From: Diaporthe sp. PMI_573 | Taxonomy: Eukaryota > Ascomycota > Sordariomycetes > Diaporthales > Diaporthaceae | Assembly (NCBI GenBank): GCA_021399435.1 | Contig: JAJTUP010000004.1 | Coordinates: forward strand, 1,674,001 to 1,738,000 | Reading direction: 5' to 3' | DNA length: 64,000 bases | Shown: in pieces, positions 1 to 64,000 of the stretch | Layout of the letters: every line of letters begins with the position of its first letter | Position numbering within the stretch: position 1 is the stretch's first letter | Notes under the pieces: generated by a model | Told to the model about the DNA's origin: nothing | The model's input: only the letters and a program-made list of their open reading frames with translations | Databases searched by the model: none | Translations under genes and position numbers: made by a program

Positions 1-814
1 TGATCGGCACGTCAGACCTCGTCCCAGGATCCCAGGTTTCAGGACATTCTTCCCAGTCTTCGACAACCACACAGTCTCGCGGCAACAAGCTCCGAACGTG
101 AGATACCCTGAATCGTTGGAAGCAAGTAGCAAAATGTTTCCTAGTAGGTCTAGAAGATGGCGAAGTGTTCCAAGACAAACACTGAACAAGGCCCCTTCCA
201 ACTCTCATGTTTCGCGTGTTTTATTTCCCGCCCGTCCAATGCATTATCGACGAGGTAAATAGGTGGAATATGCTTCGAAAATGAGGCCGCATGTGACTTC
301 TTGACTAAATACACCAGCGCTGGATCCCCACATTCACCAAAGATACCAGAACATCTGGCCAGGACATCACTACATCTCATGAGAGTAGAGGCTCGAATAC
401 CGCAACACTGAAGCTTTTGAGTGCTCGTAACACAAAGTAAAAGCAGCGGTGAGACTAGTTAGACAGGAGTCCATGCTGTAGTTTCCTTTCAAGGCTGAGA
501 AGCAGAATAACCACAAGCAAGACGGTGCATGGAAACCAACAAGTCGCTGCTGCTGCAAATCCGAGAGAAAGCATTGAGTTGCGGTCGCGGGCCCTTGGAT
601 GATGACTAGGTACACACGGTTCTAAAACAGTTCAAGCTCTCCATTGGCGTGTCGCCTCTCTAGGTAGTTTCCGTACTAGAAGGGACAACCTCAGTCCTGA
701 TGTGCTACCTCCGATGTCCTCGAGTTCAGAATTGGACGGTTGTGCCCCACTATCACATACTTCTCAGAGACTGGCAAGCCAACGATGACACGAGGACCAC
801 CGGGCTTGCGAATC
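1..814. other. Intergenic, no gene supported
   Basis: I see only short open frames without ATG-supported, protein-like composition, and no clear splice-joined model. The first monooxygenase-related base is the stop codon at 815. The stretch may hold the 3'UTR of that gene and the edge of a neighbour outside the window. Confidence 0.5.
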
Positions 815-2131
815 TCATGCCATCCTTTCCAGCAAGTCCCTGGCCTTGGCTCCAACATCGTAATTGAAGAACCAGTCGTTGTATTCATCCGAAAAGACTT
901 GCGCTCTCAGGCTTGGCAATGGCCCATCGTAGTACTTCCTGCATTCTTCCATCATGGCTTCAGGTGGACCCATCATTTTATTGGAAAGCGTCTGAGTTGC
1001 TTTGATGCGAGGGCCACGAAGGTCATCAAACATCTGAACCCGTTCCAGCACCACCTTCTCTGATGAGGGGCTGCTCTGCTGAATATTGAACAGAACCTCC
1101 AAAGCGGCGGCATCCTCGATCGATTGCGACGCTCCCTGTCCATGAGTAGATAGCATCAAGTGTCCAGCGTCTCCCACAAGAACGGCCCGGCCTCTTGTCA
1201 AGTTGGGCACTGGATCCCGCTTCATAATGGTGAAGACCTTGATGTCCTCGGCACCTTCGCAGATGACCTTGACACTGGGGTGGAACTCCTGCAAATCCGC
1301 CACCAGGTCCTCGTAGCTTGCCTCTGCGTTCCAGTCGTCCCCAATATCCCGTTCCTGCGGCTTGGTCGGGTGCATGAAGGCAACATACAGCAGCTGCTCG
1401 CCCCTGACCGGGTACGTGTTGAGCAGGACACCTGGCTTGCCCACCTGGTTGACGAAGAAAGCCGTGAATCCGGACGGTTGGTCTCGGTAGAAGTGGCCTG
1501 CCAATGGGTGGTCGAGAATGGATGAGATGGGCTGCATGAAGCGATAGATGGAAAGAGGAGACTTGATGATGGGCTCCTCTCGGCCCGTCACGCGTGGGAT
1601 GAGCTTCGAGTGAGCACCGTCGGCGATGATGATGAGGTCCTTCTGAAGGAAACCTCCGTCTTCCAAGGTGATGGATCCGGCGTCAGGGTCGGCGTCGAAT
1701 ACAGCAGTGCCCAGATTAATCTTCGGTGCGGTGGCATATGGCACCGCCGGCTTCTGCACCAGCTCGAGCAGACCTGCGTGGAGATCGGCGCGATGGAATA
1801 TCAACCATCGTGAGCCATACTTCTCCTCAATCCCGTCAAACTGCTCCGTTGACACCAGTTCACCGGTTTTGGCGTTGAAACGTCGAAGCTGACAGTAGTC
1901 CACGGCCCCGTACTTGTTAACATCGAAACCCCAGCCGGCCAGGACACGCGTAGCGTTCACCCCGATTACGAGCGCAGCCCCATTCTCACGTGTGAAACGA
2001 GACCGTTCAAACACCTCGACCGCGTGGCCGGCTCTGGCTAAGGCGATCGTCGCTGAAAGCCCGGCGATACCACATCCCACGACCCCAATCTGGAGCTGTG
2101 TCGATGTAACTGTGTCCCGAGTAGAATCCAT
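815..2131 (-). CDS. FAD-dependent monooxygenase, salicylate hydroxylase-like
   Basis: Single-exon gene of 438 codons. The ATG at 2131 is used; the frame extends three codons upstream only to a non-ATG codon. The N-terminus has the Rossmann dinucleotide-binding motif GCGIAG (about residues 19-24) followed by the acidic end of the second strand (EVFER). A mid-protein IIADGAHS segment and a GRAVLVGDAGH segment near residue 305 match the DG and GD motifs of class A flavoprotein hydroxylases, which bind FAD and NAD(P)H. Enzymes of this family hydroxylate aromatic rings, often salicylate or other phenolics, or act in secondary metabolism. The substrate cannot be told from sequence. No signal peptide or membrane segment is seen, so it is probably cytosolic. 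No partner biosynthetic genes lie nearby, which favours a stand-alone catabolic or detoxifying enzyme. The family call is firm; the substrate is inference. Confidence 0.9.
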   Translation of the reverse strand: MDSTRDTVTSTQLQIGVVGCGIAGLSATIALARAGHAVEVFERSRFTRENGAALVIGVNATRVLAGWGFDVNKYGAVDYCQLRRFNAKTGELVSTEQFDGIEEKYGSRWLIFHRADLHAGLLELVQKPAVPYATAPKINLGTAVFDADPDAGSITLEDGGFLQKDLIIIADGAHSKLIPRVTGREEPIIKSPLSIYRFMQPISSILDHPLAGHFYRDQPSGFTAFFVNQVGKPGVLLNTYPVRGEQLLYVAFMHPTKPQERDIGDDWNAEASYEDLVADLQEFHPSVKVICEGAEDIKVFTIMKRDPVPNLTRGRAVLVGDAGHLMLSTHGQGASQSIEDAAALEVLFNIQQSSPSSEKVVLERVQMFDDLRGPRIKATQTLSNKMMGPPEAMMEECRKYYDGPLPSLRAQVFSDEYNDWFFNYDVGAKARDLLERMA

Positions 2132-3635
2132 GATGCACAATGTAACGCCTAGGCGATAAAGTATAGGTGCGAGAGCACGCTGACTGGACTAGGACTCAGA
2201 GTCAAACCTGGCAATTGGAGAACTTTATTCTATTTATATCGAAGTGCAATTTGTTGATTTGGGGGACAATTTGGAAGTGGCTGTTGCTAATATTTATATT
2301 ATCTCAGGGTTATGGTTGGAGCCAATATAGTTAAAGCCCGGCCGGAGGTCCCCATCGGGGCTGATGTATAACTGCATTCTGTACTGACCGGTGAAGCCAA
2401 GAGCGGAGAAAGCCACGGTTCCCATGAACAAAATGCCACCACCGTCAGGGATCTAAACCACCAAAAGAAGATGAAAGCGAGCGTCTCATCTCTGAGCTTC
2501 AGTTGCATCTTGCCTTATTGAAGACAAAGGCGGAGCTCACTGCGCACGAGACGCGCGATCCTAGTCACGTTGGAAGGACGCTCGTCACCTTCCTGCGGGA
2601 CGTCCTTGCTTGCAGGTACAGAACAATCACGCTCATAATATATTATATGACGTTCCAGGCCAGCTAGATCTGCAGGTGTTCATGGCCAATTAGCCCAAGG
2701 CAAGGCTCGCCCATGTACAAGCCTGGTGGAGTGACCATGGCCTGGCCATCAAGATCGAGGTCTCAAATATTAAGCCTGAGTATTCCTGTATCATACATGT
2801 CGCTGAGGGCTGGGGAGATCAAGTATTGTTGACCGGAAACTTGGCATCGCACTGAAACCCTCGCCTTGCATTTTGGCGGAAAAAATGTGTGGGGGATAAA
2901 GGATAGTCGAATCCAGGAAATTTATCTCGTTGGGCATGCAATATCTATCTTTCCACACAAGGCCCAATTTGTGTCACACCACAACTGGCGGCGTCTTTCG
3001 TCTCGTAACATTGAAAGTTGATCAGTAAGCACAGCCCTTCTTCCTTACCTAGGCAGTGAGAATGCGTGTGCATGGTAGGCCACACTGACTGAGTGCAATT
3101 ACTGCCTACATTCACTCTGGCGCCAGCGCCCACATCCTCCAGTATTTAAACCTTAACCCTACGATCCCTTTAATATCTTCCCCTTTACAGAAAAGGTAGC
3201 GCTGACTTGACTTGAATTGATATACTGAGGTCGGTTACCTTGCTTTTGACCTCTTGTGGCAATCTAGTCCTTCTTTGCGTCAGATAGACTTTAATTGTAT
3301 TAAGGGATGGGTTTTGATGCAGGCAGAGTGTATACAAGTTTGTCTCCGATCTTTTGTGCTTCATTGGTACATACTGTTGCCTACTGTCTGCTGCCCTTGT
3401 AATGGATAAAGAATGAGAGACATGCTGGAATCGAAATTCGGAAACCATGGCTAACTAAAAGAAAGGAAGAGGTAGCAAAGCTACGAAACAGCCTCAAAGT
3501 GGTTTTGTAGGCCAGTTGTGCTGATAAGAAAGCTATGTGGCTGGACCTAGGGATGGGTCCCACAGGTGATCAGCCCTGACAATATTTATTACAAATTTAT
3601 TTGCATCTATTATTCTTAATTCACTAAGAATTCAC

Positions 3636-3650
3636 ATATATATATATATA
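3636..3650. repeat. (AT)n microsatellite
   Basis: About seven and a half AT units in an AT-rich intergenic stretch. Confidence 0.9.
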
Positions 3651-6600
3651 GGCTTTGTACTAGTAAGTGTTGTCTAGTCACTGGAGTTCTTAAGCCAAAT
3701 TACACCAGCAGAGGTGTGACGAGCATAATGAGAGCATAATGAGAGCAGGCTACTGTACCATTAAACAACAGCACCGAAAAAATGTAGAAAGAAAGAAAAG
3801 CCAGCAATTTGCCTGAAGCGTTGCTTTGCTTGATATAAGGCTGGACAGGGTGATCGAGACGCAAGGCGCACCAACAGGCCGCGCTAGCCAAGCTGCAACT
3901 CTCGGGAAAATCAAAACCATGGGATACGATGAACCGGGGGCCAAGAACCCCGAAGAGCTTGTCTGTTGTCCAGTTGCACATTGCGTGCTCTCGGTGGGCA
4001 AATATGGTCATCTCTTGATATGCCAATGTTCCTGTCGCACCCCGTTCTCAAAGGCAAGCCGGCTGTGATCTACCTCGCTTGAGGAAAGGGGGCTGCACTA
4101 GGCGTGGATGCTCTTTCAACGGTGATGATGCCAAGCCATTGTCAATAAGAACAGGCCCACCGTGCTCCGATCGGTGACAGCGACAACCGCTGTAGGGGTC
4201 TGACAGGACTCGCCGCGATCTGCAGAATGGGGGTAGTGACCTGATCCTCGGCTGGCCGAGGCGTGCGAGCTGTGTAGTGTTGGCAGAGGTGCGGCCCCGG
4301 AGGAGGAGGCTGGGCTGAGCTTTGGGACTTGAGATGCGATAGTGTACCTATCTATTGGCAGCTCACAGACTGTGCAACGCGAGATGCCCCAGCATGGCTT
4401 CCTCCCGACTTCCTCCACCTATTTCTGGAGTCAGGCTGCACGGCCCTTCCGTGGCACTCGGCTCCTTTGGGTGGGTGTGGGCACAGGCGACATCATCGTT
4501 TGATGGGTGCAGATTTGAATGAAGAAGGCTAGAGCGACGATCAGGACGGATCTGGAAAGGAATCGTTTGATGAGGAGCCGTTGGATCTGGGCCGGAACAA
4601 ACTTGCGAGATTACCTCGCAAGAGACGAACCTCGTGGGTGAGATGGAGAGACGAGATGGGAGATGGGAGACGGGAGAAGTTGTACAGTATAGCCAACAGC
4701 TTGACCAAGCGTCACACTGTCTTGGTTGTGATGGTACTGGCGCTATGTCGGGGGGGGGGGGCAAGATCACCGCTCTTCCAAGGTTGCGGGATGCATATCA
4801 GTGGCTCTCTGTTTCGAGTTGCTGGAGCCTACCACCCAGTCCCGGCAGGGGACAGATGCTGGTGCTGATAGGTGCCCACTGTACAGTGCACACAGTGGTT
4901 GCTGAGCAGTGAGGCTCACCCATCCAGATGAACTGATCCAAGGTAGGTACACAGCTGGCGTACTAAGTACGGCACCATCGACCAAAAGGCATCTGCTGTG
5001 GTAGGCTGACATTCGTATTTCTCTAATTGGCATTGCTATTACTGTCGTCATTTACCATTGGCAGCAGCAGTTGGCAACTCCTTGTGAAAGGTCCAGCCCC
5101 GCCAGGCCGCTCACCCACACCCGATATTTTTGCCTGATTGCCGGTAGAGGAAGCGAGGGAGGGCGTACCTGCATTAGCGTCTGGAGAAGCTTGCCGGCAG
5201 CAAAAAGACCACTGGACACTTCGGAAGGGAATATTGGATCCTCTTTTGGGGGCGACCTGCCCGCCAGGCCCGCCAACTGCTCTCCCTGCGGTTGGTGCGA
5301 GGCTCAGCAGCAACCAAATTTCCCGCCTCCGCAATCCTCATTTGTCGGTTGGCAGATTTCGAAGGCTTGTCGGCCACCCATCCACTGCTTCGCTCGCAGT
5401 CACGCAGTCACGCAGTCGCGCAGTCGCACAGGTCAACACTGGTGGATGCCACACAGTAAGCTTACAGGCAACACAGCGCTGTGGCTTCCGTGCTATCGAA
5501 AAGACTGTCGGTCAATGACAGTTGAGCTCGGTCTTGCCCATTACGTTTCGTTTCAGGACGGGGCCCGGCGTTCTTCTGGAGCATGGTCCGGGATCTCGCG
5601 GCTTTAAAGATCTTCCTTGGGTGGCACTGACAATTCCCAAATATCACCTAGCGACAAGGTTATCTCTCTCTAATGGTACCACAGCCATGCAGGGTCCGGA
5701 AGTGGCTCCTGGTCAATCCCAATTTGGCATCGGCGACGTTGGGAATCTGGGGCAGCACACACCACAAACAAACGCCTTCTGCCTCGTCCCGGCTCTCGGC
5801 GGACGCCAACCCTGAGGCGAAGGGACATTGGCTTCTGGCTCGTGCCTCGTCGTGGGCGACAAGGCGAGGCTCGCAATCTCGTGGCCGACTTCTGCTACTG
5901 TGTATCACCCACGACCCGCCTCCAAAAACATGGGCAATACCCACATGTGATTGGCCGTGCGAGGCCCGAGTATCCTGCTGACGGCTGGAGGCAGCCCTTG
6001 TTGATGAGCCCAGCGAGTATACCGCCCATGGTATGTGTTGCCCACGGCTCGCGTGAACAGACCAGGTAACGCGCGGCTGTATCGCAGAGAGTGTTGATCA
6101 TCAACATGTCCGGCTTCAGTCATTACCCACATGATTCTCGTCGACGAATCGGTACAGAGTAGTAACAAGAAGGCTCTCTTCTAAGCGCTTCTCAGCATGC
6201 AATAGCATCGCAGGAACAGAGACCCGACAGTCCAAGATGGAGGGTGCGCTAACTCCACATTTTGCAACCCTACCCGCCCTTCTGAGCGTCTCTGTCCACT
6301 CATCAGGCTAGCCTCGAGATCAAATCGTCGATCAGTCCTCCTCTGCGGCTGCGAGCCCAGACGACGCAGCAACTGAGCGCATGCCTCCCGGCCTCTGAGC
6401 CCTCTGGACAGCGGCACCAGACGGCAATTTTCTGCGCTGATGGTTCCAACAAGTGCTGTCAGAGCACATGCCTGACCGGGCACCCAGGCTCTGTGGGTAC
6501 GTTGGTGGAGGATATCCCTGGAGATGTTAATGATTCTTCCTCAACCTCTCCTCCACCGAGGCCCCTGGATTAGCGCACTGCCCCTGCACAATCCATGTAA

Positions 6601-6903
6601 GATGCAATTTCCCACAGATCCCACACCTTCACCCTCCCGGAGGAAACCCGCGGGGTCTACCGTGTGTACCTGCGGTCATGTGCCTATTTAACAAGTCTGC
6701 CCTCTTTTCTCGATGTCTTCGTAGTCTCTCCTCTCCTTCAGCCTACCAAACAGCTCCACGATATTCATCTCCAAGAGCCTTTGACTCAACTTGACTTCGG
6801 TCGTCCATTCTTTCACAACAAACGCATACAAGCCCCGAGCTTCAGTCCGGTCTTTACGTCCAAACTTAAAAAAATCACTCCGTTTCGAAACGAGATATTA
6901 AAT

Positions 6904-6914
6904 CCCCCCCCCCC
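6904..6914. repeat. Poly-C tract in the leader of the GPI-protein gene
   Basis: Eleven consecutive C residues end 12 bases before the ATG at 6927, so the tract probably lies in the 5' untranslated leader. Such runs are prone to length change. Confidence 0.8.
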
Positions 6915-6926
6915 AAAAACGTCAAT

Positions 6927-7766
6927 ATGAAGTCCGCAGTCTTCGCTGGTCTCCTGGCTACGGCCATCGCCACTGAGGTTCAGTCCACCGTCTACGCCAC
7001 TGAGCAGATCACCATCACCTCGTGCGCCCCTACCGTCACGGACTGCCCTGCCCGCTCCACCGGCGTGACCTCCTCGGTCCACTCCTTCACCCAGAGCACC
7101 ATCTACAGCACCGAGTACGAGACCATCACCAGCTGCGCCCCTGAGGTCACCAACTGCCCTGCCCGCTCCACCGTTGTGTCCTCCTCCAGCTACATCGTCA
7201 GCAGCACCCTGGTCTCCGTCCCCCCGACCGCGGAGACCCCCGCCCCCACGGGCCCCGCCGGCGAGCAGCCTCCTCCCCAGGGCTCTGGTGTCCCCCCGGT
7301 CGCCTCCTCCGCGGCCGTGCCCAACCCCTCCGGACCTGCTGGCGGCGTTCCTGGCCACGTCTCCTCCAGCTCCCCGGTGACCACCGGCGTCCCCGGTCTC
7401 CCCAGCGGCGGTGCTGGTGGCGTCTGCACCCCCACCTACTCGGTCAAGACCATCCAGACGACCACCGTCATCCCGACTGTGATCTACGAGACCGTCCAGG
7501 TGCCTTGCGCCACCGGTGTTCCCCCCTCCCCCTCCACCGGATTCGGTGTTCCTCCCCCTGCTGGTGGTAACGGAACGTAAGTCGATGGCCCCTTCTACGC
7601 CCGCTCGTCACTTGAGAGAGAAGAAGAAAAGTATACTGACATACCATCCAGCGTCACTGGCTCCGTCCCCACCCCCACCGCCGTGGTCACTGCTGGCGCT
7701 GGCCGCACCTTCGGTGTCTCCGCCGCCCTGGCCGGTGTTGCTGGTCTCGTCGCCTTCCTGGCCTAA
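6927..7766 (+). CDS. GPI-anchored cell-wall protein with internal Cys-containing repeats
   Basis: Two exons (6927-7576 and 7652-7766) flank a 75-nt intron with GTAAGT donor and CAG acceptor; the join gives 254 residues. A signal peptide is visible ([20 protein letters not shown]). Two tandem copies of a roughly 27-residue unit follow, each built as T-x-Y-x-T-E-x-x-T-I-T-S-C-A-P-x-V-T-x-C-P-A-R-S-T. A Pro/Gly/Ser-rich linker comes next, then a third diverged copy with [29 protein letters not shown] spacing. The C-terminus is a short polar stretch followed by a hydrophobic tail ([18 protein letters not shown]), the signature for GPI-anchor addition. The second exon supplies almost only this anchor signal, so retention of the intron, which has an immediate in-frame stop, would yield a protein lacking the GPI signal. 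Codon use is strongly biased to C-ending codons, suggesting high expression. A structural or adhesive wall role is inference. Confidence 0.88.
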
Positions 7767-8058
7767 GCTCAAACCCGTCTGGGTCTGAACGGCATTGGCA
7801 TCGGCATCGGCATTCTCATGAAGGCTCGGGCGCCTGGGTGGCACGTCACGACGGGCTGTTCAGCATCCTCTGGTGGACATGTTGCCGCGATGTATCTATG
7901 TTATCATTCTTGAAAACGTACCGAGCCACCCTGGAGTAAACCCACACCCCCATGGGGATAACCCGGAGCTCTCACTTTAAACCATTTAAACACCATATTT
8001 TTCTATCTTGATACCAACCTTAATCTTCGTCTGTACATAATTCAACGACGTTATGAAC

Positions 8059-8080
8059 GTGTGTGTGTGTGTGTGTGTGT
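8059..8080. repeat. (GT)11 microsatellite
   Basis: Eleven perfect GT units downstream of the GPI-protein gene. Confidence 0.95.
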
Positions 8081-9278
8081 ATCTGTCTGTGTGAGCCCAT
8101 GTAAACGAGTGCCCGTTGTCTTTACCCCGCGTGCTGGCCATGGGTCCGTTGAGTGAGTGAGTGAGTCGCAGACCGCCTCAGCAATAGAGATCGTCCATTC
8201 AGCCAGCGCGTGGTGTCTCATTTCCCGGATGATCAGTTGACGTCGAATTGACAATGAGTCGGTCCTTGTGGCGGTAGGGGACCCCCCCTGGGCGAAAAGA
8301 GATTACGAAAGACAGGATGGCAGGTCGATGCCGGGCGCCCATTGGAAGAAGAGCCTGGACAGCTCAACCACCCCCCGGCCTCGTTAGCTGTTTCATCTTT
8401 TCTCCCAACTTTAAAAAAGCAGGGAGGCCGGGAACATGCATGTTTCATGGCCGGTTCGGCTTTTTTTCTACATTATGTACATAACTCTCTTTTTGTGCGG
8501 GACGAGTGTGGCCCCACTTACTGGGGAACGGTGACGAAATGCGCTGCTATTTATTGTTTTTGCTATGTATATTGTCTTGGTCATTATTTGGGCGAGAATT
8601 ATCGGCCATGTTATCTCCTCATGAGTCGGATCTCTACATAAGAGCTCAGACATCTTCCTTGGAAGGACTGAGCCTGTGTGACCGCAGGGTGAGATAGGTG
8701 CATTCATGGGGTTTCGTGCCAGTGCAACGCCCGCCTGCGTTCCGACCAAGGGACGACCAGTCGTGGGTGGGACACGCGATTATCCATCCACCCATGCTGC
8801 ATCCTTTCAGGGTTCGACAGGCTCGTCCTCTGGGGACCTCGAACCCGCCTGGAGGCCGTCGGTGATTGCACGCGTTGTGCAATACATGTGACGGCGAGCC
8901 CAAGTCCCACGACGACGAGCGGCGCTGTGGGTGGATCTGGTCGTCGGCTCCGGGGTATGCAATTGACCTCATCGGCAGCATGCCCAGGGCTGCTTTCGAC
9001 ACAAGAGGGGGGGGGGCATGAGGCGCCGGGCTCATCCAGCTGGCGAGGCGAGCAAGTGCTGCCTCTGGGCAGCTGGAGGGAACCCGGGTGTGGAGGGAGG
9101 AGCCTACTGTGTGCGGCATTGACGAGGCCAATTTCCCCAAGGTCGCCGCTCTCAGCCGTCTCGGAACTCGGGCGCTGTAGTGGTGCTGAAGGTACTATGC
9201 TCAAGCAAGGAAAAGCAATGCTGTTTCTTGTATGTTGAGGCAGTCAAGTGACCGTGGCGGTGAAGAATCTCGACCGAG

Positions 9279-9323
9279 GGAGGAGGAGGAGGAGGAGGAG
9301 GAGGAGGAGGAGGAGGAGGAGGA
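9279..9323. repeat. (GGA)n microsatellite
   Basis: About fourteen near-perfect GGA units. They make poly-Leu, poly-Ser or poly-Glu in chance reading frames, which explains apparent low-complexity open frames here. Confidence 0.95.
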
Positions 9324-10650
9324 TGTGGCCGACATCTGAACTGGATGCGGCTGCCTGGAGCACGGCTCGTCTGTGACCAAGATCAGATGGCACTGCTTCG
9401 CCTTGCATGAGCTTGAGTGCACCAGGCAAGGCCAACCAGTGACCTTCTTTGTGTTCACCATGCTGCGATCTTTGCCTTTCTCTCGTGGGTTTATCTGTAC
9501 ATCGGCTCGCCAGATTCATCATCATCGGATACGCACTTTCTCTCTCTGGACATAGCTTCGACGTTTGTGTTACGTCCCGAGAAGGCATTCGTCCGTACGT
9601 GCGATGCGAATAGAAATGCCTACAGATCTGGTGTACGCTCGTTCACAAGATAGCACGATAGCCTGTGTCGATACTGCTGTCCTCGTCATCCCTTGCGTTA
9701 CGAAGGCCCCACGAAGTCGTCACGGCAGTGATGATGCTACTTCTCTGATACTTGGACTCGAGTTGGTTTGTCCGGACATGTAGTCGCGCCACTCCTTGAG
9801 AATATCTACGAGCGAAATCATCCTGTCCTTTCTGAGCGTGCTGGACATGTCAGTCAATCGATATCCGTGTGGCCACGAAAGAGGATGTCTTCGTCGTAAA
9901 GGTGCATCGTACCAAAACACCATGGAGAATCGTTGTTGAATCATTGGGCCGGCCGCGTGTGTGTGTCTCGGAGTCGCACCTTCCTGGACAAACACAGAGT
10001 TGCGCAGGTGCCACGGCTTTCGATCTCGGCCGTGAGCTTGACACACGGAAGGTGCTCATCGATGGGCCAGATGCGGTGCCAACCTCGTCCATCTCTTCAT
10101 CCTGGCGGGGCTGCCCGAGGAAAGCGCCGCTCTCGGCCCTTCTGTCAGACCTGCGCTCCAGCCTGCTTTGGATTCTGGGCTTGTTGACATATTTTACCCC
10201 CCGGTTCCCACTTGGACCGGTCTGTTCAACACGCCACACACGCTTTTGGCAGACAACAACATCATATTGGTGGTTCAGCACATTCTTCGAAGCATCTCGT
10301 ATTTATGTTGACGTCTAGGCCGAAACGAACCGTCAAGCTTCTGCGCCGTCTCTGTGCCAGTTTTTAAGCCACTCTCCCAACTCTTCGCCGGAGCATCGTC
10401 TATCCACTTTGGTCTTAGTCAATACAGTCGCGCTCCACGCCGTCAACGTCTTAAAAGAAGCCCGGCGACTTCACCACCACCGGTCTGCTCGTCATAGAGC
10501 GGCCAGAGAATTGCCCACTCCATATAAGAAACCAGTGTGCCGCCACCCATCAAGTCTTGAGGACCCTCGCCAAACATCTCACTCCGAACAGTGAACCCTT
10601 GGCTGGCTAAGACTCTGTCTGAAATTGATAACTGCAACTTACCAGCAGCC

Positions 10651-11857
10651 ATGGCAAACTCACCTTGCGCAGCGGCACCAGATGCCGTCTGTAACGTCAC
10701 TGAGTACCCAAATTACTGTCACTACAACCCCTTCGGCCCAGGTGCGAACTGCACACTCGATGTCTGCTGTCCTGAGTACAGCGTCTATGGCTACATCCCT
10801 GTTCCCATCAGCAATGTCGCCTTCATGTGCGCCTACGCGTTGGCTATCGGCGTCCATGTCACGACCGGCGTGATATGGAAGCAGTGGTGGTTCATGTGGT
10901 GCATGGTCGTCGGCTGTCTCGACGAGTTCCTGGGTTACGGCGGCCGTGCGTGGATGTCTAGGGAGCTCTGGAGCTTCAACACATTCATGATCCAAGTTGG
11001 CGAGTTGATGAATCCCTCATATTTCCCGATATACTACGAAAGCCTTGAAACATCTTGCTAACATATCATCACAGTGTGCATCACCACTGCGCCCGTCTTC
11101 TTCTGCGCTGCCATCTATATCCTACTCGCGCAAACGCAAGTGACCACCTCTCTGACAAGTCCCTCGGGAAATGGGCTAACATGGGTTTAATGACAATAGG
11201 ATCCTGAGCTTCGGTCCCTCCCTCTCACGTTTTGACCCTGTCCTGTTTTACTGGATATTCATCTCATGCGACATTGTTTCCCTGGCGCTTCAGGCGGCCG
11301 GCGGTGCCGTCTCGTCCGTCTCATCTGGAAACAACAACAGAGGCGTCGACCTCGCCCTCGCAGGCCTCTCGCTGCAGGTCATTACACTGGTGATCTTCTG
11401 CGGTCTGTACGGCGACTACCTGTGGCGATACTTTAAGTCCGAGGAATTCAATGCCCGCGCCAACAGGCCTCAGTCAAGGGTGCTGCGCCTGAAGCTTTTC
11501 TATGCTTCTCAGGCCCTGGCAGTGGTCTTGATATTGGCGAGATGTGCATTCAGGGTGCATGAGCTTAAGAATGGGTACAAAGCGTCGAACGAAATGCTGC
11601 AGCGGGAAGAACTCTTCATCGGCCTTGAAGGAGTGTGAGTCATAGCAGCAGTCCTATCTCTTCCTTTCTCACGCTACTAGTATATGGCATTTTACTAAAA
11701 TCTTTTGCTTTCTTCTAGCCCCATCATCCTCGCCGCATTCGTTTTGGCTGTCGGCCACCCAGGCCTCATCTTTGGTGATGGCAATATGCGCAGGTCCCCA
11801 ATGGCTTCGACTCCTAAGAGCAAGGAGCTGGATGAGAGGGAGCCTGGAACCGGCTGA
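10651..11857 (+). CDS. RTA1-family seven-helix membrane protein (lipid-translocating exporter type)
   Basis: Four exons: 10651-10999, 11075-11135, 11200-11634 and 11719-11857, giving 327 residues. The frame is open upstream to 10591 but only from a GTG; the ATG at 10651 has a good context (GCAGCCATGG). The extracellular N-terminus is Cys-rich, followed by about seven hydrophobic segments. Family landmarks are the IPVPISNVAFMCAYALAIG, the CLDEFLGYGGRAWM and the FMIQVVCITTAPVFFCAAIY segments, then a YFKSEEFNARANR-type loop and a short charged C-terminal tail. RTA1-like proteins sit in the plasma membrane and are linked to sphingoid-base export and resistance to toxic lipids or aminocholesterol. 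The exact substrate is not readable. The first two introns only restore the conserved frame if their donors are GC, not GT. The third intron is standard GTGAGT/TAG. Confidence 0.88.
11000..11074 (+). other. GC-AG intron 1 of the RTA1-like gene
   Basis: The donor reads G|GCGAGT and the acceptor ATCACAG, with a GCTAAC branch site 16-21 bases before the end. Both nearby GT dinucleotides would join the exons in the wrong frame; only the GC donor yields QVVCITTAPVFF, the expected family sequence. Confidence 0.8.
11136..11199 (+). other. GC-AG intron 2 of the RTA1-like gene
   Basis: The donor is GCAAGT, the classic GC-AG donor, with a GGCTAAC branch site and an ATAG acceptor. Using the GT four bases later would shift the next exon out of the frame that encodes ILSFGPSLSRFDP. 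Confidence 0.8.
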
Positions 11858-11989
11858 GGAGTCGACTGAAGCGCGAGGGTTGTCTTAGTGAATATCGATA
11901 GGTGAACTGCCTGGTAACTACCAGGGTTACGCGGGATTGTGTCCCTAAGTCTGGACGTAATTGATCAATTTTATTCATTGATACATCTA

Positions 11990-12880
11990 CTACTGCAAGT
12001 GCACTACGCCAATCGTAGCGATCTCCTGCGACCTACTCCTCTCGGTGTCCTCATCTGAACTCTCCTCGTCCTCGTCCTCATCCTCGTCCGCCGAAACCTC
12101 ATGTCTCAGGGCGGACCCGCCGTGGTAGAAGTCCTCAGGCCCCAGGCCGAGGACCGGCAGCGAGTTGCTGGACCTCAGGAACGCCCACCTGGGCACGGCG
12201 ACCGACGACCAGGGGCCGGGTGGTGAGCAGGGCTCGTCCTCCTCTTCGTCCTCCTCGCCCATCGCGAACTCTTCCTCCTCGTCCTCCCCCCTTGGCGGTG
12301 GTGGTAGTGGCTCAAGCCCGTAGTTGTCGTTGACATGGCTGTTGCTGAACTCCTCGTGGAACTTGAAGGTCGTCTCTGGGCTCGGAAGCGGGTCGTCTGC
12401 CGCCTGCGCACCCGTGGCTTCTTCCTCGTCGGCGCTGGAGTTGCTGTCTGTAGAGCGGGAGCCGTTGGAGGGGAAGGAAGCCCACGACTCCTCGCTCGAC
12501 GTCTGGGATCCTTCCTCCTGGTCGTTGAGGGGTGACGCCGCCTGGTCGGTGTCCTTCTCCTCGTCACTTACGGCCTTGACGACTTCTCCGTTGGCCCCCG
12601 GGAAGGTGTCGATTTTGAGGGAGAGCCTGTCGAGCTCGGCGACCGCGTCGATTGCCTGCCCATGTATGGAGGGCTCATCCGCTGGGCAGTCTGCCCGCTG
12701 GGGCTCATCGTCTCTCTCTGGCTGTTGTGGATGGTGATGTCCTGTGGTTGTTGTTGAGCCTGGGCAATCCTGCTGGTCCGAGACTTCGCGAACCGGACTG
12801 CTGCTTGGTGTCATTGGTTGCTGCTTGAACTTCAGCCTGGCTCGCCGCCTCGAGGTCATTCTCCTCCATCGTCTGAGCAT
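11990..12880 (-). CDS. Acidic low-complexity protein of unknown function
   Basis: Uninterrupted frame of 296 codons from an ATG at 12880. The N-terminus is very basic (MLRRWRRMTSRRRARLKFK). The rest is Ser/Glu/Asp-rich, with several acidic blocks (EDEEEEFAMGEEDEEEDE; a second one of Asp/Glu near the C-terminus), a proline patch (PLPPPPRG) and a more ordered-looking stretch, PRWAFLRSSNSLPVLGLGPEDFYHGGSALRHEV. No known domain is recognised. It converges on the RTA1-like gene, with 132 bases between stop codons. A further upstream exon cannot be excluded. A nuclear or scaffold role would be a guess. The long open frame, GC-ending codons and ordered C-terminal motif argue that it is a real gene, but this is less certain than its neighbours. 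Confidence 0.6.
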   Translation of the reverse strand: MLRRWRRMTSRRRARLKFKQQPMTPSSSPVREVSDQQDCPGSTTTTGHHHPQQPERDDEPQRADCPADEPSIHGQAIDAVAELDRLSLKIDTFPGANGEVVKAVSDEEKDTDQAASPLNDQEEGSQTSSEESWASFPSNGSRSTDSNSSADEEEATGAQAADDPLPSPETTFKFHEEFSNSHVNDNYGLEPLPPPPRGEDEEEEFAMGEEDEEEDEPCSPPGPWSSVAVPRWAFLRSSNSLPVLGLGPEDFYHGGSALRHEVSADEDEDEDEESSDEDTERSRSQEIATIGVVHLQ

Positions 12881-15445
12881 GGTTGCAGAAGCTTGTTTCT
12901 CACCTTCTGTTCATAGAAAGCATATGTTCTGGCGTTGCATTCTGGGGAAACAGCCATTTTTTCTAGTGCCACTAGTACTGGACGGCAGAGAGTTCTGTAA
13001 GACAAGTGTGTCGGTTCGAAGCACCTGTAAATTGAACGGCCGGATTTCATGGTTGGTGGTCACAAGAGACGGGTGATGACACACGCATGTCTATCACACA
13101 CATCCACCAAGGCACACAAACCGGTCAATCGACATGCCAGCATCCTTGCGACCACCCAGGAACCGCCTGTGGTGCCTAGTCACTCGACTCGGCGTTTCAA
13201 CAGGCCAGGCCACCCGGGCAAACAGCGAGGCAAAGCGCCCCACGAACGGTGACACAACGTCTCGGGGTGCTGTGCCGGCGCAACGTTGCCGTTGCGCGGG
13301 ATGAGCGGAGAAGGAGAGACAGAAAATGGGCCCATCCTGCCTCAGACCTCAGACCTGTCGACCCGACCGCCCAATACATAATCGAGGACCTGTTGGAGGA
13401 GGCGGCGCTCGCTCGCTCGCTCCCCCCAACGTCCGAGGCAGTCCTCCGCATCCCACAGGCAGCCTCGTCCCAACATTGAACCCAGACCTGTCAAACTGCC
13501 CATGCCGGGCCTGCCGACCAGGCCGGGGCCGCAACAGACGGCCGAAAAGAAAATAGAGAACGTGACCAGATGAGTGAACAAGGCACCGGCCAGGGGCCCG
13601 TTTCTGCGGCCCCTTGGCCGTCCGGGCCGGCCCCCCTCCCCCATCCTTCCTTTTGAACTTAAGCGAGGCAGGGGGGGGGGGTCTGCCTCTTCCTTCTTTG
13701 CAGATACAGCCAGCCTCGGCAATGTCGAGTCTCAGATCTCTTTTTACGCCTTCCTGTCTGCCTGCCCGTCAGACGGCAATTCCCGTCTCAAATGAGGAAT
13801 CGAGACATTGCTCGGTATTGTGGCGCTGCGGCGGGTTTCAGTCCCGCTGAGAAGAGCATACACGGATCTTTTCAGGCTGAGTGAGCGATGAGTCGGTGGA
13901 AAAGCATCGTGGAAGGCAGAGAGTTCCGGTGAAGTGGAGGGAAGGGTGGGCCGGGAGAGGGAGGTGCAACGACAGACACGACGACCTTCACGGCTCACTT
14001 CACATACATTATTACAGTAACAGAGCCACATTCAATAAATTCGAAAATGTCATTATGGAGCCCCTGTTGCTTACTTACCTCCTGTCTGATTAGTCGATAG
14101 GATGCTGCTCCACAGATGTGTCATTTACTGGAGGATTTCCTAAGGGAGGTTACGCTATGAGAGGTTATGCCATGGGAGGTTGTCCCATAGGAGGTTATGC
14201 CATGGGAGGTTATCCCATAACAGGTTGTCCCATAGGAGGTTGTCCCATAACAGGTTGTCCCATAAGAGGTTGTCCCATAGGAGGTTGTCCCATAGGAGAT
14301 CATTCCACAGGAGGTTGGGTAGTTAGTGCTATAGATGCTGTGGCTGCGTAGCAGACACCCTAGCAAAGCTCTTGCGGGAAAAAGTCTGATTGAGACTCGA
14401 AGGCAGAGCGCAAGTCACGGAAGAGAACATGTCCACCTGATTGAGACAAAAGAGAATTATTCTTCATACATAGCATCGGTAGAGACCAGCCATCTAATGG
14501 GCAGAGAGACGGCCGAACCCGGTCTCCGTTGACAGTCCCTTGCTTTTCGGTCGCCGTACACACTTCCTCCGTATGTAAACATCACAAGGGACATCGGAGT
14601 GAAAATCTGTCGGTTTGTTCTAAGCTGTCAAGCTATTAGAAGAATGCCCATCCGGGACGCCCTTTCCGGATTTCGTCCGTCCAATTGACCTGAACCCCTT
14701 CCCCCCCTCCTTGAATTTCCCGCCCAAACCAGAACCGAACAAAGGCCTCTCTCATTGATCGCATAGTGGGGGCAACAACAAAATAAGATAAACCAAGACC
14801 AACACACGGAGCCAACAACAGTTTTGTAATCGGCCAACTGTACCCCGGCCTGATAAAACATGGACAAGTTAACGCCTCTGAGACCGTGATAGAGTAAAAA
14901 AGCCGAGCCCATATAATATTGCACCCGTTCCCGTGACCCATTATTCCGAGGTGTTTGTGCCAAGGACGGTGTGTGGTCGCGTTGTGTCGAGAATCGAAGC
15001 TGACGTTAGGAGAAGTATTGGCGAGGGAGAGTATTGAAAAGTAGAGAAGCTTTGTTGTATAAATGAAAGTCCCAAGTCGTGCTGAAAAGCCCCGTTTTGG
15101 AACGGGTCCTATATTGGTATCTCTGGCGTCCATGTCGACCGATTTCATGGATGCCCACCGCGCCGTTCACCCTTTCCCGAGCCTGAGGTGTACAAACACA
15201 CACACAAACAAGACATTATTGTATCTCATCTCCAACCTATTGTCCATATTCCAGCGGAGTGACCGCTTCTCACTGGCTCCCCCGCATTATAAGGACTTTT
15301 GGAGTTCTCTGGTCGGAACAGGCCGTTAGATGCTGCAAAATATACACACCACTGTTGTCACATGCATATCGAGGTATGCAAAAATGCGTAATCTTTCATG
15401 TTCTTGGCCCCGAAGGTGATTATCAGGGGGTCCCCGGGATGCCGC
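12881..15445. other. Intergenic with minisatellite
   Basis: About 2.6 kb without a supportable gene. It contains an 11-base G run at 13671-13681 and a 15-bp minisatellite. Open frames on both strands around 14,640-15,150 lack clear protein features. Confidence 0.5.
14134..14313. repeat. 15-bp minisatellite, about 12 units
   Basis: Ten clear units of consensus GTTGTCCCATAGGAG (14149-14298), with one degenerate unit on each side. Variation falls at a few fixed positions (TGTCC/TATGC; ATAGG/ATAAC/ATGGG). Because the unit is a multiple of three and lacks stops, it reads as pentapeptide repeats on both strands, but no solid start or gene context is seen. Confidence 0.95.
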
Positions 15446-16875
15446 TCAGGAGTGGAAGAGATCCCAGGCTCTTTCGCAGATCCGCAGGAACTCTTCCCTC
15501 TTGGCACGCTGTGTTTCAGGGCTGTCTCGTCCCTCACCGAAGGGACCTCGTCTGACCGACGGCCGTCCGTTGCCCAGCGGGGGCGAGACTCCAGCCTCGT
15601 ACTCGTCGCGGCGGCGCTTCGTGGTGCTGGTGCTTCGGCTGGCGTCAACTCTATGCGCCGGGGGCAGGGGCGATGGCGGGGTTGGTGGCTGGTGGCCGCC
15701 ATAGTGGACTAACTTTGGCAGGAGTTCGGGACGTCCTCCAGCGAGCTCGTGCTGGGCTTCCTCAGCCGACTTGTATTCCCTCGGCCTGGTGGCAGAGGGC
15801 GGGGGGTGCGGGTTGTGGGTGTGGCCGGGCGAGCGGATTGGCTGAGGGCCGTTCTGGTGCTGCGCGTACATGGCATGCCCGGTGGACTCGGGGTGGCCCG
15901 AATGAAGATTGTGCCCAAAGACGTCGGAGATGGGTGGCAGTCTGTTGTTTGTTTGTGTGGCGGGCACGTGGTGGATGTGTGATGTGTTTGAGAGCTTGGA
16001 GGGGCGGTTCTCGATGTGCCGGGTCAGAGGATGCGGGTTGTTCATCCCGGTGAACGTCTGACCGAGGGGTGCTGACTGGATGACCCTCTCGTTGGCAAAG
16101 TTCTCGTGCGATGGCGCGACAATGGACAGCCCTGGTGGGGCCTTGTTCCTGCGCGACATGCCCGGTGTCTTGGCTGCGAATCCGTTGTGGGGTTCCTTGT
16201 CCTTGTCACTCGGGCCATCTCCCTTTGCTGATTGCTGCTGCAGTCGGGCCTCGATGAGGTGTCTCTGCTGCTCGCGGACGGACAGACTCCGTTGCACTTG
16301 CTCCTTCATGATGGGATCTTGGGTGACAAAACCGGGGGACAGGCAGGCCAGTCCCATCTCCTGAATACCCAGTCCGCTCTCTCTCGACCCTAGTGGCCGG
16401 GCCGTCGCAGCGCCAGAGCCGACTTGGCCGCCCCGGGACAAATCTAGCCTGCGAGGGCGGTGGCGAGCTGTTGTGAGGTCGGGGGAGCCGGGCTCCTTCT
16501 TAACGATGATCCTTGGTGGGCCTCCACCGGTTCGAGATCTGTAATGTTTGAGAAGCGGTCAGCAAGCGGTTGCACCAGGCTGGGGAGGACATGCAAGAGG
16601 GTTAAAACCTACGCGCTGGGAGGAGAGGACTTTGCGGCTCCCTGAGCCTGACCCTTAGGGCTGCCACTGCCAGACCTGTTCGAGTATTGTTGGGGCGCAG
16701 GTGGTGCGGGCGCGCTGGGAGTTGCTGAGATGGCAGTTCGGTGCGCAGATGGGGAAACAGATGCAGGGGCGGGGCCCGCGGCGTTAGAGGATGTGACGGC
16801 GGCTGGCGGAGAGCCGCCGAAGCTTGTCCGGTCGTGGGGAGCTGGCGAAGGAGCCATTGCGATGGCTGCACTCAT
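15446..16875 (-). CDS. Conserved-looking Pro/Ser-rich protein of unknown function
   Basis: Two exons (16613-16875 and 15446-16538) with a 74-nt intron (donor GTAGGT, acceptor TTACAG) join to 451 residues; the start is the ATG at 16875. The first exon is Ala/Pro/Ser-rich. After the splice comes a motif PPRIIVKKEPGSPD, with a sumoylation-like VKKEPGSPD core, then RPRRLDLS. The most ordered block is LACLSPGFVTQDP followed by a helical, charged stretch MKEQVQRSLSVREQQRHLIEARLQQQ. A long His/Pro/Asn-rich disordered region with a KRRRDEYE patch leads to a compact C-terminus, KREEFLRICERAWDLFHS. The ordered N-terminal and C-terminal motifs look like conserved blocks in a disordered nuclear regulator, but I do not recognise the family. 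It stands alone, with more than 5 kb of apparently gene-free DNA upstream. Confidence 0.75.
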
Positions 16876-19800
16876 GGTGAGGTGAGCGTGTGCTGAGAAA
16901 CAAGACAAGAGTGATTGAAACTATTGACGGGAGAGCGAAGAAGTCGGCACCACGAGGTCGCCTGGCAGAGACAACCTAGGAAGCGACTTGTTCGCGTAAG
17001 ATAAGCCCAAGCACTTGTGCAGGACCGGTGGCTGCTACCCGCAGCAAGGAACACTGCAGAGGTGGACGATTTGCCCCAGACCACACCAAATTCGGATCGA
17101 TAGCCCCAGGGGTCGAGAACGGCCCAGATGGTCGAGGGGCGGGAATGCGATTATGCACAAGAGGCTGCTGTGTGCGCTGTGTGCGTTGTGCGTGCGTGCG
17201 TGATGTGGTGTGTGTGTATGTATGTATGTAGTACGTGTGTGGGTGAGAAAGAAGCTGGGAAAGAATGTTCGGACGCTGATCAGGAAAAGTGCCGTCGGCG
17301 GGTCCGCGGGCTGGACAGGACGAAGATGGTCGAGTCCCTCGAGGTTGTACCTTTTCTCGTCCTCTCGTGTCCCTCCGTTCGGTTTAGGGTTTCAAGCCGC
17401 CGCGTTTGGGTGAGACCTGTGCTGAAATGGCTCTGATTCGGCGGGATTGGGCCCCAAGGAGCAAAGTTAGCTGTCAGCCGATGCAACCCCCAAAGAGGCA
17501 GCAGGTGTGCGCGCTGCAGCTTTTTCTTGGCTTTCCCCCTTTTTTGTTCCTTTCTCAAAGGATGCCGAGTTCTGGCGCGCGAGGTGTGGAGTAGCCGAGA
17601 GCGTGAGCGTGAGCGTGAGCGTGTGAGCGTGAGAGAGCAAGAGCGAGAAGAGACACTCTGATTTCGGTTCTTTCTCCAACGGAAGCCTCCTTTCCAAAAA
17701 AGAAGTCCAGCAAAGGATATGGTCGTGTGCGTGTGTGTGTGATCTCCTGTAGATCGCCTAATAATTTCGGTCGACAGATTTTGTTGCGCGTTACTGCTGA
17801 CGAATGTGTCCTAGCTGAAAGTCGTATTTCGCAAATCGATCAATCAAAGCTGTAATGTACTTGTATGGGTGTGGTGGTGGGTGTGGGGTGGGATAAAATG
17901 GTAAGGGTGACTTTGGACTTGGACCCGAACTTCAGACAAGATAACCCGTCGCAGCAGCAGCAGCAGAGCAAACTCACGATAGTACACGGGGGCTTGTACG
18001 TGAAGGATGAAGCGACAGACTGCAGGCCGTGAACAACAAAACTTGCGTTCGCGAAGGGGGAAGAGGAGGGGATCCAGGAGGAGTCGTCGCAGCAATCCGC
18101 GGGCTGGGAGAGGGGCCTTTTTAGGAGACGATGCGCTGCTTCAGAATGCCCCGAGTTCCAAGGATGGCTTCGAGATACTCCACGGCTGCTACGAAGCGAA
18201 CAACACCGGCTGCTGGGTCATGATACGGCCACGACTGGCCGCGACAGGGTAGGCCTGTTGGTCTATGAAAGGGGTGAGGGGGGCTGCACTGTCAGTGATA
18301 CAGTGAGGGTGAGAGATCTGTGGCTATTCCCTGTCGGTTGGGAAACCTCGTCTACACTGCTCTTCGCTGTCTGGACGTCTCTGGCTCATCCGCCTGGAGC
18401 CCGCCCGCCCGCCTACCACTACTCGACACCAGTCACCGCAGACTCCCGTCCTGGCCCTGCGACTGGCTACCACGCAACAACGCCGCCGCACCAAGATCTG
18501 GGAGGGGGGACGGGGGTCGGGGGTGGCCCACTTTGCACGGAGTTGCTCCCAAGACATCTCAGGACCATTCATGGGGACGGGGCCTGGCGGGGCTCACGCT
18601 ACCTTAAGCTCCGTCGTTGTTTCATTAATGCTGGCTTACCCACACTCGTCCGCACTAGACCCCTGCTCGTCCCGTTTCCCTTTCGATTGCGACTTGCTGC
18701 CAAGTCACCGCGGGCCGCAACTCAGCACATTACTTGTCCCTCTGTCTCTGTCTGTCTGCCTGTCTGTCTGTCTGTCTTCTCTTCTTCACGCGATGGACTA
18801 GCTGGGACTGGCTGCCAGGCTGCCCTTCGGAGCGCAGGTTCGGCTGCGACAGTATTATATCTGCCTCCATATACATGTTGCACTCCTCGGAAGATCCACG
18901 AGCGTGCCGGTGCTTTGGCCTTCGGACGGACGGTGACTCAGTGCAAGCTTTCCCTTTCGGTACTTGGCTCAACCACACACTGCTGCCATTAGGTTGGCAG
19001 CGTCCAAGTTCCATGAATCTTGGTATCGGATTTTTGTACACAGACCGAAATAACCTCCAAAGAGGGCCTAGGGCGGTGGCTGGCTTACCCCGAGCCAGGA
19101 GTTTCTTCAGGGTGTGGCCAGGAGGGCTGCGCAGCCTTGCTCGGTTTTACTTGGCTCAACTATCAACCAGGTAACCCGGCATTGTTGTCCGTTGTCTGTT
19201 GTCGGTGGCCCAGCAGCGTCAGATGCCTACGCGGCAACACCACTCAGAAACTCACGAGGCTGTGCTGTTTGAATAGGACCCCTTTCATGCTGCTCCCCTT
19301 AATTAATATCTTCTCCCTTCCTCCTGAGGCCGCCCAGCAGCAGCCACGATTCTTCGCGCCTCCTTGGAGATGCGTCTCTGCAGTACCGCAAATCAATGCC
19401 AGACTCGACATGTCGATCTGAGTGGCCAACGAGGCGGCGAGGCCGTGCCGCATGTCTCTGGGGCACTGACCATGCATGTGTTGTTGTTTGCGCTGCCGCC
19501 GCCGGAATAGTCCTATGTACGTAGGCTACGTCCCGCTCGCCAGCCCTGTCGTCGGGGTTCTCCAGGGGTTGCATCGATGCGGCTGTCAGCTTCTTTCTTC
19601 ACCCAGTCGAGCCTGGGCTCCATCTTATCGTAATCCTTGTCTCTCCATGGCACAATATGTTAGAAATTGCTGGCCTGACGGCCAATGACTTTTTTGCTTG
19701 TGGTAGTTGCCGTATGACGAACAATGCACGGCATTGCTGTATTCGAAGAATACGAGTTTTTATAATTGGGGCCCCCTGGAAGAGCACCACCGCAATCGAT

Positions 19801-22343
19801 AGAGTAGATACCTTGTGCAACATCAATTGCGGCCTTTGGAGGAACACAATGGATAACAGCACCGGCGCTTGCATTTTTCCAAGATCAGACGGTTTAGAGA
19901 AAGCACCGATAGGCTCGTTCTTTTTGCTCCCCGGGACTTATTACTTGATGCCCAGGTCGGCAGCATGGTAGCTTGCAAGGTAGTCAGCCGGAGTGCGGCC
20001 GCCTAGGCCCTCTGGACTGGCTTGACTGGGAAACTCCGGATGGTGCACAATGAGGCCCGTCCTCGTTCGCGTATCGAACATTGGACCCAAAAGAACCCTC
20101 CTGTCGGGACATGCCCGAAAGGGTCGAATTGAAATCTGGAGATGGACATTGCCTATGTCAGGAGCTGGGGCAGTTCGATAGTGATTGGCGCCACATCGAC
20201 CCGCCATATATTTGTTTGCTGCAAGTGCATCAGATGGGGTCACATTAATACAGACTATTGATGGGAGGCGGGCCAGTCAATAATCTCCTTTCTCGTGAAC
20301 GCGCAGGTTCTGGGCCGACGTGCCGTGGTGTGTCCAGGCGTTGTGGGTGACTTCTCCCACATGTCACTGTCAAGTTCGGAGGATTTCGCGCACAGAGCTG
20401 GGCCCCCTGGCCGATCTTCGCCCCCATAGAAGTGCCCTGGTGGGCCGCAACCTTGCCCGTCGCTGCACGAACCAGTGCATCTCTTAGGCACCGTTGCCTC
20501 AGGTGGCTCTCCACCAATTAAACTGACAGCGCTCTGAAACGAGAAGCACCCAATCATGTGGCCCCGAGGAGAGAAACTCTGCCCATCCCGTCCGCCCGAC
20601 CATCTTCGCCTGCCTCTTCGGTCATTGACAAGGCGGTGGACGGTGAGTAACAGTAAGCGGCGACGGTGGCCTCGGACCCCTCCCTGAAAATTCCCCATCT
20701 CCCCCAGGTTTGCGAATGCGCCTCGCTGATAAGAAGGCCGACAACCTCTGATACTGTTTCACTTTGAGGGGAAAGAGCGGTCATGCTCGAGTTCTCGACC
20801 GCAGATATAGTGCCCCCGGACATATACGCACAACCACCTGCGCGTGCGGAAAAGACTGAGCCGCGGTGTGGGCCTGCCTGCGATAGTGTGTGGCCCCCGA
20901 CCGGCTCCTTCGCGGCTTCAGAGTGAGTTAGCATCGGCCCAGGTGACAGAGGTGCGGTCTGGGAGAAAGCTTTGTCACCGAGGTCTCGGCAGTCCATCTG
21001 TTGGTCGCACACGATACAACTTCTCCCGTGACAAGCAGGCAAGAAGCTGGCGTGGTGCCGCCCTCATGCGGCTTGCCGCGCGCCAGGCAAAGCATTGTTG
21101 TCTTTGTCTGTCTCTGCACCGCTGAGGATCCTTGAGCGCCACCGTTGAGCCGGTGGTGTCCTTGGGGTTAAAGGGTTGGGCAGTGAGTGCATGCCTGGCG
21201 GTCCGTCACATGCGCCCCGTTGGCCTGGCACGCCTGGTACCACCCTCGAGGCTGCTGACAACGGCCGCGCGAGGTCGCGACGGGGACGACCACCCTCGTG
21301 TCCGCACTGCCGACCCATAGGACGTCATATCGAGTTTCACCTCATCCCACGACGGGATGCGGTCAAGCTGGTCAAGCAGCGATCACAATCGCGAATCCTG
21401 ATGATCAATAGACCGATGATGCTATAGTTGTTTCCGCTGATGTCTCCGCCGTCCCGCCGTATATCGCTGTTGTCCCGCATTAAGGTTTACCCAACCTGGC
21501 TATAATTCGCATCCGCAAGGCTGCATTGTGACATTCCTGCAGGATGTTGGGGATGCAGTGAATTGAACTCCTCCCTGAGTAATTGATGACCCAGACCGTT
21601 CCATGCGATCGATGGGAACACGCAGCGGGAACCGTGGATCAAGAACTCCAGGGCTGCTTGGCCCTCGACTCATGAGCCAGACCGTGGCCGGACAATGCCG
21701 ATGTGCGCAGAATGCTGTTTCTCGAACAAGTGGATGTGATGATCGCCGCACCGCCCCGAGCGGTGAGTTTTACATACGGCGCAAGGTATCTGTCCAAGCC
21801 TAGGCTGTCTCTCTTGTAAATCGGGACTTGGAGGGATTTCAGAGACTCGTAGGTTTTCCGAATTCAGTCGGAACTGCATGTCTCAAGTAACGAGGCTGGT
21901 CCAACGTCTCTCATTCAAGACGCGACCGCTCGTGTGTGCCCGACAAGAACGAGCACACTGCATATGCGATCACTAACCAAGACACACCAAACGTGTGCCA
22001 GCGTGATCTGCTGGCGGTACTTGAGTTACCGTCAAGAGCTAGCAAAGCTTAGGACGAGATGAAATTTTGGCGGGGTTGGGGGCAGACGCCAGGCCATGGG
22101 AATCCGGGGCAAGCACTTCAGGCAACTGCTGAGGCTTGGGGTGCTCGGTGGGGCTTGGCTTTTTGGTGCCCGCGCTGCGATAAGGTTGAGCCTCTTATCG
22201 CAAAATCTGCTGAGTCTCGCTGCCGTAGCCTTGTGATCCAAACGCACCTAGGCATATTGGTCCACTGGTTCACAGGATAATACTGCAACATTGATATTCG
22301 CTCGTGACCCTACCCACGGCAAGTCTGCGTCACCATAGCAAAG
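16876..22343. other. Long intergenic region, no gene supported
   Basis: About 5.5 kb. It has short tandem tracts: TG-rich near 17,205-17,235, GAGCGT units near 17,598-17,630, and CTGT-rich near 18,735-18,780. Several GC-rich open frames, the longest on plus from 18,258 and on minus near 20,255-21,040, start from non-ATG codons or lack any recognisable motif. The 5' leader of the minus-strand gene and the promoter of RPC19 presumably lie at its ends. Confidence 0.45.
17598..17630. repeat. GAGCGT hexamer repeat
   Basis: About five units of GAGCGT, one interrupted by an extra GT. Confidence 0.85.
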
Positions 22344-22965
22344 ATGTCAAACGAGAACGGAGACGACACCGTCATGGATGACGCGCAGCAGTCGCAAAAC
22401 GGCGAGGAGGCCGCTGATGAGCTCGAACTGGATGAGACTAAGTTATTCCTGGTATGAGCAACAGCCCTGCAGTCGCACGTGGGAAAAGCGGAAATCTGAC
22501 GCGACATACGTGCAGCTCCCCGGCTCCACGCCTACAGCGGCTTCGTTTGAGTTCCGCGACGAGGGACACACCCTGGGCAACGCCCTGAGGTACATCGTCA
22601 TGAAGAAGTCGGTTGATTCATTGCTTGCTCATGCCCACCCAGCTGAGACTGACCATTTTCAAAGCCCTGACGTCGAGTTCTGTGCCTACACCATCCCTCA
22701 CCCTTCAGAGGCCAAGATGAACGTGAGAATCCAGACCTACGGTACGTGTGCAACTGGATGCTACATCAACCCAGGTCCTAGCTAACAACAGCTCGCAGAG
22801 GGCACAACTGCCATTGACGCGCTGAAGAAGGGGCTCAAGGATCTCCAAGACATGTGTGATGTTGTCGCAGAGAAGTTCTGGGACGCAAGGGAGTCTGTTC
22901 CTCAGATTCCCGCTCCTTCCAAGAAGCAGTTGCAGCCCAACGGCGAGCCTCGGCTGTTCGATTAG
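22344..22965 (+). CDS. RPC19: RNA polymerases I and III subunit AC19 (RPAC2)
   Basis: Four exons, 22344-22451, 22516-22607, 22665-22741 and 22799-22965, encode 147 residues. The short acidic N-terminus leads to the RPB11-like dimerisation domain (about residues 37-125): [55 protein letters not shown] and TTAIDALKKGLKDL, all family landmarks. AC19 pairs with AC40 to nucleate assembly of Pol I and Pol III and acts in the nucleus. The splice in the middle of MKN-PDVEF is fixed by homology: the 57-nt second intron is a multiple of three without a stop, so unspliced RNA would add 19 residues inside the conserved core. The gene ends 172 bases from the convergent complex I subunit gene. Confidence 0.96.
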
Positions 22966-23137
22966 TTTGGATCCCGTCGCGTGGCGCATCTGCATCCTAC
23001 TCTGAGAGAGTTTTCTGGACATAGGCATGGGTCGGCGTTAATGGCGTGCAGGTAGAAATGACACATTGAAAGGAAGGTCCCGGATGGCGGCTCAGGGAAT
23101 TCTATTTGGTATCTACAGGGCATCTTTTATCCCGTTT

Positions 23138-23786
23138 TCAGTTGCGACCCTGGCAGCAGGTCAGTGAATGTGCGGCTCTGGAAGAGGTAATTGAGCGTGC
23201 ATCTTACCTCCAGGAAGCTCGACATGAAGTTCGATGGTAACCTATGGTCTCCTCTGAAGTTCTCCTCCGCGAAATATGACATGACATGGTTCGACTGCTT
23301 CCAGAAGTTCATGGTTTCCTGTTGTTGACGGTCAGCCCGGTTGTCCATCGTCGCCGCTCACCCCGCCAACATTGGTGCCTTTTTACCTGGTACTCCGCGT
23401 CGCTCTTGAAGAGCAGCACATCGACGATCGGCAGCTTGTTGACGAATCGGTTTCGCTCGAACTCCTCCCTGATTCGCGTCCGGATGACCGATACGGGAAA
23501 GGGAACGTTGTACATGGTTTGGATCTCGGGCGCCTGTGATGCCAATTGTCAGCCCGCCTGCCTCCCGAGACCAGCCCAGCCGTGGCAGTCTGGCAGCCGC
23601 CAAATTGGGACGTCGCATGAACGTACAGCTCGAATCCACTGCCGGTATGTCCCTAGCACTCGCTTCTGCGCCTCGGCCCAGTTGATAGCTACTCCACGGT
23701 CAGTGACAGCAATCGGAAGTTCGGTCTCGACGATACTGACACTGGCGCGTCTTGCGTGCGAATTGCGTTGGCGAGATGTGGGCCAT
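23138..23786 (-). CDS. NADH:ubiquinone oxidoreductase LYR subunit B14 (NDUFA6 type)
   Basis: Five exons: 23741-23786, 23627-23688, 23387-23533, 23208-23318 and 23138-23149, giving 125 residues. It is a small LYR-family accessory subunit of mitochondrial complex I; in the family it binds the matrix acyl-carrier protein. Seen here: an N-terminal helix with the LYR-like motif [15 protein letters not shown], then [15 protein letters not shown], a basic helix with [25 protein letters not shown], and [16 protein letters not shown]. The last exon carries only GRN and the stop, after an intron with GTAAGA donor, CACTGAC branch and CAG acceptor. If that intron were not removed, the protein would end in a longer tail with no family resemblance. 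The start at 23786 has the context GCCGCCATGG. It is divergent from BUD31. Confidence 0.92.
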
Positions 23787-24115
23787 GGCGGCTGGAGGAT
23801 TGCTTGTGGGGGGTGTCGTTCTCGTCGACCTTCGTTCGGTTCCAAAGTGCTCTGACGTCCGGTTTCCAGCAAGGCAAGGGGAAGCTGTGGCAGATTGACC
23901 ACTCACAGGCGGCGATTAGATAAGCAGCCGGCCATCTCGCTCGTGCCTGCCCGCGGCGACATGCCGCCTTTTCAGCCTGGTAATTATTGCAGATACAGCT
24001 TGCCCCCCAACTATTCACTCGACGCGTCTCGCTTTGTATTTGTTCGAAACAGTGGAACAGTCCGGCTGTCCGAAAACCATACTTCTTGGTTAAACCACCA
24101 GCGACCCAGATCGAC
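23787..24115. promoter_or_regulatory. Divergent promoter region between the B14 gene and BUD31
   Basis: 329 bases separate the two start codons, so both promoters and leaders must lie here or overlap the leaders. No TATA box stands out. Confidence 0.6.
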
Positions 24116-24621
24116 ATGCCCGCCATCAGACATGCGTCGAAGCGCAAGCCGCCACCGGACGGCTTCAGCGACATCGAGGATGACCTGCTCGTCTTCAGCA
24201 ACAAGATGAAGGACGCGCAAAACACACCGACCGATAACATCCCAAAGCACCAGGCCCAGTGGCCTATATTCGAGATCTCCCATCAGCGGAGCCGGTACAT
24301 CTACGAACTCTACTACGAGAAGGAGGCGATTAGCAAGAAGCTCTACGACTGGCTGCTGAAGAATGGCTACGCGGATGCGATGCTGATTGCGAAGTGGAAG
24401 AAGCAGGGCTATGAGAAGGTGCGTTCTAATCCACAACACGATGACCCTTGCGCTGCGTCGTGCTAACTTTATTACAGCTGTGTTGCTTGAGATGCGTCCA
24501 GACGAAAGAGACCAATTTTGCCTCCACTTGCATTTGTCGAGTGCCGCGAGCACAGCTCAAGGAAGACCAAGACATACAATGTGTCAGTTGTGGATGCAGA
24601 GGATGCGCGTCGAGTGACTGA
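24116..24621 (+). CDS. BUD31: Pre-mRNA splicing factor BUD31 (G10 protein, CWC14)
   Basis: Two exons (24116-24418 and 24478-24621) with a 59-nt intron (GTGCGT donor, TGCTAAC branch, TACAG acceptor) encode 148 residues, the usual family length. The whole G10 signature is present: RKPPPDG near the N-terminus, WPIFEISHQRSRYIYELYY, EAISKKLYDWLLKNGYADAM, LIAKWKKQGYEKLCCLRC, and the Cys-rich C-terminus with NFASTCICRVP and CVSCGCRGCAS that binds three zincs. BUD31 is a core protein of the activated spliceosome. The intron splits the protein exactly before the LCCLRC zinc-binding segment, so retention (an in-frame stop follows soon) would remove the entire zinc cluster. Confidence 0.97.
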
Positions 24622-24877
24622 TCGCGATACCGAACACGAGACAACGGGCGAATCGCACATGGCGTGACAAAAGGCAGGCTGGAGTTGGGGTCTTGATTTG
24701 AGAAGGTACGGCATCACCACCTGAGGACCAGATTTCCCTGGCATACCAGTAGAGATTCATTTTGTGAAAGCAGATCATTTCTTAAGACGCTTCCCTGGGT
24801 ATATATCTACGCCCTAAACGCCGAGTGATGCATGGCCTTTTTGAGTCGGCTAAAAGTCACCAAGCCCACTACCTACC

Positions 24878-25859
24878 CTACCGCGGAGGCATGCCAGATT
24901 TCTTGGAGCCGAGTCGAACATTTCTGGGGACGAACTTCAAGGACGACATGGCTCCTGTCAACTGCTCCATGTCCGTATCTTGGGTCGCCGCCGTGTGGTT
25001 CTGTGCTGCCTGGTGATGTGACACAATATCCGAGATGCCCCCAAGCGCCGCGATATCGCTGTCCTTGGTGCCGCCTGTGATGTCACTCTTGCCAGTGTTC
25101 TTGTTGCTGAGCTGAATTGCAGAGACCGGGTTGTCTGGTTCACCCATCGCAACATCAACTGGCTCAGCGGCGCCGTCATTGGTGGCTGCATTCTTCTGAA
25201 CGTCAGTGCCTTCTGTGATACCTGGCGCGGCGTCTATTCCAGTTCGCTTCTTGCCACCCTTGTGCCCTTGACGGTGAGCATTGTCGCGCTGGTTTGCGCG
25301 TGGCTTGCTTTCGTTACGGTGGACGAGCATGGACTGGCGGCGGTCAACACCAGCCTTGGTTACTGCGAAGAAGTAGTTGGTGGGGTACTTGTGCGTCTCG
25401 ATCAGGTGCGCACGCCTCTCAGCAGGCGTCTTACGCTTTTCGGCGCATGTCTCGACGAAGCAAGAGTACTGGATGCTTATCCATTAGCATTTCTATGTAG
25501 TATTGCATGAAAAAACAACTGCTTACGATGTTGTCCCCCTTCTCTTTCTGCAGCTCGGCCAGGGCATCGTGGAATTCTTTGATATGTAGGTTGAGCATGT
25601 GTGAAGAAGGGAAGTTCTTCCTGCAATTGATGCAGCGATTTTCGTGCGCCTTGTGGTAGTGCGACTCGTATTCTTCGTACGTAGCGAGGCGCAGGCCGGG
25701 CCCGTGGCCAGGAAGGGAGCATGTGAAATCGGGAATGAAACTGGATTGCGAGTCGTCGACGTCGAGGCCTACGAACTTAGAAACGGGGACGATTGCGACA
25801 TCTTGTTCGGTGGTCGAGGACGGATCCCAATCCTCTTCGGGCTCGCGTGAGCGCTTCAT
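24878..25859 (-). CDS. C2H2 zinc-finger protein, ZNF511-like
   Basis: Two exons (25527-25859 and 24878-25468) with a 58-nt intron join to 307 residues. The ATG is at 25859. Residues about 45-150 hold the conserved core: a first finger region with FTCSLPGHGPG and a pair of His in SHYHKAHENRC, a classic C2H2 finger CINCRKNFPSSHMLNLHIKEFH, and a third unit YSCFVETCAEKRKTPAERRAHLIETH followed by YPTNYFF. This arrangement matches the poorly studied ZNF511 family. The C-terminal half is disordered, Lys/Gln/Asn and Asp/Thr-rich, with a HRQGHKGGKKR basic patch that could be a nuclear signal. The intron interrupts the zinc-finger core between the second and third units. The molecular role is unknown. 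Its tail-to-tail neighbour is BUD31, with 256 bases between stops. Confidence 0.9.
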
Positions 25860-26864
25860 TCTGCTTGGTGGGGAGGACAGGGAGGAATACTTCTGTGTTA
25901 GCCCTCGCGCTTGTCTGTGGCTTCAAAAGTGTAGAGTTCCATCAAGATCCGCCGGTTGGAGCCGTGTTCGCAATTGTTTTGACGTCTGGGTTGTCTGGAC
26001 CGCAAAGCTCCATTCACGAGTGACGTGACTTCACTCGAGACCCACTACACCTACGGAACGTACTGGAAATAGGCACCCTTGCAGGCCTTGGTAGGTACAC
26101 TTTTCAGGGTCCTGACAATGTATTTCGACCTGCTAGCGTGCCCTTGCTTCAAAGACACCCTTCTGTGAAACCCGCCATGAGATCTGCTCCCTAATACATA
26201 CTTCAGAGTGTTTCGTATAATGCCTAATTAAACATCAAAGTGAATTCAATTGCTGAGACATTGCAGGTCTGGCCAGAGCCCAGAACTCTGCTAACTGTAC
26301 CACAGTAGGCTACTGCCTGCATGCTTACCTGGATAATGGCTATGTACTAGGTACTTGCAGGTCGGTATCCAGGTACCCTTGGGCAGGCTGCTAGAGTTGC
26401 CGGCAGCGCAGTGCACGGTCCAGTAGAGCAGCAGCAGCAGCCGATTTGCGACTACTCTGAACGCGGCTTACACCCCAGAGTCAATTCGACTTCTTTCATG
26501 CCCTGTCGGTTTTGCGATCGCCAACATCGTTTCCACCAACACAGGATTGCGAAGTTCCTCGTTTCGCTTCAGAATCCTCCTGGCAAGAGACCACCCTGGT
26601 GACCGATGTTGCCCACGCCAGCGACCGCGACCTCCACAAAGCAAACCAACCAGGTTCCGCGCCCAAAACATCCCACCACTGCCCGCTCCCCGTCAGTGAT
26701 GGATCGCCAATCCCACGCTGTGTCGTCCCCGTCTTCGTGTGAGACCGGTCTCTAACTATGGGCTTGATTTGATATTGGAATCAACTTTCGTTACATTGCA
26801 CATACTCTTCGAATCTTTACCACACAAACCTGCTTACTGCAGCGCCCGCTGCTTGCTGCCCACC
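25860..26864. promoter_or_regulatory. Divergent intergenic region between the ZNF511-like gene and EST1/SMG7-like gene
   Basis: About 1.0 kb. It holds two copies of a GTAC/CTAGGTAC-type motif around 26,343-26,373. No gene is supported; the first and last 200 bases presumably hold leaders and promoters. Confidence 0.5.
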
Positions 26865-29800
26865 ATGCCCGACAACATGGACTCGGCACCGACTCCAGCA
26901 GCTCGGGCGGAAGCCTACTGGCAGTACGTCATACTCTTTCCTGTGTTTTTTGAAGGCGCCCCAGGGCGATTCGCACCATTTTCGCCCTGACATGCCGAGT
27001 CTGGTCCCAACCATGGCTGTGCCACAAGCGTACGCTCCCACGCTCGAATATGCTAACAAAAGCGCGAATATCCAGAGAAGCCAAGAAAATCCGACACAGG
27101 ATCATCCGTGATATCGAGCAGTTGAAGAAGGGGCCCAGCGGCAAGACTGAAGAAGAGCAGTTGAAATCGCTGGAAGAGAACATGGCCCAGTATGTCAGAC
27201 CGCTATTGGCACGTCGACAAAAGATGTCACACGCAGAGAATAGCCGGGCATACCGACCCTGCGCACAGTTTGCGCAAGAGAGCATTGGACGAAGTTGTAC
27301 GCCCACGAGATGCTGGGCCTGTCCATGGGGTAGCCTTCTACAAGCGAGTGCTGTTTGGTCACGCTTGACCGTGGGAAAACTGGATTTGCGTGTGGCATCT
27401 GTTGTTGATATTGTCGTGTTGACTGTTACAATAATTCCTGACACAGTCTTAGATTTCGGCTGCGCTTCGTCTGCACCCTTGCCGAGGACCCCAAGTACAT
27501 CTACCAGTTGGAGGCAGAGGACGTGATGTGGGGGCTTCACATATACATTAACAAGGCCTACCGAGATCTGTTCAACGAGCGCCTTCGAGGCCAACCAAAC
27601 GTCGTGAGCAAGCGCAAGGTGGAGAAGCTTTACAATAACTACCTGAAGACCGCCCACGACTTCTACAAGATCTACTTCCAACGCCTTCAAGCGCTGCATG
27701 GCATGCCGCAGATTCCCAGGATAAACAGTGTTCTCCAACTGCAAGCCCCGGATATCGACGAGCGCCAGGGCCATATTGTGACTGTGGAAGCCGCCCAGAA
27801 GTCGTTCCACTCAACCCTGCTTCATCTCGGTGATTTATCTCGCTGGAGACACAAAGCTCGACCGAAGCCAGATGGCTCGAAGATGGCTCTGCTCTACTAT
27901 GCTCTCGCGCACGACCTAAAGCCAAACTCTGGAGATGCTCACCACCAGATGGGAATGATTTACACGGAAGAGCACAACCATTTGCTCGTTGTCTACCACC
28001 TCTATCGCTCCCTAGCGATTGAGCTTCCTCACGGAAACTCGACGAAAAATCTGGAGATCGAGTTCAAGCAGATTCTGCAGTCCTCCACGCCCACCAGGCG
28101 AACAGGCACCCCAGACCCCAACGAGGCCTTCTCCAACTGGTTCGTGAGGCTTCATGCTCACTTCTACAAGGGCGAACCGTTTTCTCAACAGTCCGAGCTG
28201 GAAGAGACCGTGCTCCACCGCCTCGAGGCAATGTTGAAAAAGCCAGACACTCTACCTGTTGTGTTGAAGATGGTGCTTATCAACATTGCAGCCTATTACG
28301 TCGCACGATCTAGAGTCGAGAGTAAGAGCCTTTTTTCACTTATATTTCCTTTGCCCTTCTGGTTCCCTGCTCTTTCGGCCTTTCGTCCATCCTTGGCACG
28401 CTCTGTGACCTATTTCAATGCTAACTAGTCTTCAGAGAAATGGAGTCTAGGTGCTTCCAACTCATGCCAATTTGTGTTAGGGATGAACGTCAGGTGGATT
28501 GTAACACTATCTCGCCTCCTTCAATCGGAGCTCCAAGAGTTCTCAAAAGCTGCAGCTCCTGCAAAAGACACCGGCGATACCAAGGACGGCGAATCGCCCA
28601 AGGGAACTGAGAAGTTCAGCCCATTCACGGAGAACCTCCTACCGCTGATGCGTATCTACATGGCCTGGCTATACATCTACCGAGCAGACATTGTGAAGTA
28701 CCAAGAGCACCTAGGGGGTCATGTTTTTGACATGTACAGGATCCTTGCCCAAGCCCTGACTACCATCACAAAAGAGTTCAACGGCCAACAAATGGTAGCA
28801 TCGCCATACCTCCTTCCTGAGGATGTCATGGCGTTGGGTATGAAGCCATTTAACGACCCTGACATGGCTTCCGTCTGCCGACTCCATCTTGCATTCGGCA
28901 AAGACGCGTTCAAGCCGCATTGGGAGGATACCGGGCTTCCCAGGAATGAACCTGATGTGGAGATGAGGGCTCGTGTCTATGATCTGATGAATTGTGGATT
29001 CTCTCTTGCTCTTGACGATACGTTCCCGCTGGCTGCGAATCCACCTGCAGAGGGCTCGGATGGGATCATAATCTCCTACGTCGAAGGAGGTAAACCGGCA
29101 CAAAGTGCTCAGCAAGAGCCCGTCAGATCCCAGCCTATACCCTCCGATTCTCAGATTGATCAGCTTGAAGGACAGCTTCGCAACCTTCGTCCAGCAAGCA
29201 GGACTGGTCTTACTGGCCTGGATGGAGTGCAGACGGTTGGCAACCTCGGCCGCGAGCACACCAGAGTACCATCTGGCTCAGCTGCGATTGAAGGAAGTCC
29301 CGAACCCCCGACGCATGACATCGGCCCCTTGGACACTGAATCAGATCTGAATATCGATGCGAAGATGCATAACATGGTGGATGACCTCCTTGATGATGAT
29401 GGCTCGGACCTGATGGGTGCTCGCCCGGGGCGAGGCCCCCCTCAGCCCAAGACGTCATCATACGGCATGCACTCTTCGACAGCTGAGCAAGTTTTCGGTA
29501 GGCTACAGACGCCTGGTCACAACTCTGGTGTAGGTTTTGGAAAGGCGAATCCTTGGGGCTCGTTTGTGACCCCTCCACAGACAGGTCCGGGGCACGGTGA
29601 ACCGGCCGGTCTTCAATACGAGGCAGCACACTTCAACACTGGCTCCCCAAGTCAGACACAGAGAGCTTCAAGCACGTCCTCGTTGCAACCGACCGTCCCA
29701 GAGTTCACTCCCGGTCCTGGTATTCAACGAGGCTCGGACCCTTTTGCTTTGTTTCCTCCAAGCAACACTCAAGCGCCCGGTAGCCAGTTTGGCCAAACAA

Positions 29801-30417
29801 ACTTTGGCATCTCCGGCCGCCCATCCTCTGGTTTCGGTGGAGCACTACAAGGAAGCCGCGGTGGTTTCGGTCATACCAGACAACGACTCGGGGGATCTAC
29901 TGGGAGCAGCGGAGCCTCGTCATTTTTCTCGCCCAAGGACAATGCCGGTGCTTATGAGATCGCTTCTGGGGGACACGTAATTGGACAGATCAACAATATC
30001 CGGGCAAAGACAGTGTCGTCACCCTTGGGATTCAGCATGGGTAGCAACCCATTCTCTACAGACTTTTCGCAGACTGCATCTGGCCTTCCCCCGGTCAACA
30101 GCCCCTTCGGCCTGCCAACAGGACAAATCAACGGGGCCTTTGCTCAGGGCGACATGTACTCGTACAACCAGCAACTTGCGGGTTCTTTCCCTGCCTACAC
30201 GCAGCCCAACGACTTGACCACAGTCTGCAATGGAAACGTCTACAACGCCACCACCGCGTATGGCCGGGGTGTCATGGCGGCCAAGGACGACCCTTCTCAC
30301 TTCAGGAATGCGGTCAAGAAGACCCACATGGCAACAGCTGCTGCCGAAGCCGACGCGTTTGACAGGGCGATCTTGGAGAGCGCCCTAGCGGATGACCGCC
30401 CGAAGCCTAAGGGATGA
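26865..30417 (+). CDS. EST1/SMG7 (EBS1)-like protein, nonsense-mediated decay and telomere factor family
   Basis: Proposed exons: 26865-26923, 27076-27189, 27279-27329, 27447-28321 and 28436-30417, giving 1026 residues. After a short N-terminal helix (EAKKIRHRIIRDIEQLKKG) comes the EST1 14-3-3/TPR-like region (about 75-420): LRFRLRFVCTLAEDPKYIY, VMWGLHIYINKAYRDLFNE, the phosphate-pocket-like DLSRWRHK near 204, MGMIYTEEHNHLLVVYHLYRSLA, and DPNEAFSNWFVRLHAHFYKG near 299. A helical hairpin region follows (WIVTLSRLLQSELQEF; LLPLMRIYMAWLYIYRADI), then a long Gly/Ser/Pro/Gln-rich disordered tail. No PIN domain is present, so it is of SMG7/EBS1 type rather than SMG6. Proteins of this type bind phosphorylated UPF1 and recruit RNA decay factors; some also serve telomerase. 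The 51-nt third exon is inferred: KLYAHEMLGLSMG lies in a different frame from its flanks and needs an AAG acceptor. The family call is firm; that exon is less so. Confidence 0.9.
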
Positions 30418-30959
30418 ACGAGAACGTCTGCGATTTTGTTGTACAACTCTTGGACATGGCGCATGCTCCTGGGAACGTGCCATCCCGGCCAGCCTCGACT
30501 TACAAAGGCGGCTTGATCCGGAAGAGATCTTTGTCACACCAGGCATGCTATTACCATGAGCACACTCGTGAGGGCAATCGAACAGTCCAGATCGCCGCGA
30601 GGCCTCACAGCCTCGCAGCGGACGGATTCGTGTTGGATATACTGGACTCTATTTCGAGAGTATCGCCCGGAACCTGTCGCTTCCGAATCGATTGTTTTCC
30701 TATCTGAAAAGATGATGGAGCGTTCTACTTCTAGATCATTGTTTAATGATCTGGCAGATGGGGAATCATAAGTTGAATTCTGAGACAAAGCGAATCCTTT
30801 CTTGTTTTTCGCTTCCCGCCCACGGATGCAAATCACCGTTGTTGAAACCAGGCTTTTCTACCCGTCAAAAATGCCCCCCTGAGACGCCAAGATGAGAACC
30901 GGAATGTGTGTGGAAGAACAGAAGATTAATTTCGAGTTCCAAGCCACTTTCGTTCAGGC
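30418..30959. other. Convergent intergenic region
   Basis: 542 bases between the stop codons of the EST1/SMG7-like gene and adenosine kinase. It is presumably two 3'UTRs. No gene is supported. Confidence 0.6.
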
Positions 30960-32394
30960 TTAGGCCGAGTAAGTCTGCTTGGGGAAGGGGTACCTGTGGG
31001 TGGGAAACGAGGTCAGAAACATGGGAGCTTGGAGAGCGTGTAATTCGAGGGGGTGGGGAGATCAAATAACGTGTTGGGGGGGGGGGGGTGGCAGTCTCCG
31101 GAGCGCTCTTTTGAAAGAGAGGTAGTCGAAGCACTCGATACAGTATGAATAGTTAAATCTTTTTTACAGGTGCAAACTTACGATGGACCCAGCTCCTGGA
31201 TGCTGAGCTTGGCCAGCCACTGGCCAAGGTGGATGGACTCCTCGAGGGACTTGCCCTCGACGATGCCCGCGGTGAGACCACCGGCGAAGGCGTCGCCGGC
31301 GCCGTTGGTGTCGACGATCTGGGCCTTGTCGATTGAGTGGACGGGGTACTCCTTGACGGCGTCCTCGCCCTGCGTGGCGACGACGGTAGGCTCGGTGCCG
31401 TGGGTGATGATGGCGACGCGCTTGCGCTTGGTGTTCTCCTTGGGCAGGTTAGCCATCAGCTTGGCGATCTCCTTGAGGTCCTTGGTCTCGTGGCCGTGGA
31501 CCTCGGCCCAGGTCGCGGCCTCGGTCTCGTTGCCGATCACGTAGTCCCAGTAGGGGGCGCTGGCGTCGACGGGGTCCTTGAAGAACTGCGGGATGAAGGG
31601 CGCGGACAGGGAGACGATGAAGATCTTGTTATTGGCCGCGGCCTCCTTGGCGAGCTCCATGATGGCTGGGGGGGAGACTGTGCGAGGCATGATGGTCAGG
31701 ATCAAACAGTCCGCAGGTGAGTTGTCAAGAGGCTTCATTGCCTACCGGTGAAGTGGTAACCGCCGACATAGTAGACCTCGGCGCCCTCGACGAGGCTCCA
31801 GATCTCGGGCTTCTTCAGGTGGTCCAGGTCGTAGTGGTTTGCGGCGCCCAGGTCGGTGCAGAGACTCCTGTTGTGGCCGGTGATGACGACACCGCAGCGG
31901 CCGGTGGGCTGGGTGGGCTCGACGCGGTACTCGACGCGGAGGCCGGCCTGCTTGACGGCATCCTTGAGGATGGCGGCGTACTTATCGTCACCAACACCGC
32001 CGAGGTAGACGACGCTGTTGTCAGGGAGGATGTACTGGGCGCCACGGGCGGTGTTCTGGGCGGCACCGCCGGCGATGAGCTTGGCCTCGTAGTTGTTCAG
32101 CAGGTCCTCGTAGATGGCCTTGTGCTTGTCCTCGGCTAGGATGGCGTCGTTGGCCTTGAGGCCGTACTTGGCGAGGAGCTCATCGTTGCCCTGGGCCTGG
32201 ATGTCTGTTTGGAGTGCGGGAACGCTGCATCAGCGGGAGCTTTTCTCAACCCGAAGCCATGCCCGAGCCAGGACTGACGGCGTTAAGCTAGGAGGGGCAA
32301 GGGAGGGAGCTCGGAGCTCTCGAGGAACAGCCCAGGTATGCTTACCGAGGAGAGGGTTCTCCAGACACAAGAGACGGTATTGCTTGGAGGCCAT
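30960..32394 (-). CDS. ADO1: Adenosine kinase
   Basis: Four exons: 32346-32394, 31746-32204, 31182-31677 and 30960-30993, encoding 345 residues. The enzyme transfers phosphate from ATP to adenosine, giving AMP; it salvages adenosine released by the S-adenosylhomocysteine cycle in the cytosol. The PfkB/ribokinase fold is clear: LENPLLDIQAQGN at the N-terminus, the glycine-rich LIAGGAAQNTARGAQY, VYYVGGYHFT, the NETEAATWA segment, and the anion-hole/catalytic motif DTNGAGDAFAGG with the catalytic Asp at about residue 304 or nearby. The last exon encodes only the end of the conserved tail (SYPFPKQTYSA) and lies behind a 188-nt intron carrying a 13-base G run. Reading straight on from exon 3 would stop one codon later, losing the tail. 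The splice model therefore matters for the C-terminus. Confidence 0.96.
31076..31088. repeat. Poly-G tract in the last adenosine kinase intron
   Basis: Thirteen consecutive G on the plus strand (C on the transcribed sense strand), the longest homopolymer of this kind in the window. Confidence 0.9.
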
Positions 32395-33116
32395 TTTGTT
32401 CAATTGACTTGCTTTGGCGATTGTTGGGTGGAATTGTCTCGATCTTTGTGCCGGGGAGACTCTTGGGACAGCGAAGGTGGGGTTGAAGAAGTGCTTTGAG
32501 GAGGGACAGCGGGGTGGAAAGATTCCCCTGTAAACCCGGGTTACGGCCCCCGGCAGGGACACTACTCGGGGTAGCCCATGGGCAAATGGCGTGCCAGACA
32601 TTGTTGGATCCTCCGAGTCAGTCGAGAAATTCTGCCGCAAACAGATACACACACTTGTGTGCCGTGGCTGGCTGTTGCAAGCTTGTCAAAACCGGTTACC
32701 TGAGCTCTTATATTTACAGACCCTGCTGCGTTCACTAGGAGGCGAGCGTTGGGGAGAGTCAGGTTGGGTGGTCAACGTGTACTAGCTTGGCATATGATCC
32801 CACTCTGCGCTCATGCTCTCGTGCTGTCGGAAAGTGCCAGGCAGTTGCATGATGCACTTTCCGCCCTCTAGATTATCATCCCCAACATCGTGGTTCTGTT
32901 TTGCATCTGGTCTTCAGGTAACAGATATCGAGCCCACCAGGACGCCAGAAGGCCTTAATTTTGGTATTGGAATCATTTTTCTTTTGTATTCCGTGGATGC
33001 CGAGGTACTACCCATAAGCGGTGGTTTCATCATGAACCGCCCTTAGTACCAGAACACGCAAGACCGAAGATATCAAAGCAATCCGTAAACCCCAACCCAT
33101 GAAATCAGCGACCGTC
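32395..33116. other. Intergenic, adenosine kinase promoter and uL2 3' side
   Basis: 722 bases between the adenosine kinase start and the stop of uL2, both on the minus strand. The adenosine kinase promoter and the uL2 3'UTR should lie here. No gene is supported. Confidence 0.55.
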
Positions 33117-34073
33117 TTAGTCCTTCGTCTTCTGGGTACCACGCAGCAGACCAGTCCGTCTGGCAGCGATGAGACCAGCCTTTTGACCAGAGACAGCGTA
33201 GCGGTTGATGGTGGAGGCTTTACCGATATGTTGGTGGTTACCCTGTGATGGTGTGTCAGATGCGAGTCATGGCTGCAGAACCGAAGTTTACTTACACCAC
33301 CGTGAGGGTGGTCCACGGGGTTCATGGCCACACCACGAGTCTTGGGCCACGAGTTGCGCTTGACAGCGAACTTGTGCTTGGCACGAGAAGCCTCTGTTCG
33401 AGTAGTCAGCATCCCGTAATTTTGCCATCTCAGCTTGTAACGTGTGGAAACCAGTAGCGGCGTCCAGGCCCGCGCTTCAGGCTGGTCGCACGCTCCAGGC
33501 TCGAATAATCCAGGATCCCGGGGTTGACATACTCAGGAGAGGCTTGTCCGTTCGGCCACCACCAGCAACGATTCCGATCATGCCACGGGAGGTGCTGTGG
33601 ACGATCTTCTTGGCTCCGGAGGGCAGCTTGATACGGGTCTTGCCCTCATCGGGGTTGTGGCCGATGATGGTGATGTAGTTGCCGGAGGTACGGCCCAGGG
33701 AGCCACGGTCGCCAATCTTCTCCTCGACGTTGGAGACGACGGTACCCTCAGGCATGGAGCCCAGGGGCAGGACGTTGCCGACGGTCAGGGCGGCGTTCTT
33801 GCCCGCGTAGATGAACTGGCCGGTGTACATGCCCTCGTTGGCGATGAAGGTCTCGGTGTGCAGCTTGAACTTGTAGGGGTCGCGGAAGACAACCTTGGCC
33901 AGGGGAGCGCCACGGCCGGCGTCGTGGACGATCTGCTTCACGACACCTCGGATGTATCCATGTCGCTCGGAGTAGTCGAGGGTCCTGAACTTGGCGGGAG
34001 CCTTGTTCAGTCGGGTGATCGCCTTGAAGATGGTCGACGAACCCTTACGCTGGTTCCTAATAACTCTTCCCAT
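33117..34073 (-). CDS. RPL2: Ribosomal protein uL2 (RPL2)
   Basis: Three exons (33533-34073, 33296-33393 and 33117-33242) encode 254 residues, the length of the yeast protein. The sequence is the universal uL2 from [11 protein letters not shown] through [64 protein letters not shown], the peptidyl-transferase-proximal [14 protein letters not shown] with GNHQHIG, and [10 protein letters not shown] near the end. It binds domain IV of the large-subunit rRNA and is needed for subunit joining and peptidyl-transferase activity. The conserved [10 protein letters not shown] loop is split by the second intron exactly after HPHGG. A probable 5'UTR intron lies upstream. It is divergent from the DDT/WHIM-type gene about 2.1 kb away. 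Confidence 0.98.
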
Positions 34074-34137
34074 CTTGGCTGCTGGCTCGGAGGCGTCACC
34101 TGCTTGAGGACGTAGACGTAAGTTTCTCTGGTCGGAC

Positions 34138-34267
34138 CTGTGTGGATTGCAGCGGAACGCGGGAGGATAGGCGGCGCAGGTCCGTCGAGCTGGATTGACC
34201 GTTCGAAGACCGCTTCCCTCTCAACCGAGCGACAGAATCCTGATGGGTGGGTGGGTGGTGGACTTAC
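34138..34267 (-). other. Probable 5'UTR intron of the uL2 gene
   Basis: On the minus strand, 64 bases before the start codon, a GTAAGT donor at 34267 and a CCACACAG acceptor ending at 34138 bound a 130-nt stretch. Leader introns are common in fungal ribosomal protein genes. This is inference from signals only. Confidence 0.45.
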
Positions 34268-36191
34268 GGGCAGTTTGATGGGGTTGTTGTGATGGTTTGT
34301 CGATGAGGCCGAATTCCTGCCGCTGAATTTTAGAAGGCAGGAGAGCAGGAACGACTTCTCAATTTTGTGGCCGCACTAAGCTTCTTTGGGCATGGCGCGG
34401 AACTCACCGTCGGGCCCGTGCGTGCACAGCATGTCAGCCTTTCCGGAAGGAACCTCACACCTCGGCCTAAGATCAATACAACTCATCATCACCACCAGCT
34501 TCATCCATAGGCGGGTCCTCTCATCCTCCCAAACATGTCATTCACCGAGTGCTGACTGTTCTAGCAGACCCCACGTCCTTAATGCCATGCTTGACCTTAT
34601 AGAGGTCTCGGCCACTCTGGCGGCGTGCATCACTGCTCCGGCCTGTTTCCTAGCCGAATGACCGGAATTCATGTGAGAAAGCTCTCATACTTGATCGATT
34701 TTCGATTGGCGTGGCGTGGATTCAACTTGGCTCAAGGGGCCGGCACCCGGAGATCAGGTGCGCAGCTGGGAGTGTGAAACTCGCACTGCAGCCGGCTACC
34801 TGGCCCTAAACACACTGCAACATCGCCAGATAAGCTGCGAAAGCCCCCGAAGCATCATCTACGTCCTGTGCGCGACAGAGCTACAAGTGCAGTCTTTCGC
34901 GGGCCATTTCCCAGGCGTCTGCCGCTCAAAACGCACACGCCCGGCACGTCAGTTGCTACCCGGGCTGATGCCAGCTGCTCCAGGTCATTGTGAATCGACA
35001 ATTGGCGGGGGTGGCAGGTGCAGGACTTCCACGATGCCTTCTTTGGTGATTCTATCAGTGGTGTGCTGACGCTGCTTGGGTTGCGCGATTTTTTCGTGGG
35101 ACTCGTTGGGTCCCCGTCGCAGCGCAGGGAACGCCCTCGGCATGAATCAGCGCTATATCGACGGCCCTAGGCGAACATGAGCCACAACTACCAGAGAGAG
35201 AGAGGCAAGGGGATACGTCTTTTCTGGGATGATACTCCTGAAGCAACCTCGCTGGGATATCTAGGATTATCTACCTGTTGGGATAGTCAGCCTGTGATGA
35301 CCACCTCGAACAGCCTCACTGGCCTGTCAGCCACGCTTTTTGGGTAAGTTGCTGGTATTCAGGGACCAAGTGGCCCTCTTCCATGATTTCTGCCTTATTT
35401 CGGTTGGCGAATGGGGATGCACGGGCCCCAGATGCCTGCCTGTCAAAGTTGGCTGGGCGCTTGTTGGGATTTTGCGGCACGGGGAACACAAAGAATGCGG
35501 GAACTTCGTGCTTATCTATGGCGGGCGGCGACGAAGTTGCGGCCAAGACTTCTGAATGGTTGCAAGCTCTCGGTGCGGGCAGCAGTCATCATGCGTTGAT
35601 CTGCGGGGGCCGGCGGCAATACTTGGGCTGAGCAAGGAACATCTCCACACTGCACACCCACGGATTCCTCGACGGAACGAGAACAGAAGGGTCAACGAGC
35701 AAAGACGGCGGATAGACACCGGCTGCTACGACATTCGTGCCCCCATTGTGAGGTCGTCCCAGAGAATGTCGCGCAGCACGTGAGGATCCCATGTGAGAAT
35801 ATTCAAGAACAGGCGACTCGGCAAAGGATGGACCAAGGGTATGTCACCGTGCTATCTACACACACAGACTTAGCTGGTGACCTGGTGGCCCCTCGGTCCA
35901 TGTGGGAAGGAAAACCGGAGACAAGGACGTTGGGTTAGGCAGCTGAAAGCAGGTGAATGTCATGTAGGCGGCGTGGTGTTGGTGGATGGACATAATGGAA
36001 GCACTGATATATCTATGTTAATCCGATTCGGCGAATCATATTGCCTGTTGTCGTCGTGCGGCTCCTTGCTCTTTAGCGGGACCGCCTGCCTCCATTCCGT
36101 CACCTAACCTTACTCATTGGAACCTTCCCTCCGCCTAACTACGCCCAGCACCACTGCAACCGCAACGAACTTGCCTGCAGACACGGCAAGA
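34268..36191. other. Divergent intergenic region, no gene supported
   Basis: About 1.9 kb between the uL2 leader and the DDT/WHIM-type gene. A 76-codon minus-strand open frame near 35,316-35,546 has protein-like composition but no ATG near its start, so I do not call it. Confidence 0.5.
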
Positions 36192-38558
36192 ATGGCCGAC
36201 GACTCGTCTGATCTATCTTCCATCTCTTCTTTGTCCCCTGCTCCGTCAGGCGATGAGTCTGAAATCGAATTGAAGCCCCAGAATGGCATCCTGAAGTTCT
36301 TCCACCGCGTCTCCAAGGACGAGGTCGCCGTGGCAAGGAAGAAGGAGATGTCGCCTCCGCCGCGCAAGAGGGAGCCATCCCCTCCCCACGAATTTGTTTT
36401 TGCGGACAATCCAGACATTGCAGTAAGTTGTGAGGCTGATTTGTCGCGTTACATCTGCGAAAAGACGCGAAAGTGCGCGGTCGCGTCGCCGCAACCCTGG
36501 CTCACCAATTTCGCAGTTCATCGTCATGTTCCGCAAGCGATTCGACAGTGTCATGCCCAGGTCTCTGGCACATTTCGGTCCTCTCGAGCTGGAGCAGGAT
36601 ATACAGCAAGATCCTCCTGCCGAACGAGTCGAGCAATTTCTATGTGTCGTTCTCGGCCTCCTTCTGAATCGCAAGCAAGACATCAAGTACGCGGTCCTCC
36701 CACCTGCCCCACCAAACGCGCGCCTGGCTTACATTGGGCATTTAGGCTCGGACACTACCACAAGGCTTTGAACGAGGATGCAATCAACGGTAAAGACTTC
36801 AAGCCTCAATGGCCGCGTGAATGGGACGATCGGAGCCCTCTCGCAGGCGGCGCAACCTTCCAGTCGATCTCGCCCGAACAACGAGTAAGTGGCACACCTT
36901 CCCACCATTTCTACTTGATAATCATACTGATGGCATGATAATTACAGGTTGTTCTACTCAAAACGCTGACTCTCTGGGCCCTGGGATATTCTGACGCTGT
37001 CAAGGCCCTGATCAACTCCAGCTACAACCAGAAACGCTCCTCCGATGACCTCAACCAACCCCTGTCCGTCCAGGCTTGGGGCCATGACGGCGACAAGCGT
37101 CGATACTACCTGGTGGAAGGCGACGACAACACCTCGTTCCGGATATACAGGGAGGGAAACCCAGCCGCTTTGTACAACAGACAATGGATAAGCGTTGCTG
37201 GTAGCATCGACGAAGCCAAATCTCTTGCGGAGAAGCTGGGGAAGGATAACGGGCAGAATGCACGCAAGCTCAGCAGGAGCATCTTGAACAATATTGCAAA
37301 CTTCGAGGAGAAGGAGGAGGTATGCGCACCACCACTACGGCCCCGCGGTTCACCTCCCGGGTGCAAGCCTTTCCCCTCCCGAGCCACCTATACCATCGCA
37401 TCCACATCCCTGAAGGTGACGAGCTAACGTGTATTTTCATAGAAACGCAAGCGACGCGAGTATAGACGCACGCAGAAGGAACGCTTCCGCCGACCCGAGC
37501 CAGGTTTCTCTCTCTACGAGGGTCGGACAAGAGGAAAGCGAGTCAAGTACACGTACTCTGATGACGAAGACTTCTACACGGACTCGACGAACAACCGCCG
37601 ATCAACGCGAAACACTCGAAATCACACTCCTGTTGAGGCTGGCCCTGTGGTCACAGCTAGCGGTCGCCAGTCTCGGCCTCCTCCTCGGCTCAATGCCGAC
37701 AACATGAGCAACGGCGATGCGAGCGCTGCGCCAAGCGTCCAGGGCGACGACGCAATCGGTGGCAATATGGATACTGAGATGAGTGAAGCGCCAGAGATTG
37801 GCCCAACTGGAAGACCCAGAAGAAATGCAGCAACACAACATACCACAAACGGCTGGTCCGCCTCCCGGAAGCGGAACAGACCTTACGTGTCTGACGACGA
37901 GGACGAGGATGAGTCTGAGCCAGATTTTGGCGATGATCATGTACCCCAAGATGAGACGGAAGACGAGGAAGAGTTCGAGAACGACGCCATGGATGAAGAC
38001 GACGATGACGTCGCCCCCGACAGCCCCGACTCGACCGATAGTCGCATGGTGAAGCTGCACATCAAGGTCAACTTCGACAAGGATGGAAAGGCAAAGCGTC
38101 TGCCAAAGAAACGCGACGGCTCAACAGAGTCGGCCTCGACGCCTTCAAACATCGCGTCATCGCCTGAAGCCCCTGAGTCCGCCTCTGAGGGTAGCCCCAG
38201 CGACATTCCCACACATGAGCCTGAGCATACCGGAGATGTCATTCAAGCCGCACCACTAAAGCGCGCAGAGCCAGCCATTGCCTTGGCCGCCGCGTCTGAA
38301 GCAACCAGTGCTGCTCCGGCCCAGACTCCTGACACCGTCTCGACGCCCGCTGTTGTGAGCTCAGCCCCGACAAGCGCTGCCAAGTCATCCGAGAACTCAG
38401 AGAACGTTGCTCCGAAGCCAGAGGCGGCCACCGCTGACGGATTTGCGGCTGCCAGTGGTAGCCTGAAGCTACAGGCAGGCGCTGCGCCGGCCCCACTGGC
38501 CTTCAGAGGTAGCCCCGAGAAGCCCCGTGCAGTCATGGCCTCGGCGAACCAGGACTAG
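36192..38558 (+). CDS. DDT/WHIM-type chromatin-remodelling-associated protein
   Basis: Five exons: 36192-36422, 36517-36686, 36746-36884, 36948-37319 and 37443-38558, giving 675 residues. After an acidic/Ser-rich start, residues about 75-290 hold an ordered region. Its landmarks are FIVMFRKRFDSVMPRSLAHF, PAERVEQFLCVVLGLLLNRKQDIK, LGHYHKALNEDAING, RVVLLKTLTLWALGYSDAVK and SVQAWGHDGDKRRYYLVEGDD. The latter blocks resemble the helical WHIM1 motif and the WGxDxxxRRYY element of WHIM2/RSF1/CECR2-like ISWI partners. A basic stretch follows (KRKRREYRRTQKERFRR), then an RGKRVKYTYSDDEDFY motif. The last 300 residues are disordered, acidic and Ala/Ser/Pro-rich. It is likely nuclear. Which remodeller it serves cannot be told; the family call rests on motif resemblance by eye and is moderate, whereas the gene structure is firm because every join preserves conserved sequence. 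Confidence 0.82.
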
Positions 38559-38908
38559 GTGTCTGATTGCCTTGCCATCAACGGACCAAAAGTGTTGTTC
38601 TGATTGTTTGGGAGTTCCGGTGATGGGCGGGGAAAAAGAGAGACATGGCTTGTTACACGGTTCTGCGCAAGGCGTCATCTCACATTAGATGGATATTGTT
38701 ACAGCGGCAGTATGCGTGTCAGGACGGACAGTGATCCGTAGAAGGGAAAACGAAGTCAGCGTCTTTTGGTGCCCCGAATGAGGGCAGTTGTGGTCATGGT
38801 AGCTTCTAGTACAGAGCGTGCTGATGAGTATCACAAGTAACATCTAAAGCAAGACTTTTGCTCCATTCTGGTGGAATACATGTGACACGTACTGTGAAAA
38901 CGTTCCTC
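38559..38908. other. Convergent intergenic region
   Basis: 350 bases between the stops of the DDT/WHIM-type gene and prephenate dehydratase; presumably two 3'UTRs. Confidence 0.6.
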
Positions 38909-40086
38909 CTACCGCCGGTTCTCCCAGCTACCCAGCCACCTCGAGCTCTCGGCCACCTTGGCGACCTCGCCCAGAGCTGCCTCCACCTTGCCCTCCGGGT
39001 CGTGGTACCTGCTCCCGTCGAACTCGACGAGGAACAGGTACTGGAAGGGCTGGATCAGGCTGGGCAGGCTGTTGATGCTCGTCAGGTTCAGCCCGACCTT
39101 CCTGAACACGTCCAGCACGGCGGCCAGCGCGCCGGGGGACCGGTGCGGCACCGTGAACGAGACGAGGCTCTTGTGAGCCCCGGCCTGTGCCTGTGCCAGT
39201 GTCTCTGCTACCGCTACCTCTACCGCCCCCCCTCCTCCTCGCCCTTCCCCGCCCGCAGCATCCCCCCTCCCGCGCCGCAGGACAAAGAACCGCGTCGTGT
39301 TGTCGTCGCGGTCCTCGATGCACCGCGCCAGCACGTCGAGCCCGAACGCGGCCGCCGCGCTCTCGTTGGAGATGGCGGCCGTCTCGCCCGTCTCGTCCAG
39401 CCCTGCCATCTCGGCCGCCTTGCTGGTCGAGCTGACGTCGATGGTCTCGGCGTCGGGCAGGTGCGCCGACAGGAAGGCCTGCGTCTGCCCGAAGGCCTGC
39501 GGGTGGCTGTACACGCGGCGCACGTGCGAGAGGTCGTGCTGCGGCTGGCCCTGCTGCTGCTGCTGGTGAGGAGCATCCTCCGTCGTCGTCTTCCCCCGCG
39601 CACGGCCGAGCAGGAAGTGGTGCACGTCGATGTACACCTCGCCGCACACGCTCAGGTCCGCGTAGTCGCCCCCGCGGTCGGCCAGGTAGCCCAGCGTGAA
39701 TGTGACGACGCCGTGGGTCGAGTTCTCAAAGGGCACGACGCCGTAGTCTGCGTCCCCGGCCGCCACGGCGTTGAAGACGTCCTTGATCGTCGCCACGGGG
39801 TTGAGGATGTGGTCATCTTCTGAGAAGGCTGACTTGGTTGCCTTTTTGGGTGGGCGGGCGAGAATGAGGCCGGCGGTGTTAGCTGCTCTGCATTTGTCTT
39901 ATTTATATATTGCTTGGGAGGCACCGAGGGGTGTGTGAGCGGGTAGGGGAGGACGGGTGGAGGCAAATGGGACTATCTAGCGAGGACTCTTACCTGGTGT
40001 GTGAAGGAGGACGGAGGACCTAAGAAGGCGACTAGCGGCTTCGTCGAGGATGTTTCGCCCTCCCTTTGGTGCGTGATCTGAACCAT
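38909..40086 (-). CDS. PHA2: Prephenate dehydratase
   Basis: Two exons (39994-40086 and 38909-39841) with a 152-nt intron join to 341 residues. The enzyme converts prephenate to phenylpyruvate in phenylalanine synthesis. Exon 1 carries the conserved opening FLGPPSSFTHQ; the acceptor after AAAAAG restores SAFSEDDHILNPVATIKDVF. The catalytic-domain motif YGVVPFENSTHG and the VYIDVHHFLLGR segment follow, then VRRVYSHPQAFGQTQAFL, SSTSKAAEMA and AAISNESAAAAFGL. TRFFVL closes the catalytic domain. The C-terminal ACT domain (SLVSFTVPHRSPGALAAVLDVF; NLTSINSLPS) would bind phenylalanine for feedback control. Two low-complexity inserts are unusual: a Gln-rich one after HFLLGR and a Gly/Ala-rich one of about 30 residues before the ACT domain. 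GC at third positions is extreme, which creates long antisense open frames. Confidence 0.95.
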
Positions 40087-40904
40087 GTCTGCTTTGCCTA
40101 TTGAGTCTTGGTTATACGTTGAAAGGCCCAGCTCGGTGAGAAGGCGGGCACGAATCCGAGCAAGCGAAAAATTTCTTGAAGCGCTGGGATCGTCGGCGTG
40201 ATCCGTTTTACATGATCACAAAATGGTTGAAAAGAACCAAGTACTCAATTGAGGCTCACAAAATGTGCGGGGTTGCCTGTCATTCTTGGGATGCACGAAG
40301 GACTTTATGGACACAAGTCTCTCCATTTTGCCTGAGGTCGAGCTAGGATCCGTACTGGTGGTGCGCAGATGCGGGATGCGGGTGCGGCTTAAACGGGCAC
40401 CAACCCGTCTCCAGCACAGAGCGACGCAAAGTCACCATCCCGGAACATTGTCGGCATTGAAGATGGAGTCCGCAGTGAACGCCATGCGGTTGGCCGGTTA
40501 ATTCGCACGACTGCTATCAAGTCACCCAATGCATCAAATCGGCACAGAGCCCGTCAGTTATTCCCGCATGAGTGGCAGCGGACGCTGTTGTAGGACGTGG
40601 CACAAATGCTTGAAAGAGCGTATCAAGTTGGATTTTGTGTAGCACTACCAATTGAAAAGAGCGACTCAAAGCAAGGAGCAAGAGGGACTACAGCTTCATG
40701 CCCTCCGATTGGACGACTTATTGTCTTGCTTTGGACATTCCCCGACGATAGAGCAGTAATCAGGTCTACGCCCATACCAATATCAGTCTCCCTTGACTCC
40801 ATCCTTCCCCGTCTGCCCCGTCTCTGGTAGCCCTGCAACGAAGGCGTTTTCTGGACTCTTCAACTTCTCGGCGCACAGGACACCATAGGTAAACGGTTCT
40901 AACG
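40087..40904. other. Intergenic between prephenate dehydratase and eRF1
   Basis: 818 bases between the PHA2 start and the proposed 3'UTR intron of eRF1, both genes on minus. It should contain the PHA2 promoter and the last part of the eRF1 3'UTR. No gene is supported. Confidence 0.55.
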
Positions 40905-40967
40905 CTATGTCTCAGCAACTGGTGGGGTTACGGGCTGGGCTCGGAGCATGGAGGATTCAAAACGTAC
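40905..40967 (-). other. Putative 3'UTR intron of eRF1
   Basis: On the minus strand a GTACGT donor at 40967 and a GACATAG acceptor ending at 40905 bound 63 nt, with a TTGCTGAGA possible branch site about 15 bases from the end. Exonic distance from the normal eRF1 stop to the donor is 247 nt; from the stop of the in-frame extension it is 28 nt. Inferred from splice signals only. Confidence 0.5.
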
Positions 40968-40995
40968 CACCGTGTTTCTCTAACTCAAGAAGCCC

Positions 40996-41214
40996 TCATG
41001 TCGTCATGACAGAGCGGAGCGGTGACGGCCGCACGGCCTGGTGAGGCGACTGGCCGGGGGTGTCACCGAAGCCCTTCATCAAGCGCCGCTGCGCAGGCGA
41101 GACTTTGCCGGACGCCGTCTTGGGCGCCGGCTTCTGAGGATCGGCAGCCGTCGTTGGCTCGGACGGGATTGCTTGAGTTGAAGAGCCCTCGTTATTCACG
41201 AGGGATTCAAACTG
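40996..41214 (-). other. In-frame 72-codon readthrough extension of eRF1
   Basis: Directly after the eRF1 UGA (next base C) the same frame stays open for 72 codons to a second UGA. Codons end mostly in G or C, like the gene itself, and the product is Ser/Pro/Thr/Ala-rich with an ordered-looking SPAQRRLMKGFGDTPGQS stretch. It is either a functional C-terminal extension, a regulatory decoy, or chance. An alternative is a spliced isoform using the TTGACAG at the stop as an acceptor, for which I see no convincing donor. Confidence 0.6.
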
Positions 41215-42925
41215 TCAATCGTCGTAGTAGTCATCGTCGTCGTCGTCGATATCTTGCAACTGTTCAAAGTTGACCTTGTAACGCAGGAGGCCACCGATTC
41301 CACCGAAGCCCTTGACGAACTGGTTGCCCTCGGTCGATCGGTCAGACACAAACTCCAGGGTCGTGCCAAAGTCCTTGTAGTGCTCCGCAATCCACTCGAG
41401 GAAAGACTCCTGGTTCACGACTTCCATCTCCTGGCCCGCAGAGGGCGCGGACTTGTCCAAGAACATGGAGCGGTCGCCCGAGGTCTCCTGCTGCTTGGTG
41501 GTGTGGACGAGGTACTCGGCCCCCTCGCTGTTCTTGAGGGTCCAACGGGTGATCTCCAGGTTCTCGAAGACGATCAAGATCTCGACAGCTCCGAGCTCCA
41601 GCGCCTTGAGCGTGTCCTCGATACCGTAGCAGACCCGGCCGGTGTCCTGGCTGATCTCCTCGAAGTATTTCCCGATCAGCTTCTTCTCCTGGATGAACTT
41701 GACGTTGCCAAGAGTCTCGGAGGCCAGCTCGATAGCCTGGTTGAAGCCGTTCTCACCACCGTAAGACACGTCGACGACCTTGATGACCTTGGAGGCGAGA
41801 CGGTTGTCGAACATGTCGGATGCGTTCAGGTCGTTCTTGAAATCGGCGGAACCGGCGAGGATGATTCCGGCGACGTTGACCTTGTCGTTGGTGATGAAAT
41901 TCTGGACCGCCAGCTCTGCGACCTTGCGGACGTAGTTGTGACGCTTCTCCTCTCGCAGACGGGCGAAACGGAGGGCGGACTGACCACCACGACCGTGCTT
42001 CTTGGGCAAGTCGACCGAGAACTTGTGGACGATCTCTCGAGTGTTGCCGCTGAGGGTTCCGAAGAGAGCACCGTTACCGTCCATGATGATGAAGCCGAAC
42101 TTCTGGTCGGACTCGAGGAGCTCTGCAAGGGCCTCGGTGTGGAACTTGTTGTCACAGAGGTAGAGCGAAGTGTTGATGGGCTTGAAGGGCTCGAAATCGA
42201 TGTTGACCTTGCGTTCCTTTCCCTCGGAGGTCAAGATTTCACCACAGTAGACGACCAGGCCATTGGGAGGAACCTTGTTGTACAGCTTGAGTCGCTGCTG
42301 GGTGGAGGTGATGGCGGACAGGACAGACTGCCGGTTAACACGGGACTTGATGTTGGACGCCGTGCCCTGTTGGTGGTGTCAGCGTGCATGGCTTTGAGAG
42401 GCGAGGCGTTTGCCATGCGGACAATACGTACGTATTCTTCAGCCAACATCTTTGCAGCACGAGAGACCTGATCCTTGGGGGCTGGTGGGAGGTCAGTCAG
42501 CCGTGCTGATACCCGGCGCGTCTCGACAAGGGGCGGCACAGGGGGCGTCACGTACGGATGATGAGGGAGATCATGGATGTGCCGTTACCACGAGCGGCCT
42601 CGAGCCTCTTGATGAGCTTCTTGACCTTCCATATCTCGATCTGGAGACTTTAGTCAGCCTGGATGCGCAGCACAAAAACACACGCGCACGAGCCGGGCCT
42701 TGCAAGCGTGCATTGGCGGGCGGTTGGGAGGGGTGGACCAACGTTCTTCTCGGCTTCCTACAAGAGTCGTATATTAGCGAGTGCATCGGAACACCAGAAG
42801 GCGCCATGTCCAGAGAGCAGTGGCCACGAGACAGCACTTGTTGGCTAAAAACGCGAGGCATTGGCTGGGAGAGGGAATTAAGAGCGGGTGCAGCATCAAC
42901 ATACGTTAGCCTGTGCGTCACTCAT
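41215..42925 (-). CDS. SUP45: Eukaryotic translation termination factor eRF1
   Basis: Five exons: 42905-42925, 42743-42757 (a 15-nt micro-exon), 42556-42640, 42432-42481 and 41215-42366, encoding 440 residues. eRF1 reads all three stop codons in the ribosomal A site and triggers peptide release with eRF3. Key motifs are intact: TASNIKS (NIKS at 62-65) and YLCDNKF (126-132) for stop recognition, and [11 protein letters not shown] with GGQ at 184-186 for hydrolysis. The tail is the usual acidic run ending DDYYDD. The first exon gives MSDAQAN, the micro-exon EAEKN, and the third [11 protein letters not shown], rebuilding the conserved N-terminus. The stop is UGA-C, the weakest tetranucleotide context. 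The same frame continues 72 codons, and a possible 3'UTR intron follows; see the separate entries. A long antisense frame covers it and is a coding shadow. Confidence 0.98.
42743..42757 (-). other. 15-nt internal micro-exon of eRF1
   Basis: It is flanked by a CTTGTAG acceptor and a GTTGGT donor and encodes EAEKN. Skipping it keeps frame and deletes five residues next to the first helix. Confidence 0.85.
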
Positions 42926-43726
42926 GTTGAGGATGGGGTGGACGCCGGAGCGACTTTCTCGATTCGTGTGGAAGACGGCAGCCGAGCAATGTCCCAGGGT
43001 TGCAGGTGTTGAGGCAAGTCCCTTATGAAGACAAAAGAAAACGAAGAACTCGCGCCAGATGTGTGTGGTGTCTCCGTGGCGGGGGTTCGTCAGATTTTAT
43101 GGAGGGGGGACGACTGACCAAAACTGGCTGATGGGAGACGGCCTTTTCTTCGTTTCTTTGGTGTCAAGTTGGACGCCTGCCGAGTCAAGGACCCACCCCG
43201 GCCGCACAAACCATTGGTGGCAGCCTGCGGCTTAGGCCCCAAGCTGCAAGTTACTGTACTGTGGTACCTCTGAACAGCCTAATTTGGCCTGCCTCTCACT
43301 CCGACCTAGGTACAATCGCCGCACGGGCTGTACCGGCTGTACCTCGAGTCCCTGACCATCTGAGGCACATCCCAAGCAAGCTATCGAGCAGGCATTCACA
43401 CTTCACCCATTGATCCTCCACAAAGCCACTGCTGCTACGAGCTATCAACACTGAGCCCCAGGGGCAAAATCCTCCCCACTGACTCATAACCATCATTGCT
43501 CCCAGCAACAGTCACAAGGGTGCAGCCACCAGGCAGGGCCATCTAGGTACCCAAAGCCCGCCTGACGTCACGTTCGACGGCCTGCTCACCGTGAATCGGC
43601 TCCAGAAGGGCTGAAAGAGGCCCCTCCCACAACAAAGTGGATCCCAACTGCTCAGGCGCCACGGACAGGACCACCTCCCCATAAAGCAGCCCCAGTCGCC
43701 TACAAGGCCGACTCCCCCAGCCCAGC
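42926..43726. promoter_or_regulatory. Divergent intergenic region between eRF1 and the ATG43/DUF1770-like gene
   Basis: 801 bases holding both promoters. Two copies of a CTAGGTAC motif lie near 43,307 and 43,543. No gene is supported. Confidence 0.5.
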
Positions 43727-44310
43727 ATGGCATCATCCGACATCCCAATGCAGGTGGCAGAGACGATCCAGACCGCCCACATCAACCGGGCGCCCTCGGC
43801 CCAGCACGACCTCAACCCGTCCACCGCCGCCGACACGAGGGAGCCCGTCCACTTGGAAAAGGACGTCGGCGACGACGACGAAGATGACATCCCCGTCAGC
43901 GTGCTGAGGCCCGCCAGGCGCTTCTCCAACCTGCCGCCCATCCCCGACCTGCGCTTCGAGCAGAGCTACCTGCACAGCATACAGGATGCCAAGTCGTGGT
44001 GGATGGTGGCTTGGATCACCACGCGGGACCAGGTGTGTTTGGGCGGCCCATGTGGTCCTATGTCTTGATATCTACAAGATCACGAGTGGCAGACGCTAAC
44101 GATATGTCCCTTTCGCAGTTAGTGATGCCCATGTTGCAGGGTGTCGTCTACAACTTGGCTTGGTGTGGCTGGCAGTATTGGAACAAGAACGCCCAGATGA
44201 GCGGGAACTCGATAGGCGCCCAAGTTCGGAGGTGGTGGTGGGGGGTCAACAACTGGCCCATTCCCTCAAGACCGACGGCAAGAGAGAAGAAGGACTGGTT
44301 CCGTCGATGA
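43727..44310 (+). CDS. DUF1770/ATG43-like fungal protein
   Basis: Two exons (43727-44032 and 44119-44310) with an 86-nt intron (GTGTGT donor, GCTAAC branch, GCAG acceptor) encode 165 residues. A disordered acidic N-terminus (VGDDDEDD) precedes the conserved core, VSVLRPARRFSNLPPIPDLRFEQSYLHSI, and a Trp-rich segment with WWMVAWITTRDQ. After the splice comes a modestly hydrophobic helix (MPMLQGVVYNLAWCGWQYW), then a WWWGVNNWPIP element and a basic end. The RFEQSYLxSI core matches what I recall of the fungal DUF1770 family, which includes the S. pombe mitophagy receptor Atg43. That name is an inference; a mitochondrial outer-membrane place would fit the C-terminal helix but is not proven. Confidence 0.8.
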
Positions 44311-44492
44311 GCATTCCGGCCAAACCTGGACAATTCAATACCGAGGAGGCTTTCAAGCATATACATATGAGCCCCGTGTGGGCATGAGCTGCCTTTCGCT
44401 GCCATCTTGGACCCGTGCTCTCCCATGTGTGATCTTGTCAGGGACATATCAGCACATCGTTGTGGAAATCCTCATCAGCTATCATCATGCAT

Positions 44493-46532
<2,040 letters not shown>

Positions 46533-47777
46533 TTTTGCGGTGATGTTTCCGTGTGTGGCTTTTGAAACAATGGCTGATTATGGAACTCAAATCTTTGGTG
46601 AGACCATCACGATCTCTCCTGGTTGCTGGATTTATAAGGCAACGTCGCAGTGTCGTCGGAGCTTGTGAAGTATTGATGAGCCACGGTCGGTGATGCTGCA
46701 AAGCCAGTGACGTGGTGTAAGGAGGGACGGACAGCAGCAAGACAGTGGCGTCTTACGAGCGAGAAAGTGAACTACACGTGGTCGTGTGTCTCTCTACGCA
46801 TGCCTCTCTTTTGCTCTTCTCCCGGCATCGTGACCTACTTAAATACTTTCCGGGTTTACCCATATACCACGGCGCCCGTAAGCGTACCGGCTAATAATGA
46901 CGTTCCATGTGAAGAGACGATCGTGAGGAGTGATCGAGTCGCCAAAACGCTCGCTGCAACTCTCTCCGTCCGCAACCTGGGGTAGACGTGCAACTACCTC
47001 GGAACAGTTTATAGCTTCTTCGCTAGCCCGCACGGCAGCCAGGCTGCGGTGTCTCTTTTCAAGGTGCTCGTCGGTCCGACGAGACTACTGCCAGGGGGAT
47101 GGCAGCACCGGCCGGGGTAATATGCGTCCGGGTGCCGCGCTCCACGGGGCTGTGGTGGGCATGTGCTGCTTCTCCTCATGATGACTTATCACAGAGGCGA
47201 GAGGTTAGTGGCTGGCCGCTTGACTGCCCCCGTCTTCCTAAAAGGCTTGGCTGCACGACGCTGATTTTACTGTATTTATTTTTGTATCTGCACCTGCGCC
47301 ACTCGAATCGAGCGCGAGGCGGCTGCTCACTAACTATATGTGGGGGTACCTAGGTAGTCTATGTCCTAGCCACAGTCAAGGCGACACCTCTCCCTTCACC
47401 TTAATATTGGCTGTCCAATCTTTCTATATGCTGGCACAAGGTCATCGTACGGGCTGGTTCTCTTCTCCTCTCCCATTGCCTACTTGCCTCGCTCATTGCG
47501 AGCAGCCGGCTTGTCCCGAGGAGGTCCCATCAGCGTCCGCAGACTTCTGCCCTGCTCACCATTCTCTCATGCCAAGAACTGGCTGGCACCATACCCGGCG
47601 CGTGTGGCTGGGATTGGGCCTGGCCTCCTCAGTCTCTTGATGGCGGATCCGGCGCTCCTTTCGCTCTTCTGTAGCATCCTCAGCCGTTGGAGGCAGAACT
47701 CGGGCATCAAGAACAGGCCTCACGCCTGGAATGCTGTGGATGGGGCTCAATGCATGGCCTCGGCGGGCCCCAAACTG
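46533..47777. other. Intergenic between GH13 gene and EAF1
   Basis: About 1.2 kb, holding the GH13 promoter and the EAF1 3'UTR (both genes on minus). A TACCTAGGTA palindrome lies at about 47,347-47,356. No gene is supported. Confidence 0.5.
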
Positions 47778-50700
47778 CTATCTCCCTGCCATCGGAGTTG
47801 CCCCAGCGCTTGGCTGACGCTGGTGCTGCTGCTGGTTGCCCTGGTTAGCTGCCTGTGCCTGGGCAGCCTGCTGCTGTTGTTGGTGTTGTCTCAGCATCTG
47901 CGCATACTGGTGAGGGCTCGCAGCGGCTGGCATCCCATTCACCATGCCCTGCTGCTGCTGGGGGCTTCCAGCCGCGGCATCCATCGCATTCTGAGCGACG
48001 TTGTTTCTGGCTACTTGGTTCTGCATCAGGCGCTGCTGCATGATGTGGAGCGCCTGCCCGTGAGCCTGTTGCTGGCTCATGTTTGGATACTTGGCCCTGA
48101 TTTGGTTTTCAATTTCCATAATCTGCGCTTGTATTTGCGGCGGTAACTGCTGCTGCTGCCGGTTAAAATTGGGCGCCGGTGGTGACCCAGCTGGCACGGT
48201 CGGCATTCCCATCCCGACTGCCCCAGGTGAGGTAGCCATGCCCATGCCGTTGGGAGTGTATGGGGCCATGGAGTTGATCATGTAGTTGTTCTGATTGATG
48301 CCATTCATCGTATTGCGGATCATTGGAGAACCCTGTTGCGCTACCGAGCCATTGGGCATAGGGTGGGACTGCGGGCCTTGCTGAGGCTGCTGAGCCGGCT
48401 GCGCCTGAGCTGGTGGAGGAGAGTGCTGCGGTGCCATCTGTTGCTGCTGCGGCTGACCTTGTTGTTGCTGTTGTGGCTGCTGTGGCTGTGGCTGCTGTTG
48501 CTGTGGCTGCTGTTGCTGCTGCGGCTGAGGAGTGTGGCCGTGGACCTGCGGCATCTGGCTCTGGTTCTGGGCCTGATTATTAGCCAACTGTAGTCGCCGC
48601 TGCTGGTCCGCTATCCTTCTCGACTCCATTGCTGCCCTCTGGATTTGTTGCTGTGCCTGGAAGGCAGCTATCTGTTGCTGTGTGGGCTGGGTCATGCCAT
48701 TGACTGGCATCTGAGGTAGGAGGCCACCTGCTGCTGCCATCTGTGCGGCAAGAGCGTTTTGTTGCTGTATGGGCATGCCCGGCCGTTGTTGTGTGACCCC
48801 GAGCGTGCGAGCCAATAATGGATTGGCTGCGACAGCGGCATGTGTTGCGGCCGTTCGGGCGGCTTGTGAGGCTCCCGGAGCACCTGCCACCTGGGCCATT
48901 TGAGTCTGAGATCTGCCTTGCATGGCAGCCTGCGTAGAGGTCTGGTCAGCGCATTCCTGCCCAGGCAGCAAGCCGGGTCTACTCACTCTTCTCTGGGCCT
49001 CTTGCTGTTGCGCGGCAAGTGTCCTCGCAATCTTTTCAGTCATCTGCTTGTCGCGTTCGTGCCTGGCTCGGGCGTAGTCTTCTGGCGTCTTGATATTCAG
49101 CTTCTGCTGCGTGGCCTCCGTCGACGTCCTCCTGCTCTGGTTATTTGTGCTCTGTTGCTGCTTAGCGGCCGCCGCCTCGCGTTTCTTAGCCAGCTTCTTC
49201 ATGGCATCGATCAAGGCCAAATGTCGTCTAGAAGGCCGTCTCTCGACCCGCAGAGGTAAAGTCGGTCGTCGCCGTGGCACGACCGCACCGTTCGGAGCAG
49301 CTTGCTGCGAGGCGTTATGGTTGGCCAATGCGATGGCCCTCTGCGCTTGGTCAATCCGCCTCTGATACGTCTGGAAGTACTGGGTCCTAGCAACGTCGTT
49401 GGGATAGCCCTCCAGTTGGACCCAACGCTCAAAACATTCCCATGGGGTCCGCCTCTCTTCACCCGAAATGAAGAGAGATTTTGACGAAATGTTCTTGGAG
49501 ATCAAGGACCAGTTGTACGAGTACTCGCGTACTTGTTTTCTGAGCTCCTCATCCTCCGCCGGGGTCCACTGCGAAGCGATCCTGGACTCGAAGAAACTCT
49601 GCAGGGGCATCAGCGACTCAGTAGGTGGCCTAAACTGATGACCCGCATGAAGCCGGTCTCGCACAAGCTTCATCTCCGAGCGGAACAGTGCCACATCCGT
49701 ATTCTCTGGAGGCAAGTCCGAGTTTTGGGCTTGATCATCGCCAAATACCACTTCCTCGTCATCTTCCTCGTCCTCTACTGAGTACTGATATCGACTCTGT
49801 TTCGGTCGAAGGCCCGCTGACTTGAGCGTCATTTCGCCTTCAACATATTTGCTGAGTGGTAGGGCTGGCCTGCGCCATTGGCCATCTGGATCGTGCGCAG
49901 GACCAGCGACATCAAACTGAGGCGACTTTAGCGGCGCGCCGTACAGAGGTAGCTCCTCCAAGAGTTGCTCGGATGCCGAAGACTGTTGAAGACCAAACAC
50001 AACCTCGTCGTCCTGCAGCGCAAAGACCGCAGATGGGGCAACTGTCTGGGAGTTCCAGTCTCGAGGCTCGTCATCGATGTCCATTGGAGAGTCAGCATCT
50101 CCCGAGGGAACAAGGTCGGGCATCGGCGTCGGCAAAGATTCTTCTTCCGGCGGAGTTGTCCCAGTCTTGCTAGATGAATGCTCACCGTCAATTGGTGGAA
50201 TTCTCGCGTTTACCTGTAGAATCTTCCTGTCCTCTTCACTAGAAGCCACCCATTCGGCACACGCCTCAGCCAGATTGCGTGCGACCGCCCTTTTCCACTT
50301 CCGCTCCTCTCTAAAATCAGTCCTCATCCACTTCATCTCCTGCAACAACATGTCCCAATGCGAGGGAGGTCGTGTTGGCTCTGGGCACCTCTTCGGTTGT
50401 CTCAGGGACCACTTATCATGCTGCTGAAGGTGGTAGATCCTGCGTAAAACCTTGCAGGCCTGGTTCTCATGGAGCGCGATACCACAGTCTGGCGTGGAGA
50501 TCGTCTTGTGCGAGGTGACGAGTAGTTGTTCGGGACTCCTCATCCATTGAGATTGTCTCGTGAAGCCATCAAAGAACAGTGGAACAAAATAGTCATCGGT
50601 CGGGATACGCTCAGGCCGAGACTGGGACCGGCTGGCAACTATCGTCTCGCCCGGTCTTTTCTTCGGTTTCTCGAAAACCACAGTAGGAGTTCTCTTGTGC

Positions 50701-52470
50701 TTGTGGCCGTGCTTCTCGGCTAACGATCTTGCTCGAAGGACAGAACTAGTTGATGGCTGGTCATGCTCATGCTCGACCGTCTCTTCGATTTGCGAGTCCG
50801 GAACATGGTCGGCCAGTTCGGCCTGAGATACCTGAGTCTTCCGGTCGAATCCAGTTCCATTGGTCAAAGGAGTTGACACCGATGCAGAAAACGATGCGCC
50901 GGGCTCCTGGCTGACCACCTCTGCCGGCCCAGTGATATCCTGGCTCGTGGCGCTACCAGGAATTTGGAGTGGAGAGGGTCGTCGGGTCTTCTGATGAACC
51001 TCGCCTTGGGTGAGTGGAGCCGTTACTTGACTACTTGACGGAGGTCGAGTCGTGGGTGCTTCATCAGAACCTGCGACTGGGACTGCAGCATTAGAGTCGG
51101 AGAGATGGCCAGATGATGGTGCGGAGCCTTGGGGTGCGGCGGATTGAGTGGCATTCCCTGTTTCCACATTCGGCGTGCTGCTTTCAAGACCACTGCCCGA
51201 TGTCGTTGCTTCTACCTCTTCAGCTGGTGGAGGCGCAGACGCTGGCTGCGCAACGCCCACATCAACCCCTCCTCCAACTTGATTGTGGTCCGGGGCCTGT
51301 CCAGATCCTGGGAAGTCGCGACTGTCTTCGTCTTCCTTCCTGCGCACAGAATCGTCATCATCGCCAGGGTACGGTGGGCCTTCGTTGTCGGGGCTGGTGT
51401 CCGGAGATGCATCTTGCACGGCGGGGGTCGTGGCCGTCTGCGTGGTAGAACCCGGAGAAGACAAAACGTCCAATGGTCTTGAAGCATCAAGAGGTGGTGG
51501 TTTCCTGAGAGAACTCAATCTCGACTGCTCGTCGGAGCGACCGGGTGTCTCGTCCACATCCATCGCATCAGGGCCTGGTTCGCGACCGACACACTCCGCG
51601 TTCTGCCATGGTTGCGCGCCCATCGACTCCGTCGACTGCTTTTCCGGTTCGACGAATGCGACCCCCCTGCCAACTACACCCGAGCGGTTTGCAGTGGACG
51701 TCCCAGCCAAGTCGGTACTCGTGGAGGCGATGCTGGCATCGTTCGATGCTCCGTTCGGTAGATCGAGCCCCTTAGGTTGAACAGTCGGCAGAGCTGGGAC
51801 GGAACCCCCATGGTCTAGCCGTGACGACTGAGCGATCGGCAGAGTGGTTTCTCCTGAAGTAGCTGCGGGCGACTTCGGGGTCGCGACGCGCGAATCATCG
51901 GGTTCCGGTCGTGTTTGCGCAGCATGAGATTCCACGGTCGACTGCGCGAGCCCGACACCGTTTTCCTTGACATGATTCGGGGGCTCCAGAGATGCATCTT
52001 GGCCTGTCAACCTTGGGCTCGTCCCTTGAGACTTGGGCAGGCAGAATGGTGGTATCTGTCGCGGGGGTAGGTTGCGCTCGTTAAGGAATGGCCCTCTGGT
52101 GTGATTGATTAGCATAAATGCCCGCCTCCAGCCTGGAAACGCGTATTGTGCGGGCTGAACTGGATAAAGAAAACATACTTCAAGACGGCATTGTCATTAA
52201 GGAAGCGCCATTCCTCTGATGTGGGGGTTTCTGCATCATTGGCAGGAGGGTCGAGGAGCGGTAGGGCGTCCCGCTGTGTCGCGACACAGTAGACCTCGCG
52301 AAGCTTCCTCTTCTTCGACGCTCTAATTGAACTGCACGCAGTTAATAACACAAGAACGGCACCAAAATGATCGCACGGATTTTCTCTACAAGCCTGACAG
52401 CGACTCACCTGCATTTTGCTCTCTTTGACTGGATCAGCGCGGAGTAGTCGGTACGCTCGACCTCAGTCAT
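47778..52470 (-). CDS. EAF1: Chromatin modification protein EAF1 (VID21), NuA4 scaffold
   Basis: Four exons: 52409-52470, 52179-52322, 48987-52095 and 47778-48929, giving 1488 residues. EAF1 is the platform subunit of the NuA4 histone H4/H2A acetyltransferase. The start MTEVERTDYSALIQSKRAK and the joins to KKRKLREVYCVATQ and GPFLNERNLPPRQIPPF follow the family. A long disordered region holds Ser/Pro/Thr. The HSA domain, which binds actin and Arp4, lies near 640-700 (SHWDMLLQEMKWMRTDFREERKWK), and the SANT/Myb domain near 910-965 (SQWTPAEDEELRKQVREY; TPWECFERWVQLEGYP). The C-terminal third is Gln-rich with runs of Q. The third intron is 57 nt, in frame and without stops (GTGAGT donor, GCTGAC branch, CGCAG acceptor), so unspliced RNA would code for 19 extra residues. 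A naive single-exon reading would miss both the first 69 residues and this intron. Confidence 0.95.
48390..48540 (-). repeat. Poly-Gln-coding CAG/CAA tract in EAF1
   Basis: Mixed CAG/CAA/CAACAGCC runs encode alternating Gln and Pro-Gln blocks near the C-terminus of EAF1. They are purine/pyrimidine-biased and likely length-variable. Confidence 0.85.
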
Positions 52471-54569
52471 AGCATCGGCGGCGGCGACATCCGTTTTTGA
52501 TGCAAAACGGAGGTCGAACAACCTTAATGGGATACAGTGAGATGTGACGAGCGGTCAAAATGGATGGAAACAGCAAGGTGGTGCTGTTCCGATTGATCGC
52601 GATGTGGTGATGTTGTCGTGTCCTTGAAGACCTGAGTTTTCAGTGTGCTGCGATGGGGTGCTGCGACGTTGGGGGTTCAGGTGAGCAAGTACCTGGCCTA
52701 GTGGGTTTAGTGGTTGAGACAGGTGTGCGAGGGGGGGGGGGCGACTGTATGGGTTGTGCAGTGAGATCGGATTTAGTGTAAGTGAGAATGGGTGATTGAT
52801 AAAGGCGGAGAGAAAGGAATGCAAAAGGCCAAAGAGAGGCACTTGCCCGTTTTTCGCTAAGAGCAGCAAACTTGGGGTTGACTTGACCTGCCTTGAAAGA
52901 GGGCAATTTTGGGAATTGGCCTGCCCGCACCGTCCTGCCTGCCAGCCTGTCTTGCTGCAGGGTGCGCACCTCCAGGTTCAGAACCAGGTTGGTGTGATTT
53001 GGCTGGGCGCTGTTGCCACTGCTGCTGCTGTCACGGCTCCAGCTGTTACTGCAGGCCACCCAAGATATTGCTGGCTCCTCCAACTTTGTGGTTTTCTGCA
53101 CCGGGGAACCTGGGCACGGATCGGTTGGGGGCGAGCTGTTGGAACGGGAGGGCATCCTGGAGGATGGACTCATCACCAAAGGGCACTACCCGGCGGTATT
53201 GCACGAAATGAGATGCCAGCTTCCCAGATGAAGACAAGGTCGGGACCTTATCAGCGTGTCTGATTTGTGGTGGTTGGCAGAGTTGTACTAATCTAGTGGT
53301 GGTGCAATTTCTCTTATGCTTTCCTAGCGCAGGCTTCGCTTCATCGGTGACCGTTCAAAGTGCAATAATGATGAATAACAAATGTGTTTACGGTGTTGGT
53401 TTGTTGAGTGGGACGGGAAATCCAGCTGCTTTGGCGTTGCTTGTGATGGGAATCCTATGACCAGCGAGCGGCATTGCCCTTTATGTACCACCATCTGAAT
53501 GAAGAAGTCCACCCCACGGGGAAAGAAAGTAATCTGCCGTCAACGTGCCCGTCTCTGCTAGCTGGTCATAGCCGGACCTTGAGAGGGTTGTGGACCGAGT
53601 CGGCTCCAAAACTTACCTGAGCGGCGGCAGCCCGGACCCTGGTGAAGACTGACCGACAACCCCAATAGAATGCTCATGGAATTCCATTGCTCTCTTGGTT
53701 TCCATTTGGGGTAATTGTCAGTCGCTCAAGCCGTCTAGTTTCTTCCTTGAACCAGATATGTGACACCCGCCCCTGCTACGCTCCACCTAAGCTAGCTTTC
53801 ATAGGTAAAGAGTTCGCACATCTTAGACGCATTCTTGCGCACAAAGCCGGGACATAACTACTAGAGACATCACCGGCGCCAACTCCTCGGGCCCAAAGAT
53901 CGCGTCAAGAGCATCTCACAGCTCTTATTGGCACAAACTAGGTCACCCAGTCAAAATCCGGGGCTAATGGTAACACCAGGCCTATTGCACTACATCGCGG
54001 GCCGCATCAACCCATGGATGTTCAACCATATACATTGTGAATTGCTGGGTATTATCTAGATCCTCGGGATTACAGCAGACACGCGTAATCAACCCATCTT
54101 AACTACATAGCAAGACAACCCAGAAGATATCGTCTTGCTGGCAGTCGAGTTCAATTACAACCCGCTAAGGTAGGCACTGGCGCCATATAGCAAGACGAAG
54201 TTCCGTTGGGAAGTCGCCAAATCGATGGAAGACCACTTCCGATGCTGACATCGTGAAGATTTGGCTTGCGATCCCGATGATCTTGTAAGGTGATCAGAAT
54301 GTGAGCACTCGGGCAGTGAAGCTCGCAACAAAGAAGTCAGAACCGCACACCAAAACGATCCGAGGTTGCGCTGCCACTTCTTTCACAAAAGCACGGGCCC
54401 GCCGTGCTCACCGTCATCCAGCCCATCGGGCCCGCGCTAAGTCCGCCGCAGAAAACAAACCAACCTTTTCCCAACCTCGCCTCATCTCGAGCTCGACCGT
54501 TTACATCGCTGCGCAACAACGGCGCACTTGCTGGACATATAAGCATTGCTGGCCTTTCGATCTACTCAG
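52471..54569. other. Divergent intergenic region between EAF1 and SPP2
   Basis: About 2.1 kb. It holds an 11-base G run at 52731-52741. Open frames on both strands around 52,640-53,260 have low-complexity composition and no recognisable motif. Two long leaders and promoters could occupy it. Confidence 0.5.
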
Positions 54570-55568
54570 ATGGCCGATCAAAACGGATCCCGCATCGCCA
54601 TCCGATTTGGTGCCGCAAGTTCGAGCGGCCCCAAGAATGGGCCCAAGAATGCATCGCGCCCCACACCATCGACCACCTTGGGCAAGCGGTCACGAAGTGG
54701 TTTCGACCATGATTCAGAGGATGATGAATCAGAAGAAGAGCGACATGAGACCGTCACCCATTTCGGTGTGAATGGCGCTGAAAATGACGACGACGACGAC
54801 GACGACGAACGAAGGCGCCGGGACCGATCCACAACTGGTGGACGACGCCGCAGGAGTCGAAGCATTGACTTGACAGAGAAAGCAGGTCGTCAGGACCCAT
54901 CCCAGTCGAATCAGGATCACGTTGAAGAGGAGGAGACGTTGCAGTACGGGCTCGTCCTGTCGAAAAAGCCCAAAAGAGACGCAGCGAAGGATGCCGGCGA
55001 CAAGGATGGGGCCGACAAGCCTGTGGTGTCCAAGGATGCCGACGAGGAAGCTATCGCGGCGCTGATGGACTCGGGGGAGAAACGCGCGTCACATCGCACA
55101 GAAGATGAAGCCTATCGAGACGCTGCAGCCGATGCTCCCGAGGTGGACGACGAGGCCACGTACGATGCATTTCCTGTCGAAGGCTTCGGTCAGGCGCTAC
55201 TTAAAGGTCAGGGCTGGGACGGCCAGATGCGAGGTCCAAAGGCAAAGGAAATCAAGAAGCGTCCCAATGGCATCGGCCTTGGGGCCAAGAAAATGACTGT
55301 AGAAGAGGACCTCGGCGGGTGGGACAGCAAGGGGAAGTCTTCCGAGAAACGACCCCGGCTTGATCAGTATCGAAGCGAGAGGGATAAGGAGCGCAGCAGG
55401 CGGGAGGAAAGGCACCGCGACAGCTACAAGAATGAACGAGATCGCGAACGAGACCGGGACAGGGACAGGGACCGCCCCAGGGACAAACACCGCGACCGCG
55501 ACCGGGATCGGGACCGGGACCGGGATCGCGATAACTACCGACACCGCGACAGAGACTACCGGCGTTGA
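54570..55568 (+). CDS. SPP2: Pre-mRNA splicing factor SPP2 (G-patch activator of PRP2)
   Basis: Single exon of 332 codons. The ATG at 54570 is chosen because the frame upstream has no other ATG. SPP2/GPKOW proteins hold the DEAH helicase PRP2 (DHX16) on the spliceosome just before the first catalytic step. The N-terminus IAIRFGAASSSGPK and an acidic region (ERHETVTHFG, then an Asp run) precede the conserved region YDAFPVEGFGQALLKGQGWDG, the G-patch, continuing to KKRPNGIGLGAKKMT (about residues 205-250). The C-terminus is a long tract of Arg-Asp/Glu dipeptides (RDRDRDR type), an RS-like low-complexity domain coded by a GA-rich repeat at about 55,440-55,560. It is divergent from EAF1. Together with BUD31 it makes two factors of the activated spliceosome in one window. 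Confidence 0.95.
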   Translation: MADQNGSRIAIRFGAASSSGPKNGPKNASRPTPSTTLGKRSRSGFDHDSEDDESEEERHETVTHFGVNGAENDDDDDDDERRRRDRSTTGGRRRRSRSIDLTEKAGRQDPSQSNQDHVEEEETLQYGLVLSKKPKRDAAKDAGDKDGADKPVVSKDADEEAIAALMDSGEKRASHRTEDEAYRDAAADAPEVDDEATYDAFPVEGFGQALLKGQGWDGQMRGPKAKEIKKRPNGIGLGAKKMTVEEDLGGWDSKGKSSEKRPRLDQYRSERDKERSRREERHRDSYKNERDRERDRDRDRDRPRDKHRDRDRDRDRDRDRDNYRHRDRDYRR

Positions 55569-57636
55569 GGCTGTGGCGACAATTTGACAGGCATCCATGG
55601 CGGCGCATCGGTTAGACGACTGTTTTTGAGACAAATCACGATCAGAAATCACCAACACGTATGTAGTCCATTTTTGTGCTGTCGCAGTGTGCCAGGGACT
55701 AAACACAATCTTAGTCCTTCTGAGACAGTCTGTTCTCAGGAAATACAGTCTGCTCTAAGCTCAGAGACACCGACGCTCAACGGCCCTGGGGTCAGAAGAG
55801 GTTCAGAGCGGACTGTTGACGAATATTGAATATGTCCAACTAGGTTGGCCGCGGTCAGATCGAGCATCACGTTGGCACCCAAACCGGAGTGCTCCCACCC
55901 ACAAGGCAAGTCTGGTAGTCCATTCCATTCCATTATACTACGGCGGGATGTTGCGGCTTGCTACATGCCTCTTCTATGTGACCTCTTAACCTCCCTTCGA
56001 AGCTGTCGGCTTCTCCCCTTTTTTTTGTAATTTGAGTGGTCATTTGGCCAAATTACCTTCACAAGAGGAGAGTGGCAGGCGTGCTTCAAGACTCTTGGAG
56101 GCTTGCAGCAATTTTATGTCGTGTCGTGATCTTCGATATTTGCGGGAGACAAGGAGACTTTGCCACTGAAATATATGCTTGTCCGCCTTCTGGGAAGGAG
56201 ATAACTGAGGAACATCACTCTACGGCATGTTGCCAAGCTCGACGAACTAGAGCCAAGATCTGAAGGCCGCTCGTTGCTGAGGCGCGGACGTGGATGCTGT
56301 TCTCCGTCTCCCGTGTTGCACCATACTGGCGTCGGCACTGCTTCCATACCGTCGTTGCAGGGCCGTGATTTCACCAAGACTTGCACATCAGGGCTGCTAG
56401 CGAGCCCAGCGATTCGAGCCGGAAGCACCCAGTGATGGAACAAATCTTGCACAGACACGGTGTCCACCGTGGTCAGCTCCTATGTGGGTAGCACCCACTA
56501 CAGATTCAACTGGGGAACAGAAGCGCTGGACACAATTGAATCGCTCGTCGGTCGATTCGGCTATAAAGACGGTTGTAGCCCGACTTTTCTTTTCCCCTTT
56601 GCTTTTGCCGGGGCTCTTCCGTATGTTACGTTGTGATGATGAGGGTCGATAGCACTGGGCAAAGCTGGGGTTTGATTCTGCATGATAATGGACCTTGCTG
56701 CCTCTCTTTTTTCCCGACTAGATGACGTTCTACTAGAAACGCCCATCAACTCGTTGACATCGGATCTATCATAACACACGGCCTAGACGAGTGCCTAGGC
56801 GAGGTTTCATCCTGCTCCGCAATCTCGAGAAGAAGCAGACTTTTGGCAACGTGGCAGCGTGGTTCCAGGGCTGTCAAATGCGGGATTGATACCGCTTCCA
56901 AAGTTGCCGGCTTCCATTCCCCTTGCATGATTGAATGCTACAATTAGGAGTATGTTCGTCGGGAGAGGAGCGGACGCTTGTTCACGCATCCTCATTGCTT
57001 TTATTTCATGGGATCACAGCACTTATACTAGCAGCAAACTTGCCCCAAAGTCACGCTGTGATGCGTGCAGGATGTTAATGAAGTTTTGCAGGTGCCCGGC
57101 CATGGAACCATAGACTTGTGTTGAAACAAATGGCCGTAGCATGAGTGCCTCTTCTACGGGTAGGGGTTCTCTGAGGTCGTCGAAGTCACTGCGCTCTACC
57201 AACGCGATGACGGCTTCACCGCGGTCGAGCAGAAGCAGCCTATGCTAGAAGAAGCATCTGACGGGAATAGTGGGAACGAATTGATCAAGAGTACTATTCC
57301 AATGTAGAAAGGAGCTCGCTTTCCAATAATCCGACGCCACAGTCTCAATCAGGCAGAGATTGGGAAATCATTATGATGCAGCACACTCGGGCATCCCTTC
57401 ATCACATGTCAATGTTCTCTGCCTTCCCCGTCTATGCGAAGACACCATCCTACCAGATTCGCGGAATCGCCCCGGCCTTGGCTTGCAAGGCACGGGAGAA
57501 AGGGTCAAGAGTTTGGCACACTTGTGGCGGTGGCGGCGCCTTCCCGCTGACGACATCCGCAAAGACGAACCTGACATTACAGAAGATGACTGACGGGGCC
57601 GCCTCGTATGTCCGTGGTGCTCGAGATGCTGGCGAC

Positions 57637-57660
57637 GGGCGACGGGCGACGGGCGACGGG
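57637..57660. repeat. GCGACGG tandem repeat
   Basis: Three to four 7-base units. Confidence 0.8.
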
Positions 57661-58618
57661 GACGCCACTACTCGCAAATGTGACCTTGTCACGAGGGACA
57701 GTGAGCCAAGCCTCCGATACTACGGGCTGAGATATCCGGACTTTACTCCGGGGACTCTTACTCGACTATGCATGTCCGCTGGCCCTTGACACCAGTCTGC
57801 ATGTTTCCCATCTGATCAGATGCCCTTGACAATCCGATGCTTTTCCACTACCAAAGGCGACGATGACTGCAGATGGCGGGCGAAGCCGAGACATTTTCCA
57901 CGCTATACCGAACGCCTAAGTCCTTTTCCTTAGATTCAGGGTTGGAATCGAAACGTCTCCACCCTTCTAGACATGAGTCTTCTGGGGCTCAGCCGACATG
58001 CCTAGGGAGATTGTCTCTCCCTGCCGCTGATCAGCATCTGTGTCGCTTCAGGACGCAGGGATCCCTTATGCTGTACCCCATGTGCGCTCGAAGGCGTCGA
58101 GAATTTGCCAGAAGGGGATGCTGTGTACCCCAGGCTTGCTGAAGCCAAACGTCTTGTGACTGACAGAGCATGGAAACCCGGCAAGCCACATGGGAGCACA
58201 GCTTTCCCTCGCGGAAGATCACAGCCTCGTGTCTCCCTTCCAACCGCGTCGTAGAACGGGCCTTGTCCGCGCGCGGGAACCCGGGTCAAATTCCCCTAGG
58301 GGAGACAATCTGGACACAGAGACGGGAATCCGAGACAAGGCCCGCTGCATACTGCCGTCATTTAGCCCTCGGGACGGCCTGCGATCTTTTGCGGTGAAGA
58401 GTGATCGTGCATGGGCTAGAGCAGGTGGTCCTCTGGGCATTGATGGGTGCTTGCCGTGGAAATGGCAAATTCCTCGTGATCACGGGTATTTCTCGGACAG
58501 CAACTTCCGCTGTTGTACGACGGCGAGTGAGAAGAAAAAAGGAAAATTTCACAGGGATATAAACGCAATGCGCAGCAGCAGCAAGTAGACCGTTGCTGCC
58601 TGGCACAACATGGCATGG

Positions 58619-58640
58619 GCATCGCATCGCATCGCATCGC
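58619..58640. repeat. GCATC pentamer repeat with adjoining GTAC repeat
   Basis: About four GCATC units run directly into a short GTAC tandem tract (TGTACGTACGTA). Confidence 0.8.
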
Positions 58641-61600
58641 ATGTACGTACGTATATTGCGAAATGCGCATCCCAAGGCCGCCATCGTTCAACGTCCCGCC
58701 GCCATGCCGATCATACCATTGAGCCGCCTTTGTCTGATAACCAGCCAGGCTGCATTTTGTGAGAGCGCAAATGCGGCAGTATGACATGCAGCGGCAAACG
58801 CCTGCGCATCAGAGGCGGGAGTGGAGACCGCACCCATAAATGCGTGTGGACACCGTTCGCCAACGGGCCTCGACGGCGGGCTCCATTGGTCAGCCAGGGA
58901 TGCACCTGTCACGCTTGCCGGTGCATCCCCGGGGCACCCCCAAAGGGCGGCGGCCAGGGACCGGTGTTCCGCGTGGTGTTCCCCGGGGCCACGACAAAGT
59001 AAAATTGCGGTGGTGAGTGGACGGGGAGCACATGCTTCGTATCCATGTATAGGAGCTGGGTACCGGTATCGTCATGCCCTCCCCTCCACACACTTCACTC
59101 CGCGCAGGGCAGGGGGTGGGGAAGGGAAAAACCGAAAAAGTCCAGACCTTTTCTGCTCGAACCGCTGAGCCGCGGTGATGTATGCGCACTGTCTTGCAGC
59201 GTCCCACGGGCAGCTTACATTTTTGCACCCTCTACGGGTAAGATATGGACCCCGTTTCAGGCGAGCTGCAGTCACTAGTTGGCTGTCAATGGCCGTGTGG
59301 GAGCAAGGAGAGGGAGGGGGACCCCCAATATCCACCGGCTACGCGGTGGGTAAAAGCAGAAAATGCACATATCCTGCCGTCAAAGTCGCAGGCCACCCAC
59401 GCAGATGAGCAGGATGTTTGCACAGAGTGCTGGATGCAGCGTGCCGCTGCCGCATGTCCCCGGCCCACCACCGCGCTGCCCTCTCGTGTCACACAAGCGC
59501 CCGAAGTATCTGGTTGTATAGGCCACCCGGAGCGACTTCCATGCCTTGTCCCCCTCGCACAAAGTAAAAGCTCCACCGGGAAGCCTGCTGCAGCATCCCT
59601 TTGACGCCATCCCCCGGTAGTGCCACGTACCAGGTTGACGGGAGGAGGCATCTGCCACACGGAGGGCCTGGGTCCTACGTCAACAGGCATAGCCGGGGCA
59701 GGACAGGCGGGACACGTGTAGCCGATCCGGCGCAGGACGGCATTATCCAGAACGACGTGTAGCGCAGGGGGAGGGTAGGGCAAGACACGGCCGGCATGGG
59801 CAGCATCTCGCGAGAAGTACAGTGGTGTGCGTTATTGTTGGTTGGTGGTAGTGATGGTGATGGTGGGTGTCACTCAAAGCCGTACCATACCGTGCCTGGG
59901 TTTTTGTTTTCCCCTTCCCTCGCCCCCCTTCCCGCGCGCCCGAGGCTTGTGGTGTGTAGGGAGGCAAGAACAGGCGGGATGGGATCGATCGTGGAGGTGC
60001 GGTTCAGGCTTGGATCGTGGCGCCGTGCCATGCGCCGTGCCATGCGGTGCGACCAAACGCTGCCGCCAGGCCCGTTAGATGCTTGATATGACAGCACACA
60101 GTCTTGACACCCTTTTCTGTGGGCTCCGTATGTATGTCAGATTCGACTATGCACTGTAGAGGGGCCCAATCGTAATATGTAAGCTGTCCTGTGTTGCTCT
60201 GTGGGTTGTGGCTTGCGGTGTCCGATTGTGTGTGGAAGATAATGCAGAACATACATGGGATTTGCCATGTACGTAATAGGTGTCATCATTTTCAGGAGCA
60301 GGTGTGTGGTTGAGTAGGCTTGAGGCCAGATCTAAGGCGACAGGTCACGGTGATAGATGAATCTGGTGTGGCCGGCATCGTACCAAGGTTGTGGCTGTTG
60401 CTCTTTTGGGAGCCTCTGTCCTTGCACGCCCCGGGTGCTAATTGAAGAAAGGTTTCTTTCTTCTACGGGCCTGGCTAGATGTGGCCACCGGCAGGTGTGA
60501 TAGATTTGAACTCCGGGTATTGTCAAAGTCTTATACGGATCAGGATCGAGTTGCAGGATGAGTGCCTGGCATGATTCTAGATGGGCCCAGAGCATCGCGA
60601 TCCCATGTGCCAATGCCAACTTTGAACATGCCCGGATATGTAAGGAGACAATGACGAGTGCCTGCTTTAGCCGGGTCCGGTACCAAAAGAGGGTGCCTTG
60701 GTAGCATCTGTAGTGGTTTGCTCCTTGTCGTCCGGGAGGTGGTAGGAGGTAGTCCATCTTTCCCGGGCCTGGTGCTTTCTGCCACCAAGCAGCATCGATT
60801 GGGTCGTCGGTTATGTCTTCAGCCAGTCCTTCTCGATGGCAAGCAAGCCCCCTTGCTACCCAATAGCCCGCTGGGTAGAGTATGACTTGACACTGGATTT
60901 GGTCAGCACCAGTGGAATCACATGCAGACACACACACAACCACACGAGCACACCCACCCGTCGACATCGTTCGACCGAAAGCAAACAATTCAGTGCGCAG
61001 CCAGTCATCCACCACCACTCCTGGGACACACAAAATCTACTTGACCAATCATTTTTTGGAATCTTCTGTGCCCTCTCACGCCGGCCGTCCCGGTACTGCT
61101 GGTACTGCTGGTTCTTGCTGCACTGGAGCCGAGCCGTATTCACCCGAAGTTGACTGGCTGACCCAGCACTGGAAGCCATACACACCCAATGGTAGGTACG
61201 TTAGGCACAGGCACGTCAGGAGACACGCCGCAGGTGAACTGTCCAAGGCCGCTGCTGAATGGGAGCCCCCTTCATACACACCCGGGCAGCCTTAAAACTT
61301 CGGCTTCCCTTCCACACGGCCTGACTGTCTCCCGTGTTATTGCATGGACAAGCTCTCTAGTCTCGGCACCTTCCCTCTTACCAGCTTCGGGCTCCTGCTG
61401 CTGCGAGCCATAGACTCTCAGAGCCAGACACGTCTCTGCCGTGCTGCACATCGGCTTGTCAACCACGTTTCTAATCCGAGAAGCTCTACCTGCAGGGCTG
61501 CCTGCCATTCACGGAAGTGGAATGGAGGCGGACAACATGCTCGACGCCCCGGGGGCCGGCAGCATCCCATCCGAGGACCACGAGCCCCATCATTGGCAAA

Positions 61601-64000
61601 AAAAAAGCAAAGCAAACAGCAGCCACAAAAAGCAGGTGAGGCTACATGGCGACAAGCATGGATGACTGCTTCCTGTCTAGCCACCGCATCAACATGCCAA
61701 TCCAGCTCGTGGGCGCCGCTTCGAGCCCGGCCTAGCAATGCACGTATCGCTGGATTTGACTGTCCGCTCCAGGTCAGCTTCGTCCTTGGCCAGGGGTCGC
61801 CGTCGCCCGTAATCGATGATGCTGACCCGTGAACCAATGCAGATGGAGCGCTCATTTCGGCATCGGCCTGGCCTGTATCTGGAACGGCTGTATCCGCTGC
61901 GGCAGTCGTGGCCCGACCGGAAGGCTTGATACACTGCAGTCACCGCCATGTCGAATGAGACACCGAGGACGCCACGACAACTGGAAAAGGGCATCACAGG
62001 GGCGGTTGCGGGAGAGGCTGATACTCCCGAGGCCCACAAGCGCGGGCTACGAGCAAAAGGACCGCATCGTAGGCCCAGGGCGTGGGGGGCCAGGGGGCTT
62101 CGTGGCCAGACTCGCGGCTGTCCCAGCGTGATCCGTCGCCCCAGGTTTTCCCCGGACGACAAGAAGCAGCTTCCCGGTGGCGTACCAAAGTGTGCCTCAG
62201 CCTTTTGTGGAACGACGGCAAGCGAGTAGCCCGTCTCGCATGTGGCTGTTATTGCCGATCGCAAACTCTATGTGCGAAGCCAGGATCTCGACATGTTGTG
62301 ACACCAATGGGCTGGATCCGAAGTCGAGCCTTCGGCCGGCAGGCAAAAAAGGCATCTGTGGGAGACAGGCGATGATAAGATCATGGGTCATGTCGTATAC
62401 ATGGCGGCAGCATACCGAGGTGGCAATCGAGACTCGGTGAGGAGAGCTGCAGCTACCCAAGGCTGCCGATGGCAGCTTTCAGTCCAGCCTGGCGGGGTGG
62501 TCGTTGGCGGTCGACGAACCTGGGGCGCCCGTCGACTGTGCCGGTCGATATTAGCCTCGTCAACGGCCAATCTATCAGAATGCCGCGTGTCATGCGATGG
62601 CGTTTCCCAGGTGCAGCCAGAGCGTGACACAGATGTGCTGGACTAAGCTGCAGTGCAAGCGGGAAAAAACGAAGGGCGGATACAAGAGGCTCGACTGTGT
62701 AGTCTTGTGCTTACATGGCGGCTTACATCCCTCCTGTGGTATCGAGCGGCCATCGATAGGCACGGGTGGGGTCTTGGCCATCCGGAGACGATGGGCTCAT
62801 GTCGCCTGCAACGGCGGCCAGCACATCGGTAGTTCTAGGGAATGCACCGCGGGCTTTTGGCTCATGGAAAGTCCCCACCGCCTTCACCGGTCTTTTAGCT
62901 CCGTCCACTTGTCGTGCCTCGATCGCGGCGCTCTCCAGCTCCTTGGAGCGGGTAAACAAGACCGGCCGGGCCGCGCAGAAGGTTTCTGCGAAGTCGTATT
63001 TTGTTTGGTTGTGGTTGATGCTCGGTGCCACCGACAGGATCTGCGGACAACAGACAACAAAACAAGCAGGGCCAAAATCCCACGTAGGCACGGCGCGCAG
63101 GGCGGCGCCGCAAAGGTGTTGACCACACACAACAACACACGCTGCCCGCTTGTCGCCGGCACAGGCGAGGCATGGCTATCGTTGTTCGCGGTTGCTCAGC
63201 CACCCGCTGCTGCTCTTGTCGATACTGACTGACATGGCCGTCGCCATTGTTACTCTCCGCTGGGATGGCCTCAGCTGGATCGCAGATGACCGGGTGATGG
63301 TCAATGCCAGTCCGTCACAAGGCACGGTGACGTGAGGGGCCCGGCCGATGTGTGATGGATGTGTGTCTCGGATCCTTGTGAGAAACGGTTCGAGAGGACA
63401 GGTGTTAGGGTGGCCCCTTATTGAGCTTCACCCAACACTACTGCTGTAGTCTACATTTCAGCACCGACGGCACCTGGGAGAAAGTGGAGAGCCACCTAGG
63501 CGGGCCAGTCGTATGGAATCCCGAGCCTCCATCTCAGCCGGCACGGCTACCACTTGGGATCGCACCCGATCAGCTGTTTCCACACGGCCACATCTTACAA
63601 GGTCTTTGTGTCTCGCTCGACTACCGCAAAGAGAACAATAAACCCGGGGACTCCATAACAGCAGCAACGCATGGGCATGGGCATGAGCATAGACAATGTG
63701 ACAGATCTATGGCCTTGTCGTCGCGCAAACGAGCAGTCACGAGGGACGACCGTCTCGGCTACGGGAGGCAATGACAAGTCAGCCAGCAGTTCTAGTTCTC
63801 CGACTGCCCTGCCAAGACCCGAGCACTGGCTGGTAGTCTGGTAGTCTGGTACGGGTACAGTGCTGCATCTGGGCTACTGTGACCTGTCTATCTGCCTAAG
63901 GTGCCGGTTCCAGGGCAGCCGGGCCATGGCAGCCGAGGGGATTAAGTTTGGGCATCCTAACTCGTCGACCCGGTGGGCAATTATGACCTCGTCTGGCTTG

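Follow-up and report, generated by a model that had tools for sequence, protein, structure and literature searches.

The eRF1 gene of Diaporthe sp. PMI_573 is best explained as a further member of the known family of eRF1 readthrough/NMD autoregulatory loops, a reading to which we give a probability of about two in three. If correct, it extends a published termination feedback loop to another fungal genus, with a UGA-CAG stop context. The least expected result was a conserved peptide tail encoded behind the eRF1 stop codon. All coordinates refer to the analysed stretch of 64,000 nt (the window), which is part of an 83.7 Mb genome assembly.

Anatomy of the eRF1 3' end

The gene was identified as eRF1 by its Pfam domains and its homologues. 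Its last exon starts at 42366, directly after intron 4 (42431-42367, minus strand), and the last-exon frame is 99% identical to eRF1 of Diaporthe helianthi and 98% identical to the D. amygdali and D. citri counterparts. The database proteins of these three species have the same end point as the frame described here (...YYDD). The D. helianthi annotation (P0004) is without the residues EAEKN, which are coded here by a short second exon; a small exon was probably missed in that gene model. The following features were read at the 3' end of the gene.

41218..42378, minus strand: eRF1 open frame with the last coding exon, covering part of domain 1 and domains 2 and 3 (Pfam eRF1_1, eRF1_2, eRF1_3)
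41215-41217, minus strand: first stop, UGA, followed by CAG UUU GAA and preceded by TAC TAC GAC GAT (...YYDD), from the sequence
40999..41214, minus strand: in-frame extension of 72 codons, with the blocks ESLVxNEG and AQRRL and an RPSPLRSMMTA-like end (here RPSPLRSVMTT)
40996-40998, minus strand: second stop, UGA, followed by GGG, from the sequence

The initial annotation had described a UGA-C stop with a frame that stays open for 72 codons to the UGA at 40996-40998, and this was verified in the sequence. Its positions and distances for a 63-nt intron, starting 247 nt past the first stop and 28 nt past the second, were likewise all correct.

The length of the extension was dropped as evidence, as an open run of this size arises by chance in 7-39% of cases. 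Among Markov sequences simulated with a given dinucleotide make-up (5,000 for each), runs of at least 72 codons were found in 7.2% with the local composition (tail plus 500 nt), in 9.5% with that of the whole strand and in 39% with that of the extension itself. The encoded peptide is far beyond chance. When a profile of 15 other fungal eRF1 tails, picked by eye from eRF1 relatives and excluding Diaporthe, was run against all 1,900 ORFs (stop to stop) in the window, the extension frame alone matched (E 6.7e-22; next ORF 0.95). Codon use in the extension was coding-like: it scored +0.19 bits/codon, against -0.19 and -0.01 for the two remaining frames of the same strand, and +0.19 was equalled in 1 of 2,000 shuffles. 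One antisense frame over the extension also scored +0.16 bits/codon, and the yardstick was built from only 11 long ORFs of the window, including a probably spurious one opposite another gene.

Searches for known domains or structures in the tail gave no match. No Pfam family was found on the extension at E up to 1, no solved structure was found with the tail profile at E up to 10, and a region-limited search with the extended protein yielded 16 candidates, all with E above 1. Within the genome, the extension peptide had one match and a further weak one at E 0.52. Related fungal DNA was absent from the viral collection, and the prokaryote collection held one archaeal locus, of no use here. A predicted structure of the extended eRF1 (mean pLDDT 45, from 24 sequences) was uninformative and was set aside.

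Because of the tail profile match and the conservation of its peptide, described below, the post-stop frame has almost certainly been selected as protein. That the whole arrangement is an accident, a chance open frame with chance splice signals, is hardly credible: neither the frame length nor the intron pattern is significant alone, but the peptide match at the E value given above stands against it. A chance origin is already refuted for the extension and is possible for the intron.

Conservation of the tail in other fungi

The initial annotation had proposed a check on related fungi. This was run at the protein level, and the extension was found to be kept in other species, both by the profile match and by direct comparison. 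Of the best 120 eRF1 relatives listed, 24 had a tail of at least 35 residues. Queried with the Diaporthe tail on its own, 14 of these 24 outscored each of the 1,200 shuffled tails (weakest of the 14, E 0.0035; top shuffle, 0.07), and a PSPLR-like motif was present in 15 of the 24. The best match was that of Cytospora P0033 (E 2e-17; 60% identity), from a genus that we take to belong to the same order as Diaporthe. The ten long tails that did not rise above the shuffles were P0016, P0025, P0032, P0039 (Drepanopeziza, presumably a Leotiomycete), P0051, P0053, P0069 (Agyrium), P0082, P0114 (Emergomyces) and P0116. When a wider profile was run on these ten, only P0039 scored above shuffles (E 0.0015), and the other nine again did not.

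With an E cut-off of 10, a tail-only profile search of the protein database returned 16 small proteins, nine of which scored 1.5e-3 or better. In these 16 the tail forms a separate ORF or stands behind other sequence. Among the database proteins, P0127 is 57-58% identical to the Diaporthe tail. P0135 reads ...DDW QFDNL...RPSPLRSMMTAT W..., with W at both stop positions, and was apparently translated with UGA as tryptophan. If so, its letters would imply UGA-CAR-UUY-GAY and a second UGA in another fungus, the same context as in Diaporthe.

Two database entries carry names that probably do not suit them. P0123, a Hypoxylon texense protein named prephenate dehydratase, is in fact an eRF1 tail. 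In our window, eRF1 is followed downstream by a gene (38909-39898, minus strand) that looks like prephenate dehydratase; the neighbourhood may be shared with H. texense, and the name of P0123 may be a gene-model mix-up. P0128, filed under Candidatus Bathyarchaeota archaeon, resembles a fungal eRF1 tail (E 1.7e-6) and probably stems from a contaminated archaeal bin.

Conservation was not spread evenly along the tail. In an alignment of 32 members, the last 12 positions (61-72) averaged 3.5 bits versus 2.1 at positions 1-60, in an alignment that was not anchored on the motif and in which some of positions 1-60 rest on few letters. The P, S, P, L and R of PSPLR were each present in 31 of the 32 members, and the protein ended five or six residues past PLR in 28. 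The four exceptions were P0027 and P0131, which read on, P0033, where the annotation differs at this place, and P0135, with its W at the stop. A near-constant tail end, PSPLRSMMTA(T), adjoins the second stop. Fifteen members had been selected visually and 16 through a profile that itself contains the motif, a choice that would miss motif-less members, and the 32 are not independent (eight are Xylariales-like and five Sporothrix-like). With these cautions about sampling, constraint is tightest right next to the second stop, and the spacing to that stop hardly varies.

That the tail, and in particular its final 10-11 residues, has stayed so constant suggests that the peptide itself does something. 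A loop that works purely as a distance switch, merely moving the stop, neither needs nor predicts a conserved peptide, and a mere spacer needs none. The tail homology strongly supports the extension that the initial annotation built its loop reading on; the conserved peptide had been missed there. No report of a conserved fungal eRF1 tail was found in the literature or by the letters of the peptide, in a search confined largely to open-access papers, and we know of no report of a conserved eRF1 tail in plants. If the tail is constant because its peptide has a function, the loop model is incomplete, and a central translation factor has a conserved C-terminal form in many fungi. Current gene models would then end before this conserved form of eRF1 or seem to splice into it.

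Routes past the first stop

The first stop of Diaporthe eRF1 lies inside one continuous exon. None of the 12 GT donors upstream of the UGACAG acceptor fits GTRNGT; those in frame are GTGTCT, GTCAAG and GTCAAC, and GTTTGT and GTTCGT occur at frame-shifting lengths. GTRNGT is not an absolute criterion, as the donor of eRF1 intron 2, GTTGGT, fails it as well. An exitron in Diaporthe eRF1 was rejected for lack of a good donor. Reinitiation is disfavoured because no in-frame ATG precedes the first conserved tail block. Because the stop lies in a continuous exon and no upstream donor fits GTRNGT, readthrough is the simplest and most likely route to the Diaporthe tail.

Other ascomycete eRF1 proteins (P0007, P0010, P0014, P0015, P0018, P0055 and others) continue past YYDG or FYDG into intron-like sequence, and several end in D at the stop. 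This pattern suggests that such ascomycetes have a common phase-1 intron within the last eRF1 codon, which would be absent in Diaporthe.

The long form could also be made by alternative splicing, the stop being removed through a tandem acceptor behind the last-codon intron or through an intron inside the exon. The gene models of the 15 profile tails (NCBI records) would have to bypass any stop at this place, and several proteins run into a seeming intron after YYDG. Moreover, Cytospora P0033 joins RYK directly to FDSLV, and Diaporthe has an in-frame donor there (GTCAAC, 63 nt). These models of relatives may, however, be gene-finder artefacts that avoid a stop, and the uninterrupted Diaporthe exon and the mismatch of all listed upstream donors to GTRNGT tell against splicing, which we judge to be decidedly unlikely. 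With its stop in a continuous exon, where alternative splicing is unlikely, Diaporthe offers a natural case in which to separate readthrough from splicing.

It is also conceivable, and in our view very improbable, that the tail is a relic, functional in an ancestor and unused in Diaporthe after loss of the last-codon intron, with UGA-CAG left in place. The stop context may differ from that in Hypocreales, where the letters permit, without requiring, UGA-CUA-G. Against a relic stand the intact frame, the coding-like codons and the presence of every conserved block; Cytospora P0033 and P0127 are also about 60% identical to the tail, and UGA-CAR would recur in P0135. An attempt to deduce UGA-CUA-G for Fusarium and Ophiocordyceps from proteins read in a different frame was abandoned, as these letters are allowed and not forced and TAA and CTT fit too. 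For P0032, the other-frame comparison agreed at 34 of 67 positions versus a maximum of 32 in 300 shuffles.

For readthrough as the preferred route, the context UGA-CAG-UUU resembles known signals in part. CAGUUU fits five of the six letters of CARYYA, the sixth being U and not A, so that the type I motif is incomplete, and it fits five of the six letters of the yeast form CARNBA. The type II motif (UGA-CUA/CGG) is absent, as the stop is followed by CAG. Excerpts of PMC3542737 and PMC4132726 describe CARYYA as able to stimulate readthrough at UGA too, and in the mammalian reporter described in excerpts of the latter all six letters mattered. The likeness to type I and type II signals consists of UGA-C, the five CARYYA letters and a possible downstream hairpin, and the difference lies in the sixth letter and in the lack of CUA or CGG.

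41186..41204, minus strand: possible RNA hairpin with a 7-bp stem (CCCUCGU/ACGAGGG) and a loop of 5 nt, its start lying 10 nt past the UGA, from folding z scores

This hairpin was sought after the fact, and its score fades with a larger folding window, from a z of -4.6 at 47 nt to -2.8 at 70 nt and -1.1 at 100 nt, where 32 of 200 shuffles fold equally well. A stem of at least 6 bp starting 5-16 nt after TGA was found at 43 of the 1,989 such triplets in the window (2.2%), and folding as good as that of the hairpin was seen in 2.2% of 3,763 segments of 36 nt. Preferred fungal codons for SLVxNEG (here SLVNNEG) could produce the stem by themselves. According to excerpts of PMC3542737, type II signals mostly have a 3' stem-loop, which begins about 8 nt downstream; in the work excerpted from PMC4132726, little readthrough was seen for two structured candidates. 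We regard the hairpin as a hint of a possible readthrough element.

The 3'UTR intron and the proposed loop

The remaining part of a readthrough/NMD loop is an intron behind the stop, for which one candidate was found.

40905..40967, minus strand: candidate 3'UTR intron of 63 nt, GTACGT...CTGAG...ACATAG, from a pattern scan with a lenient branch site only

Its donor is the same as those of eRF1 introns 3 and 4 (GTACGT; intron 1 has GTATGT and intron 2 GTTGGT), and an alternative acceptor lies at 40899. The candidate branch site, CTGAG, is one step off the CTGAC and CTAAT (CTRAY) read in other eRF1 introns, and the candidate is lost once CTRAY is demanded. Of 586 equally long tiles of the window, 11% held a candidate of the form GTRNGT...CTRAN...YAG, as did 14% of 2,000 shuffles, in a scan of limited sensitivity that recovers two of the four eRF1 introns. 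The donor and the distances favour the 3'UTR intron that had been put forward, and the weak branch site and the 11-14% chance rate leave it a candidate. We consider it probably real, a judgement that rests partly on the published Neurospora crassa case.

Factors for NMD and the EJC are encoded in the genome. A search for the Mago, UPF3, UPF1 and UPF2 families found all four. The initial annotation had also placed an SMG7/EST1-like factor in the window, and the domain search bore this out.

27886-28329 and 28408-28857, plus strand: EST1/SMG7-like gene, Pfam EST1_DNA_bind (best E 6.3e-39)

In N. crassa, NMD elicited by spliced 3'UTR introns depends on EJC factors, as stated in excerpts of PMC10578600.

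In the loop as we propose it for Diaporthe, a minority of ribosomes would read through the putatively leaky UGA-CAG and add the conserved 72-residue tail. Most ribosomes would end at the first UGA, far upstream of the splice junction of the candidate 3'UTR intron, and the EJC left there would lead to NMD. After readthrough, termination would take place at the second UGA, only 28 nt short of the junction; the ribosome would overlap the EJC position there, and by the usual EJC rule the mRNA would be spared. Abundant eRF1 would thus mean little readthrough and more decay, and scarce eRF1 more readthrough and a stable mRNA. The probability given at the outset reflects, on one side, the exact anatomy, the homologous tail, the P0135 context, the Mago and UPF families and the published N. 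crassa and plant loops. Counted against it were the off-consensus branch site, the incomplete fit to either readthrough motif and the conserved peptide, which the loop does not require.

An eRF1 readthrough/NMD circuit in plants was reportedly described by Nyiko et al. in 2017. The initial annotation gives CUA as the plant post-stop sequence (UGA-CUA); in Diaporthe it is CAG (UGA-CAG). In the plant loop, as summarised in excerpts of PMC11062462, high eRF1 disfavours readthrough and promotes NMD, and low eRF1 favours readthrough and spares the mRNA. Excerpts of PMC9293766 state that no ribosome footprints were seen on the Arabidopsis eRF1-1 extension despite readthrough shown earlier.

For the N. 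crassa loop, the abstract of the study describing it is said to propose similar circuits in many fungi. This study of eRF1 readthrough/NMD autoregulation (Kurilla et al. 2020, FEBS Lett 594:3504) is cited in the excerpts seen of PMC10578600 and PMC9809470. To judge from its title, the likeness to Diaporthe lies in a filamentous ascomycete, in eRF1 and in readthrough combined with 3'UTR intron-mediated NMD; for Diaporthe, both the readthrough and the NMD are predicted. The earlier interpretation stands in part: the extension is real and kept in relatives, but a fungal version of the loop is not new, having been published for N. crassa.

Alternatively, Diaporthe might make a conserved, functional C-terminal isoform of eRF1 by readthrough, with no 3'UTR intron/NMD switch in operation. 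Selection would then keep the peptide, for example, because it binds a partner, affects how the long form is turned over or makes ribosomes pause at the second stop. The peak of amino-acid conservation at the C-terminus, measured in the 32 members partly chosen by likeness, agrees with such an isoform, as does the candidate status of the intron. On the other hand, the published N. crassa case has, by its title, both a 3'UTR intron and NMD, and the Diaporthe candidate lies at fitting distances from both stops. We hold an isoform of this kind to be rather unlikely and retain the autoregulatory loop.

Within the loop, a role for the peptide may be sketched by analogy. According to excerpts of PMC13025110, the AMD1 readthrough tail blocks eRF1 and thereby stalls ribosomes that have reached the second stop. 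The fungal gene resembles AMD1 in layout, with predicted readthrough, a conserved in-frame tail and a second stop against which the conservation is concentrated; no sequence similarity is claimed. Stalling was shown for the AMD1 tail, whereas for the fungal eRF1 tail it is a possibility that only the conservation pattern suggests. We tentatively raise the idea, doubtful as it is, that selection has long maintained the eRF1 tail as a peptide, and not as a spacer, in Sordariomycetes and in at least one Leotiomycete, and that its last 10-11 residues slow release at the second stop, holding the ribosome over the exon-junction site. There would then be two points that respond to the amount of eRF1, the leaky stop and the second one. 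Other uses of the tail, such as binding of a partner or turnover of the long form, fit equally.

A minor observation concerns the EST1_DNA_bind domain, which had 16 matches in the genome. Fourteen of these lie elsewhere than in the window gene (E 3e-10 to 7e-6), and nine of the 14 occur in frames 544-576 aa long, which looks like an amplified EST1-like family.
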